Positions 1 to 64,000 of a stretch of DNA of 64,000 nt are shown here, piece by piece. Numbering within the stretch: position 1 is the first letter of the stretch; each line of letters starts with the position of its first letter. The notes under the pieces were generated by a model. The model made no database searches. It saw only the letters and a list, made by a program, of their open reading frames with translations, and had not been told where the DNA came from. The translations under genes were made by a program, and so were the position numbers. Source of the DNA: Acidimicrobiia bacterium (lineage in GTDB: Bacteria > Actinomycetota > Acidimicrobiia > Spongiisociales > ZC4RG35); contig BPGJ01000003.1 in the NCBI GenBank assembly GCA_026002975.1, forward strand, positions 1 to 64,000, given 5' to 3'.

Positions 1-1319
1 CGAACGCCCGATGATCCCAGGACAGTCCCAGATAGCCGATGTGGCGGATGGCGATCACATCCGACCCGTCCGGACCCGACACCACCGCAGGCCGCTTCGC
101 CACCGTATCAGTCGACAAGATCCCCACATTCGGCACGTTGATGATCGGAGCCGACATGAACGACCCATACGGCCCCGGATTGGTGATCGTGAAAGTCGAC
201 CCCGAAATATCGTCCGGTTCCAACCTCCCCTCCCGAGCCTTGGAAGCCAACTCCCTGATCCGACGAGCCAACCCCACCAACCGCAAATCATCCGCATCCC
301 GAACCGTCACCACCACCAACCCCCCCTGATCCAAATCAACCGCCACCCCAAGATGCACCTTCCGGAACACCCTCCTAACCCCCGCCTCCAAATCCAAAGA
401 CGAATTCACCACCGGAAACGCCCCCAACGCATCGATCGTCGCCCGAGCCACAAACGGCAAATAAGTCAAAGAAAACCCCTCACGGCGACGCCACTCCTCC
501 CGCCACAACCCCCTCACCCGCTCAACCCGCTCAAAATCAACCTCAACCGACGTCCACACATGAGCCGCCACCCGACGAGCCTCAACCATCCGCTCCGCAA
601 TCCGCAACCGCAACCGCCCCAACTCCTCAACCACCACACCATCCCCAACCCCAACAGACTCCACCTCACCACCACCACCAGCAGCAGCAGCAGGAACCTC
701 AGCCTCCACCTCACCAGCAGGAGCAGCAGCAGCCTCCACAGCAGCCTCGGCCGGAACCTCGGCGGCAGGAGCCTCGGCAACCTCGGACGGAGCAGAAACC
801 TCCGCCCCAGCCTCCCCCCGAGCCGCCAAATACGCCTCCACATCCCGCCGAGTAACCCGACCCCCCCCGACCAGAACCCCTCACCTCAGACAAATCCACC
901 CCAAACTCCCTCACCAAACGCCGCACCACCGGCGACAACAAACGACCCGAGGAGACTTCCTTCGGGCGTTCGGCCGGGGCGGCGGCCAGCTCGAACTCGG
1001 CCGCCGTAGATCGCGCAGTCGCAGGTGCCTCCTTTGACACGGGGACCTCCTTGGGCCGGTCTCCCTCGTCGGTGGTCTCGCCCTGGTCGCCGATCACGCA
1101 CAGGGGGGTGCCCACCGGTACGGTCTCCCCCTCCCCCACCAGAATCTCGGTCACCACACCCCCCACCGGAGACGGAACCTCGGTATCCACCTTGTCCGTC
1201 GAGATCTCCACCAACACCTCATCCGGCTCCACCCGATCCCCCACCCGCTTCAACCACCGCAGAATCGTCCCCTCAGTAACCGTCTCCCCCAACTGCGGCA
1301 TCGAAATCGTCGTCGCCAT
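1..1319 (-). CDS. 2-oxoacid dehydrogenase E2 (dihydrolipoamide acyltransferase), C-terminus off the window, frameshifted
   Basis: Acyltransferase core of a pyruvate/branched-chain/acetoin-type dehydrogenase complex, moving the acyl group from E1 to CoA. An N-terminal lipoyl domain (first ~80 residues, lipoyl-lysine motif [11 protein letters not shown]) is followed by a peripheral-subunit-binding domain ([17 protein letters not shown]), an Ala/Pro/Glu-rich linker near 660-790 and the catalytic domain. Position 1 falls inside the catalytic motif SWDHRAF, so only the last residues are missing. The frame breaks at a run of eight C (861-868; G8 on the coding strand): with seven G, the PSBD continues as [16 protein letters not shown]. 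From about 200 to 1320 the plus strand is very C-rich and G-poor, unlike its neighbours. It abuts E1b directly. The fold is certain; the complex's substrate is not. Confidence 0.85.
861..868. other. C8 homopolymer causing the E2 frameshift
   Basis: Eight consecutive C on the plus strand. Removing one base restores a continuous lipoyl-PSBD-catalytic reading frame in E2. Either a homopolymer-length sequencing error or a slippage-prone site. Confidence 0.7.
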
Positions 1320-2326
1320 CTAGTCGAGGGTCTTCTTGACGGTCTCGTAGATCCGATCCACCGAGGGCAACGCCAGGTCCTCCAGGCCCTCCGCCGCCGG
1401 CAGCGGGAGGTGCGGCGTCGTGACCCGAACCACCGGGCCGTCCAGGCCCCAGAAGGCCTCCTCGGCCACGATCGAGGCGACCTCCGCGCCCCAGCCGCAC
1501 ACCCGCGGGTTCTCCTCGACCGTGACCAGGCGCCCGGTCTTGGCTCGACCGACTCCAGGATCGTCCCGGCGTCGAGCGGCATCGAGGGACCGGACGTCGA
1601 TCACCTCGGCCGAGATCCCGTCCTCCGCGGCGAGCCGCTCCGCGGCCTCGAGCGCCCGTTCGGCTCCATCAGCGCCGACCGCCGCGATCGTGCAGGTCCG
1701 TCCCCTCCCGGACGGATCTCGGCCGCCGCCCCCAGGCGGTCCACGATCTCCCCGTCCGGCATCGTCCTGCCTGGTCAGCGCAGGAGGGCACCTTCGTGCT
1801 CGAGGAACGACCACCGGGTTCGGCGTCCCGCACCGCCGCCGCCAGCAGCCCGATCACGTCGCTCGGCGTCGAGGAAGGACGCTACCACCTTGAGCCCGGG
1901 GATCATGCATCGCCCAGGCCTCCACGCTCTGGGAGTGCTGGGCCCCGAACCGCACCCCGCCCCCGTTCGCCGAGTCCGGATCGACCATGCGGGAGCGTCA
2001 CCTGCCCGCCGGTCATGTAGCGGGTCTTGGCGAGCTGCGTTGGCGACCAGGTCCCAGCACACCGCCAGGAAGTCGCTGAACATGATCTCAGCGATGACCG
2101 GAACCCCGGTCATCGCCGCACCCATCGCGGCTCCCAGGATCGCCTGCTCGGAGATCGGAGTGTCACGGACCCGATCCGGGCCGAACTCCTCGAGCAGACC
2201 AACCGTGGTCTTGAATACCCCACCGGCTGCCGCGATGTCCTCTCCCAGCATGACCAGCCGGGGATCTCTCCTCATCTCCTGGGCGATGCCGTAGGCGACC
2301 GCCTCGCGGTAGGTCAGTTCCGCCAT
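1320..2326 (-). pseudogene. 2-oxoacid dehydrogenase E1 beta, broken by multiple indels
   Basis: TPP-dependent E1 beta subunit. The first ~95 residues are intact (MAELTYREAVAYG, then GEDIAAAGGVFKTT and ISEQAILGAAMG), and the C-terminal ~110 residues are intact (TVEENPRVCGWGAE, RVTTPHLPLP, IYETVKKTLD). In between, family landmarks such as LAKTRYMTGGQ, RFGAQHSQSVEAWA and DVIGLLAAAVRDAEP appear in different frames, requiring at least five small indels between about 1545 and 2040. The start overlaps the E1a stop by about 13 nt and the stop abuts the E2 start, so the operon layout E1a-E1b-E2 is preserved. Either real decay or poor consensus near a contig edge; the intact neighbour E1a and the strictly conserved layout favour sequence error. 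Confidence 0.75.
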
Positions 2327-3390
2327 TCCGAACCTCCGTCGGCCCAGACATCGGTCAACAGGTGTTCGGGTCCCGGCCGAGGAGACGCCTTGGCGAACTC
2401 GGTCGCCTCGTCCACTCGGCGGGCCACATCCTGCGCGATCTCGGTCAACCGTGACTCCGGCACTCCTAGACGCAGCAGCCGCTGGTGGTAGAGCTTGATC
2501 GGATCCTTGTCGAGCCAGGCTTGCAGCTCCTCAGAGGGCCGGTACTTGCCGGGGTCGGCCCGGCTGTGGCCACCCTGACGGTAGGTGACTGCCTCTACCA
2601 AGGTGGGGCCCTCCCCCCGCCGTGCACGGGAGATGGCCTCCTCGGCGGTCACGTAGACCTCGTCGGCGTCGTTCCCGTCGATGAGCACGGCCTCCAGGCC
2701 GTAGGCAGAGGCTCTGTCGGCGGCGGGATGCTCGACCGGTGTCACCAGGTCGATGGGGGTGTACTCCATGTAGAGGTTGTTCTCGCAGACGAAGACCACC
2801 GGCAGTTTCCACAGCGCCGCGAAATTGACGGCCTCGTGGAAGGCTCCGATGTTGGTGGTGCCGTCACCGAAGAAGCAGACGGTCACCTGGCCGGTTCCCC
2901 GCATCTGCGACGACCAGGCCGCGCCGTTGGCGATACAGAGGTGGGCTCCGATGATGGCGTAGCTCCCCATCATCCCGTGCTCGACGTCGGTCAGGTGCAT
3001 CGACCCGCCCTTGCCTTTGAGGAGGCCCGTCTCTCTGCCGAGGAGCTCGGCGAGGACCTTCTTGATGTCGGCTCCCCGGGCGATGGTGTGGGCGTGGCCT
3101 CGGTAGGTAGCGAAGGTGTAGTCGTCGGGACGCATCGCCCTGGCGAAACCGGTCGCGATCGCCTCCATGCCCAGACTGAGGTGGGTGGTCCCCTTCACCA
3201 GGTTCTGGAGGAACAGGTCGTGAGCCCTCTTCTCGGTCTGGCGGATGAGCTGCTGCATCTCGTACATGCCCACCCGTACCTCGATGTCGATCGGCAGATG
3301 ATCGTTCTCGGGCTTGGGGGGGTCGGGCAGGCGGGGCGGCCTCAGCGCGTAGTCGTACAGGCCGGGGTCGGCGCGCATCTCAGTACTCAT
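2314..3390 (-). CDS. 2-oxoacid dehydrogenase E1 alpha (AcoA/PdhA type)
   Basis: TPP-dependent decarboxylating subunit, 358 aa, the normal length. The TPP-binding motif begins at GDGTTNIGAFHEA near residue 175 and ends at CENNLYMEY about 28 residues later. Other family landmarks are YRGHAHTIARG, GKGGSMHLTD and TYRQGGHSRADPGKYR. The last resembles acetoin dehydrogenase and general E1 alpha proteins more than branched-chain ones, but the substrate cannot be fixed from sequence. Its ATG overlaps the stop of the upstream M24 gene by 11 nt (ATGAGTACTGA), implying translational coupling and one operon M24-E1a-E1b-E2. No frameshift is seen. Confidence 0.92.
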   Translation of the reverse strand: MSTEMRADPGLYDYALRPPRLPDPPKPENDHLPIDIEVRVGMYEMQQLIRQTEKRAHDLFLQNLVKGTTHLSLGMEAIATGFARAMRPDDYTFATYRGHAHTIARGADIKKVLAELLGRETGLLKGKGGSMHLTDVEHGMMGSYAIIGAHLCIANGAAWSSQMRGTGQVTVCFFGDGTTNIGAFHEAVNFAALWKLPVVFVCENNLYMEYTPIDLVTPVEHPAADRASAYGLEAVLIDGNDADEVYVTAEEAISRARRGEGPTLVEAVTYRQGGHSRADPGKYRPSEELQAWLDKDPIKLYHQRLLRLGVPESRLTEIAQDVARRVDEATEFAKASPRPGPEHLLTDVWADGGSEWRN

Positions 3391-4634
3391 TGGCGACCAT
3401 CAGCTCTTCGCAGGGGAAGAGGGTGATCACCTTGGGTCCGTCTGCGGTGACCACCACCTCCTCTTCGATCCGGGCGGCCGAACGACCATCGGCGGCCGGT
3501 GCGTAGGTCTCCAGCGCGAAGACCATCCCCTCTTTGATCTCGATCGGATCGTCGAGGGAGTTGAGGCGGCTGATGATGGGACGTTCGTGCAGTCCCACTC
3601 CCACCCCGTGCCCGAACTGCAGCCCGAAGGCGTCCATTTCGTCTTCGAAACCGAACTCCTCGGCCTTGGGCCACACCCTGGCGATCTGGTCGGTCGTGAC
3701 CCCGGGTTTCACCAGTTCGATCGCTGCATCCATCCACTCCCTGGCCTGCTTGAAGGCGTCCCGCTGGGCCTGGGTGGCGCGGCCCCACCACGAACGTCCT
3801 GTAGTAGCAGGTCCTGTAGCCGTTGAACACGTGGATGATGTCGAAGTAGGCCTGGTCGCCGGGACGGATGAGCCGGTCGGAGAACACGTGGGGGTGTGGG
3901 CTGCAGCGTTCCCCGGCGATCGAGTTGATCGCCTCGACGAACTCCGACCCCATCTCGAAGAGCCGGTAGTGGGCCAGCGCGACGATGTCGGACTCCCGCA
4001 CCCCGGGCTTCAGCGCCTCGAAGATGTCCTGGTACACCCCGTCGACCATGGCGCAGGCCTGGGTGAGGAGGACGATCTCGTCCTGGCTCTTGATCTCCCG
4101 GGCCCGCATCATGGCCTGTTGGCCGTCCACCACCGTCAGGCCCTCGGCTTGGAGGGCGAGGAACACCGACGTCTCCGCCATGTCGACGCCGATCCTCTCC
4201 CCGGCGAGGCCCTCCTGGGTGAGGATTTCCTTGATCTCCTTGGCGGCTTTCGCCTGGAGGCCCGAGGCCGGGCCGATGGCGCCCTGCAAGCCGGTGTTTC
4301 CTCCCCGCGAGTTGGTCTCGTCGTACAGGAAGGGAAGCTGCAGTCGATGCGCCTTCGCCGCCGAACCGAAGTCCCAGATGCGGGGCGGTCCGGACCGGGT
4401 GAGCAGCGCGTAACGCTCACCCTTGTTGAAGGCCCAATAACCGATCTGGGTGGCGGTGACGTAACGGATGTTGGAGGTTTCGAAGAGGAGAAGCGCACCC
4501 AGGTCGAACTCCTCCATCATCTTGCGTGCCCGACCGAGGCGATACTCCCTCAGACGGGCGAAGTCGACCCGCTGCTCCCAGTCGACGCCCATCACCCCCG
4601 GTGACGGAGTGGTGGCAACGGGAAACTCGTCCAT
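3380..4634 (-). CDS. M24-fold protein 1 (Xaa-Pro peptidase/creatinase superfamily), single frameshift
   Basis: Pita-bread-fold protein of the M24 superfamily, ~417 aa once one frameshift near 3783-3786 (a C4 run) is repaired; after repair the text reads YYRTFVVG then RATQAQRDAFKQAREW. Creatinase-N domain residues ~15-160 (FDLGALLLFETSNIRYVT), catalytic fold to the end. Of the five usual metal ligands, the first Asp (YFDII), the His (FGHGVGVGLH) and both Glu (VFALET, ARIEEEV) are visible, but the second Asp of the D..D pair is replaced within RTCYYRT. It resembles the DddP/ectoine-hydrolase-like branch in overall style but lacks DddP's extra Asp ligands. An SD-like GGAAGGAGG precedes the ATG. 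First gene of the operon with the 2-oxoacid dehydrogenase, so it may generate or open the substrate (inference). Confidence 0.8.
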
Positions 4635-4681
4635 TCTCGGCCTCCTTCCGGTGTGTCCCCACCCGACTCTACTCGGAAATT

Positions 4682-4691
4682 CAAGCGTTTG
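4682..4691. promoter_or_regulatory. LacI-type operator CAAGCGTTTG
   Basis: CAANCGNTTG palindrome in the divergent gap between M24 protein 1 (minus) and a beta-hydroxyacid dehydrogenase (plus). It lies 10 bp upstream of a TAGGAT box (4702-4707) for the plus gene and beside TAGAGT (minus, 4671-4666) for the minus operon, so it could repress both. Confidence 0.7.
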
Positions 4692-4734
4692 CGATCCGGC
4701 CTAGGATCTGGGGCGGGATCCCTCAGGAAAGGCG

Positions 4735-5619
4735 GTGAGCGACATGCGAGTAGCGGTAGTCGGTCTGGGTCGTATGGGGTCGGCCATGGCCAAGCGACTG
4801 GCCGAGCAGGGCTTCGACCTGGTGGTGTTCAACCGGACCAGGTCCAAGGCGGAGCAGGTGGCGGAGGCCACGGGCGCCGAAGTGGCCGACGATGCGGCGG
4901 CGGCTGCAGCTTCCGCCGAAGTGGTCGTGTCGAGCCTGGCTGACGACGCGGCTCTCCTCGAGCTGTATCGGCAGGACCAGGGCCTTCTGGCCGGCCTCGG
5001 GCCGGGGAAGATCGTGGTGGAGACCAGCACCGTCGACCCGGACACGGTTCGGTCGCTGGAACGGGAGGTGTCGGCCAAAGGCGCGGTCCTCCTCGATGCT
5101 CCGGTCTCCGGGTCGGTGCCGGCGGTGGAGTCCGGGACCCTCACCTTCATGGTCGGAGGGGACCCCGATGCTCTGAAGAAGGTGAGGCCGGTGCTGGAAG
5201 CGTTGGGATCCAAGATCTTCCATCTCGGTCCGGTGGGGGCCGGCGCGACCGTCAAGCTGGCGGTGAACTCGATCGTGCACGCCATCAACGTCGCCCTGTC
5301 CGAAGCTCTGGTTCTGGCCGAGCGGGCCGGAGTCGAGCGGAGCCGAGCATACGATGTGTTCGCCTCGAGCGCCGCGGCGGCTCCTTTCGTGCACTACAAG
5401 CGGGCGGCGTTCGAACGCCCCGAGGAGGCCGGCGTGGCCTTCAGTCTCGATCTGGTGGCCAAGGACCTCGACCTGATCCTGGGTTTGGCCGGGAAGGTGG
5501 GAGCGCCGATGGCCCAGGCCGAGATCACCCGACGGGTGACCGCCCGGGCCATCGAAGCGGGCTACGGCGACGCCGACATGTCGGCGGTGGCCAGCTACCT
5601 ACGTTCAGGTCAGACCTGA
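4735..5619 (+). CDS. NAD(P)-dependent beta-hydroxyacid dehydrogenase (HIBADH family)
   Basis: Oxidises a 3-hydroxyacid to its semialdehyde, or the reverse. 294 aa with the GTG start preceded by GGAAAGG. Rossmann motif VVGLGRMG at residues 8-15, substrate-binding DAPVSGSV at 121-128 and the catalytic lysine K174 in GAGATVKLAVNS. NADP preference is suggested by NRTRSK after beta-2. Divergent from the M24/2-oxoacid dehydrogenase operon and sharing operator 4682-4691 with it, so the two are probably co-induced. The 3' end overlaps the convergent amidohydrolase by 15 bp. A second family member lies at 35.7-36.6 kb. Natural substrate unknown. Confidence 0.88.
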   Translation: MSDMRVAVVGLGRMGSAMAKRLAEQGFDLVVFNRTRSKAEQVAEATGAEVADDAAAAAASAEVVVSSLADDAALLELYRQDQGLLAGLGPGKIVVETSTVDPDTVRSLEREVSAKGAVLLDAPVSGSVPAVESGTLTFMVGGDPDALKKVRPVLEALGSKIFHLGPVGAGATVKLAVNSIVHAINVALSEALVLAERAGVERSRAYDVFASSAAAAPFVHYKRAAFERPEEAGVAFSLDLVAKDLDLILGLAGKVGAPMAQAEITRRVTARAIEAGYGDADMSAVASYLRSGQT

Positions 5620-7194
5620 GAACGCAGTCGACACGTACACCGGCTGTCCGCCCACCAGGGTCAGGGCGGATCTGGTGCCGGGAAGAGAGTCCGGGGGTAT
5701 CCGGAAAGGATCCCGGTCGAGAACCGCCAGGTCGGCCAGATAGCCGGGTTCCAGCATTCCCCGTTTCTCTTCCTCGAAACTGAACCAGGCGCTGCCCACG
5801 GTATAGGCGGTGAGGGCCTCGGTAACCGTGAGACGGTGACGGGGATCCCGGGGCGGGGCCCCATCGAGCGACTCCCCGGTCACCAGCCACCATATGCAAC
5901 GCCACGGGTCGTGAGGGGCGACCACGGTGGCGTCGGTGCCTGCTCCCAACGGGATACCCAGCTCGAGTATGTCCCGCAGGGGTGGAGAGCGTCTGAGGAC
6001 GTCCTCTCCCCACAGACGAGCCGAGTCGGCCGCTCGGAAGATGAGCCGGTCCTGGACGGCGATGCCCAGACCCAGCCGGGCGGCCCGCCTGAGGTTCGTG
6101 TCGCCGATCGGCTCGGCGTGGGCCAGAGAGAAGCGGCGCCCGGAGATCGGCCGTTCCCGGTCGATCTCCTCCCAGACTTCGAGCACCTCCGAGATGGTCT
6201 CGTCGAGGATGGCGTGCAGGTGGATCGGCCAGTCGTGGGCGACCAGGAGGCGGGTGATCTCGGCCAGGAGACGCTTGGCTTCCTCGGTTACCCGGTGGGG
6301 ATGCACCCCCTCCATGTCGTGGCATCCAAAGGCCAGGACCTCACCCATCCCGATGTAGGACACCATGTCGTCGCCGAACCGGGGATGGATGTACCGGACC
6401 CAGGTTCGAACGTCGTCCAATTCACGGCCCGGGGCGGAAGGAACCAGATAGAGCCGAACCCTCACGGGTAGGCGACCCGTCCGGTGAGCGGCGAACAGGG
6501 CGTGGTAGGAGTCGGGGGTCACTCCGAAGCCTCCCGGATCGATCACCCCGGTCACTCCAAGGGAAGCGAAATCACGGCCCAGAGCCTCGGTGGACGCCAC
6601 CTGCCCGTCGAGGGACGGCTGCTCGAACCTCTCGATCACCGCACGAAATGCAGCCGGCCGGAGGAGCCGGCCGGTCGGAGACCCGTCTTCTGAGAGCTCG
6701 ACTCCCTCCACCGAGGCCGGATCCGGGAAGGCCGATCGGAGGGCGACCGAGTTGACCACCGCCTCTTCGTAGAGGAGCTGGACGTAGACCGGATTATGGG
6801 GGGCCACGTCGTCGAGGTCTGCCCTGGTCGGCCCCCGGCGCTCGGCGAGCATTCCTGGATGCCAGCCACCCATCACCCTGATCCACGAACCTGGGGGCAT
6901 CCGCCGGGTTGCCAGCCGTATCCGTTCCAATCCCTCCGCCAGACTCGAGATGTCGTCCCAGCGGACCACGTCGTTCCAGGTGAGGCCCGCCCTGACGAAG
7001 TGGGTGTGTGAGTCGATCAGGCCCGGAACCACACGGCGACCCTCCACGTCGACGATCGTCGCGTCGGGAGGCGCCGCCCCCAGCACGTCCTCGTTGCTCC
7101 CCACCGCCCGGACCCGCCCGTCCTCGACGAGCACCGCCTGGGCCTCCCGAGAGCCTGTCCACACCAGTCCGTTAGTGATTGCCAGCGATTGCAT
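5605..7194 (-). CDS. YtcJ-like amidohydrolase (amidohydrolase 3 superfamily)
   Basis: Metal-dependent hydrolase of the YtcJ-like branch, ~529 aa. Metal site HTH in GLIDSHTHFVRAG near residue 55, further ligands in HLHA and AHAEPIGD, and late Asp in GAGTDATVVAPHDPW; the C-terminus (EPGYLADLAVLDRDPF) is the conserved closing strand of the composite beta-sandwich. The ATG at 7192-7194 is chosen because a TAAGGT box (7207-7202) sits 7 nt before it, giving a leaderless transcript; upstream in-frame starts would lie inside the promoter. No signal peptide with this start. Substrate unknown; family members hydrolyse cyclic amides and related N-acyl compounds. Confidence 0.82.
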   Translation of the reverse strand: MQSLAITNGLVWTGSREAQAVLVEDGRVRAVGSNEDVLGAAPPDATIVDVEGRRVVPGLIDSHTHFVRAGLTWNDVVRWDDISSLAEGLERIRLATRRMPPGSWIRVMGGWHPGMLAERRGPTRADLDDVAPHNPVYVQLLYEEAVVNSVALRSAFPDPASVEGVELSEDGSPTGRLLRPAAFRAVIERFEQPSLDGQVASTEALGRDFASLGVTGVIDPGGFGVTPDSYHALFAAHRTGRLPVRVRLYLVPSAPGRELDDVRTWVRYIHPRFGDDMVSYIGMGEVLAFGCHDMEGVHPHRVTEEAKRLLAEITRLLVAHDWPIHLHAILDETISEVLEVWEEIDRERPISGRRFSLAHAEPIGDTNLRRAARLGLGIAVQDRLIFRAADSARLWGEDVLRRSPPLRDILELGIPLGAGTDATVVAPHDPWRCIWWLVTGESLDGAPPRDPRHRLTVTEALTAYTVGSAWFSFEEEKRGMLEPGYLADLAVLDRDPFRIPPDSLPGTRSALTLVGGQPVYVSTAFSGLT

Positions 7195-7201
7195 CGACCG
7201 C

Positions 7202-7207
7202 ACCTTA
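7202..7207 (-). promoter_or_regulatory. Leaderless -10 box TAAGGT for the YtcJ-like gene
   Basis: TAAGGT on the minus strand, 7 nt from the ATG at 7194. A -35-like TTGGGA lies 19 nt upstream (7232-7227), fused to the variant operator at 7230-7239. Confidence 0.5.
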
Positions 7208-7229
7208 GAGCACCGAGCGCCGCACGTCC

Positions 7230-7239
7230 CAAGCGGTTT
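7230..7239. promoter_or_regulatory. Variant LacI-type operator CAAGCGGTTT
   Basis: One mismatch to CAANCGNTTG. Read on the minus strand its terminal TTG forms the start of the -35-like TTGGGA, the same geometry seen at the CMD-family promoters. Confidence 0.4.
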
Positions 7240-7261
7240 CGCTATGGTTGACAAACGGGTT

Positions 7262-7271
7262 CAAACGCTTG
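7262..7271. promoter_or_regulatory. LacI-type operator CAAACGCTTG
   Basis: Exact CAANCGNTTG copy in the divergent gap between the YtcJ-like (minus) and TRZ/ATZ-like (plus) amidohydrolases. It lies just downstream of a TATGGT box (7244-7249) that could serve the plus gene, a roadblock position. Confidence 0.7.
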
Positions 7272-7313
7272 CAGCTCCTGCCGGAGTGGGCTGCACGAGA
7301 GAGGGAGGACCGC

Positions 7314-8684
7314 ATGGCAGACCGCATTCTCCTCAAAGGAGGCACCGTCCTGACCATGGACCCGAACCTGGGTGACCTACCCAAGGGCGACGTCCTCATC
7401 GAGGGGGACAGGATCGCCCAGGTCGCGTCAACCATCGAAGCGGCCGACGCCGAGGTGATCGACTGCACCGGGGACGTGGTGATCCCGGGCTTCATCGATT
7501 CCCACCGGCACACCTGGGAGACCGCGATACGAGGCTGCGCCCCGGACGCCACCCTCGACGACTACTTCGTGGAGGTGCTGGATTCGTTCGCTCCCCAATA
7601 CCGACCAGAGGACGTCTACGCCTCCAACCTGTGGGGTGCCATCGAGTGTGTCAACGCGGGGATCACCACCCTGCTCGACTGGTCCCACATCAACAACACA
7701 CCCGACCACCCCGACGCCGCGATCCAGGGGCTCAAGGAGGTGGGACTCAGGGCCGTCTATGCGTACGGGAGCGCCAACACGTCGCTGTCCGACTACTGGT
7801 TCGAGTCGACCATCGCGGTGCCGGAGGACGACGTGCGCCGAATCAAGGAGACCTACTTCTCCTCGGACGACGGTCTCATCACCATGGCGCTGGCGACTCG
7901 AGGCCCCGGCTTCTGCAAGCCCGAAGTAGTCCAGAAGGAGTGGAGGCTCGCGCGGGAACTCGGGATCCCCATCACCGTCCACGTCGGAATGGGCCGACTG
8001 GCAGGCCGCTTCGGGATGGTGAAACAGCTCGCCGACATGGGTCTGCTCGGCCCCGACACCACCTACATCCACTCCTGCTACCTGTCCGACGAGGAGTGGA
8101 AGCTGGTGAAGGACAGTGGAGGGACCGTCTCGATCGCATCCCAGGTGGAGGTCCAGATGGGGCACGGGAGGCCGCCCACCGGCATCTGCCTGAAGCACGG
8201 GCTGCGTCCAAGCCTGTCGATCGACGTGGTGACCACCGTTCCGGGGGACATGTTCACCGAGATGCGGTCGGCTTTCGGAACCGAGCGGGTGTACGTCCTG
8301 GCCGAGGCATGGAAGGAGAACGTCGATGCTCCGGCCGACATGATCAAGGCGCGGCAGGTGTTGGAGATGGCCACCATCAACGGCGCCCACGTGGTAGGAC
8401 TCGAAGACCGGACCGGCTCGCTCACCCCCGGCAAGAAGGCCGATGTGGTCGTCATCGACGGGACCGCACCCAACACCGCACCGGTGATCGATCCGGTTGC
8501 CATGGTCACCCTGTCGGCGGACGTGTCCAACGTGGAGACGGTGATCATCGACGGGAAGATCCGCAAGAGGGACGGCAAGTTGGTGGGATACGACCTGGCG
8601 AGGGCCCGCAGCCTGGTTGAGGCCTCGCGGGACTACCTCGTCAGGCAGGTGCAGGCCAAACCGGAGTGGTTGCCGGTCGGCTGA
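7314..8684 (+). CDS. TRZ/ATZ-family amidohydrolase (SsnA/chlorohydrolase-like)
   Basis: Zn/Fe amidohydrolase of the cytosine-deaminase/atrazine-chlorohydrolase branch, 456 aa. Metal ligands H64 and H66 in GFIDSHRHTWE, a third His in PITVHVGMG, a fourth His in YIHSCYLSDEEW and Asp in LSIDVVTTVPGD. The C-terminal strand is TPGKKADVVVIDGTAPN. The start ATG at 7314 has a strong SD (GAGGGAGGA). These enzymes hydrolytically remove amino, chloro or similar groups from (hetero)aromatic rings or guanidino compounds; the substrate here is not predictable. Followed closely by a bicupin. Confidence 0.85.
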   Translation: MADRILLKGGTVLTMDPNLGDLPKGDVLIEGDRIAQVASTIEAADAEVIDCTGDVVIPGFIDSHRHTWETAIRGCAPDATLDDYFVEVLDSFAPQYRPEDVYASNLWGAIECVNAGITTLLDWSHINNTPDHPDAAIQGLKEVGLRAVYAYGSANTSLSDYWFESTIAVPEDDVRRIKETYFSSDDGLITMALATRGPGFCKPEVVQKEWRLARELGIPITVHVGMGRLAGRFGMVKQLADMGLLGPDTTYIHSCYLSDEEWKLVKDSGGTVSIASQVEVQMGHGRPPTGICLKHGLRPSLSIDVVTTVPGDMFTEMRSAFGTERVYVLAEAWKENVDAPADMIKARQVLEMATINGAHVVGLEDRTGSLTPGKKADVVVIDGTAPNTAPVIDPVAMVTLSADVSNVETVIIDGKIRKRDGKLVGYDLARARSLVEASRDYLVRQVQAKPEWLPVG

Positions 8685-8712
8685 CACCCTGAACGAGAGG
8701 AGAGAGGAGAGC

Positions 8713-9615
8713 ATGGACGTGGCGTCGCGCCATCTGGTGCTGAAGGCGGACCAGGCGAAGTACGAGGTCCCGGAGGTATATCGAGATCGGAGTGAAGGAT
8801 TCCGACGTTGGGAGATCGTCGGCGAGAAGACCCCAGGAGCGGTCCACACCGGATTCTCGGTTTGTGAGCTGGAGCCGGGGGGGTGGGTGGCCCGCCACGT
8901 CCACTCCTACGAAGAGAGCTTCTACGTGATCGACGGAGAGGGGGTGTGCGAGACCCCCGAAGGGGTGTTCGCCGTGCGGCCCGGAGATTACGGGGTCATC
9001 CCCGTCGGTGTGGAACACCGGTGGCGCAACGACGGGTCGACACCGGTGCGCTGGGCGGAGATGCTCGCTCCGCAGCCCCGGGCGGCGCACGGTGAGGACA
9101 CCTACTTCGTCGCCGACGTGGTCTCGGAGACTCCACCACTGGCGGTGGACGTGCGGGATCCACGCACCCGCTCGTTCGGCCACATCGACCCCGAGAACAT
9201 GGACGTGGACAAACAGACCCAGGACCGGCTGGCGGTATCGGCGAGTATGCGCACGGCTCTGCTGGTCTACTCGGGTATCACCGTCAAGATGATGGTGGAC
9301 ACCGACCTCGGATCGCAGCTGCTCACCATGTTCATGGTGCAGTACCAGCCGGGCGGGTTCGCTGGGCCCCACGACCATCCCCTCGAGGAGACCTACCTGT
9401 TCCTCGAGGGTGAGGCCGAAGGGGTGTTCGACGGCCATCGTTACCGGCTTGGGCCGGGTGACGTCGCGTTCGCCGGCGTGGGCTGCGTCCACGAGTTCTC
9501 CAACGCCGGTGACGGGATAGTCCGCTGGCTGGAGACCCAGGCGCCCCAGCCCCCGGCCCGCCACTCCTACCGGTTCGTGCGCGACTGGCGCTATCTACAG
9601 GACAAGCTGACCTGA
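8713..9615 (+). CDS. Bicupin protein
   Basis: 301 aa with two cupin folds. The first carries GWVARHVHSYEESFYVIDGEG (~residues 57-77), the second GGFAGPHDHPLEETYLFLEGE (~residues 213-233); both have the HxHx(3-4)E metal pattern. The layout recalls (S)-ureidoglycine aminohydrolase and other bicupin lyases or dioxygenases, but no specific family is assigned. The ATG at 8713 has an SD (GAGGAGAGAGGAGAG). 28 nt after the TRZ/ATZ amidohydrolase, so probably co-transcribed and acting on its product. Confidence 0.75.
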   Translation: MDVASRHLVLKADQAKYEVPEVYRDRSEGFRRWEIVGEKTPGAVHTGFSVCELEPGGWVARHVHSYEESFYVIDGEGVCETPEGVFAVRPGDYGVIPVGVEHRWRNDGSTPVRWAEMLAPQPRAAHGEDTYFVADVVSETPPLAVDVRDPRTRSFGHIDPENMDVDKQTQDRLAVSASMRTALLVYSGITVKMMVDTDLGSQLLTMFMVQYQPGGFAGPHDHPLEETYLFLEGEAEGVFDGHRYRLGPGDVAFAGVGCVHEFSNAGDGIVRWLETQAPQPPARHSYRFVRDWRYLQDKLT

Positions 9616-9616
9616 A

Positions 9617-10321
9617 TCAGGTGAGCAGCCAGCCACCGTCGATGAACAGGTCGAACCCGTTCATCCCGGTGTTCTCGAGGAGGAACACGGCCGCGTCCAC
9701 CACCTCGGCGGTGGTGACCAGACGTCCGGTCGGTGTGCGGGCCCGGAAGCGCTCCAGAACCTCGGCGGGCTTGTCGGCCCAGTAGGGACTGTCACCGATG
9801 ATGGAAGGATGGATGGCGTTCACCCTGCGGGGCGCGAGCTGCAACGCCAGGGTCCTGACCATGCCGGTGACCCCGCCGTTCACCGTCGTGACCGTGGTCG
9901 AACCCGGGTAGGGGCGCTCCTTGGCCAACCCCCCGAAGAGGACTATCGACGCGTCCTCGGGGAGATCGGGGAGGACCGAGTGGATCACCTCGGTGTATCC
10001 GACCAGCTTCATCGTGACGAGCTTCTTGGCTCCTTCGATGTTGTAGTTCTCCACGAAGTTCTCGTCTCGATGCACGGCCACCAACGCCAACCGATCGATG
10101 GTGCCGACGTCCCGCAGGGCGTCACCGATGGTTTCCGGCTCGGTCAGGTCTAGGGCGATGCCGGTGGTGTTCCCGCCGATGTCGGCCGCGGCCTGTTCGG
10201 CCCGTTCCCGGCTGCGGGAGGTCACTATCACCCTGCGCCCCTTCTCGGCGTAGTGTCGGGCCAACGCCTTGCCCAGTCCGGATGACCCCCCTACCACGAG
10301 AACTCCACGATCGTCAGCCAC
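9617..10321 (-). CDS. SDR-family protein lacking the usual catalytic Tyr-Lys
   Basis: 234-aa short-chain dehydrogenase/reductase fold. Cofactor motif GGSSGLGK at 11-18; late landmarks RVNAIHPSII and GFDLFIDGGW. Where YxxxK is expected, the sequence is STTVTTVNGGVTGMV (141-155), so Tyr becomes about T144 and Lys about N148. It may therefore be a non-canonical SDR or a non-catalytic NAD-binding protein. GTG start with a strong SD (AAAGGAGGT). Operator 10336-10345 lies just upstream, between its -10-like TAGGCT (minus, 10356-10351) and the start codon. It converges on the bicupin gene. Confidence 0.78.
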   Translation of the reverse strand: MADDRGVLVVGGSSGLGKALARHYAEKGRRVIVTSRSRERAEQAAADIGGNTTGIALDLTEPETIGDALRDVGTIDRLALVAVHRDENFVENYNIEGAKKLVTMKLVGYTEVIHSVLPDLPEDASIVLFGGLAKERPYPGSTTVTTVNGGVTGMVRTLALQLAPRRVNAIHPSIIGDSPYWADKPAEVLERFRARTPTGRLVTTAEVVDAAVFLLENTGMNGFDLFIDGGWLLT

Positions 10322-10335
10322 TCACGACCTCCTTT

Positions 10336-10345
10336 CAAGCGATTG
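10336..10345. promoter_or_regulatory. LacI-type operator CAAGCGATTG
   Basis: Exact CAANCGNTTG copy 15 bp upstream of the SDR start and overlapping its Shine-Dalgarno side, downstream of TAGGCT (10356-10351, minus). Confidence 0.7.
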
Positions 10346-10399
10346 CAGGCAGCCTAATCAGCCGGAAGGCGTCCTGTCGTCTCCGCCGCCGATCGGTTG

Positions 10400-10409
10400 C
10401 CATCGTTTG
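10400..10409. promoter_or_regulatory. Variant LacI-type operator CCATCGTTTG
   Basis: One mismatch to CAANCGNTTG, between the two exact sites of the SDR/Liv divergent region and 3 bp before a TAGGGT box (10413-10418). May be a third, weaker site. Confidence 0.35.
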
Positions 10410-10427
10410 CATTAGGGTAGGGGGCGT

Positions 10428-10459
10428 GGTAACACACCGGTAACACACAGCGAACACAA
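10428..10459 (+). repeat. 11-bp-period direct repeats upstream of the Liv importer
   Basis: GGTAACACAC occurs at 10428-10437 and 10439-10448, and a degenerate third unit GCGAACACAA follows at 10450-10459: three units spaced 11 bp, one helical turn. The last unit touches the operator at 10457. Possible binding site for an activator that recognises direct repeats on one DNA face. Confidence 0.4.
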
Positions 10460-10466
10460 ACGCTTG
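10457..10466. promoter_or_regulatory. LacI-type operator CAAACGCTTG
   Basis: Exact CAANCGNTTG copy 58 bp before the substrate-binding protein start, 121 bp centre-to-centre from the site at 10336. Confidence 0.7.
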
Positions 10467-10523
10467 CAAGGACCGCGGGGCCGATGAGCGGCACCGATCG
10501 ATGAGTCGAGGAGGTCGGGAAGA

Positions 10524-11855
10524 ATGAGAAGATCAGCCACGATGGTCATGGGGGTCGTACTGGCCCTCGTGCTCGCCGCCTGCGGCGGCGGTGGAGGAGA
10601 CACCACCACGACAACGGGGGCTCCACCCGCTACGGAGGGGACCACCACCACGACGGTCGGGGGAGGAGCAACGACCACGACCGAGGCCGAGCCTTCCGGC
10701 GAACCGATCGTCATCGGCAGCACCCTGTCCCTGACCGGTGTCCTTTCCGCCACCGGCCAGATCCACAAGGCGGTCGGGGAGGCCTTCGTCGAGAAGCTCA
10801 ACTCCGAGGGCGGACTGCTCGGTCGGCCCGTCGAATGGCTGCTGTTCGACGACGAGTCGACCCCCGATCGCGCCGCGGCCTTGTACGAACGGCTCATCAC
10901 CGAGGAGGGCGTGGACCTGATAATCGGTCCCTACGGAACCGGCAACATCACCGCGGCGATGGCGGTGGCGGAACGGTACGGGTACGTGTTCCCGCAGCAC
11001 ACCGGGAGCCTCACCTACACCTACACCTACCGTTGCCAGTTCCCGGCCTGGCCCACCGGGGTGCGATCCAACATCACCAACCCCGAACTCGTCTTCGATG
11101 CGATAGCCAGTGCCGGCGTCGATTCGGGCACGGTGGCGTTCGTGGTTAACGAGTTCCCCGGAACCCAGTTCATCGCCTACGGCCCGCCCGACTCGGACGA
11201 GGGCGGCGCGGTGAAGGTGGCCGAGGACCGAGGCTGGGACGTGGTGCTCGAGGTGGACTTCCCCACCGCGATCTCCGACTGGGGACCGATCGCCTCCCAG
11301 GTGCGGCAGGCCGACCCCGACTTCGTGTACCTGGCCGGACTGGGGGTGGATGGCCCCAACCTGATCAACGCCGCGGCCGCCCTCGGCTATCAGATCCGGA
11401 ACATGTTCGTCCAGTGGCCGGCGCCGGGGCCGCTGGTGGCCCTGGGTGAAGCCGGCGAGGGCGTGATGTCGGTCACCGCCTGGGAGCAGCACCCGCCGTT
11501 CACCGACGACCCGGAGGCCGCGGCCGCCGCCGAGATCATCAACCAGGCCCTGACCGAAGCCGGTATCCCCTATGTCAAAGCGGAGACCCAGTCGGTGGCT
11601 TCCTGGACGGCCTGGGAGTTCCTGGTGGAAGGCGTCGAAGGGGCCCAGTCCCTCGACAACTCCGAGGTGTGCGACTACCTGGTCAACAACACCATCGACA
11701 CCACCTTCATCGGGGAGGTCGACTTCGACCCGAACCAGAACAACTATTACGGCGACCTGTCCTTCGTGAAGCAGATCCAGGACGGGGACTGGTGGGTCGT
11801 CTACCCGCCGGAGAAGGCCGCACCCGGTCGCTCCGTGGAGTGGCGCTCGAGCTGA
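10524..11855 (+). CDS. Liv-type ABC importer substrate-binding lipoprotein
   Basis: 443-aa periplasmic-binding-protein of the branched-chain-amino-acid type (Peripl_BP_6). Signal peptide with lipobox LAAC, lipidated Cys at residue 20, followed by a Gly/Thr-rich tether. The body begins with EPIVIGSTLSLTGVLSATG, the typical ligand-binding start of LivK-like receptors, and EKLNSEGGLLGRPVEWL. Members bind amino acids, aromatic acids, urea or short-chain amides; the ligand is not predictable. First gene of the cluster with two permeases and two ATPases, followed by a hairpin that may set higher receptor than permease expression. Under operator 10457-10466, so the imported compound is probably the inducer of the regulon (inference). 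Confidence 0.9.
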   Translation: MRRSATMVMGVVLALVLAACGGGGGDTTTTTGAPPATEGTTTTTVGGGATTTTEAEPSGEPIVIGSTLSLTGVLSATGQIHKAVGEAFVEKLNSEGGLLGRPVEWLLFDDESTPDRAAALYERLITEEGVDLIIGPYGTGNITAAMAVAERYGYVFPQHTGSLTYTYTYRCQFPAWPTGVRSNITNPELVFDAIASAGVDSGTVAFVVNEFPGTQFIAYGPPDSDEGGAVKVAEDRGWDVVLEVDFPTAISDWGPIASQVRQADPDFVYLAGLGVDGPNLINAAAALGYQIRNMFVQWPAPGPLVALGEAGEGVMSVTAWEQHPPFTDDPEAAAAAEIINQALTEAGIPYVKAETQSVASWTAWEFLVEGVEGAQSLDNSEVCDYLVNNTIDTTFIGEVDFDPNQNNYYGDLSFVKQIQDGDWWVVYPPEKAAPGRSVEWRSS

Positions 11856-11863
11856 GTGGTAAG

Positions 11864-11890
11864 GGCCTGCCCGCCTCCGGCGGGCAGGCC
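11864..11890 (+). terminator. Intercistronic hairpin between receptor and permease genes
   Basis: Perfect 12-bp inverted repeat GGCCTGCCCGCC with loop TCC, 9 nt after the receptor stop. No U tract follows, so it is more likely a partial terminator or mRNA-stabilising hairpin giving excess binding protein than a full terminator. Confidence 0.65.
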
Positions 11891-11906
11891 TAACCTCCTT
11901 TCATCC

Positions 11907-12779
11907 ATGAACGTCTTCGCCCAGAGCCTGGTTGGTGGCGTCCTGATCGGCGGCCTCTACGCCACCATGTCGATCGGAGTGTCCCTGGTGTGGGGCGCGC
12001 TGCGGCTCATCAACCTGGTGCTGCTGGGAATCACCATGGTGGCGGGATACCTCGCCTATGACCTGGCGGTTCTCTGGGGATGGGATCCCCTCCTGGCCGC
12101 GGTGGTGGTGGTTCCGGTCATGGCCGTGGCGTCGTTCTTCGTCCAGTGGCTCTTCGAAGCGATGAAGCTGGACGAGTTCCAGTCCCTCCTCGTCACCTTC
12201 GGGATCCTCACCATCGCCATCGCCGCGGTCAAGACGCGTTGGTCGGCCGACTTTCGTCAGATCCCCAGGGAGCTGAACCCGTACGTGGCCAGCTCCCTCA
12301 GCTTGGGTGACTTGGCGTTCCCGTTGGCGCTGCTCATCGCCTTCGTCATCGCGTTGGGCATCGGGGTCGGCACCCATCTTCTGTTGGAGCGGTCGATGTT
12401 CGGAAAGGCGGTGAGGGCCGTCGCTCAGGACAGGGACATCGCCCAGGTGGTGGGTGTCGACTACCGGCGCCTCTCCCGCCTGCTGTCCGCCGGAGCCGGA
12501 GGGATATCCGGCTTGGCGGGTGTCTTCGTCGCCATCCTCCAGGCGCTGCACCCCAACCTGGCGGTCGAGTGGTTCGGGGTCGTCTTCTCGGTCGTCATTC
12601 TGGGTGGTATCGGTTCGGCGCTGGGTTCTCTGATCGCCGGGGTGGTGATAGGCGCGGTGGGCGCCGCCGCGGCGGTCCTGATCGGCGCCGCCGCCGCACC
12701 GCTGGCCACCTTCCTGGTCTTGATCCTCACCCTCCTGATTCGACCCCAGGGGTTGTTGGGCGGGGAGACCGGAGGATGA
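11907..12779 (+). CDS. Liv-type ABC importer permease (LivH family)
   Basis: 291-aa integral membrane permease with about eight hydrophobic segments. N-terminal GVLIGGLYATMSIGVSLVWG and the LivH loop GIGVGTHLLLERSMFGKAVRA are typical. Mid-sequence DRDIAQVVGVDYRRLSRL matches the coupling region that contacts the ATPases. ATG preceded by CCTCCTTT rather than an obvious SD. Its last codons overlap the next permease start (ATGA). Confidence 0.9.
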   Translation: MNVFAQSLVGGVLIGGLYATMSIGVSLVWGALRLINLVLLGITMVAGYLAYDLAVLWGWDPLLAAVVVVPVMAVASFFVQWLFEAMKLDEFQSLLVTFGILTIAIAAVKTRWSADFRQIPRELNPYVASSLSLGDLAFPLALLIAFVIALGIGVGTHLLLERSMFGKAVRAVAQDRDIAQVVGVDYRRLSRLLSAGAGGISGLAGVFVAILQALHPNLAVEWFGVVFSVVILGGIGSALGSLIAGVVIGAVGAAAAVLIGAAAAPLATFLVLILTLLIRPQGLLGGETGG

Positions 12780-13888
12780 GGTCACGGTTCTACCTGGTTT
12801 GGGCCGGGGTGGCGGTGGCTTCCTGGTTCATTCCGCAACTGGTCGAGGCGCTCGGCGGCGGGATCTTCTATCTGGTGTTCTTGTACGGACTGCTGTTCTG
12901 GGTCGCCCAGGCGACCAGCTGGAACATGCTGTCCGGCTTCGCCGGCTACTTCTCGTTCGGGCAGGGGGCATTCTTCGGAGCCGGCGTCTATACCACGGCA
13001 GTGCTCTCGGCCCGCTTGGGATGGCCGCTGTTGGCCGCCATGGCGGCCGGGGCGGTCACCGCAGCGGCGATCGCCGCCTTCATGGGAGTGGTGGTCTTCC
13101 GCTTGCGGATCCTCAAAGGGGAGATCTTCGCCCTGGTGACTCTGGCGGTCGCCTTCGTGCTCGCCTCGGTAGCTCGTCTGGTCAAGTTCATCGACGGTGG
13201 TCAGGGGGTGTCGGTGACGTCTCTCCGGCTGCCGGAGTTCTTCGGGGACTTCTCGACCTCGGTGTACCGGGCCGGCGCGCTGGTGGCGGTCCTCGCGGTG
13301 GGACTCGCGGCATGGATCCAACGTTCCCGGTTCGGCCTCGGCCTGTCCGGAATCCGGGACGACGAGGAGGTAGCCGAGGGACTGGGAGTACCCACCTTCC
13401 GGTACAAGATGATCATCCTCACCCTCAGCTCGGCACTATCGGGGTTGTCGGGTGCTCTCCACGCCCTCCAGATCGGCTACGTCACCGTGGACGACGTGTT
13501 CAACATCCGGGTTCCCCTGTTCGTGATCCTGATGAGCATCCTGGGTGGGACCCGCCACTGGATGGGTCCGGTGGTGGGCGCCGCGGTGATCCACACCCTG
13601 ACCGACCGTCTCAGCGCCTTCGGGGCCGAGAACATGAACCAGATCTTCCTCGGTCTCCTCCTGGTCGTGGTGGTCGCAGCGCTGCGGGAAGGTGTCTACC
13701 GCCGTCTGGTGGCTCGACGCTGGGTGGTCCTGGCCACCTTCGTCGCCACGCTCGCGCTGCTGGCCGTCACCGGGTGGGGTGGCCGTCTGATAACCCAGGC
13801 GGGCATCGCCTTCGGGATGGCGATCCTGGTGTCGCTCCTTCCCGCCCGGCTCGGGTCACCGGCTCCGGCTCCCAGGGAGGTCACGTGA
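12776..13888 (+). CDS. Liv-type ABC importer permease (LivM family)
   Basis: 370-aa permease with about ten hydrophobic segments. LivM landmarks: NMLSGFAGYFSFGQGAFFG in the first third and the coupling loop SRFGLGLSGIRDDEEVAEGL with the YKMIILTLSSALSGLSGAL segment after it. Start ATG overlaps the LivH stop by 4 nt (SD GGAGG in GACCGGAGG). The C-terminus carries an extra hydrophobic extension, about 50 residues after the usual end. Forms the translocation heterodimer with LivH. Confidence 0.9.
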   Translation: MRSRFYLVWAGVAVASWFIPQLVEALGGGIFYLVFLYGLLFWVAQATSWNMLSGFAGYFSFGQGAFFGAGVYTTAVLSARLGWPLLAAMAAGAVTAAAIAAFMGVVVFRLRILKGEIFALVTLAVAFVLASVARLVKFIDGGQGVSVTSLRLPEFFGDFSTSVYRAGALVAVLAVGLAAWIQRSRFGLGLSGIRDDEEVAEGLGVPTFRYKMIILTLSSALSGLSGALHALQIGYVTVDDVFNIRVPLFVILMSILGGTRHWMGPVVGAAVIHTLTDRLSAFGAENMNQIFLGLLLVVVVAALREGVYRRLVARRWVVLATFVATLALLAVTGWGGRLITQAGIAFGMAILVSLLPARLGSPAPAPREVT

Positions 13889-14610
13889 GCTCCCCACTGC
13901 TGGAGGTGCAGGGTCTGGTCCGCCACTTCGGTGGGGTCAAGGCCCTCGACGGTGTCGACGTCGGAGTGTGGGAGGGTGAGGTCCTGGGACTGGTCGGGCC
14001 GAACGGGTCGGGTAAGTCGACTCTCATCAACGTCGTGAGCGGCCAGATCCCGCCTACCGCGGGTCGGATTCACCTCGCCGGGCGGGACATAACCGGCTCG
14101 CCGCCGCACCGGATCTCCCGCCTCGGCCTGGCTCGCACCTTCCAGAGGCCCCGACCCTTCTCGCAGCTCACCGTTGAAGAGAACGTGCTGATGGGATCGG
14201 CGTTCGGGGGGAACGGCGCCGAGGACCCGAGAGCCGTGGCCCGTGAGACCCTCGAGTTCGTTGGTTTGGCCGAATACGCGTCCGAACCGGTGACCAGGCT
14301 GAACCTGCATCAACTCAAGTTCCTCGAACTGGCTCGCGCGTTGGCTACTCGTCCCAAGATCCTCCTCCTCGACGAAGTGCTGTCGGGCCTCAATCCGACG
14401 GAGGTGGACGAGTCGGTGGAGATGATCGGGAAGATAAACCAGCGTGGCACGACGCTGGTGGTCGTCGAACACATCATGCGGGTGGTGGTCAAGTTGTGTA
14501 ACCGGGTCGTGGTGTTGGACGGGGGTCGCCTCATCGCCGAGGGTCCCCCCCGCGAGGTCATGGCCGACCCCGAGGTGCGACGGGCATATCTGGGAACGAG
14601 GTACGAGTGA
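13885..14610 (+). CDS. Liv-type ABC importer ATPase (LivG family)
   Basis: 241-aa ABC ATPase. Walker A GPNGSGKST, Walker B ILLLDEVLSG, H-loop VVEHIMRVV. The signature region reads NLHQLKFLELARAL instead of a canonical LSGGQ, as in many LivG proteins. GTG start overlaps the LivM stop (GTGA). The LivG-specific C-terminal segment AEGPPREVMADPEVRRAYLG is present. Pairs with the downstream LivF-type ATPase. Confidence 0.9.
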   Translation: MSSPLLEVQGLVRHFGGVKALDGVDVGVWEGEVLGLVGPNGSGKSTLINVVSGQIPPTAGRIHLAGRDITGSPPHRISRLGLARTFQRPRPFSQLTVEENVLMGSAFGGNGAEDPRAVARETLEFVGLAEYASEPVTRLNLHQLKFLELARALATRPKILLLDEVLSGLNPTEVDESVEMIGKINQRGTTLVVVEHIMRVVVKLCNRVVVLDGGRLIAEGPPREVMADPEVRRAYLGTRYE

Positions 14611-15317
14611 TGCTCCTGGAGGTTCGTGGCCTCGATGCCGGATACGGTCTCGCCCAGGCGCTCTGGGACGTGAGTCTCGACGTGGCGCCGGGAGAGGTGG
14701 TCGCGATGGTAGGTCCCAACGGTGCGGGGAAGACCACTCTGATCTCGTGCCTCGCCGGTCTGTTGCAGCCCTGGTCGGGATCGGTGCGTTTCGACGGAGA
14801 GGACATAACCAAGGCTCCGGCCCACGTCCGCGCCGAGTTGGGTATCGCGCTGGCTCCCGAGGGCCGCCGGGTGTTTCCCCAGATGTCCGTCGAGGACAAC
14901 CTGCTCATGGGTGCATACAACCGGAGAGCCCGTCGACACCGGTCGGCGTCCTTGGCGGAGGTGTACGAGCGTTTTCCCAGGCTGGCCGAGCGTCGGCATC
15001 AACCCGCCGGAACCCTGAGCGGAGGAGAAGCCCAGATGCTCGCCATCGGACGGGCCTTGATGGGGCGACCCAAACTGCTCCTCATGGACGAACCCTCCCT
15101 GGGTTTGGCACCGGTCATTGTCGAGACGATGTTCGACATCATCCGGGAGATCTCCGCGGCGGGCGTGACGATCTTGATCGTCGAGCAGAACGTGGTCGAC
15201 GCTCTGGAGCTGGCCTCTCGAGGTTACGTGCTGGAAGAAGGGCGCGTAGTCCAAGCGGGACCGGCTCGGGAGCTCCTCGACGATCCCCATCTCCAACGGG
15301 CCTACTTCGGTCTTTGA
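14607..15317 (+). CDS. Liv-type ABC importer ATPase (LivF family)
   Basis: 236-aa ABC ATPase. Walker A GPNGAGKTT, signature LSGGEAQMLAIGRAL, Walker B LLLMDEPSLGLAP, H-loop VEQNVVDAL. GTG start overlapping the LivG stop; an ATG three bases later (14610) is the alternative. The five Liv genes form one transcription unit, and a LacI repressor follows 48 nt later in the same direction, a common arrangement for a local regulator of the importer. Confidence 0.9.
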   Translation: MMLLEVRGLDAGYGLAQALWDVSLDVAPGEVVAMVGPNGAGKTTLISCLAGLLQPWSGSVRFDGEDITKAPAHVRAELGIALAPEGRRVFPQMSVEDNLLMGAYNRRARRHRSASLAEVYERFPRLAERRHQPAGTLSGGEAQMLAIGRALMGRPKLLLMDEPSLGLAPVIVETMFDIIREISAAGVTILIVEQNVVDALELASRGYVLEEGRVVQAGPARELLDDPHLQRAYFGL

Positions 15318-15365
15318 GGGGGCGGGGAGGGGGGCCGCCGGTATCCTGACCCGAGGAGGGTCGAG

Positions 15366-16409
15366 ATGAACAACGCACGGTTCTCGGGGGTCACCCTCAA
15401 CGACGTGGCGCGTTTGGTGGGGGTTCATCCTTCCACCGTGTCACGGGCGTTGGATCCAGCCCGGTCGGGGCTGGTCAAAGAGGAGACCCGCCGGCGGGTG
15501 GTCGAGGCAGCCCAGCGTCTCGGCTATCGGCCGGACATGATCGCCCGGAGCCTGCAGAGCGGTCGGACCGCCACGGTCGGCGTCGTGGTCGCCGACCTGG
15601 GGAACATGTTCGTCACCCCCATCATCCACGGGATCGCGTCGGCCCTGGAGGTGGCGGGCATCATGCCGGTGATCGCCGAAACCCAGGACGACCACGTTCG
15701 CTTCTCGGCCATCCTCGACCACCTGCTGAGCCGGCGGGTGGACGCGATCGTCACCGCGGCGGCCCGGGAGGCCGACCAGGCCATCCTGGAGTCGGCTGCC
15801 AGGATCGTCCCGGTGGTGGTTACCGGACGGCCGCTCCCCGGGTCTTCTCTGCCACAGGTGATCCACGACGACCGCAAGGGCGGGGAGATGGTCGCCCGGC
15901 ATTTCGCCGAGCTGGGCCATCGGAGGGTATGTCAGCTTCGCGGGCCTCTCGACGTGGGGAACTTCGCGCAGCGGAGCGAAGGCTTCAGTCGGGTGTGTCG
16001 TGAACTGGGTTTGGAAGAGGTGGTGCTGGATGTGACCGGCGACCGTCCGGTCATCGAGGAGGGGGAGAGGCTCATGCGCGCCCTCCTCGACCAGGTGGGA
16101 GGTCCGGACGGACTCCCGACCGCCCTGTTCGCCCAGAACGACCTGATGGCGGCGGGTGCGTTGGAGGTCCTCAACGAGCTGGGTGTGGCCGTGCCCGAAC
16201 ATGTGTCTCTCGTGGGCTACAACGATCTCCCGATGGTGGACTTGATCGATCCGCCGCTCACCACCGTCAGGTATCCCAGCCTGGAGGTGGGAAAGGCGGC
16301 CGGCGACCTGGTCGTCAAGCTCCTCGAAGGAGAACGGGCCGAGAACGTCTGTCTGGAACCGGTGCTGGTGTCGAGGAAGTCGACCGCGCCGCCACGCTCA
16401 ACCCAGTAG
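15366..16409 (+). CDS. LacI-family transcriptional repressor 1
   Basis: 347 aa. N-terminal HTH (VTLNDVARLVGVHPSTVSRAL, residues 9-29, split by the turn at GV), hinge, then a periplasmic-binding-protein-like effector domain (TVGVVVADLGNMFVTPIIHG; VSLVGYNDLPMVDLIDPPLTTV at the C-terminal side). The recognition helix GVHPSTVSRAL is nearly the same as GVHTSTASRAL in the second LacI protein at 32.1 kb, so both probably read CAANCGNTTG. ATG preceded by GGAGG. Its 3' end overlaps the convergent amidohydrolase by 12 nt. Likely inducer: the compound imported by the preceding Liv system or a catabolite (inference). Confidence 0.92.
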   Translation: MNNARFSGVTLNDVARLVGVHPSTVSRALDPARSGLVKEETRRRVVEAAQRLGYRPDMIARSLQSGRTATVGVVVADLGNMFVTPIIHGIASALEVAGIMPVIAETQDDHVRFSAILDHLLSRRVDAIVTAAAREADQAILESAARIVPVVVTGRPLPGSSLPQVIHDDRKGGEMVARHFAELGHRRVCQLRGPLDVGNFAQRSEGFSRVCRELGLEEVVLDVTGDRPVIEEGERLMRALLDQVGGPDGLPTALFAQNDLMAAGALEVLNELGVAVPEHVSLVGYNDLPMVDLIDPPLTTVRYPSLEVGKAAGDLVVKLLEGERAENVCLEPVLVSRKSTAPPRSTQ

Positions 16410-17384
16410 GCTCGCCACGTTCCCGCCCAACACGGCCTGGCGGGCTTCGGCGTCGAGCCCTGCCCGTTCGATCAGTCCCACCGGGTCGGGTTCGCCCATC
16501 TCGAACGGGTAGTCGGTGCCCAGGACCACGTGGTCGGCACCCACCATGTCTACGAGGAAGCGAAGAACCCGTGGGTCGTGGACGACCGTGTCGAAGTAGA
16601 GCCGCTCCAGGTATTCACCGGGTGGGCGCCGAATGTGGTTTCCGGTCAGTCCCGGTTTGGCGTCGAAACCGCGGTTCATGCGTCCCACCTGATAGGGGGC
16701 GAAGCCGCCTCCGTGGACGACGCACATCCGGAGCCGGGGGAACCGTTCGAAGACTCCCGAGAAGATCAGTCCGGCCAGGGCGATGGTGCTCTCCGCGGGA
16801 CGGCCCACCATGTTGTCCAGGAAGTAGCGGTCCAGATCGAGGCCGCTCAGCGGACGGACCGGATGGAGGAGGACCAAGGCTCCGGCACCTTCGGCCGTCT
16901 CCCAGAACGGGTCGAGCGAACATTGGTCCAGCCACCGGTCTCCCACCGTGGTGGCAATCTGCACACCGACCGCCCCCAGCCGGTCGATGGCATACTCCAG
17001 CTCTTCGGCGGCGGCCACCGGGTCTTGGAGAGGCACCGTCGCCATGGGTCGCAGCCGGTCGGGATGGCGGGAGGCCTCTTCGGCGATGGCTTCGTTGTGG
17101 GCTCTCGAGTAGGACCTGCCCTCCTCGCTGGGGAGCTGATAGGCGGTCAGGTCGATCCAACCCGACAGGAGCTGGACGTCGATGCCCATCCGGTCCATCT
17201 CGGCGATCCGCCTGTCCAAGTCGGTCAGGTCGTCGCGCAGGGGCGCGGTCCGGTGATGCCCGTCGATCTCGACACACCGTCCTCCACCCGTGGCTACGAG
17301 CTGGATGCGGTTGGCCGGACCGCGGTCCTCCAGCCAGCGGAGGAGCGCCGGGGGTATGCAGTGGGCGTGGACGTCGACGATCAT
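16398..17384 (-). CDS. ACMSD-like amidohydrolase 1 (amidohydrolase 2 family)
   Basis: 328-aa TIM-barrel metal enzyme of the ACMSD/amidohydrolase-2 group, which mostly performs non-oxidative decarboxylation or hydrolysis of aromatic-derived acids. Metal residues H6 and H8 in IVDVHAHCIPP, His in LLHPVRPLSG, His in VVHGGGFAPY and Asp in GTDYPFEMGEPDP. Promoter: TTGCCG (minus, 17422-17417), 17-nt spacer, TAGCCT (17399-17394), 9 nt to the ATG. The -35 TTG is the end of operator 17420-17429. Two paralogues lie at 51.6 and 53.7 kb. Confidence 0.87.
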   Translation of the reverse strand: MIVDVHAHCIPPALLRWLEDRGPANRIQLVATGGGRCVEIDGHHRTAPLRDDLTDLDRRIAEMDRMGIDVQLLSGWIDLTAYQLPSEEGRSYSRAHNEAIAEEASRHPDRLRPMATVPLQDPVAAAEELEYAIDRLGAVGVQIATTVGDRWLDQCSLDPFWETAEGAGALVLLHPVRPLSGLDLDRYFLDNMVGRPAESTIALAGLIFSGVFERFPRLRMCVVHGGGFAPYQVGRMNRGFDAKPGLTGNHIRRPPGEYLERLYFDTVVHDPRVLRFLVDMVGADHVVLGTDYPFEMGEPDPVGLIERAGLDAEARQAVLGGNVASLLG

Positions 17385-17419
17385 GGTTCCCGGAGGCTAA
17401 TCGGGTCGGATAGGGCCGG

Positions 17420-17429
17420 CAATCGTTTG
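17420..17429. promoter_or_regulatory. LacI-type operator CAATCGTTTG
   Basis: Exact CAANCGNTTG copy. On the minus strand its last three bases TTG form the -35 box TTGCCG of ACMSD-like amidohydrolase 1, so repressor and polymerase would compete. Confidence 0.75.
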
Positions 17430-17478
17430 CGAACAGTCGGCAGACCTGGATAGACAAAGCCGGCGAGGGAGCGGCCGG

Positions 17479-17488
17479 CAAACGATTG
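17479..17488. promoter_or_regulatory. LacI-type operator CAAACGATTG
   Basis: Exact CAANCGNTTG copy, 59 bp centre-to-centre from the site at 17420. Lies just upstream of the leaderless -10 box at 17495 for the cupin gene. Confidence 0.75.
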
Positions 17489-17494
17489 CCAAGG

Positions 17495-17500
17495 TATGAT
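17495..17500 (+). promoter_or_regulatory. Leaderless -10 box TATGAT for the cupin gene
   Basis: TATGAT, then 6 nt, then the ATG at 17507; no SD. The operator at 17479-17488 occupies the spacer region. Confidence 0.6.
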
Positions 17501-17506
17501 GGGATC

Positions 17507-17878
17507 ATGGCCGTGGTGGTCAAGGCATCCCAACTTCCCCGACTGCGCAGCACCCGGGACGGACGGGAGAGGATCGACCTGGTGACGTCCGAGCTGTTCG
17601 GGTTCGAGGACCTGAAAGCCGACTACATCCGCTATCGACCCGGCGACACCGCTGCGCCCCACTACCACGTAGGGGCCCGTCACATATGGTTCATCGCCGA
17701 AGGAAGGGGCATCTACCACCTGGACGGGGAGACCTTCGAGGTCGAGGAGGGAGACGTCGCCACCGCACCCGAAGGCGGGGTCCATTGGTTCGAGAACCCT
17801 TTCGACGCCCCGTTCGGGTTCTACGAATTGTGGGTGCCCGCTCCGACCGAGACGGTTTGGGTCACCGACGATCAGTGA
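17507..17878 (+). CDS. Small single-domain cupin
   Basis: 123-aa cupin. Metal motif region GDTAAPHYHVGARHIWFIAEG around residues 44-64, second motif APEGGVHWFENPFDAPFGF near the C-terminus with a His ligand. No larger fusion partner. ATG at 17507 chosen because the -10 box TATGAT sits 6 nt before it. Divergent from ACMSD-like amidohydrolase 1 with two operators in the shared gap. Function unknown; could be a small isomerase, lyase or binding protein for the same substrate. Confidence 0.78.
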   Translation: MAVVVKASQLPRLRSTRDGRERIDLVTSELFGFEDLKADYIRYRPGDTAAPHYHVGARHIWFIAEGRGIYHLDGETFEVEEGDVATAPEGGVHWFENPFDAPFGFYELWVPAPTETVWVTDDQ

Positions 17879-17890
17879 AGGTGGGCGCCC

Positions 17891-17910
17891 GAGGCGTGAG
17901 GTCACGCCTC
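17891..17910. terminator. Bidirectional terminator hairpin
   Basis: Perfect 9-bp inverted repeat GAGGCGTGA/TCACGCCTC with a 2-nt GG centre, between the convergent cupin (plus) and M24 protein 2 (minus) genes. Confidence 0.65.
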
Positions 17911-17913
17911 CGA

Positions 17914-19043
17914 TCAGCCCACGATCCAGGGCCCGGGTGGGGCCTGCTGTAGCTCCTCCACGCCGTCGTCGGTCACCAGGACCAGCCCGCCGGTCTGCAC
18001 GCCGGCCCGTTCGTCGGGGGTGATGACGTTCGGTTGGACCACCAGGGTCATACCGGAGGCCAGGCGCAGATCGGGCGGCGGAGTGTGGGACGTGTGTCGC
18101 GTACGGAGGACCGGAGGCAGGTAGCCGCCCCCGTATCCGTGGATCAAGTCGTCGTAGATGCTGAAGCCTGCATCTTCGATCAGGTCGGCGGCAGCGATCA
18201 AGTCGTCACAGGAGGCGCCGGGCCGGATCCGATCCAGGACGGCCCGGTAGGCGGCGGAGGCCACTTCGTGTAGTTCCGAGTACAGGGGGGTGGGCGGAGA
18301 CGACACGAACATGGTCCTCAACACCTGACCGGCGTAGCCCCACCAGGATGCGCTGATCTCGGTGAAGACCACGTCGCCGGCGCGGACCCGTCGGGTGGAG
18401 GGCCACTGCGCGGGGACGCAACAGTCGGGATCCTCCATGGAGGTGACTCCGAAATAGTGAATGTGGTTGGTGCCCCCGTCGGCCAGATAGGCTGCCTCCA
18501 CGATCGCGCCCATCTGACGCTCGTCGATCCCCGGTCGGAGACCGTCCCTGAGGGCGACGACTGCCCGGTCGGACAGTTCGGCACCTCTCCTCATCCAGGC
18601 GATCTCCTCGCCGCTCTTGACCAGTCGGAGGTTCAGGTACCCACGGTCCAGGGAACGGATTTCGGCGATCTCCCGAATGGCGTCGGCCAGAGCCCAACCC
18701 ACGGGACCGATGACTCCGACCCGTTTCCATCCCCGCCGCCGGATCCCGTCGACCACGGACCCGATGGTGGAGGGTCCCCCCCAGGAGACCGATACACCGG
18801 TCGCCATCCTCCGTGCGTTGGGAACGTGGTTGAAGTACTGCACCAGCATCTCACCCTCGCCGTGGGGGTCCCACAGCACCGCGGCTTCCCTCGTGACCGG
18901 CCAACCCGTGATCCAGGTGACCGCGCCGCCGGAACGGTCCGCCCCGTAGAGCAGGAGGCCGTCGGCCGACTCCTCCGAGGCGAGCCCTCCAACAGTCGTC
19001 TCCGTCGCTGCATCTCGGCTTCGCTGAACCTGGGAACGGTCAT
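17914..19043 (-). CDS. M24-fold protein 2, all metal ligands replaced, single frameshift
   Basis: M24/creatinase-superfamily protein of ~376 aa. The natural start MTVPRFSEAEMQRRRR at 19043 overlaps the MFS stop (ATGA) and is joined to the body by one frameshift in a C3 run (18985-18987; four C restores the frame). The five metal positions all differ: D to E in FTEISASWW, D to Q in YAGQVLRTMF, E to Q in VVQPNV, and E to Q in AGVQTGGLVLV; the His (LIHGYGGGY) remains. It is therefore unlikely to be a metallopeptidase; creatinase is a known metal-free precedent in the fold. Transcribed with the MFS transporter upstream. Confidence 0.78.
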
Positions 19044-20287
19044 CGATCCTCCAAGCGATAGTCGGCGAACTCGGGAACCAGCCGTGCGATGGCCACCGCA
19101 CCGAGGACACACGCCAGTCCTCCGGAGACGACCGAGAAGCGAACCGACGTGAGCGAGGCGACCACCCCCGCTTCCAGGTCCCCCAACCTGGGTCCCCCCG
19201 CCACCACCGCGGTGTGGATCGCCGATAACCGCCCCCGGAGGGCGTCGGGAACCGCCAGCTGGAGGATCGAGTTCCGGAAAACTGCGGAGATGACGTCGGC
19301 GCCTCCCGCCACCGCCAGGAGGGCCAAGGCGAGCTCGACCTGGGAGACCAAGCCGAAGGTGGCGATGGCGAGCCCCCATACCACCACCGCCACGATCACC
19401 GCCCGCCCCTGCCTGACCACACGACCCACCCACCCCGAAGTCAGAGCGGCGAGGAGAGCCCCCGCGCCGGGCGCCGCGTAGAGCAACCCCACGGTTGCGG
19501 CCGACCCTCCGAGCTGCTGGATCCCGATCGCGGGGAAGAGGGCCTGGGGCATACCGAACACCATCGCGTTCAGGTCGATCAGGAAGTTGGCCTGCAACAG
19601 GCGGCGCGAGCGGAGGAACCTGAATCCCTCGAGGATCGAAGCCAGCCCGAACCTCGTGCCTCCCCCTTCCGGCTTCAAGCTGGGGACCCGGGACATCAGA
19701 CCGCCACACAGCAGGAAGGCACCGGCTTCTATCCAGTAAGTGGCTTCCAATCCCAGGGTGGCGATCGACAGGCCTGCCAGGGCCGGTCCAACGGCCTTGG
19801 CCACGTTGATCAACGTCTGGTTGAGGGCCAGGGCACGGGTGAGCAAGGACCTGCCGACCAGGGCGGGGAGGGCGGCCGACCTGGTGGGGTTGTCCACCGC
19901 CGAAACCGCCGCGTTCAGTCCGCTGAACAGGTAGATCGGCCACAGCTTGGGCTGATCCAGGGAGGCGTTCCATGCGAGACCGGCGGCAGTGGCCGCGGTG
20001 AGGATCTGGCTCACGGCGAGCAGGCGCCTCCGGTCGACCGCATCGGCGATGGCCCCGGTCACCGCCGACGCCAACAACAGGGGGACGAACTGGGCCATGC
20101 CGATCATCCCCACCAGCAGGGTCGAGCCGGTGATCTGATAGACCTGGAAGGGGACCGCCACGACGGTGAGCTGACGGGCCAGGAAGGCGAGGCCCAGCCC
20201 GGAGAACAGCCAGCGGTAGCCGGGCGACGCCCTCAGGGGGGTGAGATCGATCAACAGGTCCCGCCCTCGCGGGCGTCCCCGGTTCAC
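19040..20287 (-). CDS. MFS transporter (EntS/exporter-like)
   Basis: About 415 aa with some twelve hydrophobic segments. Begins LTPLRASPGYRWLFSGLGLAF, has the motif-A-like loop GAIADAVDRRRLL between helices 2 and 3 and the helix-4/5 region AVDNPTRSAALPALVGR seen in MFS_3/enterobactin-exporter-like proteins. Start chosen at GTG 20287 (VNRGRPRGRDLL); a longer reading to 20425 would run into the operator and is less likely. The stop overlaps the M24 protein 2 start (ATGA), so the two are one unit. Probable export or exchange of a small molecule; direction not provable. Confidence 0.82.
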   Translation of the reverse strand: MNRGRPRGRDLLIDLTPLRASPGYRWLFSGLGLAFLARQLTVVAVPFQVYQITGSTLLVGMIGMAQFVPLLLASAVTGAIADAVDRRRLLAVSQILTAATAAGLAWNASLDQPKLWPIYLFSGLNAAVSAVDNPTRSAALPALVGRSLLTRALALNQTLINVAKAVGPALAGLSIATLGLEATYWIEAGAFLLCGGLMSRVPSLKPEGGGTRFGLASILEGFRFLRSRRLLQANFLIDLNAMVFGMPQALFPAIGIQQLGGSAATVGLLYAAPGAGALLAALTSGWVGRVVRQGRAVIVAVVVWGLAIATFGLVSQVELALALLAVAGGADVISAVFRNSILQLAVPDALRGRLSAIHTAVVAGGPRLGDLEAGVVASLTSVRFSVVSGGLACVLGAVAIARLVPEFADYRLEDR

Positions 20288-20424
20288 AGGATGCAGGCGG
20301 CCTCGTGGTCGGGGCCTCTCACGGTGAGAGTCACCTCTCGATCGGTTCGAACTTGAGCCAGACCCGTCTTCCGGTGGCTCGACGCTCGGTCGTCCCCCTC
20401 TCGCACCGGTGTCGCGAGCCTCCA

Positions 20425-20434
20425 CAAACGATTG
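20425..20434. promoter_or_regulatory. LacI-type operator CAAACGATTG
   Basis: Exact CAANCGNTTG copy in the divergent gap between the MFS exporter (minus) and the FAD oxidoreductase (plus), 68 bp centre-to-centre from the site at 20493. Confidence 0.72.
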
Positions 20435-20492
20435 GCGAGGTCGACACTGCCACGACCCGATCCTCGCCTGTCAAGCGGTTACCGTGGTCCTA

Positions 20493-20502
20493 CAATCGAT
20501 TG
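20493..20502. promoter_or_regulatory. LacI-type operator CAATCGATTG overlapping a -10 box
   Basis: Exact, fully palindromic CAANCGNTTG copy. It overlaps TACAAT (20491-20496), which has CTGTCA 17 nt upstream (20468-20473), so it should block the FAD oxidoreductase promoter. A variant half site CAAGCGGTTA begins at 20472. Confidence 0.75.
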
Positions 20503-20535
20503 GTAACTGCACGTGTCGGATGGGAGGAGGTCGCC

Positions 20536-22098
20536 TTGGGCTGGGACGTCGTAGTCTGCGGGGCTGGCCACAACGGGTTGACGACGGCCGCCTATTTGGC
20601 CAAGGCCGGTTTCGGTGTGCTGGTTCTCGACGCCCGGAGCGTCCCGGGTGGCGACACTGCCAGCGAGGAGCTCACCCTTCCCGGGTTCCTCCACGATTCG
20701 TGCTCCACCGCCCACAACGTGATCCAGGCCAACCCGCTGATCCGTGACGACGAGCTCGGACTGCGGCGCGACTACGGACTCGAGTACATCGAACCCGATC
20801 CCGTGGTCAGGATGCCCTTCCCCGACGGCGAGGTTTTGACCATGTGGCGGGACGTCGACGCCACCTGTGACGAGATCGCTCGCTTCTCGCCCGCCGACGC
20901 CCTCGAGTATCGCCGCATGATGGACGAGTACGACCGGATCAAGGGCGTGTTCTCGTCCTTCGACCACACCCCGATCGGCTGGGGACCGTCCCTGGACGAG
21001 CTTCTCGCCGGGCATCCCGACGGTGCCCGATGGATGAAGATCCGCCGGATGAGCGCGGCCGACGTGATCCGGGGTCGGGTCTCCCACCCCCATGTGGTCA
21101 CCTTCCTGTTGTGGATGTCGTTCATGACCATGCAGCCGCCCCAGCGGCTGGGAACCGGCCGGCTTGCCTATTCGCTCGCCTACGGACGGCAGACCAGGTC
21201 CTGGATCATCCCGCGGGGTGGTTCCGCAGCCCTGCCCCAAGCCCTGGTGCGGCTGATCGAGGACCACGGCGGCGAGGTTCGGACGGGGGTCCGGGTAGGG
21301 AAGCTGGTGCTCGAGGGAGGCCGTTGCGTGGGCGTGGAGGCCGAATCCGGGGAGGTCTACCGAGCGAGGAGGGCGGTGGTCTCGTCGATCCACCTCAAGC
21401 ATCTGATCGACATGGCGCCCTCGGAGATGTGGGACGAGGCGTTCCGGTTCGGGGTGGACACGTGGCGCCCGGGCGTGTCGATGTTCGTGGCCCACTACGC
21501 CACCACCCAACCGCCGCTCGTCGGGAGTGGTCCCCCTTCCGTGGCGATCGGGGTAGGAGTCGACCCCGATCGGATGTTGAGGGTGGGCGAGGCCTTCGAT
21601 CGGGGTCGGGTCGATCTCGACGACCCACCCCTCCTCGTCCTTACCCCGACGGTGGCCGACCCGTCCCGCGCTCCGGAGGGGCGCCACACGCTGAAGGTGG
21701 TGGGGTTCCAACCCTACGAGATCGATGATCCGGGCCGCTGGGACTCCATTCGGGACGAGGTGGCCGAAGCCAACCTGGCCCACCTGCGTCGCTACGCCCC
21801 CAACCTGACCGATGACGTCATCCTCGCGTCGGCGGTGAAGAGCCCCGTCGACCTCGAGCGTATGAACCCGCACAACTGGCATGGGTCCTGCCACGGCGGA
21901 GACCAGGGCATCTTCCAGGCGGCGGAGCTCCGACCAGCCCCGGGTTGGTCCGATCATCGTCTTCCCATCCCGGGGCTCTACCAGACGGGGTCCACCACCC
22001 ATCCGGGAGGGTCGGTCTCGGGGGGTCCGGGTCGGAACGCGGCCAGGGTGCTGCTCGCCGACCTGGGTACGAGCTTGGAGGCGGTGATCTCCGCCTAG
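20536..22098 (+). CDS. Phytoene-dehydrogenase-like FAD oxidoreductase
   Basis: 520-aa FAD-dependent oxidoreductase of the CrtI/CrtO/amine-oxidase type. Dinucleotide motif VVVCGAGHNGLTTAAYLA at residues 5-22, then GVLVLDARSVPGGDTASEE. C-terminal FAD signature GLYQTGSTTHPGGSVSGGPGR. TTG start with a strong SD (GGAGGAGG, 20523-20530); no other in-frame start lies after the promoter. Despite the CrtI-like fold there is no carotenoid gene nearby, so a desaturase/oxidase acting on the catabolic substrate is more likely than pigment synthesis. It ends 4 nt into the convergent rhodanese. Confidence 0.82.
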   Translation: MGWDVVVCGAGHNGLTTAAYLAKAGFGVLVLDARSVPGGDTASEELTLPGFLHDSCSTAHNVIQANPLIRDDELGLRRDYGLEYIEPDPVVRMPFPDGEVLTMWRDVDATCDEIARFSPADALEYRRMMDEYDRIKGVFSSFDHTPIGWGPSLDELLAGHPDGARWMKIRRMSAADVIRGRVSHPHVVTFLLWMSFMTMQPPQRLGTGRLAYSLAYGRQTRSWIIPRGGSAALPQALVRLIEDHGGEVRTGVRVGKLVLEGGRCVGVEAESGEVYRARRAVVSSIHLKHLIDMAPSEMWDEAFRFGVDTWRPGVSMFVAHYATTQPPLVGSGPPSVAIGVGVDPDRMLRVGEAFDRGRVDLDDPPLLVLTPTVADPSRAPEGRHTLKVVGFQPYEIDDPGRWDSIRDEVAEANLAHLRRYAPNLTDDVILASAVKSPVDLERMNPHNWHGSCHGGDQGIFQAAELRPAPGWSDHRLPIPGLYQTGSTTHPGGSVSGGPGRNAARVLLADLGTSLEAVISA

Positions 22099-22946
22099 GG
22101 ATCCTCGCCTGCAACGATCGGCATACCCACCATCGATCCCCATTCGGTCCAGGACCCGTCGTAGACCCTGACGTTGGGACGGCCGAGCAGCCGGGTCAGC
22201 ACGAACCAGCCGAGTGACGCCCGATGACTCAGCCGGCAGTAGGTGACCACCTCCCGGTCGTCGAGTGCCAAGCCGTCGAATTCGGCGGCCAGCTGGTCGG
22301 TCGGTTTGAAGCGTCCGTCTTCGGTGAGTAGCCGGTCGTAGGGGAGGTGGCGGGCCCCCGGGATGTGCCCCGCTCGTTCGGCGCCGTGGTCGAACTCGAG
22401 GGTGGCGGGAGACACCCGGAGTCCCAGGTATTCCTCCCTCGACCGGAGGTCCAGGAGCACCCTGGTGGGTGATCCCAGTCCGGCGAGAACCTCGTCACGG
22501 CCGATACGACACTCGACGCTGGACACTCCGGGACGGGGAGGGTCGGCCGGTGTGACGTCCGGAACCCGATCGGTGATGGGTCGCCTCTCCCGGATCCACA
22601 GGTCCCGGCCTCCGTCGAGGACCAGCGCCAGATGTTCGAATCCGGTCATGGTCATCACCCAGTAGGCGTAGGTGGCGAACTGGATCGGGTCTCCGACCAG
22701 CACCAGGGTGGTGTCGTCACCCACTCCCAGCCTCCCGAGTCGAGCAGCCATCTCCTCAGGGGTGGGGAAGTCGCGGACCAGCTCCTTCCAGCACAGGTCC
22801 TTCCAGTACACGAACCGCGCTCCGGGTATGTGGCCCACCGAATACTCGGCGCTCGATGCCTTCTGAGAAGAGACTTCGGCTATGACCAGTCGGGGATCGT
22901 CGAGATGGGCTTCCAGCCAGTCACCGTCGACCAGCGGCCTCCTCAT
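22095..22946 (-). CDS. Two-domain sulfurtransferase (thiosulfate/3-mercaptopyruvate type)
   Basis: 283 aa, two rhodanese domains as in actinobacterial SseA-like proteins. N-terminal domain inactive-like (YSVGHIPGARFVYWKD), C-terminal domain with LLDLRSREEYLG, RAGHIPGARHLPYD and the catalytic Cys C237 in VVTYCRLSHRAS. The loop CRLSHR differs from both the classic CRKGVT and CGSGVT loops, so donor preference is unclear. ATG at 22946 overlaps the OsmC stop by 4 nt. Co-directional with OsmC-like, threonine-synthase-like and the Sec AhpD-like genes, suggesting a sulfur/selenium or thiol-redox unit. Confidence 0.87.
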   Translation of the reverse strand: MRRPLVDGDWLEAHLDDPRLVIAEVSSQKASSAEYSVGHIPGARFVYWKDLCWKELVRDFPTPEEMAARLGRLGVGDDTTLVLVGDPIQFATYAYWVMTMTGFEHLALVLDGGRDLWIRERRPITDRVPDVTPADPPRPGVSSVECRIGRDEVLAGLGSPTRVLLDLRSREEYLGLRVSPATLEFDHGAERAGHIPGARHLPYDRLLTEDGRFKPTDQLAAEFDGLALDDREVVTYCRLSHRASLGWFVLTRLLGRPNVRVYDGSWTEWGSMVGMPIVAGEDP

Positions 22947-23413
22947 CCTCGGTATACCTCCAGATCGATCACGGGACGCGACGTCAGGGTGTTGTGGATC
23001 TTGCATCTGGCTGCCACCCTCCCGAGGGTCTCCACGGTCCGGTCGTCGAGTTCCCCGTCGATCGTCATCCGTACATCGATGGTTCCGACCCGCTTCGGTG
23101 CGTCCAGTGGCGTGTCTTCGAGGTCCACCGTGACCCTGCCCACCTCGATTCCCTGGTTGTCACAGAAGGTGAGCAGGGTGCCGACCATACAGGCACCTAG
23201 GGCACCGAGGAGCAACTCGGTGGGGCGAAAACCGTCTCCGGGTCCACCCTGGTCGGGCGTCTGATCGACGATCAGCTCCAGGCCCCGGGCCGTCACCCGA
23301 AGGCGACGCCCCTCCGACTCGTTCCACCTGAACTCGCATCCCGGTCCTCCTATCGGTACTTCAGGCCGGTCCCCGTGTTGAACACCACCACCCGGTCGTC
23401 GGGACCGATCCAC
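22943..23413 (-). CDS. OsmC-family thiol protein 1 (start uncertain)
   Basis: OsmC/Ohr-fold protein, core ~140 aa. Redox Cys pair visible: GALGACMVGTLLTFCD and AARCKIHNTL. The family converts organic hydroperoxides with thiols, but several OsmC-like members are uncharacterised. The start is not resolved: the listed ATG overlaps the threonine-synthase-like gene by 64 nt; an out-of-frame ATG with an SD (ATAGGAGGACCGGGATGCG) lies just after that stop and would fit if one more frameshift occurs near 23300. Stop overlaps the rhodanese start. Confidence 0.7.
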   Translation of the reverse strand: MDRSRRPGGGVQHGDRPEVPIGGPGCEFRWNESEGRRLRVTARGLELIVDQTPDQGGPGDGFRPTELLLGALGACMVGTLLTFCDNQGIEVGRVTVDLEDTPLDAPKRVGTIDVRMTIDGELDDRTVETLGRVAARCKIHNTLTSRPVIDLEVYRG

Positions 23414-24474
23414 CCCGAATCACGGAGACGCTCGAAGGCCGCCCAGGCGGCTCCCCCCTCGGGACACACGTCGATACCCGACGACGCCGACAGCCGATGG
23501 GCGGCTTCCCACAAGGCGTCCTCCGGGACCGCCACCGCGGTTCCCCCGGTCTCTCGGATCGCTCGAAGACACAGGAAGCCCCCGATCGGTCCGGGCACCC
23601 GCAGACCGTAGGCCGCGGTGTGAGGATCCTTCCAGGGAACGGTCGTCTCGGATCCACTCTCGAAGGCGGCTACCACCGGGGCGCAACCCTCGGCCTGGAC
23701 GCTGACCAGGCGGGGCCGTCGTCCGTCGATCCACCCCATGGTCTCCATCTCGTTCCATGCTTTCCACATGCCCACCAGGCCGGTGCCTCCACCTGTGGGG
23801 TAGATCACGACGTTGGGGAGGATCCCTCCGAACTGCTCGAAGAGCTCGTACCCCATGGTCTTCTTGCCTTCCACCCTGAAGGGCTCCTTCAGGGTGGAGA
23901 CGTCGAAGTCGTCTTCGTCCCTGTGCTCGGCCAGCCACCTTCCGGCGTCCGAGATGGTTCCCTCGACCAGCACCACCTCGGCGCCGTAGTTGCGGCACTC
24001 TTCCACGAAGGGTCGGGGAGTGTCCTGGGGCATGGCCACCCTCACCGGGATGCCCGCCCGTGCCCCGTAGGCGGCGAGTGCCCCTGCGGCGTTCCCCGCC
24101 GACGGAGCCACCAGACGTCGAGCGCCCAACAAGCGGGCCGCCGACACCGCCATCGTCATTCCCCGAGCCTTGAAAGACCCGGTCGGGTTGCGCGACTCGT
24201 CCTTGATCCACACCCGATCGCCGACCTGGAGCAGCGGGGTCCATCCTTCGGTCAGGCTCACTGCCTCCGAACGGGGAACCGGCAGGACGGCGGCATATCG
24301 CCAGAGCGAGGATTCGTCGGACACCACGGCCGAGAGCGGCGCCCGGGGAAGATCGAGCTCGACCTCGAGAGGCAGCCCACAGGCCGTGCACAGGGTGTTG
24401 AGTACGGTCGGATCGTGGGCGGCTCCGCAGGCGAAGCAGGCGATGCGCCTCACATTGGAAGACAGGCGCCCCAC
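23350..24474 (-). CDS. Threonine-synthase-like PLP enzyme
   Basis: 374-aa fold-type II PLP enzyme of the threonine synthase/dehydratase family. N-terminal zinc-ribbon-like pairs CFACG and CTACG (residues 13-17 and 29-33), PLP lysine K102 in NPTGSFKARG, phosphate loop PTGGGTGLVGMWKAW and SAGNAAGALAAYG. Threonine synthases of this length with a zinc ribbon are known, but a role in elimination of another beta-substituted amino acid is possible given the sulfur-type neighbours. GTG start at 24474 (second GTG at 24453); starts 15 nt after the Sec AhpD-like gene ends. Confidence 0.85.
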   Translation of the reverse strand: MGRLSSNVRRIACFACGAAHDPTVLNTLCTACGLPLEVELDLPRAPLSAVVSDESSLWRYAAVLPVPRSEAVSLTEGWTPLLQVGDRVWIKDESRNPTGSFKARGMTMAVSAARLLGARRLVAPSAGNAAGALAAYGARAGIPVRVAMPQDTPRPFVEECRNYGAEVVLVEGTISDAGRWLAEHRDEDDFDVSTLKEPFRVEGKKTMGYELFEQFGGILPNVVIYPTGGGTGLVGMWKAWNEMETMGWIDGRRPRLVSVQAEGCAPVVAAFESGSETTVPWKDPHTAAYGLRVPGPIGGFLCLRAIRETGGTAVAVPEDALWEAAHRLSASSGIDVCPEGGAAWAAFERLRDSGWIGPDDRVVVFNTGTGLKYR

Positions 24475-24488
24475 GTCTCAAACCCGCA

Positions 24489-25070
24489 TCAATCGGCCGA
24501 GGCCGACGAGGAGAGCCCGATGTCGGTGTCGCCCAGCACCTCCCTGTGTCCGATGCCCAAGGTCTTGATCCACCGCTGTTGACCGCTCGTCAGGGCCACG
24601 AAGAACCCGAGTTCCACCAGCTCGGGTGTCGTGAACCAGCGACCTAGCTCCTCCCACAGTGCGTCGTCCGCCAGCGACGCTTCCCATAGGATGGCCGAGG
24701 TGTAACGAAGTGCCGCCTTCTCCCGTGCCGAGAACCGATCCGACTCCTCGAAACGCAGCAGCTCGTCGTATACCTCTTCGGTGAGGCCCATCCGTCCAGC
24801 CTGGACGGAACGTTGAACCCCTCAGTAGTCGCACTCGATCGACTTCGATACGTAGACCCGGCACAGTTCCTTGATCGAGTGGTCGAGGACCCCGCCTATG
24901 AAGCTGGCCTCCCACATGTCGGTGAACGAGTGGAGCACCGCCGGTACGTGGGCCCGGATCGCCTGACTCTCGGGGCGTGGCGTTCCCCGGCGTCTCGCCC
25001 TCTCGAGGATCTCCCTGTCCTCCGGCGATAGGTCCTCCAGGTCCGGATACGGGATGTTGGGCATGGCCAT
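24489..25070 (-). CDS. Selenocysteine-containing AhpD-like (carboxymuconolactone decarboxylase family) protein
   Basis: 193 aa when the in-frame UGA at 24824-24822 is read as selenocysteine (Sec83). The two halves are in one frame: before it VSKSIECDY, after it GVQRSVQAGR, aligning exactly with TKTVQCGYC-AAQRSS of the paralogue at 33163, so Sec replaces the second Cys of CxxC (motif CDYU). An 8-bp hairpin with loop GGC follows 12 nt after the UGA. Paralogues at 31405 and 33163 keep CGYC. CxxC members of this family are peroxidases or disulfide reductants; Sec would raise reactivity. Promoter TTGCTG-18-TAGAAT, 5 nt to the ATG. A standard caller would give an 82-aa fragment plus a second ORF. 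Alternative: a nonsense change or base error, less likely given the hairpin. Confidence 0.85.
24791..24809 (-). promoter_or_regulatory. Bacterial SECIS-like hairpin in the AhpD-like gene
   Basis: TCCGTCCA / TGGACGGA, 8 perfect base pairs with a 3-nt loop GGC on the coding strand. It begins 13 nt after the UGA; loop at +21 to +23. The Cys paralogues have only weak 4-bp pairings at the same place. Confidence 0.8.
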
Positions 25071-25075
25071 TCGTG

Positions 25076-25081
25076 ATTCTA
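25076..25081 (-). promoter_or_regulatory. Leaderless promoter of the Sec AhpD-like gene
   Basis: TAGAAT on the minus strand, 5 nt from the ATG at 25070, with -35 TTGCTG (25105-25100) at an 18-nt spacing. The -35 TTG is the end of the variant operator 25103-25112. Confidence 0.65.
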
Positions 25082-25102
25082 GACGTCGAGTCCCGAAGCC
25101 AG

Positions 25103-25112
25103 CAATCGTTCT
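25103..25112. promoter_or_regulatory. Variant LacI-type operator CAATCGTTCT
   Basis: Two mismatches to CAANCGNTTG, but in exactly the same -35-overlapping position as the operators of the two Cys CMD-family genes, so probably functional. Confidence 0.5.
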
Positions 25113-25159
25113 CCCGTCGGACGGTACGACACCAGGTCATAGCCTGGCAGCAATGGCAC

Positions 25160-25169
25160 AATCGTTTGT
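25160..25169. promoter_or_regulatory. LacI-type operator CAATCGTTTG
   Basis: Exact CAANCGNTTG copy, 57 bp centre-to-centre from the variant site at 25103, in the divergent gap between the Sec AhpD-like gene and the D-2-hydroxyacid dehydrogenase operon. Confidence 0.73.
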
Positions 25170-25203
25170 AGCTTTGATGGTCCCGGGGTAGAACGAGACC
25201 GGT

Positions 25204-25209
25204 TAGAGT
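25204..25209 (+). promoter_or_regulatory. Leaderless -10 box TAGAGT for the D-2-hydroxyacid dehydrogenase operon
   Basis: TAGAGT followed by 6 nt and the GTG at 25216, without SD. Confidence 0.5.
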
Positions 25210-25215
25210 CGCCAT

Positions 25216-26151
25216 GTGCGGAAGGTAGCCGTGGTCGGGCTGCGGCACCAGGACCTCGACATCGAACGGGAAGTCCTGGCAGGCATGGACGTCGACCTCG
25301 TCCGGCTCGATGCCGGACGATGGGAGGACGCCGCCGACGCCGATGTGCTGATCGTCGGATCGAGTCCCCGCCTCGACCGGCGAGCCCTCGGTCGCCTGCG
25401 GGGTAGGGCCATCGTTCGGGCTGGTATCGGTCTGGACTCCATCGATCTGGTAGCCGCACGGGAGTTGGGCTACACCATCGCCTACGTGCCCGACTACGGG
25501 ACGGAAGCCGTGGCGTTTCATACCCTCGCCCTGGCGTGTGCCGCCCTCCGGCGTCTGGTGGCGGCCCACCAGACGGTGCTGGCGGGAGGCTGGGGTTTCG
25601 ACGCCCTTCGGCCACTCCATCTTCCGTCGTCTTCCACAGCCGGGGTGGTGGGTCTGGGACGAATAGGTAGACGGGTGGCGGAGCTGTTCGTAGCGGTGGG
25701 TTTCGGGCGGGTGGTTGGACACGACCCGTGGGCGCAGCCACCGCCAGGAGTCGAGTTGGCGGAGCTGGGCGATCTCCTGGGCACGGCCGACGTCGTCACC
25801 CTCCACGTCCCACACACCGGAGAGGTCCTCTTGGGAGCGACCGAGCTCGGGAGGATGAAGGAGGGATCGGTGCTGGTCAACACCGCCCGGGGCGGCCTGG
25901 TCGACTTCCATGCGCTCGCCGAGGGTCTGAGGCGGGGAAGGCCGGGGATGGCGGCCTTGGACACGTTCGACCAGGAGCCGCCGGATCTGCGCGCCTTCTC
26001 GGGCTTGGAGGATCGGCTGGTCCTCACCCCGCACATGGCCTGGTACACCGAGGAGACGGAGACCCTCCTCCGTAGGCGGGCCGCCGAGGAGGCACGGAGG
26101 CTCCTGATCGGAGAGGCTCCGCTCAACCCGGTAGAGCTCGAGGAGGTCTGA
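25216..26151 (+). CDS. D-2-hydroxyacid dehydrogenase 1
   Basis: 311-aa NAD-dependent 2-hydroxyacid dehydrogenase. Rossmann motif VVGLGRIGRRVAELF; catalytic Arg in VNTARGGLVD, Glu in DTFDQEPP and His in TPHMAWYTEET. Interconverts 2-hydroxy and 2-oxo acids. GTG start fixed by the -10 box 6 nt upstream. First of five genes running plus (dehydrogenase, creatininase-like, cupin, Gfo/Idh, LLM monooxygenase), with overlaps of 4 nt between most. Confidence 0.87.
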   Translation: MRKVAVVGLRHQDLDIEREVLAGMDVDLVRLDAGRWEDAADADVLIVGSSPRLDRRALGRLRGRAIVRAGIGLDSIDLVAARELGYTIAYVPDYGTEAVAFHTLALACAALRRLVAAHQTVLAGGWGFDALRPLHLPSSSTAGVVGLGRIGRRVAELFVAVGFGRVVGHDPWAQPPPGVELAELGDLLGTADVVTLHVPHTGEVLLGATELGRMKEGSVLVNTARGGLVDFHALAEGLRRGRPGMAALDTFDQEPPDLRAFSGLEDRLVLTPHMAWYTEETETLLRRRAAEEARRLLIGEAPLNPVELEEV

Positions 26152-26154
26152 GCA

Positions 26155-26901
26155 GTGAAGTCCATCTACCGCTTGTCGAGTCCAGAGGTAGAGGAGGCGT
26201 TGGCCGCCACTCGTACGGTGGTGATCCCGCTCGGGAGCGTGGAGCAGCACGGCCCCCATCTTCCGTGCGGCACCGACACGATGGCGGCCGAGCTGGTCGC
26301 CGCGGAAGTGGCCGAACGCCTGGACGCGCTCCTGGTGCCTTTCGGCCCCTACGGGGTCACCCCCATCCACGCCGGTCATCCCGGGACGATCTCCCTCAGC
26401 CGCCACACCTTCGAAGCCCTGCTGAGCGACATCTGTCGGCAGCTCGTGGACGGCGGAGCTCGATGGTTCCTCTTCGTGAACTGGCACGAGGGCAACATCC
26501 CGTCGATGGATGCAGTGGCCATGGAGCTGCAGAAGAGCAACCCAGGCGTCTACGTGGTGTCGGCGCAGGCCTGCTACGTCGCTCAGGAGATCTACGCCGG
26601 CGAGGGAGGCGAGCTCACCCACGGCGGCGGGATCGAAGCGATGGCGGTGATGGCCTACGACCCGTCGCTGGTGAAGGAAACCCGAGCGGCGACCCGACCC
26701 GAGCGGGCGGCCGCCCTCGACCGGATGAGACGAGGTCGGACGGTGTACGGGTACATCACCGACGTCACCGAGATCGACCGGGAAGGCTGGTACGGCGATC
26801 CGGCCTGGGCTACCCGGGAGCGGGCTGAGGCGTTCCCCCACCGGGTGGCGGATGAGATCGTTCGGGCGTTCGAGGAGATCAGGAAGTTGAGGCTTGGATG
26901 A
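26155..26901 (+). CDS. Creatininase-family amidohydrolase
   Basis: 248 aa, the usual family length. Metal site E30 and H32 in GSVEQHGPHLP, D41 in CGTDT, His in FVNWHEGNIPS and Glu in THGGGIEAMAV. The family includes creatinine amidohydrolase, FAPy deformylase-type and mycofactocin-type proteins; the catalytic ligands are complete but the substrate is not inferable. GTG start 3 nt after the dehydrogenase stop. Overlaps the next cupin by 4 nt. Confidence 0.88.
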   Translation: MKSIYRLSSPEVEEALAATRTVVIPLGSVEQHGPHLPCGTDTMAAELVAAEVAERLDALLVPFGPYGVTPIHAGHPGTISLSRHTFEALLSDICRQLVDGGARWFLFVNWHEGNIPSMDAVAMELQKSNPGVYVVSAQACYVAQEIYAGEGGELTHGGGIEAMAVMAYDPSLVKETRAATRPERAAALDRMRRGRTVYGYITDVTEIDREGWYGDPAWATRERAEAFPHRVADEIVRAFEEIRKLRLG

Positions 26902-27263
26902 CCTTCGTTCGCGGTGAGCACCTGAGTTTCGAGGAACTGCCCGGGCGCCGGTCGGCCGATCCCTTCGGAGCCGGCGACGCCGCCGTCAGGGTGGTGGAGG
27001 TCACCCGCGGCGCACCCCGGACCGCCCATCGCCATCCGCACAGCGACGAGTACGTATACGTCGTGGCGGGGGAGGGGCGGCTGTGGGTCGATGGAGAGTG
27101 GGGACGGTTGGCGGCCGGCGATCTGGCGAGGATCCCCCGCGGTGCCCTCCACGCCACGGTGGCGACCAGCCCCACGGTGCGCCTGGTCTGCTTCTTCGCC
27201 CATCCAGATCTCACATCCAACCTCGAAGAAACCGACCTTCCCATAGGAGAGGAGGAAGAATGA
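26898..27263 (+). CDS. Small cupin
   Basis: 121-aa single cupin. First motif TAHRHPHSDEYVYVVAGEGR (about residues 42-61), second IPRGALHATVATS. Both motifs keep their His ligands. ATG overlaps the creatininase-like stop; its own stop overlaps the next gene (ATGA), so the set is translationally coupled. May be an isomerase or a protective binding protein for an unstable intermediate; not assignable. Confidence 0.78.
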   Translation: MTFVRGEHLSFEELPGRRSADPFGAGDAAVRVVEVTRGAPRTAHRHPHSDEYVYVVAGEGRLWVDGEWGRLAAGDLARIPRGALHATVATSPTVRLVCFFAHPDLTSNLEETDLPIGEEEE

Positions 27264-28318
27264 ACGAGAAGGTGAGGCTGGCACCCGTGGGTCTCGGCCG
27301 CTGGGCGAGGGTACTCGCCCGGGGTGCGCTCCGGGGCGACGTGATCGAGCTCTACTCCTGTTACTCCCGTTCGGAGGAGAAGAGGAAAGCCTTCCAGGAG
27401 GAGTTCGGGATTCCCCGGTCGGCCGCCACCTACGAGGAGCTCCTGGCAGACCCGGACCTCGAGGGCGTCATCGTCACCACCCCGAACGACACCCATCGCC
27501 AGGTGATCGTGCAGGCCCTCGAGGCAGGAAAAGCCGTCTACACCGACAAACCCATCGCCCACACCCTGGAAGACGCCGCCGCCATCAAAGAAGCCGTGGA
27601 GCGCTCCGGGCTGGCTTTCGCGGTGGGCCACAGCGCCCGACGGCTCGGGGGTCACCGGGTGATGAAGGAGTGGATCGAATCGGGGCGAATCGGCCGTATC
27701 TCGCTGGCCGAAGCCAACTTCAGCAACGAGCGGGGCCTCGAGCTGAACCCCGACACCTGGCGGTGGTACGCCGACAAGTCCCCGGGTGGAACCCTGATCC
27801 AGCTGGGAGTACACCACGCCGACACCCTCCAGTACCTCCTCGGTCCGGTGGTCGCCGTGTCGGCCCACGCCCGGCGGCTCTACACCGCGGCGGAGGTTCC
27901 CGACGCCGTGATGTGCATCCTGGAATTCGAATCGGGTGCTCTCGGCTACCTGGGCTGCGGCTGGGCATCACCCGGGGTGTATCAGATGCGCCTACAGGGA
28001 ACCGAGGCGAACCTGATGTACGACCTCGACTTCACCCACTGGGACGAATCGCATCAGGCAGATCGCTGGTCCACCCTGGTGTCACAGGCATATGGTGAAT
28101 CGGTGAGGCCACCGGTGGAGATCCCACCCACCGACATGTTCCGTGAGCAACTCGAGGAGTTTGCCTTGGCCATACGTGGACGGGCGACGGTCGAGGTGGG
28201 CGCCGACGAGGCCATCCGGGCCCTGGCGGTGGTGCATGCCGCCCTTCGATCCTCGGACCGGCGAGGAGCGGCCGTGGAGGTCGGGGAACTGATGCAAGAG
28301 GTGGGCGCCAAGATTTGA
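27260..28318 (+). CDS. Gfo/Idh/MocA-family oxidoreductase 1
   Basis: 352-aa NAD(P)-dependent oxidoreductase of the sugar/inositol dehydrogenase superfamily. N-terminal APVGLGRWARVLARG in place of a strict GxGxxG, then EGVIVTTPNDTH and the EKP-motif equivalent VYTDKPIAHTLEDA with Lys kept. C-terminal catalytic region GGTLIQLGVHHADTLQYLLG with the family His. The ATG has a strong SD (GGAGAGGAGGAAG). Acts on a polyol, sugar acid or cyclic alcohol; substrate unknown. TTGA overlap with the following monooxygenase. Confidence 0.83.
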   Translation: MNEKVRLAPVGLGRWARVLARGALRGDVIELYSCYSRSEEKRKAFQEEFGIPRSAATYEELLADPDLEGVIVTTPNDTHRQVIVQALEAGKAVYTDKPIAHTLEDAAAIKEAVERSGLAFAVGHSARRLGGHRVMKEWIESGRIGRISLAEANFSNERGLELNPDTWRWYADKSPGGTLIQLGVHHADTLQYLLGPVVAVSAHARRLYTAAEVPDAVMCILEFESGALGYLGCGWASPGVYQMRLQGTEANLMYDLDFTHWDESHQADRWSTLVSQAYGESVRPPVEIPPTDMFREQLEEFALAIRGRATVEVGADEAIRALAVVHAALRSSDRRGAAVEVGELMQEVGAKI

Positions 28319-29133
28319 GGTTCACCTTCAAGCTCTGGCCTCAGGAGACGACCTGGGAGGACCTCCGGCGCGGGTGGGAGGCCGCCGACGTGGAGGGTTT
28401 CTGGTCGGGTGGTTGGATCAACGACCATCTGCTCCCACCCCGCGCATCGGAGGACCTGCCGATCCTCGAAGCATGGACCGTTCTCGCCGGTCTGGCCGCC
28501 CGGACGCGTCGGCTCACCCTGGGGACCATGGTTGCCTGCAACACGTATCGGCATCCTTCCCTCTTGGCGAAGATGGCGACCACCCTGGACCACGTGTCCG
28601 GCGGACGCCTTCGCCTCGGCCTCGGTGCAGGCTGGCACGAGAGGGAACACGAGGCGTTCGGGATACGGCTTCCTCCCCTGGGTGAACGGTTCGATCGTCT
28701 GGAGGAGACCCTCGAGATCCTCCGCGGTCTGTTCACACAAGAGGTGTTCGACTATCGGGGCCGCTTCTACCGGCTCCAAGGGGCACGCCTCGTGCCCAAG
28801 CCCGTCCAGGAGCCCGGGCCTCCTCTGGCGGTGGGAGGCGCGGGACCGCGTCGCACCATCCCGTTGGCTGCCCGCTGGGCGGACCTGTGGAACTTCCCCG
28901 ATTTCGGGTTCGATCCCGACACCTTTCGGGAGAGGCGGTCGCTTCTCGTGGAATCGAGCCGACTCCACGGACGCCGAGTCGAGGTGTCTGTCCAGTTCAG
29001 GTATTCGGGCGACTTGGGGGAGGTGCGGGAACGGGTGGCCGCCTATCGGGAGATAGGAGTGGACGAGATCCTCGTCAGCTTCGTCCCGCCCGTCGACCCG
29101 CTCGAACCCGTGCGGTTGGCCGAGCGGCTGTGA
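28315..29133 (+). CDS. LLM-class flavin-dependent monooxygenase/F420 oxidoreductase
   Basis: 272-aa bacterial-luciferase-like TIM barrel. Typical features: GTMVACNTYRHPSLLAKMAT, LDHVSGGRLRLGLGAGWHE and LEETLEILRGLFTQE. Cofactor may be FMN or F420; F420 is common in actinobacteria, so the assignment stays open. TTG start overlapping the Gfo/Idh stop (TTGA). Last gene of the operon; it converges on the alpha/beta hydrolase with a 1-nt gap. Confidence 0.85.
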   Translation: MRFTFKLWPQETTWEDLRRGWEAADVEGFWSGGWINDHLLPPRASEDLPILEAWTVLAGLAARTRRLTLGTMVACNTYRHPSLLAKMATTLDHVSGGRLRLGLGAGWHEREHEAFGIRLPPLGERFDRLEETLEILRGLFTQEVFDYRGRFYRLQGARLVPKPVQEPGPPLAVGGAGPRRTIPLAARWADLWNFPDFGFDPDTFRERRSLLVESSRLHGRRVEVSVQFRYSGDLGEVRERVAAYREIGVDEILVSFVPPVDPLEPVRLAERL

Positions 29134-29134
29134 G

Positions 29135-30268
29135 TCAGCCGCCCAGCTTCTCGGCCAGCCAGCGGAAGCTGGCGGGGCCCCACTCGCCGACGTGTTTGAA
29201 GGCGCAGTGGCCGTCGTCCGGATACACCCGGGCCTCCTTTCCCGTGACCGGCCCGTGCTCGAACATGAAGTAGATGTTCCCGATGGGCGCGAGATGGTCG
29301 TGTTTCCCGTTGATCATCAGGACCGGCATCGTGATCGAGTCGACGATCCCGAGTTCCGAGAGGGCCCACTTCCGGAAACGCTCCTCCTCCTTCTCCTGTG
29401 AGGTCGGAAGGAAGGATGGGGGACCGTCCGGAGGTCCGAAGCGCCACTGGGCCCGGCGGTTGGCGTTCGCGACGTACTGTTCCAACTCGTCGTCGGTCAT
29501 CCGATATCCGAATGGATGTCCCGCGATGGCCACCACGGCCTTGACGTCGTCGGGGTAGGTTCCGGCGAGCTGCATCACCGAATAGCCCCCACGGCTGATA
29601 CCGAAGGCACCCACCCGGCCGGCGTTCACCTCGGGGCGAGCGGCCAGGTAGTCGAAGGCGGCCTTCCAGGCGGTAACCGAGTCGGGTTCCCAGGGGAACG
29701 GGTTCTCCCCGGTCCCCGGACCGTCCACCACCAGCGAAGCGAGACCGTTCTCCAGGGCGTATTCGGCCGCCCATCCCCGGTCTTCCTTGAAGACGTCCGC
29801 GCCGCACATGATGAGGACCGCCGGGACCGGCCGGTCCGCCCGCGGTGAACGGAAGTGCCCTTTGATGGTCGCCCCTTGATGTTGGATGTCCACTACCTCC
29901 AAGGCAGGGTCGAGGTGGGCACACGCCTTGAGATACGCCCGACGGCAGTCCTCGCTGATCGACCTCTTGGCGTCGCTGATCTCCCCCGGAAAACGACCGA
30001 TAGCGTAGTAGGTCTTGGCTTGCAGATACTCCCTCCTCGCCCGTTCCAGATCGCCCTGGGCGGCCAGCCGATCGCCCTCCTCTTCGTGACGCCTTCCGTA
30101 CTCCCGCCAGACCGGGATCCAGACGTCCTCGGTTGTGCCGGTGAGGCGGGACACCGCTTCTCTCAGCTCGTCGAGATCGTCGATCATGGCGAGCCATCTC
30201 CGGTAGAAGCCGCCATGGGCGACGACGAAGGGATCTTCCGACGGTGCGAAACCCAGCTCGTTGCTCAC
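29135..30268 (-). CDS. Alpha/beta hydrolase (FrsA/C-C hydrolase-like)
   Basis: 377-aa alpha/beta hydrolase with a helical N-terminal cap (~residues 1-125), the plan of the 2,6-dihydroxypseudooxynicotine-hydrolase/FrsA-like group. Nucleophile S225 in AFGISRGGYS, Asp D324 in INGKHDHLAP and His H354 in PDDGHCAF; oxyanion region VDGPGTGENPF. GTG start with SD CCAAGGAGG. Operator 30297-30306 lies in the gap shared with the Sec PrdB-like gene, so both are probably induced together. Likely cleaves a C-C or ester bond of a catabolic intermediate (inference). Confidence 0.82.
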   Translation of the reverse strand: MSNELGFAPSEDPFVVAHGGFYRRWLAMIDDLDELREAVSRLTGTTEDVWIPVWREYGRRHEEEGDRLAAQGDLERARREYLQAKTYYAIGRFPGEISDAKRSISEDCRRAYLKACAHLDPALEVVDIQHQGATIKGHFRSPRADRPVPAVLIMCGADVFKEDRGWAAEYALENGLASLVVDGPGTGENPFPWEPDSVTAWKAAFDYLAARPEVNAGRVGAFGISRGGYSVMQLAGTYPDDVKAVVAIAGHPFGYRMTDDELEQYVANANRRAQWRFGPPDGPPSFLPTSQEKEEERFRKWALSELGIVDSITMPVLMINGKHDHLAPIGNIYFMFEHGPVTGKEARVYPDDGHCAFKHVGEWGPASFRWLAEKLGG

Positions 30269-30296
30269 CCTGCCTCCTTGGAACTCGAAGGGCTGA

Positions 30297-30306
30297 CAAA
30301 CGATTG
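30297..30306. promoter_or_regulatory. LacI-type operator CAAACGATTG
   Basis: Exact CAANCGNTTG copy between the alpha/beta hydrolase (minus) and the Sec PrdB-like gene (plus). It overlaps a CTGACA (30293-30298) and precedes TAGGAT (30314-30319). Confidence 0.73.
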
Positions 30307-30330
30307 TAGGTGTTAGGATCCCGCCCTCGC

Positions 30331-31134
30331 ATGGCCCTGTGGAGTGAGCTGTCGATCGATCCCGAGGAGCTGGGTCGCAAATATCGCGACTGGGTGGCGC
30401 GGGTGGAGGAGACCCACCACGGGGCCAACCATCGGGTCAACCAGACGGCGGCCTTCACACCTCTCTCCGGACCTCTCGAGGAATGCACGGTGGCTCTGGT
30501 GTCCACCGCGGGCGTGCACTTGGAGGACCAGCCTCCCTTCGACACGGAGAGCATCGAGGGCGATCCCTCCTACCGGATCATCCCCGGTGATGCAGCTCCA
30601 AACAGGCTTCGCTTCTCCCACACCCACTACGACACCTCCTCGGCACGGCTCGATCCCAACGTGGTGTTCCCCATCGACAGGCTGACCGAGCTGATGAACG
30701 CCGGCCGGATAGGGGAGGTCGCTCCCTTCCACATCGGGATGATGGGGTTCAACCCGGACCCGACGGAGGTCGCCGAACGAACCGCTCCGGAGGTCGCCGG
30801 GCTGCTCGCCGACGCCGACGTCGACGTTGTGATCCTGGTCCCCGGCTGACCCATGTGCCACCGGTCGGTCGGACTGATCCAGGGAGCCATCGAGTCGGCC
30901 GGTATCTCGACGGTCAGCCTCACCCTCCGCCCCGAGATCACCTTCCACATGAGGATCTCGCGGGCCGCCTACGTGCGGTTTCCGTTGGGTAATCCTCTGG
31001 GTGAACCGAACCGACCCGACCAGCACCACCTGGTGCTCGGTCAGCTGCTCGAGCTGTTGGAGTTGGCGCAAAGCCCGGAAACGGTGGTGGAGCTGCCCTT
31101 TCGGTGGAGGAGGTGGGACCGGTGGCTGGGATGA
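30331..31134 (+). CDS. Selenocysteine-containing PrdB/GrdB-like protein (selenoprotein B family)
   Basis: 267 aa when the in-frame UGA at 30847-30849 is read as Sec173, giving the motif LVPG-U-PMC-HRSVGLIQ (UxxC). The upstream part has the family segments RFSHTHYDTSSARLDPN and VFPIDRLTELM; the frame is open for 94 further codons after the UGA. Close to the length of D-proline reductase PrdB (~240 aa), much shorter than GrdB. In this family the position is Sec or Cys and is the redox centre. A 7-bp hairpin (two G-U and wobble pairs) with loop CGG lies at +14 to +30 after the UGA. TAGGAT box 11 nt before the ATG, operator just upstream. Its stop overlaps the next small gene. Physiological substrate in this non-clostridial setting is unknown. 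Confidence 0.85.
30863..30879 (+). promoter_or_regulatory. Bacterial SECIS-like hairpin in the PrdB-like gene
   Basis: GGTCGGT pairs with ACTGATC (five Watson-Crick and two G-U pairs), loop CGG. The loop occupies +21 to +23 after the UGA, the same distance as in the AhpD-like gene. Confidence 0.7.
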
Positions 31135-31412
31135 TCTATGAACGGGTGCGGGAGAGAACCCGGGAGCTGGAGAGCGCCCTCTATGCGGCTCTCGACGCCG
31201 CCGATAGATACCGTGAGACCGTTTCCGAGATCCTGGCCAGGGAAGAGTCGTCACCGACCGCCAACGAGATGGTCTCCAAGAGGCTGCGCCAGTTCCTGGG
31301 GAAGAGCGAAGCCATCATCCGGACGTTGGAGGACGACGCCTTGACCGAGATGCTGTTCCTCATCGACCGCCTGTTCGCCCTGGAGGCGGCCGAAGAGGGA
31401 CGCTTCATCTGA
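31131..31412 (+). CDS. Small helical protein coupled to the Sec PrdB-like gene
   Basis: 93 aa from ATG 31131, which overlaps the PrdB-like stop (ATGA); upstream in-frame starts at 31104 or 31122 are possible. No recognised domain. The sequence is charged and predicted helical with heptad-like spacing (RELESALYAALDAADRY, then FLIDRLFALEAAEEG); no signal peptide, Cys or membrane segment. Tight coupling suggests a partner subunit or assembly factor of the selenoprotein. Its 3' end overlaps the convergent CMD gene by 8 nt. Confidence 0.6.
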   Translation: MIYERVRERTRELESALYAALDAADRYRETVSEILAREESSPTANEMVSKRLRQFLGKSEAIIRTLEDDALTEMLFLIDRLFALEAAEEGRFI

Positions 31413-31968
31413 CCTCGACCGATTCGCGGCGAATCGCCTCGGCCAGTTCACCCTGGGTCGCCCCCAGGGTCTTGATCCAACGTTGGCCGCCGAAGGTGAA
31501 GCCCACCCAGTATCCGAGCTCCACTATCTCGGGCTCCGAGAAGTGCTCCCTCAGCTCCTTCCACAGTGCCTCGTCGGTGGCCGCCGACTGGGAATCCCAC
31601 ATGATGGCGTCGGCATACCTGAGGGCCACCTTCTGGCGGGCGTCGAACCGATCGGACTGCTCGTAGTTGAACAGCTCGTCCTTGTCCCGGTCGTCGAACG
31701 ACGCCGCGGTGCCCTGGCGGGCGCAGTAGCCACAGTCGGCCGAGAGCGCGATGTAGGCACGCAGCAGCTCCTTCAACTCGTAGTCCAGGACACCCGAGTG
31801 GTATATCCACTCCCGGGTCTTGGTGAAGGACCGCATCACACCGGGCACATGTGCCCTGATGGCCTGTATCTCGGGACCGGGTTTGCCGGCCGCGATCGCA
31901 TCCTCCAACCAGCGGCGGCACTCCGCATCCTCGACACGTGCGGGGGTGACGTAGCTGATGTTGGCCAT
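31405..31968 (-). CDS. Carboxymuconolactone decarboxylase/AhpD-like protein, CGYC form (A)
   Basis: 187-aa AhpD-fold protein. Redox motif SADCGYCARQ near residue 80; conserved surroundings EIQAIRAHVPGVMRSF and LGYWVGFTFGGQRWIKTLG. Cys paralogue of the Sec protein at 24.5-25.1 kb. No His four residues after the CxxC, unlike mycobacterial AhpD, so hydroperoxidase chemistry is not assured. Promoter TTGCTG-17-TAGGAT (32003-31998 and 31980-31975), 6 nt to the ATG, with operator 32001-32010 covering the -35. Divergent from LacI repressor 2. Confidence 0.85.
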   Translation of the reverse strand: MANISYVTPARVEDAECRRWLEDAIAAGKPGPEIQAIRAHVPGVMRSFTKTREWIYHSGVLDYELKELLRAYIALSADCGYCARQGTAASFDDRDKDELFNYEQSDRFDARQKVALRYADAIMWDSQSAATDEALWKELREHFSEPEIVELGYWVGFTFGGQRWIKTLGATQGELAEAIRRESVEVR

Positions 31969-31974
31969 GTCGGC

Positions 31975-31980
31975 ATCCTA
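31975..31980 (-). promoter_or_regulatory. Leaderless promoter of CMD-like protein A
   Basis: TAGGAT on the minus strand, 6 nt from the ATG at 31968; -35 TTGCTG (32003-31998) at 17-nt spacing. Confidence 0.7.
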
Positions 31981-32000
31981 GGCGCCGCGTCGGCCATCAG

Positions 32001-32010
32001 CAATCGATTG
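32001..32010. promoter_or_regulatory. LacI-type operator CAATCGATTG
   Basis: Exact, fully palindromic CAANCGNTTG copy between CMD-like A (minus) and LacI repressor 2 (plus). Its TTG forms the -35 TTGCTG of the CMD gene; it may also autoregulate the repressor. Confidence 0.77.
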
Positions 32011-32059
32011 CTCCATCGATCGTGGGTCGCCGTGTCGGGCCGGTCACGGGTGCCCTCGT

Positions 32060-32065
32060 TATGCT
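32060..32065 (+). promoter_or_regulatory. Leaderless -10 box TATGCT for LacI repressor 2
   Basis: TATGCT, 6 nt, then the ATG at 32072, without SD. Confidence 0.6.
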
Positions 32066-32071
32066 GTCGCC

Positions 32072-33103
32072 ATGGCCGGCCGGGTGACGTTGAGAGACGT
32101 GGCACGCGAGGCGGGTGTCCACACCTCGACGGCCTCGCGAGCCCTCAACCCCGCCACGCGCTCGGTGGTCAATCCTGAGACGGTCGAGAAGGTGCTCGCC
32201 GTGGCTCGTCGCCTCGGCTATCGACCTCACCCTCTGGCTCGGGGACTGCGCACCAACCAGACGATGACGATCGGAATGGTGATCCCCGACATCGAGAACC
32301 CCATCTTCGGGCCGCTGGTGGCCGGCGCCGAGTCGGTGTTCGGCGCGGGCGGGTATTCGGTGTTGATCACCAACGTGGACCGGGGTGGGAACGTGAAGCC
32401 GCTGGTGGCCACCCTGCTGGAGCGGAGAGTCGATGGTTTGGTGTTGGCCACGGCGCTGCGGGAGGACGAGGTGGTGTCGGAGTTGCGGGCCCAGGACATC
32501 CCCACGGTGTTGGTCAACCGGACCACCGACGAGTACCTGGTCCCTTCGATCGTGGTCGACGACCAGGCCGGTATCGGCCTGGTCGTGCGTCACCTGGTGG
32601 GCTTGGGTCACCGTCGGATAGGCCACGTGGCCGGGCCCCGTCACCTCTCCACGGGTTGGGGTCGCTACCAGGGGTTCTTCGGATGGATGCAGAGCCTCGG
32701 GCTGGACGTTTCGCCCGAGCAGGTCGAGGAAGCCGAGTGGTTTCAGGTGGAGCCCGGCTACCGGGCAGCGCAGCGTCTGCTCGAACGCCTGCCCGACCTG
32801 ACCGCCATCGTCGCCGGCAACGATCTGATCGGGCTGGGCTGCTACAGGGCGATCCGCGAGTTCGGCAAGGAGGTGGGTCGGGATGTTTCGGTCACCGGAT
32901 ACAACGACATCGCTCTGCTCGACCTCATGCAGCCTCCGATGACCTCGGTCAGGGTCCCTTTCCGGCGGATGGGGGAGGAGGCGGCCAAGCTGCTGCTCGG
33001 GCTCCTCTCGGGCGAGCGGTCCGACACCGAGACCATATCGGTACGCCTCCAGCCCATCCTCTCGGTGAGGTCGTCGACCGCTCCTCCGCCCGACGACGCC
33101 TAG
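32072..33103 (+). CDS. LacI-family transcriptional repressor 2
   Basis: 343 aa. HTH at the N-terminus (VTLRDVAREAGVHTSTASRAL, from residue 5), hinge PHPLARGLRTNQTMTIGMV, effector domain with VSVTGYNDIALLDLMQPPMTSV. Recognition helix GVHTSTASRAL differs from LacI repressor 1 only at positions adjacent to the conserved contacts, supporting a shared operator. Effector pockets differ, so two inducers could feed one regulon. Leaderless start. Operators flank the gene at 32001 and 33121. Confidence 0.92.
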   Translation: MAGRVTLRDVAREAGVHTSTASRALNPATRSVVNPETVEKVLAVARRLGYRPHPLARGLRTNQTMTIGMVIPDIENPIFGPLVAGAESVFGAGGYSVLITNVDRGGNVKPLVATLLERRVDGLVLATALREDEVVSELRAQDIPTVLVNRTTDEYLVPSIVVDDQAGIGLVVRHLVGLGHRRIGHVAGPRHLSTGWGRYQGFFGWMQSLGLDVSPEQVEEAEWFQVEPGYRAAQRLLERLPDLTAIVAGNDLIGLGCYRAIREFGKEVGRDVSVTGYNDIALLDLMQPPMTSVRVPFRRMGEEAAKLLLGLLSGERSDTETISVRLQPILSVRSSTAPPPDDA

Positions 33104-33120
33104 ATCGGTCGGCCAGGCGA

Positions 33121-33130
33121 CAATCGTTTG
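33121..33130. promoter_or_regulatory. LacI-type operator CAATCGTTTG
   Basis: Exact CAANCGNTTG copy whose last TTG begins the -35 box TTGTAG (33128-33133) of CMD-like protein B. Confidence 0.77.
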
Positions 33131-33150
33131 TAGGGATGGCCGTAGCGGGC

Positions 33151-33156
33151 TAAGTT
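33151..33156 (+). promoter_or_regulatory. Leaderless promoter of CMD-like protein B
   Basis: TAAGTT, 6 nt before the ATG at 33163, with TTGTAG 17 nt upstream (33128-33133). Confidence 0.7.
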
Positions 33157-33162
33157 GAACGC

Positions 33163-33717
33163 ATGCCCCGTATCCCATATCCCGACCTGGACCGGCTGGA
33201 GCCGTGGGCCCTCGAGATCCTCGAACGGGCGAGACGGGAGGGCACGCCCCGTCCCGAGAGCCAGGCGATCAGGGCTCACGTCCCCGCCGTGTTGAAGACC
33301 TTCACCGACGCGTGGGACAAGGTGTTCGTCAACGGTGTGGTTCCCCACGAGCTGAAGGAGCTGTGCCGGGTGTACGTGACCAAGACCGTCCAGTGTGGCT
33401 ATTGCGCCGCCCAGCGGTCGTCGAAGGCCGCAGGGGACGAGGGGCGCTACGACGAACTCCTCGACTATGAACGTTCCGACCGGTTCACCGAACGGGAGAA
33501 GGCTGCTCTGGCGTACACCGACGCAGTGGTATGGGACGCGTCCCTGGCCACCCCAGAACTCTGGGAGCGTCTTCACCGGCATTTCACCGTTCCCGAGCTG
33601 GTCGAGCTCGGGTTCTTCATTGCGCTCACCTCGGGTCAACAGAGATGGCTGAAGACGCTCGACCTGCGCCATGGGGAGGTCCTGGGAGACGTCTTGACCG
33701 GGGTGGTGGAGAGATGA
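33163..33717 (+). CDS. Carboxymuconolactone decarboxylase/AhpD-like protein, CGYC form (B)
   Basis: 184 aa, the closest paralogue of the Sec protein: shared blocks RIPYPDLDRL/NIPYPDLEDL, GTPRPESQAIRAHVPAVL, KELCRVYVTK and ALTSGQQRWLKTL. Redox motif VQCGYCAAQRSS near residue 82. Leaderless start 6 nt after TAAGTT. The stop overlaps the start of the OsmC-like gene (ATGA), coupling two thiol-based proteins. Having Sec and Cys versions in one regulon suggests backup under selenium limitation, or different partners (inference). Confidence 0.87.
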   Translation: MPRIPYPDLDRLEPWALEILERARREGTPRPESQAIRAHVPAVLKTFTDAWDKVFVNGVVPHELKELCRVYVTKTVQCGYCAAQRSSKAAGDEGRYDELLDYERSDRFTEREKAALAYTDAVVWDASLATPELWERLHRHFTVPELVELGFFIALTSGQQRWLKTLDLRHGEVLGDVLTGVVER

Positions 33718-34202
33718 CCACCGACGAGACGGTCGATCTCTCCAAACCCATCGTCCGCAGGAAGCAGGTGTCGGCCGTCAACCACGGCGGCATGTTCACC
33801 GAGATCGACTTCGGAGAGTACGGGTATTTCGCCACCGACGAGCCCATCGCTCACGGAGGGACGGGGGAGGGACCCTCTCCCCTCCAGACGGTGCTGGGAG
33901 CGCTGTTGGGCTGCGAGTCGGTCACCTTCAACCGCACCGCCGCCGAGATGGGTTTCGCCTACCAGGGCATCGAGTTCGACGCCGAGTACACCATCGACAT
34001 ACGTGGGCGAATGGGTGTCAGGGGGGTCCGGCCCCACTTCCGCACGGTCCGGGTCGACGCCGTGGTGACGACCGATGAGCCCGAAGAGCGATTCCGCGAG
34101 GTGGTGGAGGAGACCGAGGCCCGGTGCCCGGTCTACAACCTGCTCAAAGACGCCGGGGTGAACCTGCAGATGCGGTGGGTGAGGAAGCCGACCGGCGGCT
34201 GA
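33714..34202 (+). CDS. OsmC-family thiol protein 2
   Basis: 162 aa OsmC-fold protein. Cys in LGALLGCESVTFNRT and Cys in ETEARCPVYNLLKDA, the usual redox pair. No signal peptide. ATG overlaps the CMD-like B stop, so peroxidase-type thiol chemistry is encoded as a pair. A second OsmC-like protein lies beside the Sec AhpD-like gene, so the pairing of OsmC with AhpD-like proteins occurs twice in the window. Ends 3 nt before the convergent ALDH stop. Confidence 0.83.
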   Translation: MTTDETVDLSKPIVRRKQVSAVNHGGMFTEIDFGEYGYFATDEPIAHGGTGEGPSPLQTVLGALLGCESVTFNRTAAEMGFAYQGIEFDAEYTIDIRGRMGVRGVRPHFRTVRVDAVVTTDEPEERFREVVEETEARCPVYNLLKDAGVNLQMRWVRKPTGG

Positions 34203-34205
34203 TCC

Positions 34206-35663
34206 TCACCAGTCCACCGCTATGTACTTGGTCTCGAGGAACTCCATCAGGCCCTCGTGTCCTCCCTCCCGGCCGAGGCCGCTCTGCTTCACCCCGCCGA
34301 ACGGGGCGGCCGGATCCGAGATCAGGCCTCGGTTGATCCCCACCATGCCCGCCTCGATCGCTTCGGCGGTACGCATGGCCCGGGAAAGATCCGAGGTATA
34401 TAGGTACGCGGCCAGCCCGTGGATCGAATCGTTTGCCATTCGGATGGCCTCCTCGTCGGTGGAGAAGCGGACCACCGGAGCCACCGGGCCGAAGATCTCG
34501 CGGCGCAGCACCGGGTTGTCGGGCGACACCCCGTCCACCACGGTGGGGAGGTAGAAGAAGCCGGGCGAATCGGGTTTGCCCCCACCCGTCTTGACCCGGC
34601 CGCCTCCGGACACCGCCAGCTCGACCGCCTCCTCCATGTCCGCTTGGGCGCCGGCGTTGATGACCGGCCCCAGCTCGACCTCGGGATCGAGCCCGGGGCC
34701 GACCCGGACCGACTCCATCGCCTTTGCCAGGAGGTCGGCGAACCGATCGGCCACCTTCTCGTGGACGTAGATCCGGTTGGCGGCGATGCAAGACTGGCCA
34801 CCGTTGCGGAGTTTGGCGACCATGGCTCCCTCGACTGCGGCTTCGAGGTCTGCGTCTTCGAACACCAGGAACGGGGCGTTGCCACCGAGTTCCATGGAGC
34901 AGTTGACGACCCGCCGAGCAGCCAGCTCCAGCAAGGTTCGCCCGACTTCGGTGGATCCGGTGAACGAGAGCTTCCGTACCCGGTCGTCGGCCAGCATGGC
35001 CGAGACGACCTCCGAAGACCGCCGGGAAGGCAGCACGTTCAGAACACCCGGTGGGAGGCCGGCCTCCTCCAGCAGCGCGGCGATCGCGAGCGAGGTGAGC
35101 GGGGTGTCCGAAGCCGGTTTCAGCACCATCGTGCAGCCCGCCGCCACGGCAGGGCCGATCTTGCGGGTGGCCATCGCCGCGGGGAAGTTCCAAGGGGTGA
35201 TCAACAGCGCTACCCCCACCGGCTGGTGGATGGCGACGATCCTCTTGTCACCCCCGGGTGCCCTCTGGATGGTTCCCTGGTTCCGGACCGCCTCTTCGGA
35301 GAACCACCTGAAGAACTCGGCGGCATACGCCACCTCGGCCCGGGACTCCTTGATCGCCTTGCCCATCTCCAGCGTGATCAGCTCAGCCAGCTGGTCGGCC
35401 CGGTCGATCATGAGACGGAAGGCGTTCCTCAGGATCTCCCCCCTCGTGCGGGGAGCCACCGAGGACCAGTCTGCGGCTGCCTCGTGGGCGGCCTCCACCG
35501 CGGCCAGGGCGTCCTCGACGCTACCGCTCGACACCTCGGCGATGGGTCGTCCGTTCGACGGATCCAGCACCTCGAAGGTGGCACCATCAGAGGACTCCAC
35601 CCATTCGCCTCGAATGTGGAGGCGGGTGTGACCCCTCTCGATCAGCGTGTCGAGCAGGCTCAT
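34206..35663 (-). CDS. Aldehyde dehydrogenase (succinate-semialdehyde type)
   Basis: 485-aa NAD(P)+ aldehyde dehydrogenase. Catalytic Cys in GGQSCIAANRIYVH, general-base Glu in CSMELGGNAPF, Asn in ITPWNFPAAMATRK, glycine motif FTGSTEVGRTLL. The pattern resembles succinate-semialdehyde dehydrogenases (GabD-like), but related semialdehydes are equally possible. ATG overlaps the stop of the upstream beta-hydroxyacid dehydrogenase; together they would turn a 3-hydroxyacid via its semialdehyde into an acid. The internal GAATCGTTTG is coding, not counted as an operator. Confidence 0.9.
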   Translation of the reverse strand: MSLLDTLIERGHTRLHIRGEWVESSDGATFEVLDPSNGRPIAEVSSGSVEDALAAVEAAHEAAADWSSVAPRTRGEILRNAFRLMIDRADQLAELITLEMGKAIKESRAEVAYAAEFFRWFSEEAVRNQGTIQRAPGGDKRIVAIHQPVGVALLITPWNFPAAMATRKIGPAVAAGCTMVLKPASDTPLTSLAIAALLEEAGLPPGVLNVLPSRRSSEVVSAMLADDRVRKLSFTGSTEVGRTLLELAARRVVNCSMELGGNAPFLVFEDADLEAAVEGAMVAKLRNGGQSCIAANRIYVHEKVADRFADLLAKAMESVRVGPGLDPEVELGPVINAGAQADMEEAVELAVSGGGRVKTGGGKPDSPGFFYLPTVVDGVSPDNPVLRREIFGPVAPVVRFSTDEEAIRMANDSIHGLAAYLYTSDLSRAMRTAEAIEAGMVGINRGLISDPAAPFGGVKQSGLGREGGHEGLMEFLETKYIAVDW

Positions 35664-36598
35664 TCTTCCAGGCCGTCCGACACTTCCCGGTTCTCGGGGG
35701 TTATCTCCATCCCCGAGGCCCGGGCCTGACGGGTGAGCAGGGCCGCGAAGTCCTGATCCCCGTAACCGAGGCCGATGCCCTCCATGATGATCGAGTGGAC
35801 CAGCGCCGCGGTGGGCAGGGGAACGTCGAGTTTCCGCCCGGCGTCGAGCCCCAGCTCGAAGTCCTTCCTCAGCAGATGCCAGGTGAAAGTGGGCGTGTAG
35901 TCCAGGTTCACGTAGGCAGGCGTCTTGTAACGGGTGAAGGTGGAACCCATCACCGACTCGTTGAGGAACTCCAGGAAATCGGCCCTTGACACCCCGGCAG
36001 CCTCGGCGAGGATGGTGATCTCGGCCATCGACTGGGCCACCACCCCCAACATCAGGTTGTGACAGATCTTCACCAGCCGGGCCTCGTCCGCACCGCCCAC
36101 ATATGTGACCTTGCGACCGAAGAGCTCGAGGTAGGGACGGGCCATCTCGTAGGCGTCGCGGGGGCCCGACGTGACCACGGTGAGCTTCCCCGACTTGACC
36201 ACCTTCGGGTTGCCGCTCACCGGAGCGGCCAGCAGAGCCGTCCCCAGCTCCTGGGCCCTGGCCCGCAGTTCCGCCGAGGTGTCGGGGTCGATGGTGGTCG
36301 AATCGACCAGCACCTTGGGGCGGGAGTCGGCTCTACTCAAGACACCGGACTCACCGAAAGTGACGTCGACCACGTCCTGGGGACCCGCCACGATGGTGAA
36401 CACGATGTCTCTGGAGGCCAGGTCGGCAGGCGAGTCGACGATCTTCGCGCCGAGAGCCGCGAGGGGTTCGGCCTTCGAACGGGTTCGGTTGTAGACCCAT
36501 ACGTCGACGCCGGCCCGGAGGAGTCGTTCGACCAGGGCGTATCCCATCCTCCCGGTCCCGATCCAACCGACCGTATGGGCGAATTCTGCTCGTGTCAT
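35660..36598 (-). CDS. NAD(P)-dependent beta-hydroxyacid dehydrogenase 2
   Basis: 312 aa. Rossmann motif GWIGTGRMGYAL (residues 11-22), substrate motif AAPVSGNP (124-131) and catalytic K177 in ARLVKICHNLMLG. About equally distant by eye from the first family member at 4.7 kb. SD GGAAGGAG precedes the ATG. Operator 36633-36642 lies 35 bp upstream. Operon with the aldehyde dehydrogenase. Confidence 0.88.
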   Translation of the reverse strand: MTRAEFAHTVGWIGTGRMGYALVERLLRAGVDVWVYNRTRSKAEPLAALGAKIVDSPADLASRDIVFTIVAGPQDVVDVTFGESGVLSRADSRPKVLVDSTTIDPDTSAELRARAQELGTALLAAPVSGNPKVVKSGKLTVVTSGPRDAYEMARPYLELFGRKVTYVGGADEARLVKICHNLMLGVVAQSMAEITILAEAAGVSRADFLEFLNESVMGSTFTRYKTPAYVNLDYTPTFTWHLLRKDFELGLDAGRKLDVPLPTAALVHSIIMEGIGLGYGDQDFAALLTRQARASGMEITPENREVSDGLEE

Positions 36599-36632
36599 GC
36601 GGCTCCTTCCTGCGGCTCCCTGGAGATGGCTG

Positions 36633-36642
36633 CAAACGATTG
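36633..36642. promoter_or_regulatory. LacI-type operator CAAACGATTG (rightmost copy)
   Basis: Exact CAANCGNTTG copy between the hydroxyacid/aldehyde dehydrogenase operon (minus) and the GntR regulator (plus). No further exact copy was found to the right of this point. Confidence 0.73.
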
Positions 36643-36694
36643 TAGGCGAGAATGGGCTCGACAGGCAAACCCGTAAACCCCCCTACCCGAGGAA

Positions 36695-36711
36695 CCGCCG
36701 GATATCATGCA
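36695..36711 (-). promoter_or_regulatory. Possible GntR autoregulatory site
   Basis: Minus strand TGCATGATATCCGGCGG matches TGCACGATATAGGATCG (38640) at 11 of 17 positions, 9 of the first 10. It overlaps the -10 box of the GntR gene itself. Confidence 0.35.
36703..36708 (+). promoter_or_regulatory. Leaderless -10 box TATCAT for the GntR regulator
   Basis: TATCAT followed by 8 nt and the GTG at 36717, without SD. Confidence 0.5.
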
Positions 36712-36716
36712 GTTTC

Positions 36717-37406
36717 GTGGCGGAACTAGGCAAACTGTTCGACGCGTCGGTAGGTGGCGGCCGGCAGACCGCCCACGAGTTCGTCAGGGAGGCGATCCGA
36801 CGTGCCATCCTCAACGGGGATCTGCCCAGCGGCGCGAGGCTGGTACAGGCGGAGCTGGCGGCGACCCTGGAGGTGAGCACCACCCCGGTCAGGGAAGCGC
36901 TACGCGATCTGGCCAGCGAGGGACTGGTGCGGTTCGACCCCCACCGGGGAGCCGTGGTGCAGGAACTCAGCGCCGAGGAGCTCCACGAGATCTACGAGAT
37001 CCGGATGATCTTGGAGCCCGTGGCGATGCGCCAGGCCGTCCCCAAGCTCACCGACGAGCTGCTCCAACGCCTCAGGAAGCTCCACCAACGCATGATCGAC
37101 GAACCGCATTCGGCCGAATGGGTCGACTACAACCGCACCTTCCACATGGCGGTGTATGAATCGGCGGCGTCGCCCCGCCTGGCGTCGATCATCCGGGGCC
37201 TCCAGGACGCATCGGTCATGTACATCGGTGCTTCCCTCCACGACGTGCCGTCGCTGCGCACCGAGGCCAACGAGCAGCATGCTCGGATCCTCGACGCTTT
37301 GGAACGCCGTGACACCGAGGCGGCGGTGGAGGCGATAACCGAACACCTAGGTGTCGCCTTGAAGGCCTTCGAGGCGAGGAACTCCAAGGAGGCCAAAAAG
37401 ACCTGA
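36717..37406 (+). CDS. GntR-family regulator, FCD subfamily
   Basis: 229 aa. Winged HTH at residues ~15-80 (EFVREAIRRAILNGDLPSG; STTPVREALRDLASEGLV), then an all-helical FCD ligand domain (IRMILEPVAMRQAV, DYNRTFHMAVYESA, EQHARILDALERRD) with metal-type His residues. FCD members sense small organic acids. GTG start chosen from the leaderless -10 box; longer readings lack support. It stands at the boundary between the CAANCGNTTG genes and the TATAGGAT genes and may control the latter. Ends in a hairpin shared with the convergent M24 gene. Confidence 0.87.
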   Translation: MAELGKLFDASVGGGRQTAHEFVREAIRRAILNGDLPSGARLVQAELAATLEVSTTPVREALRDLASEGLVRFDPHRGAVVQELSAEELHEIYEIRMILEPVAMRQAVPKLTDELLQRLRKLHQRMIDEPHSAEWVDYNRTFHMAVYESAASPRLASIIRGLQDASVMYIGASLHDVPSLRTEANEQHARILDALERRDTEAAVEAITEHLGVALKAFEARNSKEAKKT

Positions 37407-37423
37407 GCGGAGTTCGCTCAGGT
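37401..37423. terminator. Bidirectional terminator overlapping two stop codons
   Basis: 9-bp perfect stem ACCTGAGCG/CGCTCAGGT with loop GAGTT. It spans the stop codons of GntR (37404-37406) and M24 protein 3 (37418-37420), which converge. Confidence 0.7.
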
Positions 37424-38635
37424 GAGCAGCCTCTCTTCGTATTCGACCCTCGAGAGGATCACCGGGTCGTCTTCGGTCACCAGAACCATGTCTTCTATCC
37501 GGACTCCGCCTCCTCCGCGGACCCCGGGGACCCAGACGAGGGGTTCCACCGCGAACACCATGTTCGGCTGGAATTCGTAGACGGTGGCGCCGGGCAGCGT
37601 TTCGCCTATGTAGGGCGGCTCGTTGGCGCCCATCCCGATGCCGTGGCCGATGAAGAGGCTGAAGAGGTGGTCTTCGAACCCGTATTCGGCGATGGCGTCG
37701 ATCACGGCTTGGGCGGCGTCGGCGTTGGTGCGGCCGGGACGCATCTGCTCGATGCCGGCCATCAGGCCCTGATACACCGCGGTGTAGATCTTCTGTTGCA
37801 TCCTGGTGGGTTTCCCCACGATGGTGGTTCGCCCTATGTCGGCGAAGTAGCCGTTCCACATCGCCCCGATATCGATGAAGCACAGATCTCCATTGCGGAT
37901 CAGCTTGTCGGTCGCGATCCGGTGGGGCGGGGACATGTGTTCACCCGAGGCGACGAAGGGTGTGATGACGTGGGCCATCTCGCCACCCAGATAGAAGAGC
38001 GTTTGCATGGCGTCGCCGGCCACCTCCAGCTCCCGACGCCCCGCCTTGACCGACTCGAGGGCTCGCTGGGTGACGGCATCGCCGATGGCGCACGCCTCTT
38101 CGATCACGGCCACCTCGAGGTCGGTCTTGACGATGCGGGCCCGGTGCATCACGGTGTCACCGTCGACCAGCTCCACGTCGGGTAGATGACGGCGAACCGC
38201 CTCGACGAACGAGATGTTGGCCTGGTCGACCCCCATCCTTCCGCTCAAACCGCGTTCTTCGAGTAGCGGCTTGAGGATGTCCCTGACGAACCCGTCGACC
38301 AGTTCCCGCTGTTCCATGATCGGCACGGCATGGGCTTCGCCGATCCACGACATACCCGCTCGCGCCTTGTCCAACTCGCCTCCCGAACCGAGGAGGACGG
38401 GCGGTTCGCCGGGAGCCAAGATGGCTCCGTTGAGGGAGGTGGTCTTCCCGGCGATGAGTTGGGCCCGCAGAGCCGTCAGGTATCGGACGTTCTCGTCTTT
38501 CCATACCAGCAGGAAGTCGACGTCCGACTCGTCGAGGGCTCGATGGGCTCTCTCCAACCTCTGCCGTCGCAGCTCGGCGAAGTCGTATCGGTCTTCCCAG
38601 TCGACCGCGAAGGGTCCTTTCGCATAGCGGCTCAT
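37418..38635 (-). CDS. M24-family metallopeptidase 3, complete metal site
   Basis: 405-aa M24 Xaa-Pro-peptidase-like protein, the only one of four here with all ligands: Asp pair in CFIDIGAMWNGYFADIGRT, His in FIGHGIGMGANEP, Glu in VFAVEPLVWV and Glu in GVRIEDMVLV. Creatinase-N domain at residues ~20-170 (DVDFLLVWKDENVRYLTAL). Could be an aminopeptidase P, an ectoine-hydrolase-type or an unrelated hydrolase. ATG at 38635; no strong SD. Divergent from the GlcG/HbpS-like gene with a TATAGGAT motif in the 29-nt gap. Confidence 0.87.
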   Translation of the reverse strand: MSRYAKGPFAVDWEDRYDFAELRRQRLERAHRALDESDVDFLLVWKDENVRYLTALRAQLIAGKTTSLNGAILAPGEPPVLLGSGGELDKARAGMSWIGEAHAVPIMEQRELVDGFVRDILKPLLEERGLSGRMGVDQANISFVEAVRRHLPDVELVDGDTVMHRARIVKTDLEVAVIEEACAIGDAVTQRALESVKAGRRELEVAGDAMQTLFYLGGEMAHVITPFVASGEHMSPPHRIATDKLIRNGDLCFIDIGAMWNGYFADIGRTTIVGKPTRMQQKIYTAVYQGLMAGIEQMRPGRTNADAAQAVIDAIAEYGFEDHLFSLFIGHGIGMGANEPPYIGETLPGATVYEFQPNMVFAVEPLVWVPGVRGGGGVRIEDMVLVTEDDPVILSRVEYEERLLT

Positions 38636-38639
38636 GCCC

Positions 38640-38656
38640 TGCACGATATAGGATCG
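38640..38656 (+). promoter_or_regulatory. Second-motif site TGCACGATATAGGATCG
   Basis: Copy of the TRCANNATATAGGATC pattern in the M24-3/GlcG-like divergent gap. Contains TAGGAT (38649-38654), 10 nt before the GTG start of the plus gene, so it is also a plausible -10 box. Confidence 0.5.
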
Positions 38657-38664
38657 ATGGCCGG

Positions 38665-39141
38665 GTGAGCGACCCCGAGGAGGCCCAGATGTTGACATTG
38701 GCGGAAGCCGACGCCATCGCCGACGGCGTCATCGACTGGGGCAGGAAGCAGGGCTCCGGAAAGCTGACGGTGGCGGTGCTGGACACGGGCGGGCACCCCA
38801 TCGTCGTCAAGAGGGAGGACGGGTCCGAGTTCCTCCGGGTGCAGATCGCGATCGCCAAGGCGTGGGGAGCTCTGGGTATGGGTCTTCCCACCAGGGTCAT
38901 CGCCGAGAGGGCGGCGAGGCCCGAGCTGGCCGGCTTCTTCGTTTCGCTGGCCGCGGTCTCCGGTGGTCGCCTGGTGCCGGTGGCCGGCGGGGTGTTGGTG
39001 CGGAGGGACGGACAGGTGGTCGGAGGGGTGGGCGTGTCGGGCGACGTGTCCCACGTCGACGAGGAGGCCGCGGTCGCCGCGATCGAGGCGGTCGGCCTCC
39101 AGGCCGACGTGGGTCAGGTCGAGGAGTGGCGCCGACCCTGA
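38665..39141 (+). CDS. GlcG/HbpS-like protein
   Basis: 158 aa (or 150 from ATG 38689, MLTLAEADAI). GlcG/HbpS/PduO-C-fold protein: VAVLDTGGHPIVVKREDGSE, FVSLAAVSGGRLVPVAGGV and VGGVGVSGDVSHVDEEAAVAA are typical. No signal peptide, so not a secreted HbpS. Roles vary (haem or cobalamin binding, glycolate operon protein of unknown function). GTG start favoured by the TAGGAT box 10 nt upstream. Overlaps convergent CinA by 28 nt. Confidence 0.8.
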   Translation: MSDPEEAQMLTLAEADAIADGVIDWGRKQGSGKLTVAVLDTGGHPIVVKREDGSEFLRVQIAIAKAWGALGMGLPTRVIAERAARPELAGFFVSLAAVSGGRLVPVAGGVLVRRDGQVVGGVGVSGDVSHVDEEAAVAAIEAVGLQADVGQVEEWRRP

Positions 39142-40287
39142 GCCGGCGACGAGAGCACCCGACGGAGACGGTGGAGTGCGGCGGCGGCCGCCACGGTGCG
39201 TACGGCGGTGGGGCCGCCGTGGTACTCGAACACGTCGGTCAGTTGACCTTCCGGGGTGACGATCCCGATCTCGACCCGGGTGGTGCCGCGATCCGTCGTC
39301 GTGCCGGGACCGACCCACAAGGTCACTTCGGCTCCCACCTGGCGGCGCAGCTCTTCGGCTTCGGCGAGGGGTGAAACCTCCGTTCTACGGATGACTCCTG
39401 CCGCCAGCACCTCGGGATGGGCGACGAACAGGCGATTGGCGACCGATCCTGCGGTCAGGTCTTCCCCGATCGCCACCCTCCATCCCCGTTCGACGAGGAG
39501 GGAGGCCACCATGTCCTCGACCTTCTGGTCGTCGGTGGCGAACACCGACTCGCCCAGGCGGCGACTCGCTTCGGCGGCGATCCGATCGGCCCGCGCCGCC
39601 GCCTCCTGAGGGTCGAGGCCGGAGACGGCGATCCGAACCTGCACCTCGCCGTCGGAGATCTGGAAGGCGGCCCTCACGCCCTCCCCCCACAGGTCGGCGA
39701 GCACGTCGGCCACCTCCGACTCCCACATACCCCACACCCGGAGGATGCGAACCACGGCCACGCGACCGGCCGAGCCGCCTCTCCAGTCGGGGCATCACCT
39801 CCTCGTCGAGCATGGTGACCAACTCGGATGGGACGCCTGGAAGCGCGAACACCGGCTTGGATCCGATCTCCATCTCGAGGCCGGGCGCTGCTCCGGTCCG
39901 GTTGGGGATCGGCTTGGCCGTGGCGGGTCGATCGGCCATGCGCAGCATCGCCGGGTTGGTCGATCGGCCGAGGAGCCGCGCCCGTTCGATCAGCCGGTTC
40001 ACCCACTCGGGGTCGCGGATCAGCTCGACTCCGGCCAGGTCGGCCAGAGCTTCCCGGGTGAGATCGTCCGGGGTCGGGCCGAGACCACCGGTCACGATGA
40101 CCGCGTCGGATCTGCGGAGGGCGTCGGCCACCGATCGAGAGATGACCTCCCGGTCGTCTCCCACCACCACCTGCCGGGGGTTCTCGAAACCGGCCTGGGT
40201 GAGGCGGAGCGCGATCGAGGTCGCGTTGGTGTTCACCACCCTCCCCTGGAGGAGCTCATCGCCGACGGTTATCACCTCGACTCTCAC
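39114..40287 (-). CDS. cinA: CinA-family protein (MoCF domain plus C-terminal amidase-like domain), frameshifted
   Basis: ~390 aa after repair. N-terminal MoCF-biosynthesis-like domain: VITVGDELLQGRVVNTNAT, TGGLGPTPDDLTREALA, FALPGVPSELVTMLDEEVMP. C-terminal domain: SLLVERGWRVAIGEDLTAGSVANRLF. One frameshift at about 39761-39764 (after LERRLGR; the frame resumes VAVVRILRVWG). GTG start overlaps the stop of the Mo-hydroxylase large subunit (GTGA). CinA proteins have NMN amidohydrolase/pyrophosphatase roles; the MoCF domain beside a molybdenum enzyme may reflect cofactor handling (inference). Confidence 0.85.
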
Positions 40288-42538
40288 GCCGCTCTCCATA
40301 TCTCCTCGAAGCTGATCGGATGATGGTTCATCGGCCGGCCGAGGGCGTCTTCCAACGCGGACGCCACCGCGGCTGCCACCGGCAGGGTTCCGCCTTCTCC
40401 TGCACCCTTGACCCCCAACGGGTTGAAAGGTGACGGCGTCTCGAGGTGCAGCTTCAGGGGGGTCGGGACGTCCGTGGCCGAGGGAATCCGGTAGTCCATG
40501 AGGGTGGTGGTGACCGGCTGCCCGTCGGGGGAGTGGACGATCCTCTCGAACAGGGCGTTGCCCAACCCGTGGGCGAACCCTCCGTCGATCTGCCCGTTCA
40601 CGATCATCGGGTTTATGGGAACTCCGCAGTCGTGGACGATGATGTAGGCGACCAGGTCGACGTCTCCCACCTCCGGGTCGACCTCGACCTCGGCGACGTG
40701 TGCCCCGTACGCGAAGGCGGGGCCGCGGTAGGGGGACTCCGCCGTCACCGACAGCTCCTCCACCTCCTCGGCCAGTCGGGAGCCGGGGAATCGGGCGGCC
40801 AGTACGGCCAGCGGAACCGAGGCGTCCGGTTGTCCCCTCACCCCGACCCGTCCGTCGGCGAGAACCAAGTCGTCGACTGACGCTTCGAGCAGCTCGGCCG
40901 CCAGCCGCTTCAACAGCTCGGCCAGGCCTCGTGCCGCACGGGCCGCCGAGTTGGCCACCGTGACCGCGGTCCTGCTGGCCACGGTGGCGCCCCCGGCAGG
41001 CACCAGGCGGGTGTCGCCGGCTTCCACCTCGACCTGTTCGGGAGGGCATCCCAGGTGGTCCGCCGCCACCTGAGCGAGGGTGGTGGCATGACCCTGACCC
41101 TGGCTCGGGGTTCCGACCAGCAGGAGCACCTTGCCGTCGGGCAGCAGTCGCGCGATGGCGGGGTCCGCCGGGGCCAGGCCGGTGTCCTCCACGTACATGG
41201 CCAGACCCAGACCCCGTTTGCGTCCCCGGGTGGCGGCCTCGCGTCTCCTCGCCTCGAAACCGTCCCAACCGCCGGCTTCCAGGGCCTTTTCCAAGGCGGT
41301 CGGGTAGTCGCCCGAGTCGTAGGTGACGGTCGTTCCCCGGGGAGGGGAATGGGCACCTGGTAGGGCATGTCGCCGGGTCGAACCAGGTTGCGGCGCCGGA
41401 TCTCGGCCCGGTCCATCCCCAGGGCGCGGGCCGCTGTGTCCAACAGCCTCTCCAGGGCGAACACCGCGTGGGGCCGGCCTGCACCCCTCACCGGTGAGGT
41501 GGGGACCCGGTTGGTGTACACCGAGTCGAGGGCTACGTCGACCGACTCGATTCGGTAGGGCCCCGATATGAGCCGCAGGGAGGTGGCGGGCAGCAGCAGC
41601 CCATATGGCACGTAGGCCCCGTTGTCGTGGACGACGTGCCCCTCGATTCCGAGGATCCCTCCGTTCCGATCGAACGCGCCCCGTAGGGTCCAGAACTGGT
41701 CCCGCTGTTGGAGCATGCAGGTGAGGTTCTCGCGGCGTCCCTCCAGCCAGCGGACCGGTCGACCCAGCCGGATCGCCAAGGCGGCGACCACCACCTCCTC
41801 CGGGTACACCGCCGCCTTGGGTCCGAATCCACCTCCCACGTCCGGGGCCACCACTCTGACCCGGTCGGGATCCAGCGAGAGATACTCGGCGATCACCCGC
41901 CGCACCCCGAAAGGTGACTGGGTGGAGGTCCAAACGGTGAGGGTCTCCCTCGACTCGTCCCAAACCGCCAACACCCCGCGGGTCTCCATGGGAACCGCAG
42001 CGCCTCGATGTTGACGCAGCCGGACCTCCACCACCTCGTCGGCCCTCCGCAGGGCCGTCTCGGCGTCCCCGAAGGTGACCGACAGGCGGGCCACCCTGTT
42101 GGACGTGTCGCCCAAGTGAACGGGAGGCGAGTCCTCCTCGAGGGCCAACCGCGGGTCCCCGACCGACGGTAGGGGGGTGTACTCCACCTCCACCCGGTCC
42201 CGGAGGTCCGTCGCCGTCTCGGGTCGGTCGGCCAGCACCACCGCGATGGGCTCGCCCACGTAACAGACCTCTCGACCGGCGAGCGGGGCGGGACGGTGGG
42301 CGTGGTCGAGCAGGGGATGAGGGTGGAGGTCGGGCATGGGCCTGTCCAGTCCCAGGTCGGCAGCCGTGAACGCGGCGACCTTGGGGGGAATCCGCACCTC
42401 CTCGACCAGTGCGTGGGGTTCGTCGGATCGGATGAAACCCGCGTGCAGCATCCCGTCGAGTCTCAGGTCGGCCAGGTAGGCGCCCGAGCCGGTGATCAGC
42501 GGCAGGTCTTCCCGCCTCCTCATCGACCTCCCCGCCAT
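40284..42538 (-). CDS. Molybdenum hydroxylase large subunit (xanthine dehydrogenase/CoxL-like), frameshifted, orphan
   Basis: ~750-aa MoCo-binding subunit. Landmarks: MRRREDLPLITGSGAYLADL, AAFTAADLG, YVGEPIAVVLADR, PDVGGGFGPKAAVYPEE, TSPVRGAGRPHAVFALERLLD, LLVGTPSQGQGHATTLAQ, HDCGVPINPMIVNGQIDGG and GVKGAGEGG. The VRGAGRP active-site loop lacks the Cys of true form I CO dehydrogenase, so another hydroxylase. A single frameshift at 41339-41342 (C4 on the coding strand should be C5). No FAD or 2Fe-2S subunit gene in the window. ATG 42538 starts 3 nt after the preceding gene; 42523 is an alternative. Confidence 0.85.
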
Positions 42539-42540
42539 CG

Positions 42541-44175
42541 TCACCAGTCCATCGAGTAGACGATGCCTGCGTCGCCGTCCACCGCCAGCAGGAGCCGGCC
42601 GGTGGCCGATCCCGGATCCCAGGCGGGTTCGATCCCGCACACCGCCGGCACCCCCAGGGAACGGGCCGACTCGAACAGATGGGCGGCGGGACTCCCTTCC
42701 AGGCTGACCAGCCCGGCCGCGTCCCAGAGGAGGGGTGCCACCTGCGGGAGCGGGCGAGGCACCACCACCACGTCGCGAGGGCGGAATCGGCGGAGGTCGT
42801 CGGGTTCCGCCACCCACAGCATGCGACCCGCCCCCAGGCCAGCCGCGGCGGACCGCCCTTCGGTCGGCGTCCCGGTAGCGATCGCCACCGCCGCCTGGAG
42901 CGGCTCCCATCGGTCGAAGCCGGCCCGGTCTCGTCTGAGCGCTCGCTCCCCCCTCAAAGCTGCTTCGATCTGGGAGGGTTCGAGGAACCAAGCCAGATGC
43001 GGATGGGCGACCACACCCAGATCGGCCAGATGCCTACGGGTCGCGTCGACCGCTCCCCACGCGACCGCGACCAGGTTGGGGTCCGGCGGGGTGAGCCCCT
43101 CGAACAACTCGGCCGCGCCTTCCGGATCCTCTCCCCGCAGAGCCCGGAGGGCCGCGACCGCCCGCTCGACCGCCTCACCCGGCGGAAGACCCCACACCGA
43201 CGCGGCCAACTCCTGGCTGAGCTCGACGGCTCGATCGAAGGCCAGGGCCGGGTCGCCCTCCCACGGTCGGGCAGTCGACTCCCCGGCGGCCACCGCCCAG
43301 GGGAGCACCAGCCTCTCGCCCAGCGGTCCGGGCGCCCTACGGACGACGCGGGCGATCCGCAACACCTGGGGTTGGATCACCTCGGTGGGGACCGCCCGGG
43401 GCCGGGTCTCGGCGACTCCCCTCCGGTGGAGCTGCAACAGCCAGAGCCGGTCGGTGTATATCCACTCGCAATGGTCGACCCCCAGCGCCGACGAGGCGTG
43501 CCGAAGGACTCGAGCGGCGGCGGCTACCGCCTCGGGAGCCACTTCGGTCCCCCGGTAGGAGACTCGGCCCTCCGAGTCGACTTCGGCCCATGTGCCCTTG
43601 ACCCATCCACCCAGAAGACCCGCCGGGGAGCCCGGGACGGCTTCGACTCGGACCGTGTCGCCCTCGATCCAGGCGACCCCGCCAGCCGACGGGTCGAGGT
43701 AGGGCTGGATCAAGACCGCCATCGGGTGGGTGTGGGGTTCCAGCCCGGTCGCCTCGAACCGGTGGAGCGAATCGACGGTGAACACGGAGGCCCAGCATCC
43801 GAGCACCGCCTTCTCCAGCTCGGAGGTGTCGACGTCCAGGTAGGAGCTGAAAGCCCCAGCCCACTCGCCGCCGGTCTCCAACACCGACGAGGATCGGACC
43901 GCCAGACGGCTCCCGAGCTTCGATGCTTCCTCGACCAGTCGTCGTTTCAGGACCGGTTCCAGTTCCGACCCGGAGACGAGAAGCCGGGCCCGACCAGACC
44001 CACGAACCGCCAGAGCTTCCGCAGCCTTCGTCAGGTACGGGCGGGAGACAGCGGCGTCCAGCACCAGACCGGGTGGAACCGGCAGCCCTGCGCGACGAGC
44101 CCTCGCCAGCCAGGCCGCCTTGGCGCCCGACCGGCGAGGGTCGTCTGCTCCCGGGTCGTCCAGGGTGAAGATCAC
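42541..44175 (-). CDS. PEP-synthase/PPDK-like ATP-grasp plus phosphohistidine-domain protein
   Basis: 544 aa. N-terminal PPDK/PEP-synthase ATP-binding domain (GAKAAWLARARRAGLPVPPG; LAVRSSSVLETGGEWAGAFSS; residues ~1-260), a helical middle, and a C-terminal swivelling phosphohistidine domain ending EGSPAAHLFESARSLGVPAV with the His preserved but AAH replacing the usual SH/TH. No C-terminal PEP/pyruvate TIM barrel, so it resembles rifampin-phosphotransferase-type two-domain enzymes. Substrate unknown. Four nt after the M24 protein 4 stop. Confidence 0.75.
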   Translation of the reverse strand: MIFTLDDPGADDPRRSGAKAAWLARARRAGLPVPPGLVLDAAVSRPYLTKAAEALAVRGSGRARLLVSGSELEPVLKRRLVEEASKLGSRLAVRSSSVLETGGEWAGAFSSYLDVDTSELEKAVLGCWASVFTVDSLHRFEATGLEPHTHPMAVLIQPYLDPSAGGVAWIEGDTVRVEAVPGSPAGLLGGWVKGTWAEVDSEGRVSYRGTEVAPEAVAAAARVLRHASSALGVDHCEWIYTDRLWLLQLHRRGVAETRPRAVPTEVIQPQVLRIARVVRRAPGPLGERLVLPWAVAAGESTARPWEGDPALAFDRAVELSQELAASVWGLPPGEAVERAVAALRALRGEDPEGAAELFEGLTPPDPNLVAVAWGAVDATRRHLADLGVVAHPHLAWFLEPSQIEAALRGERALRRDRAGFDRWEPLQAAVAIATGTPTEGRSAAAGLGAGRMLWVAEPDDLRRFRPRDVVVVPRPLPQVAPLLWDAAGLVSLEGSPAAHLFESARSLGVPAVCGIEPAWDPGSATGRLLLAVDGDAGIVYSMDW

Positions 44176-44179
44176 CCTG

Positions 44180-45418
44180 TCAGTCGACGACGATGATCTC
44201 GTGGTTGGCGTAGGTGGTCACCAACTCGATGCCCGTCTCGGTGACGTAGAGCATCTCCTCGAGCCGCACACCGTGGTCGTGGAGTTTGCCGTGCTGGGTC
44301 TCGAGGGCGAACGTCATGCCCGGCTGGATCTCCACCGGGTGATCCAGGGACCAGATCCGGGAGATGACCGGCGGGTCGTACTGGGCGAGTCCCAGGCCGT
44401 GGCCCCAGTTGTTGGCCGCCGCCTGGTCCTCTTCCTCGTAACCCCAGGCCTCCTTGGCCGACGGCCACTTGGCGGCCACGTCGGCTGTGGTGACCCCGGG
44501 CTTGGTGGCTTCGATCGAGTCCCACAACCACTTGTGGGCGGTCTCGTAGGTCCGCTTGTGTTCGTCGGTGGGTTTGCCGCCCACGCAGTAGGTCCGGTAG
44601 CAGCACGACTTCATGCCGTTCCAGGTGAGTGCTGCCAGGTCGATGATGACCAGCTCACCGGGGCGGATCATCCGGTCCGAGAAGTTGCGCCAGTTGGGCC
44701 AGGCGTTGGGACCCGACGAGACGATCACGTCTTCGACGTCTTCCATGCCCGGGATCGAGTACAGCTTCTCGAACCCGAAGGCCGCCACCTCGTTCTCGGT
44801 GAGACCCGGCTTGAGGAAGTTGGTGAACTCGTAGTGGAGGTAGTCGCAGATCGCACCGACGATCTGGAACGCCTTGATCTCGTCGGGGCTCTTGATGGCC
44901 CGAGCCTCCATCATCGGGGTCATCCCGTCGGTCCAGGTGATCCCCCTCTGCTCGAAGGCCCGCATCAGGTTGATGTCGATGAAGTCGACTCCCAACGGTT
45001 CGTCCTTCACCCCCGCGTCCTCCAGGTCGTCGAGGAGGGCGTTGACGAACTTGGCGACCTGCTGGTCGGCGGCGGGACCGACCGCCCCCTTGATCCACAC
45101 GTAGGAGTGGCGGATGTTCTCATGTGGAATCCAGGGGTTGTGGACCTTGAGGTGGAAGCCGATGTCGCCCTGCTCGTAGACGATCGGCTTCTTGCCCTTG
45201 GGGAGCACCACGTAGCGGAGTCCCGGCTTGAGCCGGTTCCACCCAGGGGTCAGGGTGGACGACACGTACCGCATGTTCTCGTCGTAGAACAGGAGCAGGG
45301 CCCCGAGGCCGTGCCGTTCCATGGCTTCGTGAGCCCGCTTCAGCCGATACTCCCTGACCCGCGCCCAGTTGATTCCTTCCTTCCAGTCGGTGTTCAAGAC
45401 GCCGAACGCCTCTTTCAT
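44180..45418 (-). CDS. M24-fold protein 4, second metal Asp replaced by Cys
   Basis: 412-aa M24/creatinase-superfamily protein. Creatinase-N domain: HGLGALLLFYDENMRYVSST. Ligands: Asp in VIIDLAALTWNG, but the second Asp position reads KSCCYRTYCVG; His in NNWGHGLGLAQYDPP; Glu in TFALETQHG and VRLEEMLYV. The same CYRT-type replacement occurs in M24 protein 1, defining a subgroup. Full-length and intact, so function is presumably kept despite the change. SD GAGAGAGGAG before the ATG. Between the DRE-TIM and PEP-synthase-like genes in one operon. Confidence 0.85.
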   Translation of the reverse strand: MKEAFGVLNTDWKEGINWARVREYRLKRAHEAMERHGLGALLLFYDENMRYVSSTLTPGWNRLKPGLRYVVLPKGKKPIVYEQGDIGFHLKVHNPWIPHENIRHSYVWIKGAVGPAADQQVAKFVNALLDDLEDAGVKDEPLGVDFIDINLMRAFEQRGITWTDGMTPMMEARAIKSPDEIKAFQIVGAICDYLHYEFTNFLKPGLTENEVAAFGFEKLYSIPGMEDVEDVIVSSGPNAWPNWRNFSDRMIRPGELVIIDLAALTWNGMKSCCYRTYCVGGKPTDEHKRTYETAHKWLWDSIEATKPGVTTADVAAKWPSAKEAWGYEEEDQAAANNWGHGLGLAQYDPPVISRIWSLDHPVEIQPGMTFALETQHGKLHDHGVRLEEMLYVTETGIELVTTYANHEIIVVD

Positions 45419-45435
45419 GTGGTTGCTCCTCTCTC

Positions 45436-46671
45436 TCAGATCCGACCTGGCAGCACCTGCTGGACGACTTCACGGAACTCGTCCTCGGTGAGCAGCCTCT
45501 TCTTCTCCAACGACTTGGCCTTCACTTCGGCCAGCACCGCTTCGATCTCCTTGGTCTCGGCGTCGTAGATGCCGATCTTCCCCAACCATATGGCGACCGA
45601 GTCGAGGCCGGAACCCTTTCCGAGCACGATCTCGGGAGGCGGCTGCCCCACCAGTTCGGGACGATAGGGGAAGGGCTCCAGCAGGTCCGCATCGCCGACG
45701 TTCTTCACCCAGGTGGCGATGATCCCCGACTCCACCTTGAACAGCATGTCCCCTGTGACCGGCCGGTTGGGGGGCTGCTTGACCCCCGAGAGATCTGACA
45801 CGAGGCGGGCGATCTCGGTGAACCGCTCTGTCTTGATGCCGGTGTCGATCCCGTACATGGTGAGCAACGCCAGGACCGTCTCCTCGGTCGGGGCGTTGCC
45901 GGCCCTCTCCCCGAGTCCGCTCACGGTGGTGTGGAGGACCGAGGCCCCCTCCGCAGCGGCCAGGATGGTGTTGGCCACCCCCATCCCGAAGTCCATGTGG
46001 AAGTGGGTTTCGAGTGGTACTCCCAGCCGCTCCTTGACCCGTCGGGTGTAGTAGGTGATGGCGTGGGGTGATATCACACCGAAGGTGTCGACCAGGGCCA
46101 CCTTGTCGACGTGCCCCTCCCGGGCCACGGTCTCCAGGTCGTCGAGGAGCTGGGTCATGGTCGACCGGGTGGCGTCGATGGGGAAGAAGGTCACCTGCAG
46201 CCCGTTCTCGTGGGCGAACCGGGTGGACTCCACCGAGGCTTCGATGGCCCGTTCCACCGGCCACCGGTAGGCCTTCTCGATCAGGTGGTGGCTGGCCGGG
46301 ACCTCCATCACGACGCCCTTCACCCCACAGTCGAGGGCCAGTTCGACGTCGCTCACCATGCACCTCGAGAAGGCGTAGATCTCCGCGTCGAAGCCCGCCG
46401 CTGCGATGCGGGCCACCGCCTCACGGTCCGCCGGCGACACCGCGGGCAATCCCGCTTCGATCCGGTGGATCCCCGCCTCGGACAGCGCCTCGGCGATCCG
46501 GAGTTTGTCCTCAGCGGAGAACTCGATGCCGGCCTGCTGCTCTCCGTCCCGAAGGGTGACGTCGTGAATCTCCACCTTCTCCGGGAAGGCGAACCCCCGG
46601 GTCACCTCGTCGAGATAGTTCCACGGGCTGGAGAACCACCGGTCGGTCTTCCAAGGCTGATCTGCCATCAC
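45436..46671 (-). CDS. DRE-TIM metallolyase/Claisen-condensing enzyme (isopropylmalate/homocitrate synthase-like)
   Basis: 411 aa (or 410 from the second Met). DRE motif VTLRDGEQQAGIEF, metal HxH in ETHFHMDFGMGVAN, and GLGERAGNAPTEET typical of IPMS, citramalate and homocitrate synthases. The C-terminal ~100 residues do not look like the LeuA regulatory domain, so not a feedback-regulated leucine enzyme; HMG-CoA-lyase-type cleavage is also possible. SD GGAGAGGAG. A second-motif copy and GCAGAATGCA lie just upstream (46690-46712). Confidence 0.83.
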   Translation of the reverse strand: MMADQPWKTDRWFSSPWNYLDEVTRGFAFPEKVEIHDVTLRDGEQQAGIEFSAEDKLRIAEALSEAGIHRIEAGLPAVSPADREAVARIAAAGFDAEIYAFSRCMVSDVELALDCGVKGVVMEVPASHHLIEKAYRWPVERAIEASVESTRFAHENGLQVTFFPIDATRSTMTQLLDDLETVAREGHVDKVALVDTFGVISPHAITYYTRRVKERLGVPLETHFHMDFGMGVANTILAAAEGASVLHTTVSGLGERAGNAPTEETVLALLTMYGIDTGIKTERFTEIARLVSDLSGVKQPPNRPVTGDMLFKVESGIIATWVKNVGDADLLEPFPYRPELVGQPPPEIVLGKGSGLDSVAIWLGKIGIYDAETKEIEAVLAEVKAKSLEKKRLLTEDEFREVVQQVLPGRI

Positions 46672-46689
46672 CTCTCCTCTCCCAAAAGC

Positions 46690-46712
46690 GCAGAATGCAC
46701 AATATACGATCG
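46690..46712. promoter_or_regulatory. Second-motif site and GCAGAATGCA element
   Basis: GCAGAATGCA (46690-46699) runs into TGCACAATATACGATCG (46696-46712), matching the 38640 site at 15 of 17 positions. On the minus strand it contains TATATT, a possible -10 for the DRE-TIM gene. Confidence 0.5.
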
Positions 46713-46726
46713 AGCTTGGACGTGCA

Positions 46727-47668
46727 TCACGCCACCCGGTAATCGGGTTCCTGGCCGGTGAGGACCTTCACCACCTGGGTGGTGGCCTTGCGTTGAGACT
46801 CCTCCAGGGCTTCCTCCGAGTAGTAGGCCATGTGGGGGGTGGCTATCAGGTTGGGCACGTCGGCGATGGCCTCCGGGTTCACGGGTTCGTTCTCGAACAC
46901 GTCGAGGGCCGCGCCTGCGAGTCGCCCCTCCCGCAGGGCTTCCAGCAGGTCCTCCAGCACCACCAGGGGCCCTCTCGAGGTGTTCACCAGATACGACCCC
47001 GGCTTCATCTTGGCCAACGCCTCCCGGTCGATCATCCCCCTGGTCTCAGGGGTGAGGGGCGCATGGATGGACAGGATGTCGGAAGACGACAGGAGTTCTC
47101 CCAGGTCGACCAGACGCGGGGTGTCGGGCCCGGGCTGGACGTAAGGGTCGTACACCACCATCTCGGCCCCGAGGGTCTCGAGAGCGGCCGCGACCCGGCG
47201 GGCGATCTTGCCGTATCCGAGCAGCCCCACGGTCAGCTCGGAGAGACGCCTCAGCGGGCGGAGGGGCTCGATGGTCCACTCGCCGTCCCTCACCAAACGG
47301 TCGGCGGTGACCACCTTCCTGGCCACCGCCAGGATCAGGGCCAGGGTGTGGGTGGCCACCTCCTCGACGCAGTAGTCGGGCACGTTGGTCACCACGATGC
47401 CCTTGCGTCGAGCGGCGTCGAGATCGATGTTGTCGACGCCGATCCCGTAGCGGGCGATGATCTTGCACCGTTCCAGCCGCTCGATGGCGTCGGCGTCGAA
47501 CGGGAGGTAGGTGTTGAGGATGGCGTCGGCGTCACGGGCGATCTCCAGCACCTCGTCACGGGTGCCGGAGGCGACCACCAGATCCGCATCGATCTCGGCC
47601 AGGATTCGTCGCTCCAGGTCGACACTGGGGAAGACCTGGTCGCTAACCACCACCTTGAAACGGGACAC
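46727..47668 (-). CDS. D-2-hydroxyacid dehydrogenase 2 (phosphoglycerate-dehydrogenase-like)
   Basis: 313 aa. NAD motif VGLLGYGKIARRVAAAL, catalytic Arg in VNTSRGPLVVLED, Glu in DVFENEPVNPEA and His in ATPHMAYYSEEA. N-terminal SDQVFPSVDLERRIL, no C-terminal ACT domain, so not a regulated SerA. GTG start with an excellent SD (GAAGGAGGGAGG). Divergent from the cupin/LDH2 pair with the palindrome ATCCTATAGGAT between. Confidence 0.88.
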   Translation of the reverse strand: MSRFKVVVSDQVFPSVDLERRILAEIDADLVVASGTRDEVLEIARDADAILNTYLPFDADAIERLERCKIIARYGIGVDNIDLDAARRKGIVVTNVPDYCVEEVATHTLALILAVARKVVTADRLVRDGEWTIEPLRPLRRLSELTVGLLGYGKIARRVAAALETLGAEMVVYDPYVQPGPDTPRLVDLGELLSSSDILSIHAPLTPETRGMIDREALAKMKPGSYLVNTSRGPLVVLEDLLEALREGRLAGAALDVFENEPVNPEAIADVPNLIATPHMAYYSEEALEESQRKATTQVVKVLTGQEPDYRVA

Positions 47669-47691
47669 CCTCCCTCCTTCTCGGGATCGTC

Positions 47692-47708
47692 TACATCCTA
47701 TAGGATCC
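47692..47708. promoter_or_regulatory. Second-motif site with perfect palindrome ATCCTATAGGAT
   Basis: TACATCCTATAGGATCC; the 12-bp core at 47695-47706 is a perfect palindrome, centred in a divergent gap. It could be a regulator dimer site or two back-to-back TAGGAT -10 boxes. Confidence 0.6.
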
Positions 47709-47735
47709 AGGCATGAGGAGCCGTCAGGAGGTGGC

Positions 47736-48128
47736 ATGGGAAGAATCGTCTGGTTCGGGGAGAGCTCCCCGATCGCCCGGGGTTCGGGGATCGAGACCGT
47801 GGTGCTGACGCCTGAGCCGTTGGAGGGCCAATGTTTCGTCATGGGGATCACGTCGTTTCCCCCCGGAACCTCGATCCCGCTCCATTGCCACAACACGGTC
47901 GAGCAGGTGACCCTGGTCGAGGGGGAGGGCATGGTGGAACTGGGCGGTGAGCTCCATCCCGTGGTTCCCTACGACACCACCCAGGTGCCGGCGGGCGAGT
48001 TCCACCGGTTCATCAACACGGGGTGCGGGCGGATGCGGATCCTCTGGGTGTACGGGTCGACCACGGTCACCCGTACGTTCGCCGAAACCGGGGAGACCGT
48101 ACCTCAGTTCGGAGGTTCATCTGTATGA
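47736..48128 (+). CDS. Small cupin
   Basis: 130-aa single-domain cupin. First motif GTSIPLHCHNTVEQVTLVEG (about residues 45-64), second QVPAGEFHRFINTG. Metal His and Glu present. SD GGAGG upstream of the ATG at 47736. Its stop overlaps the LDH2-type dehydrogenase start (ATGA), so they act together. The fifth cupin gene of the window. Confidence 0.78.
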   Translation: MGRIVWFGESSPIARGSGIETVVLTPEPLEGQCFVMGITSFPPGTSIPLHCHNTVEQVTLVEGEGMVELGGELHPVVPYDTTQVPAGEFHRFINTGCGRMRILWVYGSTTVTRTFAETGETVPQFGGSSV

Positions 48129-49171
48129 GGAGGTATCCACCCGAGCGTCTGATCGCCTTCGCCGAGCAGGTCCTCCGAGCGGTGGGGGTTCGGCCCGACC
48201 ATGGCCGGGTGACCGCACAGCGGCTGGTGGAGGCCGACATGCGGGGCCGGGGAGGTCACGGCCTGATTCGTCTGCCGCTCTACGTGAGCCGGATCGAGGC
48301 CGGGGGAGTCAACCTCGATCCAGATATCCGGGTGGTTCGGGAGAACCGGGTGAGTGCGCTGGTCGACGGGGACAACGGGTTGGGGCAGCCGGTTATGACC
48401 CTGGCAACCGAGATCGCCATCGCCAAAGCCCGGGAGGAGGGGGTGGCCTGGGTAGGTACGGTCCACTCCAACCACGCCGGAGCGGCCGGGGTGTACACCG
48501 CGATGGCTCTTCGCCACGATCTGGCCGCGATCTACTTCGCAGTGGCCAACGGGAACGCCATGCCGCCCTGGGGCGGAAAGGAACGACTTCTGGGGACCAA
48601 CCCGATCGCGGCGGCCTTCCCGGCCGGGGAGGAGATCCCCTTCCAGCTCGACATCGCCACCACGGTCGCCTCACACGGATCGATCAAGGTGAAGGCCCAG
48701 GCAGGTGAACCGCTGCCCGAGGGCTGGGTGGTCGACGAGGAGGGTCGGCCGATCACCGACCCTGACCGGGCCGACGAGGGATTTCTGCTGCCCATCGGCG
48801 GGTACAAGGGCGCCGGCCTGACCTTCATGATCGGGGTCCTCGCCGGGATCATGAACGGGGCCGCCTTCGGTCGGGACGTAGTCGAGTTCCGCAAGGACCT
48901 CGGCACTCCCACCAACACCGGTCAGGCCATCCTGGTCCTCCGGCCGGACCTGTTCATCGACATGGAGGAGTACAGGAAGTCGATGGACCGTCACCTTCGC
49001 GACTTCCGCTCGTCGGCATCGATGACGGGCGACCGGGTGCGCCTACCGGGGGAGTGGGCCTGGGAGAGAGAGCAGGAGAGTCTGCGGCTCGGTGTCCCCT
49101 TACCCGAGGAGCTGGTGGTCCGTCTCGATGAGCTCGCCCAACGGGTGGGCTCGCCGGCTCGCTTGGGCTGA
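48125..49171 (+). CDS. LDH2/malate-ureidoglycolate-type dehydrogenase
   Basis: 348-aa NAD(P)H-dependent dehydrogenase of the Ldh2 family (COG2055 type). Landmarks: DMRGRGGHGLIRLPLYV, DNGLGQPVMTLA, VGTVHSNHAGAAGVYT with catalytic-region His, LLGTNPIAAAFPAG and FLLPIGGYKGAGLTFMIG. Family substrates include malate, sulfolactate, 2,3-diketogulonate and ureidoglycolate; none can be chosen. ATG overlaps the cupin stop. It could catalyse the same chemistry as the adjacent D-2-hydroxyacid dehydrogenase with opposite stereochemistry (inference). Confidence 0.87.
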   Translation: MRRYPPERLIAFAEQVLRAVGVRPDHGRVTAQRLVEADMRGRGGHGLIRLPLYVSRIEAGGVNLDPDIRVVRENRVSALVDGDNGLGQPVMTLATEIAIAKAREEGVAWVGTVHSNHAGAAGVYTAMALRHDLAAIYFAVANGNAMPPWGGKERLLGTNPIAAAFPAGEEIPFQLDIATTVASHGSIKVKAQAGEPLPEGWVVDEEGRPITDPDRADEGFLLPIGGYKGAGLTFMIGVLAGIMNGAAFGRDVVEFRKDLGTPTNTGQAILVLRPDLFIDMEEYRKSMDRHLRDFRSSASMTGDRVRLPGEWAWEREQESLRLGVPLPEELVVRLDELAQRVGSPARLG

Positions 49172-49218
49172 CTCGGATTGCTGCCGGGGCTCCCTGCTCC
49201 GGCCGATCCCCGGTCCCG

Positions 49219-49397
49219 TCAGGACGCCACCAGGTTCAGCTCCTCGAATTTGCGGAGGATGCGGGCCTTGGCCACCGCCACCTGCTCGTCGGCCGGGTCG
49301 CGGGGGAAGGGGAGGTCGATCGTGATGTCGTCCTCCAGCCGTCCTCCCTTGGCGAAGACGAGGATCCGGTTGGACAGCTCCACCGACGTGGCGGCCG
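49219..49397 (-). pseudogene. C-terminal remnant of a TauB/SsuB-type ABC ATPase
   Basis: About 58 codons reading SVELSNRILVFAKGGRLEDD, then DLPFPRDPADEQVAVAKARI and RKFEELNLVAS, stop. This is the ending of nitrate/sulfonate/taurine-type ABC ATPases (after the H-loop). The Walker motifs are absent and the upstream end runs into the terminator hairpin after the Gfo/Idh gene, so it is a fragment left by a deletion. Fills most of the 266-bp gap between the LDH2 and Gfo/Idh genes. Confidence 0.55.
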
Positions 49398-49421
49398 GCC
49401 CCGTCGAGGACCGGCCGCCAC
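49388..49421 (-). terminator. Terminator-like hairpin after the Gfo/Idh operon
   Basis: 11-bp perfect inverted repeat GTGGCGGCCGG/CCGGCCGCCAC with a 12-nt loop, 17 nt after the Gfo/Idh protein 2 stop. No U tract, as usual in high-GC genomes. Confidence 0.55.
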
Positions 49422-49437
49422 TGCGGAACCAAGCGGA

Positions 49438-50508
49438 TCACGCGCCAGCCGAGCTGAGGACCGCTTCCACCTCGGCGGGCTGGAGGGGCAGGGTCACTAC
49501 CTCGCCCCGGTCGGCCGACAGGTCCGCTGCCAGGTATATCTCCATCGTTTGGCGGGCTAGACGAGGATCCACCATCACCGGTCGGTCGTAGGCGACCGCT
49601 TCGAGGAAGTGAATGGTCTCCCGCTCCATGGGGCCGGCATAGACGTGGTCGACGTACTCGCCGGGCATGGTCGACAGGGGGAACTCCACTCCTCGCGACG
49701 TCGTGTTGAGGACGATGTCCTTGTGGCTGGCGTCCATCAGGAGGGCACCATCGGTGCCGATCACCTCGATCCAGGTGGTGGAGAAGTTCGGATACCCGAG
49801 GGGCAGGGACCAGCCTGCACCGATCGTCACCACCACCCCGTCGTCCATGGTGACCACGATGATCTGGGTGTCAGGCACCCCCTGGTCCTTCTTGATCCCG
49901 TAGGCCACCTGGGAGTAGACCCGCACGGGTCGGCGAGGCTCCAACAGCCACATGGCGAAGTCGATGTCGTGGGTGGCTTCCATGGCAGCCGGGGACAAGC
50001 GGATGCGATCGCTGATCTTCTTTCCGAGCTGACGGGTGATGTGGCGGGACACCAGCACGCTGACCGGCTCCCCGATGGTGCCTTCCCTCAGGCTCTTCTT
50101 GGCGAAGGCCTGCTTCGAGTTGAAACGCTGGGAGTACCCGATCGTGAACTTCAGTCCTTTGGACTCGGCGATCTCGATCAGCTCGTCGGCCTCGTCGAGG
50201 GTCAGGGCCATCGGCTTTTCGAGGAGTACGTGCTTGCCTGCCTCGAGGGCGGCCTTGGTCATCGGGTAGTGGGTGGTTTCGGGGGTGGCGGAGATCATCA
50301 CCGCCTGGATGTCGGGATTGGCGACCAGCTCCTCCCAGTTGGTGGTGGCCGTCGCCGGATGAACCTGGTCGGCCACCTCCTGGAGGCGTTCCGGCCGGAT
50401 CTCGGCGATGTGGAGTTCACCGACCAGGGGGCTGTTGGCGCAGGCGATCGCTCTGATACCGCCACACCATCCGGTGCCGATGATTCCGACGCTGAGGGGT
50501 TCGCTCAT
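49438..50508 (-). CDS. Gfo/Idh/MocA-family oxidoreductase 2
   Basis: 356 aa. N-terminal VGIIGTGWCGGIRAIACANS, EKP motif LLEKPMALTLDEA, and THDIDFAMWLL in the substrate domain. SD AAAGGAGCAG. 13 nt after the third family member; the pair may form a heteromer or act sequentially on a sugar or polyol. Followed by the hairpin at 49388. Confidence 0.87.
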   Translation of the reverse strand: MSEPLSVGIIGTGWCGGIRAIACANSPLVGELHIAEIRPERLQEVADQVHPATATTNWEELVANPDIQAVMISATPETTHYPMTKAALEAGKHVLLEKPMALTLDEADELIEIAESKGLKFTIGYSQRFNSKQAFAKKSLREGTIGEPVSVLVSRHITRQLGKKISDRIRLSPAAMEATHDIDFAMWLLEPRRPVRVYSQVAYGIKKDQGVPDTQIIVVTMDDGVVVTIGAGWSLPLGYPNFSTTWIEVIGTDGALLMDASHKDIVLNTTSRGVEFPLSTMPGEYVDHVYAGPMERETIHFLEAVAYDRPVMVDPRLARQTMEIYLAADLSADRGEVVTLPLQPAEVEAVLSSAGA

Positions 50509-50521
50509 CTCGCTGCTCCTT

Positions 50522-51634
50522 TCACTCGACTAGTTCTTCCGGTTCGATGGGAAGCTCGACCGGTCGCCCACGTCGGGCCGAGAGATCCATCGCCATGGTG
50601 AGGAGAAGGTTTCGGTGGCCGTCGTGGGCGGTGGCGTGCGGCGTGGGGATCCCCGTGCTGATCCGGCTGAACCAGGAGATGGTCTCGGTCCGCATCGGGC
50701 CCCACAGCAGTCCGCCCGCCACGTCGCCGGGCGGATAGCTGCCGATGAAGTCGACGTGTCGCGCCTCGGCCGGCGCGTATCCCTTGGACGTGTACCCGGC
50801 TCCTTGGGGCAGCTCGGAGGCGACGATGGTGTCCCTGTGGGTGTCCTCGATGTCGATCACGCCCTTGGTGCCCACGATCCCCACCTCCAGGCCGTACACC
50901 GATCCCGGCCAGACGGTAGGAAGGGCCCACGAGATGTTCATGGACCACAGGGTGCCGTCGTCCATGGTGAACAACCCGAGGGTGGCGTCCTTGGTGCCCA
51001 GCTCCCCGAGGGCGACGTCCACCGACCGCGCGTACACCTCGGCGGGGTTCTTGCCCTCCATCAGCCACATGCAGAGATCCAGGCTGTGGGTTCCCGACAC
51101 CACCATGGGAGTCAGGTTGGACCGTTGATCGGTCTTCCGCAGGGTCGCGATCGGCACCATCCGATTCATGAAGGCCCGGGTGACCACGGTGGTCACCTCG
51201 CCGATCACACCGTCGACGATCTTCTGCTTGGCGGTGAGGAAACGCCGCCGGAAGCGCTGGGTGTAGCCGATGACCGCATCGATCCCCTTCTCGTCGAGGC
51301 GGTCGAGCACCCGCTTGGACTCAACCGGGTCGGTGGCCAGGGGCTTTTCGATCATCATCGGGACCCCGAGATCGGCTGCGGCCAGGATGGGTTCCACGTG
51401 CTCGTTCTCGGCGGTCGCAACGATCACCGCATTCACCTCGGGTCGGGACAGCAGCCGATCGAGGTCGTCGGTGACGAACTCGGCCTTGGTGTCCTCTCCG
51501 AGGCTCTTGGCGGTGTCGAGGTCCACGTCACAGAGCCCCAGCCAGTCCACAGCAGGGAACTCCCTGGCCAGCTGTGCTCGGATGCGGCCGATCGTCCCGC
51601 ACCCGATGACCGCCAGTCCTATCCGCTCAGGCAT
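50522..51634 (-). CDS. Gfo/Idh/MocA-family oxidoreductase 3
   Basis: 370 aa from ATG 51634. N-terminal GLAVIGCGTIGRIRAQLA, EKP motif MIEKPLATDPVES, GYTQRFRRRF and SGTHSLDLCMWLMEG. ~Half of the aligned positions agree by eye with Gfo/Idh protein 2, suggesting duplication. Its start overlaps the end of ACMSD-like amidohydrolase 2 by 8 nt, so one operon: amidohydrolase 2, Gfo/Idh 3, Gfo/Idh 2. Confidence 0.87.
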   Translation of the reverse strand: MPERIGLAVIGCGTIGRIRAQLAREFPAVDWLGLCDVDLDTAKSLGEDTKAEFVTDDLDRLLSRPEVNAVIVATAENEHVEPILAAADLGVPMMIEKPLATDPVESKRVLDRLDEKGIDAVIGYTQRFRRRFLTAKQKIVDGVIGEVTTVVTRAFMNRMVPIATLRKTDQRSNLTPMVVSGTHSLDLCMWLMEGKNPAEVYARSVDVALGELGTKDATLGLFTMDDGTLWSMNISWALPTVWPGSVYGLEVGIVGTKGVIDIEDTHRDTIVASELPQGAGYTSKGYAPAEARHVDFIGSYPPGDVAGGLLWGPMRTETISWFSRISTGIPTPHATAHDGHRNLLLTMAMDLSARRGRPVELPIEPEELVE

Positions 51635-52628
51635 CGGATCCTCCCCCCAGTCCCAGCAGGCGAGCTGCGTTCCCACCTGCGATAGCCGCCTTCTCCTCCT
51701 CGGTCAGCCCCGGCACCCGATCGATCAACCCGAGGGGGTCCTGCTCGCCCATGTCGTACGGATAGTCCGTGCCGAGGAGTACGTGGTCTGCCCCGTACCG
51801 ATCGACCAGGAACCGAACCTGATCGGGCTCGAAGACCATCGTGTCGAAGTAGAAACGCTTGAGATACTCGCCGGGTAGAGAAGGCAGTCCTTCCCTGACG
51901 TCCTCGCGAGCTCGGTAGGCGTGGTCCATCCGGCCCGGATAAGCGGGTAGGTATCCGCCGCCATGAGCCACCACGATCTTCAGTGCCGGGTGGTCCTCCA
52001 TCACTCCCCCGAAGATCAGGTTGGCGATCGCCAGGGTGTTCTCCAGCGGATGCCCCAGGATGTTGATGAAGTAGTGGTGTCGGAACCGCTCGGGCTGGGT
52101 GAATCCGACCGGGTGGACGAACACCAGGACGTCCAGCTCTTCGACGGCGGCCCAGAATGGCCGCAGCCGGGAGGACGACAGCTCCTCCCCTTCCACATTG
52201 GTGGCGATCTCCACTCCTCGGAAACCGAGCTGGTCTACGCAGCGCCTCAGTTCGGCCACCGCCAGGTCGGTGTGTTGGAGCGGAACGGTGCCCAGCCCCA
52301 CGAAACGGTCGGGATGTCCGGCCACGAACTCGGCCAGGTCGTCGTTGACGATCCGCGACACCTCGGCCCCCAGTTCCGGCTCCGCCCAGTAGAAGGTCTG
52401 GTACGGAGCCACCGACACCGCCTGGACGTCGACCCCCATCCGATCCATGTCGGCGAGCCTCTCTTCGACCGATTCCATCTTGGGTTTGATGGTCTCGAGC
52501 TGGCGGCGATTCACCTGGAGGGTCAGCTCGTTGCCGATCGACAACGGGGCCTTGCCTACCTTCTGGGCCTCCTCCCTCATCATCTCGCCCGCCTGGCGGC
52601 ACTCCCGGTGACAGTGGATGTCGATCAC
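51627..52628 (-). CDS. ACMSD-like amidohydrolase 2
   Basis: 333 aa from GTG 52628 (VIDIHCHRE; H5 and H7). Other ligands: His in VFVHPVGFTQPERF, His in IVVAHGGGYLPAYP, Asp in GTDYPYDMGEQDPLG. A longer reading from TTG 52697 is possible but gives a poor N-terminus. An insertion after the first motif (about residues 8-60) distinguishes it and amidohydrolase 3 from amidohydrolase 1. Divergent from the EamA transporter across a second-motif site. Confidence 0.85.
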   Translation of the reverse strand: MIDIHCHRECRQAGEMMREEAQKVGKAPLSIGNELTLQVNRRQLETIKPKMESVEERLADMDRMGVDVQAVSVAPYQTFYWAEPELGAEVSRIVNDDLAEFVAGHPDRFVGLGTVPLQHTDLAVAELRRCVDQLGFRGVEIATNVEGEELSSSRLRPFWAAVEELDVLVFVHPVGFTQPERFRHHYFINILGHPLENTLAIANLIFGGVMEDHPALKIVVAHGGGYLPAYPGRMDHAYRAREDVREGLPSLPGEYLKRFYFDTMVFEPDQVRFLVDRYGADHVLLGTDYPYDMGEQDPLGLIDRVPGLTEEEKAAIAGGNAARLLGLGGGSDA

Positions 52629-52727
52629 CTTTCCCCGGACCCGCCGACCCGCCGACCCGCCCGGCTGGCCTGACCTGGGGGCACAACTGAACAACACTGC
52701 GTGTTCCTCCTCTGACGACCGAGGAGC

Positions 52728-52748
52728 ATCCTACAGGATATAGGATTC
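52728..52748. promoter_or_regulatory. Second-motif site (tandem ATCCTACAGGATATAGGAT)
   Basis: ATCCTACAGGAT (52728-52739, near-perfect palindrome) overlaps TACAGGATATAGGATTC (52732-52748). TAGGAT at 52741-52746 is 7 nt before the EamA ATG; TAGGAT on the minus strand (52733-52728) can serve the amidohydrolase. Confidence 0.6.
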
Positions 52749-52753
52749 CCCGG

Positions 52754-53692
52754 ATGCTGGGCGCAGACGAAACGGGGGGAGGGGCCGACGGTCGAGCCTA
52801 TCTGCTCCTGACCATCGTGATCCTGAGCCTCGGGATCAACTGGCCGATCCTCGCCATGGGCCTCGGCTATGTCTCGCCCGCCTGGATGACCGTGTTTCGA
52901 CTGGCATCGGCGACCCTGGTGGTGTCGTTGTTCAACGCGGTCACCGGTCGCCTGCGGCTCCCCGCCCGCGGAGACCTTCCCATGGTCCTGTCGGTCGGAT
53001 TGGTCCGGTTGGCGTTCGTCTACTACATCGTGCTGGTTGCCCTCCAGTTCGTCCCACCCGGCAGGTCGTCGGTGTTGGTGTGGACCTCCAGCTTGTGGAC
53101 GGTCCCGATGGCCTGGATCTTCCTCAGGGAACGGATGACAGGGCTGCGATGGGCCGGCCTGGCGGTGGGTATAGGAGGGATCGTGGTGTTGGTGGGTCCC
53201 GCCCGGTTGGTGGGACCCGACTCGTTGCTCGGACACACCCTGCTGTTGGTGGCGGCAGTGGCCAATGCCGCGGTGGCGGTCCACATCCGGGCTCACAGGT
53301 GGCACGGGTCCCCACTCGACCTGCTTCCCTGGCAGCTTTGGGTGGCGCTGGCGCCGGTGGCGGCGGGGACCCTCCTGCTGGAAGGTCCCCCGGCCTCTTC
53401 GTGGGACCCCACCTTCGGGCTGATCGTCGCCTACCAGGGGATCTTCGCCACCGCCCTCGCCCTGTGGGCCCAGGTCTCCGTGCTGAGGCGGCTGCCGGCA
53501 GTGTCGACCAACCTGTCGCTGATGGCGGTCCCGGTAGTGGGACTGCTGTCTTCGGCGGTGATCGCCGGAGAGGAGATCACCGCCGGCGTCCTAACCGCGA
53601 TGGCCCTCATCGGGACCGGGGTCGGGCTCAACCTGCTCGCCGATGCCAGAGAGCGGGCTACTGCGAGGACCCAGCCGCTCCTTCCCGATTGA
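52754..53692 (+). CDS. EamA/DMT-superfamily transporter
   Basis: 312 aa, about ten hydrophobic segments in two EamA repeats: LGINWPILAMGLGYVSPAWM and RSSVLVWTSSLWTVPMAWIF in the first, VAYQGIFATALALWAQVSVL and VVGLLSSAVIAGEEITAG in the second. Substrate unknown; many members export amino acids or metabolites. Leaderless start 7 nt after TAGGAT. Its end overlaps ACMSD-like amidohydrolase 3 by 35 nt (convergent). Confidence 0.87.
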   Translation: MLGADETGGGADGRAYLLLTIVILSLGINWPILAMGLGYVSPAWMTVFRLASATLVVSLFNAVTGRLRLPARGDLPMVLSVGLVRLAFVYYIVLVALQFVPPGRSSVLVWTSSLWTVPMAWIFLRERMTGLRWAGLAVGIGGIVVLVGPARLVGPDSLLGHTLLLVAAVANAAVAVHIRAHRWHGSPLDLLPWQLWVALAPVAAGTLLLEGPPASSWDPTFGLIVAYQGIFATALALWAQVSVLRRLPAVSTNLSLMAVPVVGLLSSAVIAGEEITAGVLTAMALIGTGVGLNLLADARERATARTQPLLPD

Positions 53693-54734
53693 GCCTGAAG
53701 AGCCTCTCGGCGTTGCCGCCGAGGATCAGATGCTTCTCCGAGTCGGTCAGGCGACAGGAAGCGACGAGCTGGAGCGGATCGGGGAGGCCCATGTCGAACG
53801 GGTAGTCGGTGCCCACGAGGACCCGGTCGGCCCCGTAGTCGGCGACCAGCCTCTCCACCATCCGGGGATCGAACACGGTGATGTCGAAGTGGAGACGCCT
53901 CAGGTACTCCGACGGGAGGCGGTCGATGTGTTGCCTCAGCTCGGGTCGATGCCGGAAGGCGTGATCGGTGCGCGCCGCGTAGAAGGGCAGGTAGCCGCCG
54001 CCGTGCACCACCAGCATCTCGAGCCCCGGGTGGCGTTCGAACACGCCGCCCAGGATCATGCGGGTGACCGCCACCGTGGAGGAGAGGGGCATCCCGATCA
54101 CGTTGACCAGGTAGTAGTCGGTCAACCTGCGGGCCTCGGTGAACCCGGCAGGGTGGAGGATCACCACCAGCCGGTTCTCCTCGAGGGCCTCCCACAGAGG
54201 TTCGAACCGAGGGTCGTCCAGATCGACCCCGTTCACGTCGGCGCCGATCTCGACGGCCGGGAAGCCCAGATCCTGAGCGACCCGCCGTGCTTCCTTTGCG
54301 GCCGCGGCGGGATGGGCCATGGGAAGCGTGCCGACCCCCACGAACCTCCGCGGTCGGCTAGCCACCAACCCGGCGATGGCGTCATTCTGCTCCGCGGCGG
54401 CTCGGGGCGAGAGCGTCTCGTCGGCCCAGTAGAAGTATTGGAGGGGCGAGATCGCCACCAGCTGGACGTCCACCCCCATGGCGTCCATGTCCGCGACCCG
54501 GTGGTCCGGATCGACGAACTTGGCGGCCGCCTCCCGGTAGAACGCCTGGTTCAGCTTCTTGGAGGTGTCCGAGGAATAGAAGGTCCGTGGATCGTCCTCC
54601 GGCCGGAAGTGCGGTCGCACGAGCTCGGCGACCGAGTCGACCACCGTGTGGCTGTGGACGTCCACTACCGGTACCGGCGGTTTCACCGCCTCGGTTGGTT
54701 TCCAACTCTCGACCCAGCTCCGTGGATCGGTCAT
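53658..54734 (-). CDS. ACMSD-like amidohydrolase 3
   Basis: 358 aa. Metal residues H27 and H29 in PVVDVHSHTVVDS, His in VILHPAGFTEARR, His in VVHGGGYLPFYAAR, Asp in GTDYPFDMGLPDPLQ. Very like amidohydrolase 2, including DMDAMGVDVQLVAISP. ATG overlaps the FAH-family stop (ATGA). FAH-type hydrolase plus ACMSD-like decarboxylase is a logical pair for meta-cleavage or acylpyruvate-type intermediates (inference). Confidence 0.86.
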   Translation of the reverse strand: MTDPRSWVESWKPTEAVKPPVPVVDVHSHTVVDSVAELVRPHFRPEDDPRTFYSSDTSKKLNQAFYREAAAKFVDPDHRVADMDAMGVDVQLVAISPLQYFYWADETLSPRAAAEQNDAIAGLVASRPRRFVGVGTLPMAHPAAAAKEARRVAQDLGFPAVEIGADVNGVDLDDPRFEPLWEALEENRLVVILHPAGFTEARRLTDYYLVNVIGMPLSSTVAVTRMILGGVFERHPGLEMLVVHGGGYLPFYAARTDHAFRHRPELRQHIDRLPSEYLRRLHFDITVFDPRMVERLVADYGADRVLVGTDYPFDMGLPDPLQLVASCRLTDSEKHLILGGNAERLFRLNREGAAGSSQ

Positions 54735-55597
54735 GGTGTCACCGGATTTCGTAGGGTGCCTATTCCTTCGATCGATACCTCCACCACGTCCCCGGGTTGG
54801 AGGTATCGGGGCGGGTCGAAGCCTATACCCACCCCCTCCGGAGTCCCGGTGGCGATCACATCCCCAGGTTCCAACGTAATCACCTCCGACAGGGTCGAGA
54901 TCAGAACGTCTATACCGAATATCAACTCCGCGATGCGGGCTCTCTGGCGGACCTCCCCATTGACCCGGGTCTCCAGAAAGCGGTCTTCGATGTCGGGCAG
55001 CTCGTCGACCGTCACTATGGCAGGACCCATCGGACAGAACGTGTCGGGGCTCTTCCCCACGAACCACTGGACGTGCCGCTTCTGCAGGTCCCGGGCGGTG
55101 ACGTCGTTGACGATGGTCCATCCGAACACCACCGACCGGGCTTGCTCCACCGTGACTCGGCGGCACCTCCGGCCGATCACCACGCCCAGCTCTCCTTCGT
55201 AGTCGGTGGTCCCCGTCGGGTCGTTGGACAGCACGATCGGATCCTCTGGCCCTACCACCGAAGTGGCGGCCTTGGTGAAGATCACCGGGTGAGAAGGGAG
55301 CGTCTCCTTCTCGGAGGCATCGAACCCCGAGCGCGAGAACTCCTGGGCGTGGGCCCGGTAGTTGCGGCCCACCGCCATGACGTTCTTCGGGGGTCGGAGC
55401 GGTGCGGAGATGCGGACCTCTCCGAGGGCTCTCCGAGGCGCCCGGTCGGTCGCGTCGACGACGGCTGCCGGGTCGAAGCTCTCGATCAGCTCCACCATGT
55501 CCGCCGGCAGACCCGCGGCGGTCAGATCGGCCACCCCGTCGTCGAGCAGGGCACCCACCCTCCTGCGATCGTCTGCGATGAAAGTCACCAGCTGCAT
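54731..55597 (-). CDS. Fumarylacetoacetate-hydrolase-family protein
   Basis: 288 aa. Core landmarks KNVMAVGRNYRAHAQEF, DYEGELGVVIG (metal Glu), NDVTARDLQKRHVQWFVGKS, GPAIVTVDELPD, LEPGDVIATGTPEGVG. Members hydrolyse acylpyruvates or tautomerise/decarboxylate meta-cleavage products. MQLVTF at 55597 chosen because TAGCCT (minus, 55610-55605) lies 7 nt upstream; a longer start at 55627 would run into the divergent regulatory region. Confidence 0.88.
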   Translation of the reverse strand: MQLVTFIADDRRRVGALLDDGVADLTAAGLPADMVELIESFDPAAVVDATDRAPRRALGEVRISAPLRPPKNVMAVGRNYRAHAQEFSRSGFDASEKETLPSHPVIFTKAATSVVGPEDPIVLSNDPTGTTDYEGELGVVIGRRCRRVTVEQARSVVFGWTIVNDVTARDLQKRHVQWFVGKSPDTFCPMGPAIVTVDELPDIEDRFLETRVNGEVRQRARIAELIFGIDVLISTLSEVITLEPGDVIATGTPEGVGIGFDPPRYLQPGDVVEVSIEGIGTLRNPVTP

Positions 55598-55602
55598 CCC
55601 GA

Positions 55603-55626
55603 TGAGGCTAGATCGTGCAGAATGCA
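55603..55626. promoter_or_regulatory. Second-motif-like site and GCAGAATGCA element
   Basis: Minus strand TGCACGATCTAGCCTCA (55619-55603) shares the first 8 bases TGCACGAT with the 38640 site and contains the FAH -10 box TAGCCT. GCAGAATGCA (55617-55626) is identical to 46690-46699. Confidence 0.4.
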
Positions 55627-55673
55627 TGACGGGAATCCGGATGTCGGGGACGCATGCCTAAGCTCCCGGCCTC

Positions 55674-57374
55674 ATGCCGGCCGACCTACTGGTGGTGGGA
55701 GGATCCCCGTCTGGGCTGTCGGTGGCTTTCGAAGCCGAACGTGCCGGGGTGGAATCCGTCCTGGTGGTGGTACCCACCGAAACAGGTCTGCTGATACCCA
55801 CCCGCCGCATGCCCCGCCACCGCTTCGGGATAATCCAGACCGGGCCGCTGCGCCTGGCGGGCCCGCGCCCAGGAGGGGTCGTCGTCGAGACCGACACCGA
55901 CAGCTTCGGCGCCAAGGCCTGTGTGGTGGACCTGACCGGCCGCCCCGCGGGCGGGGAGGTGCCGCTACCGGTAGCCCCGTCGGTGGCCGACAGAGTGCAC
56001 ACCAGGGTGGATTTCGACGGTGCCGACCAGGACGTGCTGGTGGTGGGAGGAGGGGAGGCTGCGGTCGTGACGACCGTCGGTCTGGTAGAGGGCAAGGCCC
56101 GGGTGGTGCTCTGCTTCCGAGGCAGGTCGGAGGAGCTGTCGCTGGTCTCACGCCAGCTCCTCGAACAGCTCGAGGTGGGCCAGGAGGCCACCATCCTGTG
56201 GCGGAGCGCTCCCGACGAGATCGTCGACGTGGGCGGTTACCCGATGGCGCTGTTCGGTGACCGCCGCACACCCGACCTCCAGTTCGACCACGTGGTGTTC
56301 GTCGACGACGGGGCGGAGGCGCCGGTGGAGCGGCTGGAAAGGGGTCCGGGGGTGTTCGTGATCGGCGGATCCGATGGTCTCAGGCCGTCGGAGGCATGGC
56401 CCACGATCCGGCGGGAGGCGTTCGCTCATCTACCGGCGGTGGAGGTCCGCGCCCCGGTGGAGGTCACCGCCGAGAGGGTCCACGAGCTTCGCGCCCAGTA
56501 CTACAACGCGACCATCACCTCCTTCGACACGGCGCACAACGAACTCTGGCGGATTCGTATCCGGCCCGACCGTCTGGGCGTGGCCCACCGTGCCGGACAG
56601 TACTGCACGCTGGGTCTCGGATACTGGGAGCCGAGGGCCGACGAGGCGGTGGATCCCGACATCGAACGTAAGTGGGACAAACTGATCCGGCGCTCTTACT
56701 CCATATCCAGCCCGATCTTCGATGCCAGGGGCTACCTGGTCGACCATTCCGAGATGGACGAGATCGAGCTCTACATCGTCTGGGTGAGGGCCGACGCCGA
56801 CAAGGTCCCGGCCCTCACCCCGAGGCTGGCAGCCAAACAGGCGGGCGACCGGATCTACCTGGGACCCAAGGTCGCCGGGAGATACACCCTGGACCCCGTG
56901 GACGACCCGTACGCCCCCGTCTTGTTCTGCGCCACCGGCACCGGTGAGGCGCCTCACAACGCGATGATCGTCGAGCTGCTGAGAAAGGGCCACGCCGGCC
57001 CGATCGTCTCGGCGGTCTCGGTCCGGTATTGGACCGACCTGGCCTATCTGGACGAGCATCGCAGACTCGAACGGCGGTTCCCCAACTACCGGTACCTCCC
57101 CCGGCCCACTCGGGAACCCGACATCCCCAAGCGGTACCTGCAGGACCTCCTCGTCGACGGAACCCTGGAGGAGGCCCTCGGAGGTGAACTGGATCCGAGC
57201 CGGACCCACGTGTTCCTGTGTGGAAACCCGGCCATGATCGGCTTGCCGTCCTGGGAGGGAGACCAACCCACCTTCCCCGAGCCGGTCGGGATGGCCCAAC
57301 TCCTCCACCAGCGGGGTTTCACCCTCGATCGTCGGGGGGTGGTGGGGAACGTCCACTACGAGGAGTACTGGTAG
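55674..57374 (+). CDS. Fused TrxR-like flavoprotein/ferredoxin-NADP reductase-like protein
   Basis: 566 aa. Residues ~1-265 form a thioredoxin-reductase-like two-dinucleotide domain (VVGGSPSGLSVAFEAE at 7-22; VLVVGGGEAAVVTTVGL at 121-137) but lack the CxxC redox pair. Residues ~275-566 are an Fpr/FNR-like reductase: flavin motif RRSYSISSPI (339-348) and NADP motif FCATGTGEAPHNAM (418-431). Such a fusion could shuttle NADPH electrons to a ferredoxin or monooxygenase; no ferredoxin gene is nearby. ATG with no SD; TAAGCT lies 9 nt upstream. The next gene is convergent. Confidence 0.75.
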   Translation: MPADLLVVGGSPSGLSVAFEAERAGVESVLVVVPTETGLLIPTRRMPRHRFGIIQTGPLRLAGPRPGGVVVETDTDSFGAKACVVDLTGRPAGGEVPLPVAPSVADRVHTRVDFDGADQDVLVVGGGEAAVVTTVGLVEGKARVVLCFRGRSEELSLVSRQLLEQLEVGQEATILWRSAPDEIVDVGGYPMALFGDRRTPDLQFDHVVFVDDGAEAPVERLERGPGVFVIGGSDGLRPSEAWPTIRREAFAHLPAVEVRAPVEVTAERVHELRAQYYNATITSFDTAHNELWRIRIRPDRLGVAHRAGQYCTLGLGYWEPRADEAVDPDIERKWDKLIRRSYSISSPIFDARGYLVDHSEMDEIELYIVWVRADADKVPALTPRLAAKQAGDRIYLGPKVAGRYTLDPVDDPYAPVLFCATGTGEAPHNAMIVELLRKGHAGPIVSAVSVRYWTDLAYLDEHRRLERRFPNYRYLPRPTREPDIPKRYLQDLLVDGTLEEALGGELDPSRTHVFLCGNPAMIGLPSWEGDQPTFPEPVGMAQLLHQRGFTLDRRGVVGNVHYEEYW

Positions 57375-57375
57375 G

Positions 57376-58272
57376 TCACCAGGTGACCTCGGTGCATCCC
57401 CGGTGGGTCTCGGGCTCCACCTGGAGGGTGGCGTGGTGGATTCCGTAGCGAGCATCGAGGAGCTCTCGAGCTCGGTCGAGGATCGGGTGGATGTCCATCC
57501 CTTCCCGGGTGACGATGTGGGCGGTGGCTACGTCCATCGACGAGGTGAGAGTCCAGACGTGCAGGTCGTGGACCTCGACGACTCCCTCGAGCGATTCGAG
57601 ATCGGCGCGGAGACGCAGCGGATCGACGTGGTCGGGTGCCGCCTGGATCAGGACCCGCAGGGCGCTCCGTCCGAGCTGCCAGGCCCGGGGCAGGATGAAC
57701 AGTCCCACGCCTGCTCCGACCAGGGCATCCACCCAGCTCCAGCCGGTGATGCGCACGATCAACCCGGCGCCCAGGGCGCCCACAGAACCGGCCAGATCCG
57801 CCACCACCTCCATGTGGGCTGCCTTCACCGTCAGGGCCTCGTCCGCTCCCGCCTGGAGGAGCCGGAATGACACCAGGTTCACCGCGAGTCCGGCGCCGGC
57901 GATCACGATCATGACGCCGGTCTGGATCTCGGCCGGATCTCGCAGGCGTTGAAAGGCTTCGAGCAGCACGTATCCCGCCACGGCTGCCAACAGCACCGCA
58001 TTGGCCAGGGCGGCCAGGATCTCCAGCCGGTAGAGGCCGAAGGTGCGGTGGTCGCCGGCCTCGGCCCGATCGGCCGCCGCGATGGCGGCCCAGGCCATGC
58101 CCAGACCCAGGGCGTCCGTCGCCATGTGCCCGGCGTCGGACAGGAGGGACAGCGACCCGGTGAGGATCCCACCCACTATCTCGACGACGGCGAACCCCGC
58201 CACCAGGACCAGCACCCAGCCCAGCCGCCCCCGATGCCGGGCAGCAGCGCGGGTGTGGTGTGAGTCTCCCAT
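57376..58272 (-). CDS. Cation diffusion facilitator (CzcD/ZitB-like)
   Basis: 298-aa Zn/Co/Cd efflux antiporter. Six hydrophobic segments; metal motifs LLSDAGHMATDALG and EVVADLAGSVGAL (HxxxD/DxxxD type), His-rich N-terminus SHHTRAAARH, and the C-terminal cytoplasmic domain with VHDLHVWTLTSSMDVATAHI. Divergent from the copper operon, forming a small metal-resistance segment. A TAACCT box lies about 9 nt before the ATG. Confidence 0.9.
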   Translation of the reverse strand: MGDSHHTRAAARHRGRLGWVLVLVAGFAVVEIVGGILTGSLSLLSDAGHMATDALGLGMAWAAIAAADRAEAGDHRTFGLYRLEILAALANAVLLAAVAGYVLLEAFQRLRDPAEIQTGVMIVIAGAGLAVNLVSFRLLQAGADEALTVKAAHMEVVADLAGSVGALGAGLIVRITGWSWVDALVGAGVGLFILPRAWQLGRSALRVLIQAAPDHVDPLRLRADLESLEGVVEVHDLHVWTLTSSMDVATAHIVTREGMDIHPILDRARELLDARYGIHHATLQVEPETHRGCTEVTW

Positions 58273-58349
58273 GTCGAAGCCAGGTTAGGAACGTGCCGTA
58301 CCGAGCAATCGTCGGGCGGACAGGCCGGAGCCATTTGACCGCTGACCCG

Positions 58350-58363
58350 ACCCCACCTGGGGT
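58350..58363. promoter_or_regulatory. CsoR-type operator
   Basis: ACCCCACCTGGGGT, five perfect base pairs around a 4-nt centre in a longer C/G-tract, just upstream of the -10 box of csoR. C/G-tract dyads of this kind are the known CsoR binding sites, so the operon is autorepressed and induced by Cu(I). Confidence 0.65.
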
Positions 58364-58372
58364 GGGTTCTGG

Positions 58373-58378
58373 TATGAT
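58373..58378 (+). promoter_or_regulatory. Leaderless -10 box TATGAT of the copper operon
   Basis: TATGAT, 7 nt before the ATG of csoR at 58386, without SD. Confidence 0.6.
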
Positions 58379-58385
58379 GTGGGCT

Positions 58386-58700
58386 ATGAAACCGGAGCAC
58401 AAGAGGTCGGCGCTCAACCGGTTGAAGACCGTACGGGGTCACCTGGACGCGGTCATCGCCATGGTCGAGGAAGAGCGCTACTGCCCAGATCTGATGAAAC
58501 AGATCTCGGCTCTGCAGGGTTCGCTGGAGCGGGTGAACCGCATCCTGCTCCAGAACCACCTCGAGACCTGCGTGGCGCAGGCCGTGGCCGAAGGGCGAAC
58601 GGCCGAGATCGTGGACGAGTTGATGGAAACCATGCGGTACACCGGGGCGGTGACAGGGCCGGCCCCAGAGAGCCTGATAACGACGGAGGACACACGATGA
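58386..58700 (+). CDS. csoR: CsoR-family copper-sensing repressor
   Basis: 104-aa all-helical repressor. The Cu(I) triad is complete: C33 (ERYCPDLMKQ), H58 and C62 (QNHLETCVAQ). Start fixed by the -10 box. Its stop overlaps the copZ start (ATGA). Represses its own operon until Cu(I) binds. Confidence 0.92.
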   Translation: MKPEHKRSALNRLKTVRGHLDAVIAMVEEERYCPDLMKQISALQGSLERVNRILLQNHLETCVAQAVAEGRTAEIVDELMETMRYTGAVTGPAPESLITTEDTR

Positions 58701-58903
58701 ACAGGATCGAATTGACCGTGCCCGGGATCTCCTGCAGCCACTGCAAGGAGTCGATCGAGGGCGCGGTAGGAGGCCTGACCGGGGTGGAATCGGTGCGAGT
58801 GGACGTCGACGCCAAGACCGTCGAGGTGGTCTTCGGGGGAAACACAACCGCCGAAGACATCGTCAGGGCGATCGAGGACCAGGGATACGACGTTGCCCGC
58901 TGA
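58697..58903 (+). CDS. copZ: Copper chaperone (HMA domain)
   Basis: 68-aa heavy-metal-associated ferredoxin-like domain. Metal site C13 and C16 in PGISCSHCKES. Carries Cu(I) to the P-type ATPase. ATG overlaps the csoR stop and the copA start overlaps its end by 11 nt. Confidence 0.9.
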   Translation: MNRIELTVPGISCSHCKESIEGAVGGLTGVESVRVDVDAKTVEVVFGGNTTAEDIVRAIEDQGYDVAR

Positions 58904-61026
58904 ACTGACCTTCGAAGTGGAGGGAATGACCTGCGCGTCCTGCGCCGCCCGGGTGGAGAAGGTGCTCGCCCGCCAGCCCGGCGTCGAGGAAGCTACGGTC
59001 AACTTCGCTTCGGGACAGGCCACAGTTCGCCTGAGCCGACCCACCGACCCTTCCACCCTCGTGGCCGCCGTCGAGAAGATCGGGTACGGCCTGAAGGCCG
59101 CCTCCGACGAGGCGGCGGATCCCCACCTGGACGAGGTGCGAGCTCACTGGAAGCGGTTCGCAGTAGCGGCGGCACTCACCCTGCCGGTGGTCGTGTTGGC
59201 CATGCTGGGTCCCGACACGCCGACCAGCCGATGGATCCAGGCCGTCCTCGCCACGCCGGTGGTGTGGTGGGCCGGTCGGGGCTTCCACCAGGTGGCCCTG
59301 AAACGGCTCACCGCCGGTGCGGGCCACCATGGACACGCTGATCTCGCTGGGTACCGCCGCGGCCTGGGGGTTCTCGGTCTGGAACTTGTGGGCCGGTGGC
59401 CATCTCTTCTTCGAGACCGCGGCGGTGATCGTCACCTTCATCCTCCTGGGAAGGGCTCTCGAGGCGCGGGCCAAGGGGAGGGCGTCCCAGGCCGTGAGGC
59501 GACTCCTCGAGCTGGGGGCGAAAGAAGCGACCCTGCTCAGGGATGGCACAGAGGTGAAGGTGCCGATCGAGCAGGTGGAGCCTGGCGACCTGATGGTGGT
59601 GCGGCCAGGGGAGAAGATCCCCACCGATGGTGAGGTGGTGGAGGGCACGTCGGCGGTCGATGAGTCGATGCTCACCGGGGAGTCGGTACCGGTGGACAAG
59701 ACCCCCGGGAGCCCCGTGTACGGGGGCACCGTCAACCGGCACGGCAGGCTGGTGGTCAAAGCCACCAGGGTCGGTGCAGATACGGTGCTCTCCCAGATCG
59801 TCGAGGCGGTCTCGAGGACCCAGGCGGGGAAGGCCCCCATCCAGCGTCTGGTGGACCGGGTCTCGAGTGTGTTCGTCCCGGTGGTCGTGGCGCTGGCGGC
59901 GGTCACCGCGGTCGGGTGGCTGGTGGCCGGGGCGGACGCAGCCCAGGCTCTGTCCGCCGCGGTGGCGGTGCTGATCATCGCCTGCCCCTGCGCCCTGGGA
60001 CTCGCCACCCCGACGGCGGTGATGGTGGGTTCCGGGCGGGGAGCCGAGCTCGGCATCCTCTTCAAGGACGCCGAGGTGTTCGAACGGGTGCGGCGCCTCG
60101 ACACGATCGTATTCGACAAGACCGGGACCCTCACCGAGGGTTCCATGAAGCTGACCGACGTGGTGGCCGACCAGCCCGACGAGTTCCTCCGGGTGGTGGC
60201 GTCCGCCGAGAGCGGATCCGAGCATCCGGTGGGGCGGGCGCTGGTAGCCGGGGCCGTGGAGCGGGGTGTCGACCTCCTGCCGGTGGACGAGTTCGAAGCC
60301 GTCCCGGGTCAAGGGGTCGTGGCCAGGGTGGGAGGACGGACCGTGGTCGCAGGGAAAGCCAAACTCTGTGCCGATCGTGGACTCCACATCGCCGAGAGGT
60401 GGTCCCACGAGCTGCAGCGGCTCGAAGAGGAGGCCAAGACCGCCGTCCTGGCCGGCTGGGACGGCGAGGTGAGGGGGGTACTCGGGTTGGCCGACACCCC
60501 CCGCCCGGGTGCTCGCAGAGCCGTCGACCGGCTCACGGAGATGGGGCTGGAGGTGTGGATGGTGACCGGCGACAACCGCCGCACCGCCGAGGCGGTCGGA
60601 AGGCAGATCGGGATCCGGCACGTGGTGGCCGAGGTGCTGCCGGTCGAGAAGGCCGACGTGGTTCAACGACTCCAGAGCGAGGGCCGGGTGGTGGCCTTCG
60701 TCGGTGACGGCATCAACGACGCCCCGGCATTGGTCGCAGCCGACCTGGGCATCGCCATGGGTTCGGGAACCGACGTGGCGATCGAAGCCGGATCGGTGGT
60801 ATTGATGTCGGACGACCCCGGGTTGGTGGTCACCGCCATCCGGCTCGCCCGGGCGACCTTCGGGGTGATACGACAAAACCTGTTCTGGGCCTTCTTCTAC
60901 AACACGGCGGCCATTCCCTTGGCGGCGTTCGGTTATCTGGCGCCGACGGTGGCGGCAGCCGCCATGGCCTTCTCGTCGGTGTCGGTGGTGGCCAACAGCC
61001 TTCGGCTGAGGCGAGTAGACGCCTGA
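58893..61026 (+). CDS. copA: Cu(I)-exporting P1B-type ATPase, frameshifted
   Basis: ~710 aa after repairing one indel at about 59313-59323. N-terminal HMA domain with C14/C17 ([10 protein letters not shown]), transmembrane CPC motif [14 protein letters not shown], phosphorylation motif [12 protein letters not shown] motif SEHPVGRAL and [14 protein letters not shown] start inside copZ; a GTG at 59317 starts the downstream frame, so a short CopA-like product could still be made. The frame resumes at [11 protein letters not shown], the usual segment after helix 4. Exports cytosolic Cu(I). Confidence 0.9.
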
Positions 61027-61029
61027 CCG

Positions 61030-61611
61030 TCACCGGTCGGGAGCGGACTGGATTTCACCGACCTTCTCGACTCCGGGATCTTCGCCTCGACGGACCGCGT
61101 CGATGGCCTGGGTCAGCACGATCGGGTTGGTCGGCCCGGAGATCTTGCCCACGACGACGCCTTCCCGGTCGATGAAGTACGTCTCCGGAACCCCGAAGAC
61201 TCCGAAGGCGATCGCGGCTTTGGAGCCGGGGTCGACCACGTGGTCGTAGCCCCAGCCCAGTTCGTCGAGAAAGGCCCGTGCGGCTTCGGGTTCGTCCTGG
61301 TAGACCACCCCCAGGAATCTCACCCCGGCGTCGCGGTAGGAATCCGCCGCAGCCACCAGGACCGGATGCTCGGCTCGGCAGGGGAGGCACCACGACGCCC
61401 AGAAGTTGACGACCGAGATGGTCCCGTCCGGCGCGACCAAGGGGATCGAACCCCCGCCGTCGAGGCGAGGCAAGACGAGGTCGGGGGCCGGACGGCCGAT
61501 CAAGGGGCTGGGCTGCAGGTTCGGATCGTCTCCCAGGCGGGTCGAGAAGGCCAGAGCAAGGCCGACGCTGGCCAACACGACGACTATCGCCGCCCACCGT
61601 GCTCCCGACAT
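61030..61611 (-). CDS. TlpA/ResA-like membrane-anchored thioredoxin
   Basis: 193 aa. One N-terminal membrane segment (residues ~5-23), then a thioredoxin fold with C75/C78 in NFWASWCLPCRAEH and the cis-Pro loop VFGVPETYFID. Typically reduces apocytochrome c or extracytoplasmic metallocentres. Its ATG shares a base with the VOC gene stop (TGATG). Next to copA, so thiol maintenance on the outer face is a fair guess. Confidence 0.88.
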   Translation of the reverse strand: MSGARWAAIVVVLASVGLALAFSTRLGDDPNLQPSPLIGRPAPDLVLPRLDGGGSIPLVAPDGTISVVNFWASWCLPCRAEHPVLVAAADSYRDAGVRFLGVVYQDEPEAARAFLDELGWGYDHVVDPGSKAAIAFGVFGVPETYFIDREGVVVGKISGPTNPIVLTQAIDAVRRGEDPGVEKVGEIQSAPDR

Positions 61612-62093
61612 CAGCTCGTGTCCAGGACCCGGCCCGCCAGGACGTCGTCGAGACTGGGACCCTGCCAGTGGAGGTCGTCTTCCCATGCGGCGAGCTGGAT
61701 CAGGACGCCGTGTGAAGACCGAGGGTGGATGAAGACCTCGGACCAGGCGGGGTCCAGGTGGAGTCCAACCGTTTCGAAGCCGGCGGCCTGCACGCGGCGG
61801 GCTGCCTCTTCGACGTCGGCGACCTTGAACGTCAGGTGATGCACACCCTCGCCGGAGGCCAGGAAACGGTGTAGGAAGCAGTCGTCGCGAATCGGTTGGA
61901 TGAGTTCGAGTTTGGTGCCGTCCGCCAGCCTGAAGTGAACCCAGCGGAAACCGTTCCTCGAGTGGTCGGCACCTTGGAGGAAACGGCCTCCCAGCAGCTC
62001 GACGAGGGGAAGCGTGTCGGGGATCGAGCGCACCGCCAACGCCACGTGGTCGAACCGCTCGACGAGGTCTTCGGGGAACCCGGCCGGTACCAC
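61611..62093 (-). CDS. VOC-family protein (methylmalonyl-CoA-epimerase-like)
   Basis: 160 aa from GTG 62093, supported by TACCCT (62106-62101, minus) 7 nt upstream. Two beta-alpha-beta-beta-beta units; metal ligands H16 (ERFDHVALAV), E63 (GTKLELIQP), H86 (GVHHLTFKV); the fourth position reads Q in HGVLIQL where epimerases have Glu. So epimerase-like, with possible altered activity. Confidence 0.78.
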   Translation of the reverse strand: MVPAGFPEDLVERFDHVALAVRSIPDTLPLVELLGGRFLQGADHSRNGFRWVHFRLADGTKLELIQPIRDDCFLHRFLASGEGVHHLTFKVADVEEAARRVQAAGFETVGLHLDPAWSEVFIHPRSSHGVLIQLAAWEDDLHWQGPSLDDVLAGRVLDTS

Positions 62094-62192
62094 GCCCGGG
62101 AGGGTAGCGGGGCTCTGCGGCCCCCCTACCCTCCGGCGTTGCCGTTTCCCCCCGGGGGGATTTCCCCCCACCAAGCTTCGGTTCGTGGAACC

Positions 62193-62221
62193 TGCGGGGC
62201 GGACAGGATGTCCGCCCCGCA
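62193..62221. terminator. Strong terminator hairpin
   Basis: 13-bp perfect stem TGCGGGGCGGACA/TGTCCGCCCCGCA with loop GGA, between the VOC gene and the small signal-peptide ORF. Ends the minus-strand TPR-regulator/peptide transcription. Confidence 0.7.
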
Positions 62222-62248
62222 GGCCGGAGGTGGGACGGAGGATCTACC

Positions 62249-62341
62249 TCACGTCATGTTGCCGATCGACGCCAGGGCGGGCGCGGCCGTGGCGAGGATC
62301 GTGGCAACGCTGAAGACTGTGCATACGACCAGCTTTCGCAA
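62249..62341 (-). CDS. 30-aa signal-peptide-like ORF
   Basis: TTG start with a near-perfect SD (AGGAGG, 6 nt spacing). Sequence: basic N-terminus MRKLVV, hydrophobic core VFSVATILATAA, AxA-type cleavage site PALA-SIGNMT, leaving about six residues. Too short to carry a domain; may be a secreted peptide, signalling precursor or leader. Followed by the terminator at 62193; 66 nt downstream of the TPR regulator. Between 62094 and 62192 nothing else was seen. Confidence 0.45.
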   Translation of the reverse strand: MRKLVVCTVFSVATILATAAPALASIGNMT

Positions 62342-62407
62342 ACGTGACCTCCTACTCGGGAGGTCACTGTCTCCGGGGCGTGTCTCGCCGGTGTCTCAGC
62401 CGGGCGG

Positions 62408-64000
62408 TCAGCCGTTTGCCATCCGGCGTCCCCGCGTGCTGAGAGCGTGACCTGCCGCTCGAAGGGCCTCGAGGTCCCGGCGAACGGTGGAGATGCCCAC
62501 TCCGAGCGCGTCGGCGAGATCGGCCAGGGCGGGAGACGCCCCCTGGGTCTGCGCCTCGTGGATCAGCCTTACCAGGCGGGCTCTCCTTCTCTCCGCCAGA
62601 TCGCCCAAGAGGAGATCGTCGGGGTGATCGACCGTCCAGGTGACCGTGACCAGCTCGTCGGGGGCGAGGGTCCGTCCGGTGGGCGCGTCCCGACTGGGGA
62701 GCTGGGTGATGACCCTGCGGGGAGTGTGCGCTTCGTGCCGTCGGACGATCTCGGCGTGCTCCGGCAGCTCCAAGGCGAGCCCACGGCGACGATCGTCCAG
62801 ACCCTCGAGCAGCTGCTCCAAGGTGGCGAACGCCCGTATGGCTGCCTGCCGCGCCTCCTCCAGCTCGCCTGCTTCCTCGGCGATGAGGCTGTGGCGGTGC
62901 CAGAGCAGGTGGGGCCTTTCGACTCCCACCGCGGCAGTGGAGACGGTCCGCCGGGAGATGCCGATCGCCCGATCCGTCTCGCCTCGGCGGTACAGGACGT
63001 AGGCTCGGAGAGAAGCAGCCTCGATCAGCAGGGGTTGGTATCCCAGCTCTTCGCAGACCTCCTCGGCTCTGCGGAGAGCCCGGGTAGCGGCCTCGAAGTC
63101 ACCTACGGCGATCTCCAAACGTGCCCTCGACAAGAGGTGCTGGGCTTCGAACCAGCGGTGTCCCTCGGACAGGTGGAGGCTCCGGTCGAGGAGCCGGCGT
63201 GCCTCCACCGTCTCTCCTCTCCTCAGGCTGACCCAGCCGAGGGCGTCCAGACACTGGGCCACCCGTGGGGTCTCCCCGGCTTCTTCGAAGAAGCGGAGAG
63301 AGTTCCGGGCCCGGCTCTCTGCGGCTTCCAGGTCTCCCAGCAGGCCGACATGGATGGACGCCCGGTTGGCGTCGACGATGGCTTCGCCCCGCCGATTTCC
63401 GATCGCCTTGAACAGAGCCGCCGCTTGCTCGTAGTGACCCATCGCCCGGGCTACTCGACCCTGGAAGTAGGCCAGGTTGGCGAGGTTCACCAGGTTCATT
63501 CCTTCCGCGTGGCGGTACCCGACTCGTCTCGCTGCTTCGAGAGCCTCGCGGTATCTGTTCTCCGCCGTCTCGATGAGTCCCCGCTCCATGGCCGACACCG
63601 CCATGATGCTCAGGGAGTCGACCTCGGCTCGGACGTCTTCGGCCTGCCTGGCCGCTTCCAGGGCGGCGGCGGCGTGGGTTTCCGCGTCCTGGTACTGCTG
63701 GATGTCCACCAAGGCGCTGGCCAACGCGACCGAAACCCGGGCGGACGGAGGATCCGCCGTCTCAGCCGCCTTGGACAGAACCACCACCGCGTCCCTGGGC
63801 CGGCCCGACCAGCGAAGGGCCCGCCCCTCCACCATCAGTGCCTCTACCAGGAGCGACCGGTCACCGCTCCGTTGGGCCAGGCGTGCACCCTCGCGGGCCT
63901 CGGACAAGGCCTCACCCATGCGATCCATATGGGCGAGCCACGACGCCCTTCGGATGGCCACGAACGCCCGTCGCCGGTCGTCGGAGGCGAGGTCCTTCAA
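62408..64000 (-). CDS. TPR-repeat transcriptional regulator with C-terminal HTH, N-terminus off the window
   Basis: At least 530 aa; the N-terminus lies beyond 64000. Roughly ten TPR-like helical pairs (for example ALEAARQAEDVRAEVDSLSI, NRYREALEAARRVGY, MGHYEQAAALFKAIGN). The last ~60 residues form a DeoR-like winged helix: ARLVRLIHEAQTQ, LADALGVGISTVRRDLEALR. Probably the C-terminal part of a large signal-transduction or SARP/MalT-like regulator. The small peptide ORF follows it and may be its target or product (inference). Confidence 0.75.
   Translation of the reverse strand: MKDLASDDRRRAFVAIRRASWLAHMDRMGEALSEAREGARLAQRSGDRSLLVEALMVEGRALRWSGRPRDAVVVLSKAAETADPPSARVSVALASALVDIQQYQDAETHAAAALEAARQAEDVRAEVDSLSIMAVSAMERGLIETAENRYREALEAARRVGYRHAEGMNLVNLANLAYFQGRVARAMGHYEQAAALFKAIGNRRGEAIVDANRASIHVGLLGDLEAAESRARNSLRFFEEAGETPRVAQCLDALGWVSLRRGETVEARRLLDRSLHLSEGHRWFEAQHLLSRARLEIAVGDFEAATRALRRAEEVCEELGYQPLLIEAASLRAYVLYRRGETDRAIGISRRTVSTAAVGVERPHLLWHRHSLIAEEAGELEEARQAAIRAFATLEQLLEGLDDRRRGLALELPEHAEIVRRHEAHTPRRVITQLPSRDAPTGRTLAPDELVTVTWTVDHPDDLLLGDLAERRRARLVRLIHEAQTQGASPALADLADALGVGISTVRRDLEALRAAGHALSTRGRRMANG

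Follow-up and report, generated by a model that had tools for sequence, protein, structure and literature searches.

A predicted AhpD-like selenoprotein of Acidimicrobiia from a branch below the cut-offs of the matching family models

AhpD-like selenoproteins and the place of P0001 among them

Knowledge of AhpD-like CxxU selenoproteins goes back to 2005, and the groups described from marine metagenomes, AhpD-like 1 (COG2128/YciW) and AhpD-like 2 (PF02627), carry the motif in the AhpD/CMD fold, are followed by a SECIS hairpin just downstream and have Cys homologues (PMC1088965, PMC2398784, PMC13188914). In bacteria, the SECIS element is a hairpin placed right after the UGA codon, with a G in its small apical loop (PMC1088965). 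P0001, the predicted protein considered here, resembles the metagenomic proteins in these features, and the statement of a first-pass annotation that such proteins had already been reported from metagenomes is borne out by the same papers. Its gene is found at 24489..25070 on the minus strand of the window, i.e., the whole stretch of 64,000 nucleotides that was analysed, in an Acidimicrobiia-type metagenome-assembled genome (MAG) of 2.33 Mb that is 84.6% complete.

P0001 matches PF02627 (CMD) with 35.5 bits, above the cut-off of 23. Unlike the marine-metagenome proteins, it scores far below the cut-offs of TIGR01926 (28.4 vs. 81.8) and NF053654 (46.5 vs. 310), and it stays below the cut-off of every matching NCBIfam model. 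By its sequence, P0001 joins a type of selenoprotein already described, in a branch that, as judged by the scores of P0001 against the matching NCBIfam models, lies outside the cut-offs of the family models checked. What is added is a Sec-containing branch, from MAGs assigned to several phyla. Because the matching NCBIfam models, at their cut-offs, do not pick up the member in the window, such genes are at risk of being annotated as two fragments.

An AlphaFold model built from 32 sequences (pLDDT 86), which replaced a model made from 12 close sequences (pLDDT 63.5), predicts an all-helical AhpD/CMD fold for P0001. Its best match in the PDB is 2prr (TM 0.73), an uncharacterised peroxidase-related protein of Ralstonia whose fold corresponds over most of the chain at about 21% identity. 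The debrominase Bmp8 (6ohi/6ohj) is similar in length, in fold (TM 0.70-0.73, 17-19% identity) and in the position of its CxxC motif, whereas it has a Cys where P0001 has Sec. Sequence matches were obtained with PA0269 of P. aeruginosa (1.5e-14) and with Bmp8 (1.6e-13).

The active site of PA0269 comprises Glu36, Cys48, Tyr50, Cys51 and His55 (PMC3141380), and these residues map to Glu68, Cys80, Tyr82, Sec83 and Arg87 of P0001. The two-helix CxxC/CxxU motif and the upstream Glu of AhpD are present in P0001 (E68, C80, Y82, U83), which shares them, together with the position of the second Cys and the fold, with M. tuberculosis AhpD and PA0269; PA0269 has the CxYC pattern in common with P0001 as well. 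In contrast to both proteins, P0001 has Sec for the second Cys and Arg87 for the essential His (His137/His55), found in AhpD four positions downstream of the second Cys (PMC3141380). The Arg is found in 41/41 Sec sequences parsed and also in most Cys homologues. With Arg87 at the His position, P0001 lacks a defining feature of catalytic AhpD, so that its sequence marks it as AhpD-like in fold and redox motif and not as a canonical catalytic AhpD.

The in-frame UGA, the hairpin behind it and the decoding machinery

The P0001 gene ends with a TGA stop codon (24491-24489) and contains one internal UGA. The protein is 191-193 residues long depending on whether translation starts at 25064 or at 25070; the former, the second Met, is more likely to be the start, since this is where the orthologues begin. 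The span of 24489-25070 given in the first-pass annotation therefore holds for locus and strand, while its upstream end probably needs to be moved. The internal UGA, at 24824-24822 on the minus strand, corresponds to residue 83, the predicted Sec of a CDYU motif. As had been claimed, it falls on the second Cys of a CxxC motif, with CDY-UGA of P0001 aligning with CGYC of two AhpD-like paralogues in the window, paralogue A (33163..33717, plus strand) and paralogue B (31405..31968, minus strand). They are 65% and 46% identical to P0001, respectively, with homology running through the UGA, which confirms the proposed continuity of frame and homology across this codon. Of the two paralogue positions quoted earlier, 33163 is indeed the start of the plus-strand gene, while 31405 is the low end of the minus-strand one.

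The survey of orthologues covered 138 genomes from the same order and was complemented by a wider scan of named genomes, in which the relatives put the organism close to Acidimicrobiia MAGs. All 12 close orthologues of the order, that of the window included, carry a single TGA, always at the same codon; the eleven others are 70-75% identical to P0001, and the motif reads C[DEH]Y-U-GVQRSVQ. At least 20 more relatives with UGA at this codon come from MAGs of Rokubacteria, Deltaproteobacteria, ANGP1/Armatimonadetes, Chloroflexi (Ktedonobacterales among them) and Betaproteobacteria, and the scan shows the same state in Actinobacteria MAGs as well; these assignments are those of the depositors. TGA stands at exactly this codon in all 33 distinct homologous sequences of the Sec branch and in four loci that were read separately, a recurrence far beyond chance. 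Where UGA is exchanged at this column, Cys takes its place (alignment A6), which is the Sec/Cys exchange that the first-pass annotation had proposed to look for. Downstream of the UGA, divergence amounts to 0.42-0.60 at third codon positions vs. 0.15-0.25 at positions 1 and 2, and this concentration of differences at third positions indicates that the region is translated and under purifying selection.

An 8-bp SECIS-like hairpin with a GGC loop (UCCGUCCA-GGC-UGGACGGA) starts 13 nt after the UGA, at 24809-24791 on the minus strand, just as had been described. Its six core pairs are formed at the same offset in 33/33 Sec sequences vs. 27% of cells in 28 Cys homologues, and the hairpin is missing from the Cys paralogues. 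The core pairs display compensatory exchanges (C-G/U-A/G-C and C-G/U-A), and the apical loop is GGC in 25, GGG in 6 and GUC in 2 of the 33 sequences. A second, distant AhpD-like Sec subfamily (L052, L056, L057, L059-L062), with the motif CNYU-GNVRSASAKRNGL or QNGL, has the hairpin UCCGCUUC-GGC-GAAGCGGA or a near copy of it at the same distance from the UGA. When both subfamilies are taken together, 94.8% of cells are paired, five of the eight pairs have both partners exchanged, and covariation scores 0.506 vs. at most 0.147 with the partner slid; this covariation owes much to the split between the two subfamilies, and two-sided changes are seen within the main one too. The SECIS check proposed for this region has thus brought out a conserved hairpin with covariation.

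The genome also appears equipped to insert Sec, since the search suggested for selA, selB, selC (tRNA-Sec) and selD found all four. The tRNA-Sec scores 74.7 bits, above the Rfam cut-off, and ARAGORN independently calls the same tRNA as SeC(tca), while the Rfam gathering search and ARAGORN gave no match over the window alone. selB (329 bits), selA (445 bits) and selD all exceed their cut-offs. In a control search, selA had a match in 4/14 known genomes and reached the cut-off in E. coli only, which argues that the match in this genome is specific. The selD gene (L019/L020, G000:C1:239504-240413) contains an in-frame TGA, a feature shared by many SelD proteins. Near a G/C-rich run it also shows an apparent frameshift, which is probably an assembly or sequence error and leaves the selD component formally uncertain. 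Across the genomes compared, selA is present in 11/12 that have the Sec gene, the exception (G006) being 68% complete, and missing in four that have Cys forms only (G001, 69% complete, G120, G131 and G132). It is also found in many Cys-only or gene-less genomes, and hence the Sec machinery is not kept for the AhpD-like Sec gene alone.

Coding past the UGA, Sec machinery, a conserved hairpin and Sec/Cys exchange are therefore found together. Given the machinery of the genome, the retention of both UGA and hairpin in relatives and the lack of the hairpin in the Cys paralogues, the UGA at 24824-24822 is almost certainly decoded as selenocysteine, and P0001 would be a genuine CxxU selenoprotein, as the first-pass annotation had proposed. 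Genes in this genome usually end with UGA, and the codon might be a real stop here too, leaving a pseudogene or a truncated protein only; against this, the codon is shared by 33 distinct homologues across phyla, the sequence behind it is under purifying selection and the hairpin covaries, so that this reading was rejected as extremely improbable. An in-frame UGA alone would also be compatible with read-through as another residue, by genome-wide recoding to Trp or Gly or by Cys insertion. TGA is, however, the stop codon of 17/21 window genes checked, from which it follows that genome-wide recoding is absent, and that variant was discarded; the complete Sec machinery and the role of Cys as exchange partner further make decoding as any other residue very improbable.

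Putative chemistry of the CxxU site

In the mechanism proposed here, SelB and Sec-tRNA would read the UGA at the hairpin 13 nt downstream, yielding an AhpD/CMD-fold protein in which alignment and model put the Cys80-x-x-Sec83 active site beside Glu68 and Tyr82. The selenolate of Sec83, aided by Arg87, which stands where His is usual, would attack an oxidised or electrophilic substrate, which might be a hydroperoxide or a disulfide. Cys80 would then resolve the intermediate as a selenenylsulfide, to be reduced by a cellular thiol. P0001 would probably serve or protect the oxidative small-molecule catabolism that is encoded nearby (see below). Taken as a whole, i.e., UGA decoding, CxxU redox chemistry and a catabolic role, this explanation is considered probable, and the peroxide/disulfide chemistry of P0001 is given an even chance. 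The peroxidase or disulfide-reductase role put forward in the first-pass annotation thus comes out weakened: with Arg for the catalytic His in all Sec sequences parsed, the peroxidase activity of AhpD is not simply transferable.

P0001 might instead be a selenoenzyme that reductively cleaves a carbon-heteroatom or carbon-halogen bond, like the CMD-fold debrominase Bmp8. The latter is among its closest solved relatives, both by sequence and by fold, and in the alignment it likewise has no His four residues past the second Cys; the neighbours of the Sec genes are, moreover, mostly catabolic enzymes. On the other hand, PA0269, a weak hydroperoxidase (PMC3141380), is slightly closer to P0001 by sequence than Bmp8, and no halogen-specific gene was seen among the neighbours, which leaves a Bmp8-like cleavage unlikely. 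Among the papers searched, none gave a useful account of the mechanism of Bmp8 or of selenoproteins of Acidimicrobiia or Rokubacteria.

Cys paralogues, a second selenoprotein gene and the surrounding cluster

When the Sec codon and the columns that code for the SECIS were masked, the tree joined the acidimicrobial Sec clade with the closer Cys paralogue (93/90) inside the Sec family, apart from the Sec clade of the other phyla. This topology suggests that Sec was ancestral and that a Cys duplicate then arose in Acidimicrobiia by Sec-to-Cys reversion; it is a suggestion only, because a single clade of all Sec sequences was not rejected (p-AU 0.377). The set of Sec and Cys paralogues noted earlier is present, with the qualification that the closer Cys paralogue could have arisen from the Sec form and not the other way round. 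A Sec/Cys/Cys set in one genome, with a possibly reverted Cys clade, provides a test case for the advantage of Sec in this fold.

A second selenoprotein gene, PrdB-like and absent from the first-pass annotation of the Sec gene, is predicted at 30331..31134 on the plus strand (UPMC, UxxC; TIGR04483, 9.7e-49). Six other Acidimicrobiia-type genomes have a UGA at the position that corresponds to its UGA (30847-30849). The PrdB-like gene adjoins that of paralogue B. Between paralogues B and A lies a gene for a LacI-type regulator (32072..33103, plus strand; PF00356/PF13377), in the same position in relatives, and paralogue A is followed by genes for an OsmC-like protein (33531..34202, plus strand; PF02566, 3.9e-17), an aldehyde dehydrogenase (34206..35663, minus strand; PF00171, 5e-164) and a 3-hydroxyisobutyrate-dehydrogenase-type enzyme (35660..36598, minus strand; PF03446/PF14833). 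The cluster conserved in Acidimicrobiia consists of an alpha/beta hydrolase, the PrdB-like selenoprotein, paralogue B, the LacI regulator and paralogue A, with OsmC and the hydroxyisobutyrate-type and aldehyde dehydrogenases as variable members.

Divergent from the Sec gene, at 25216..29133 on the plus strand, are catabolic genes for a 2-hydroxyacid dehydrogenase, a creatininase-family protein, a cupin, a GFO/IDH/MocA protein and an F420-type LLM oxidoreductase. The first four of these adjoin the Sec gene also in L069, L071 and L116, of which L069 and L116 probably represent the same contig. An operon around the Sec gene conserved across phyla was sought and not found, its neighbours being varied catabolic and transport genes; outside Acidimicrobiia no set of neighbours is common to all, and no AhpC or peroxiredoxin is among the annotated neighbours. 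The single catabolic regulon of the first-pass annotation comes out weakened; what the sequences show is a conserved gene neighbourhood.

The PrdB-like gene nearby makes for a two-selenoprotein gene neighbourhood in Acidimicrobiia. It is about 5-6 kb from the Sec gene in the window and within about 6 kb of it in G065; in G116 the two are some 15 kb apart on the same contig, and proximity is not general. The AhpD-like CxxU protein, the two CxxC proteins, the PrdB-like UxxC protein, OsmC and the dehydrogenases could conceivably form one catabolic module in Acidimicrobiia, in which a selenol would reductively cleave a substrate bond and the AhpD-like proteins would carry electrons. This idea is distinctly unlikely; were it true, a chemistry akin to that of D-proline reductase would occur beyond the known Grd/Prd complexes.

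OsmC-like genes adjoin AhpD-like genes of either form, the Cys form in the window and the Sec form in L065, L066 and L068. The distant Sec subfamily (CNYU-GNVRSASAK) carries an 8-bp hairpin of its own; another homologue directly adjoins its gene in G115, G002, G006 and G004, and in G004 this homologue itself has a TGA. Besides the two Cys paralogues, the genome that holds the window contains a third AhpD-like copy (L024, G000:C11:10267-10779), also a predicted selenoprotein, with CGY-UGA in the motif CGYU-STVRSAR. L024 lies downstream of a hydrolase gene that, judged from its reading frame without a family-library search, resembles the CocE/S15 type.
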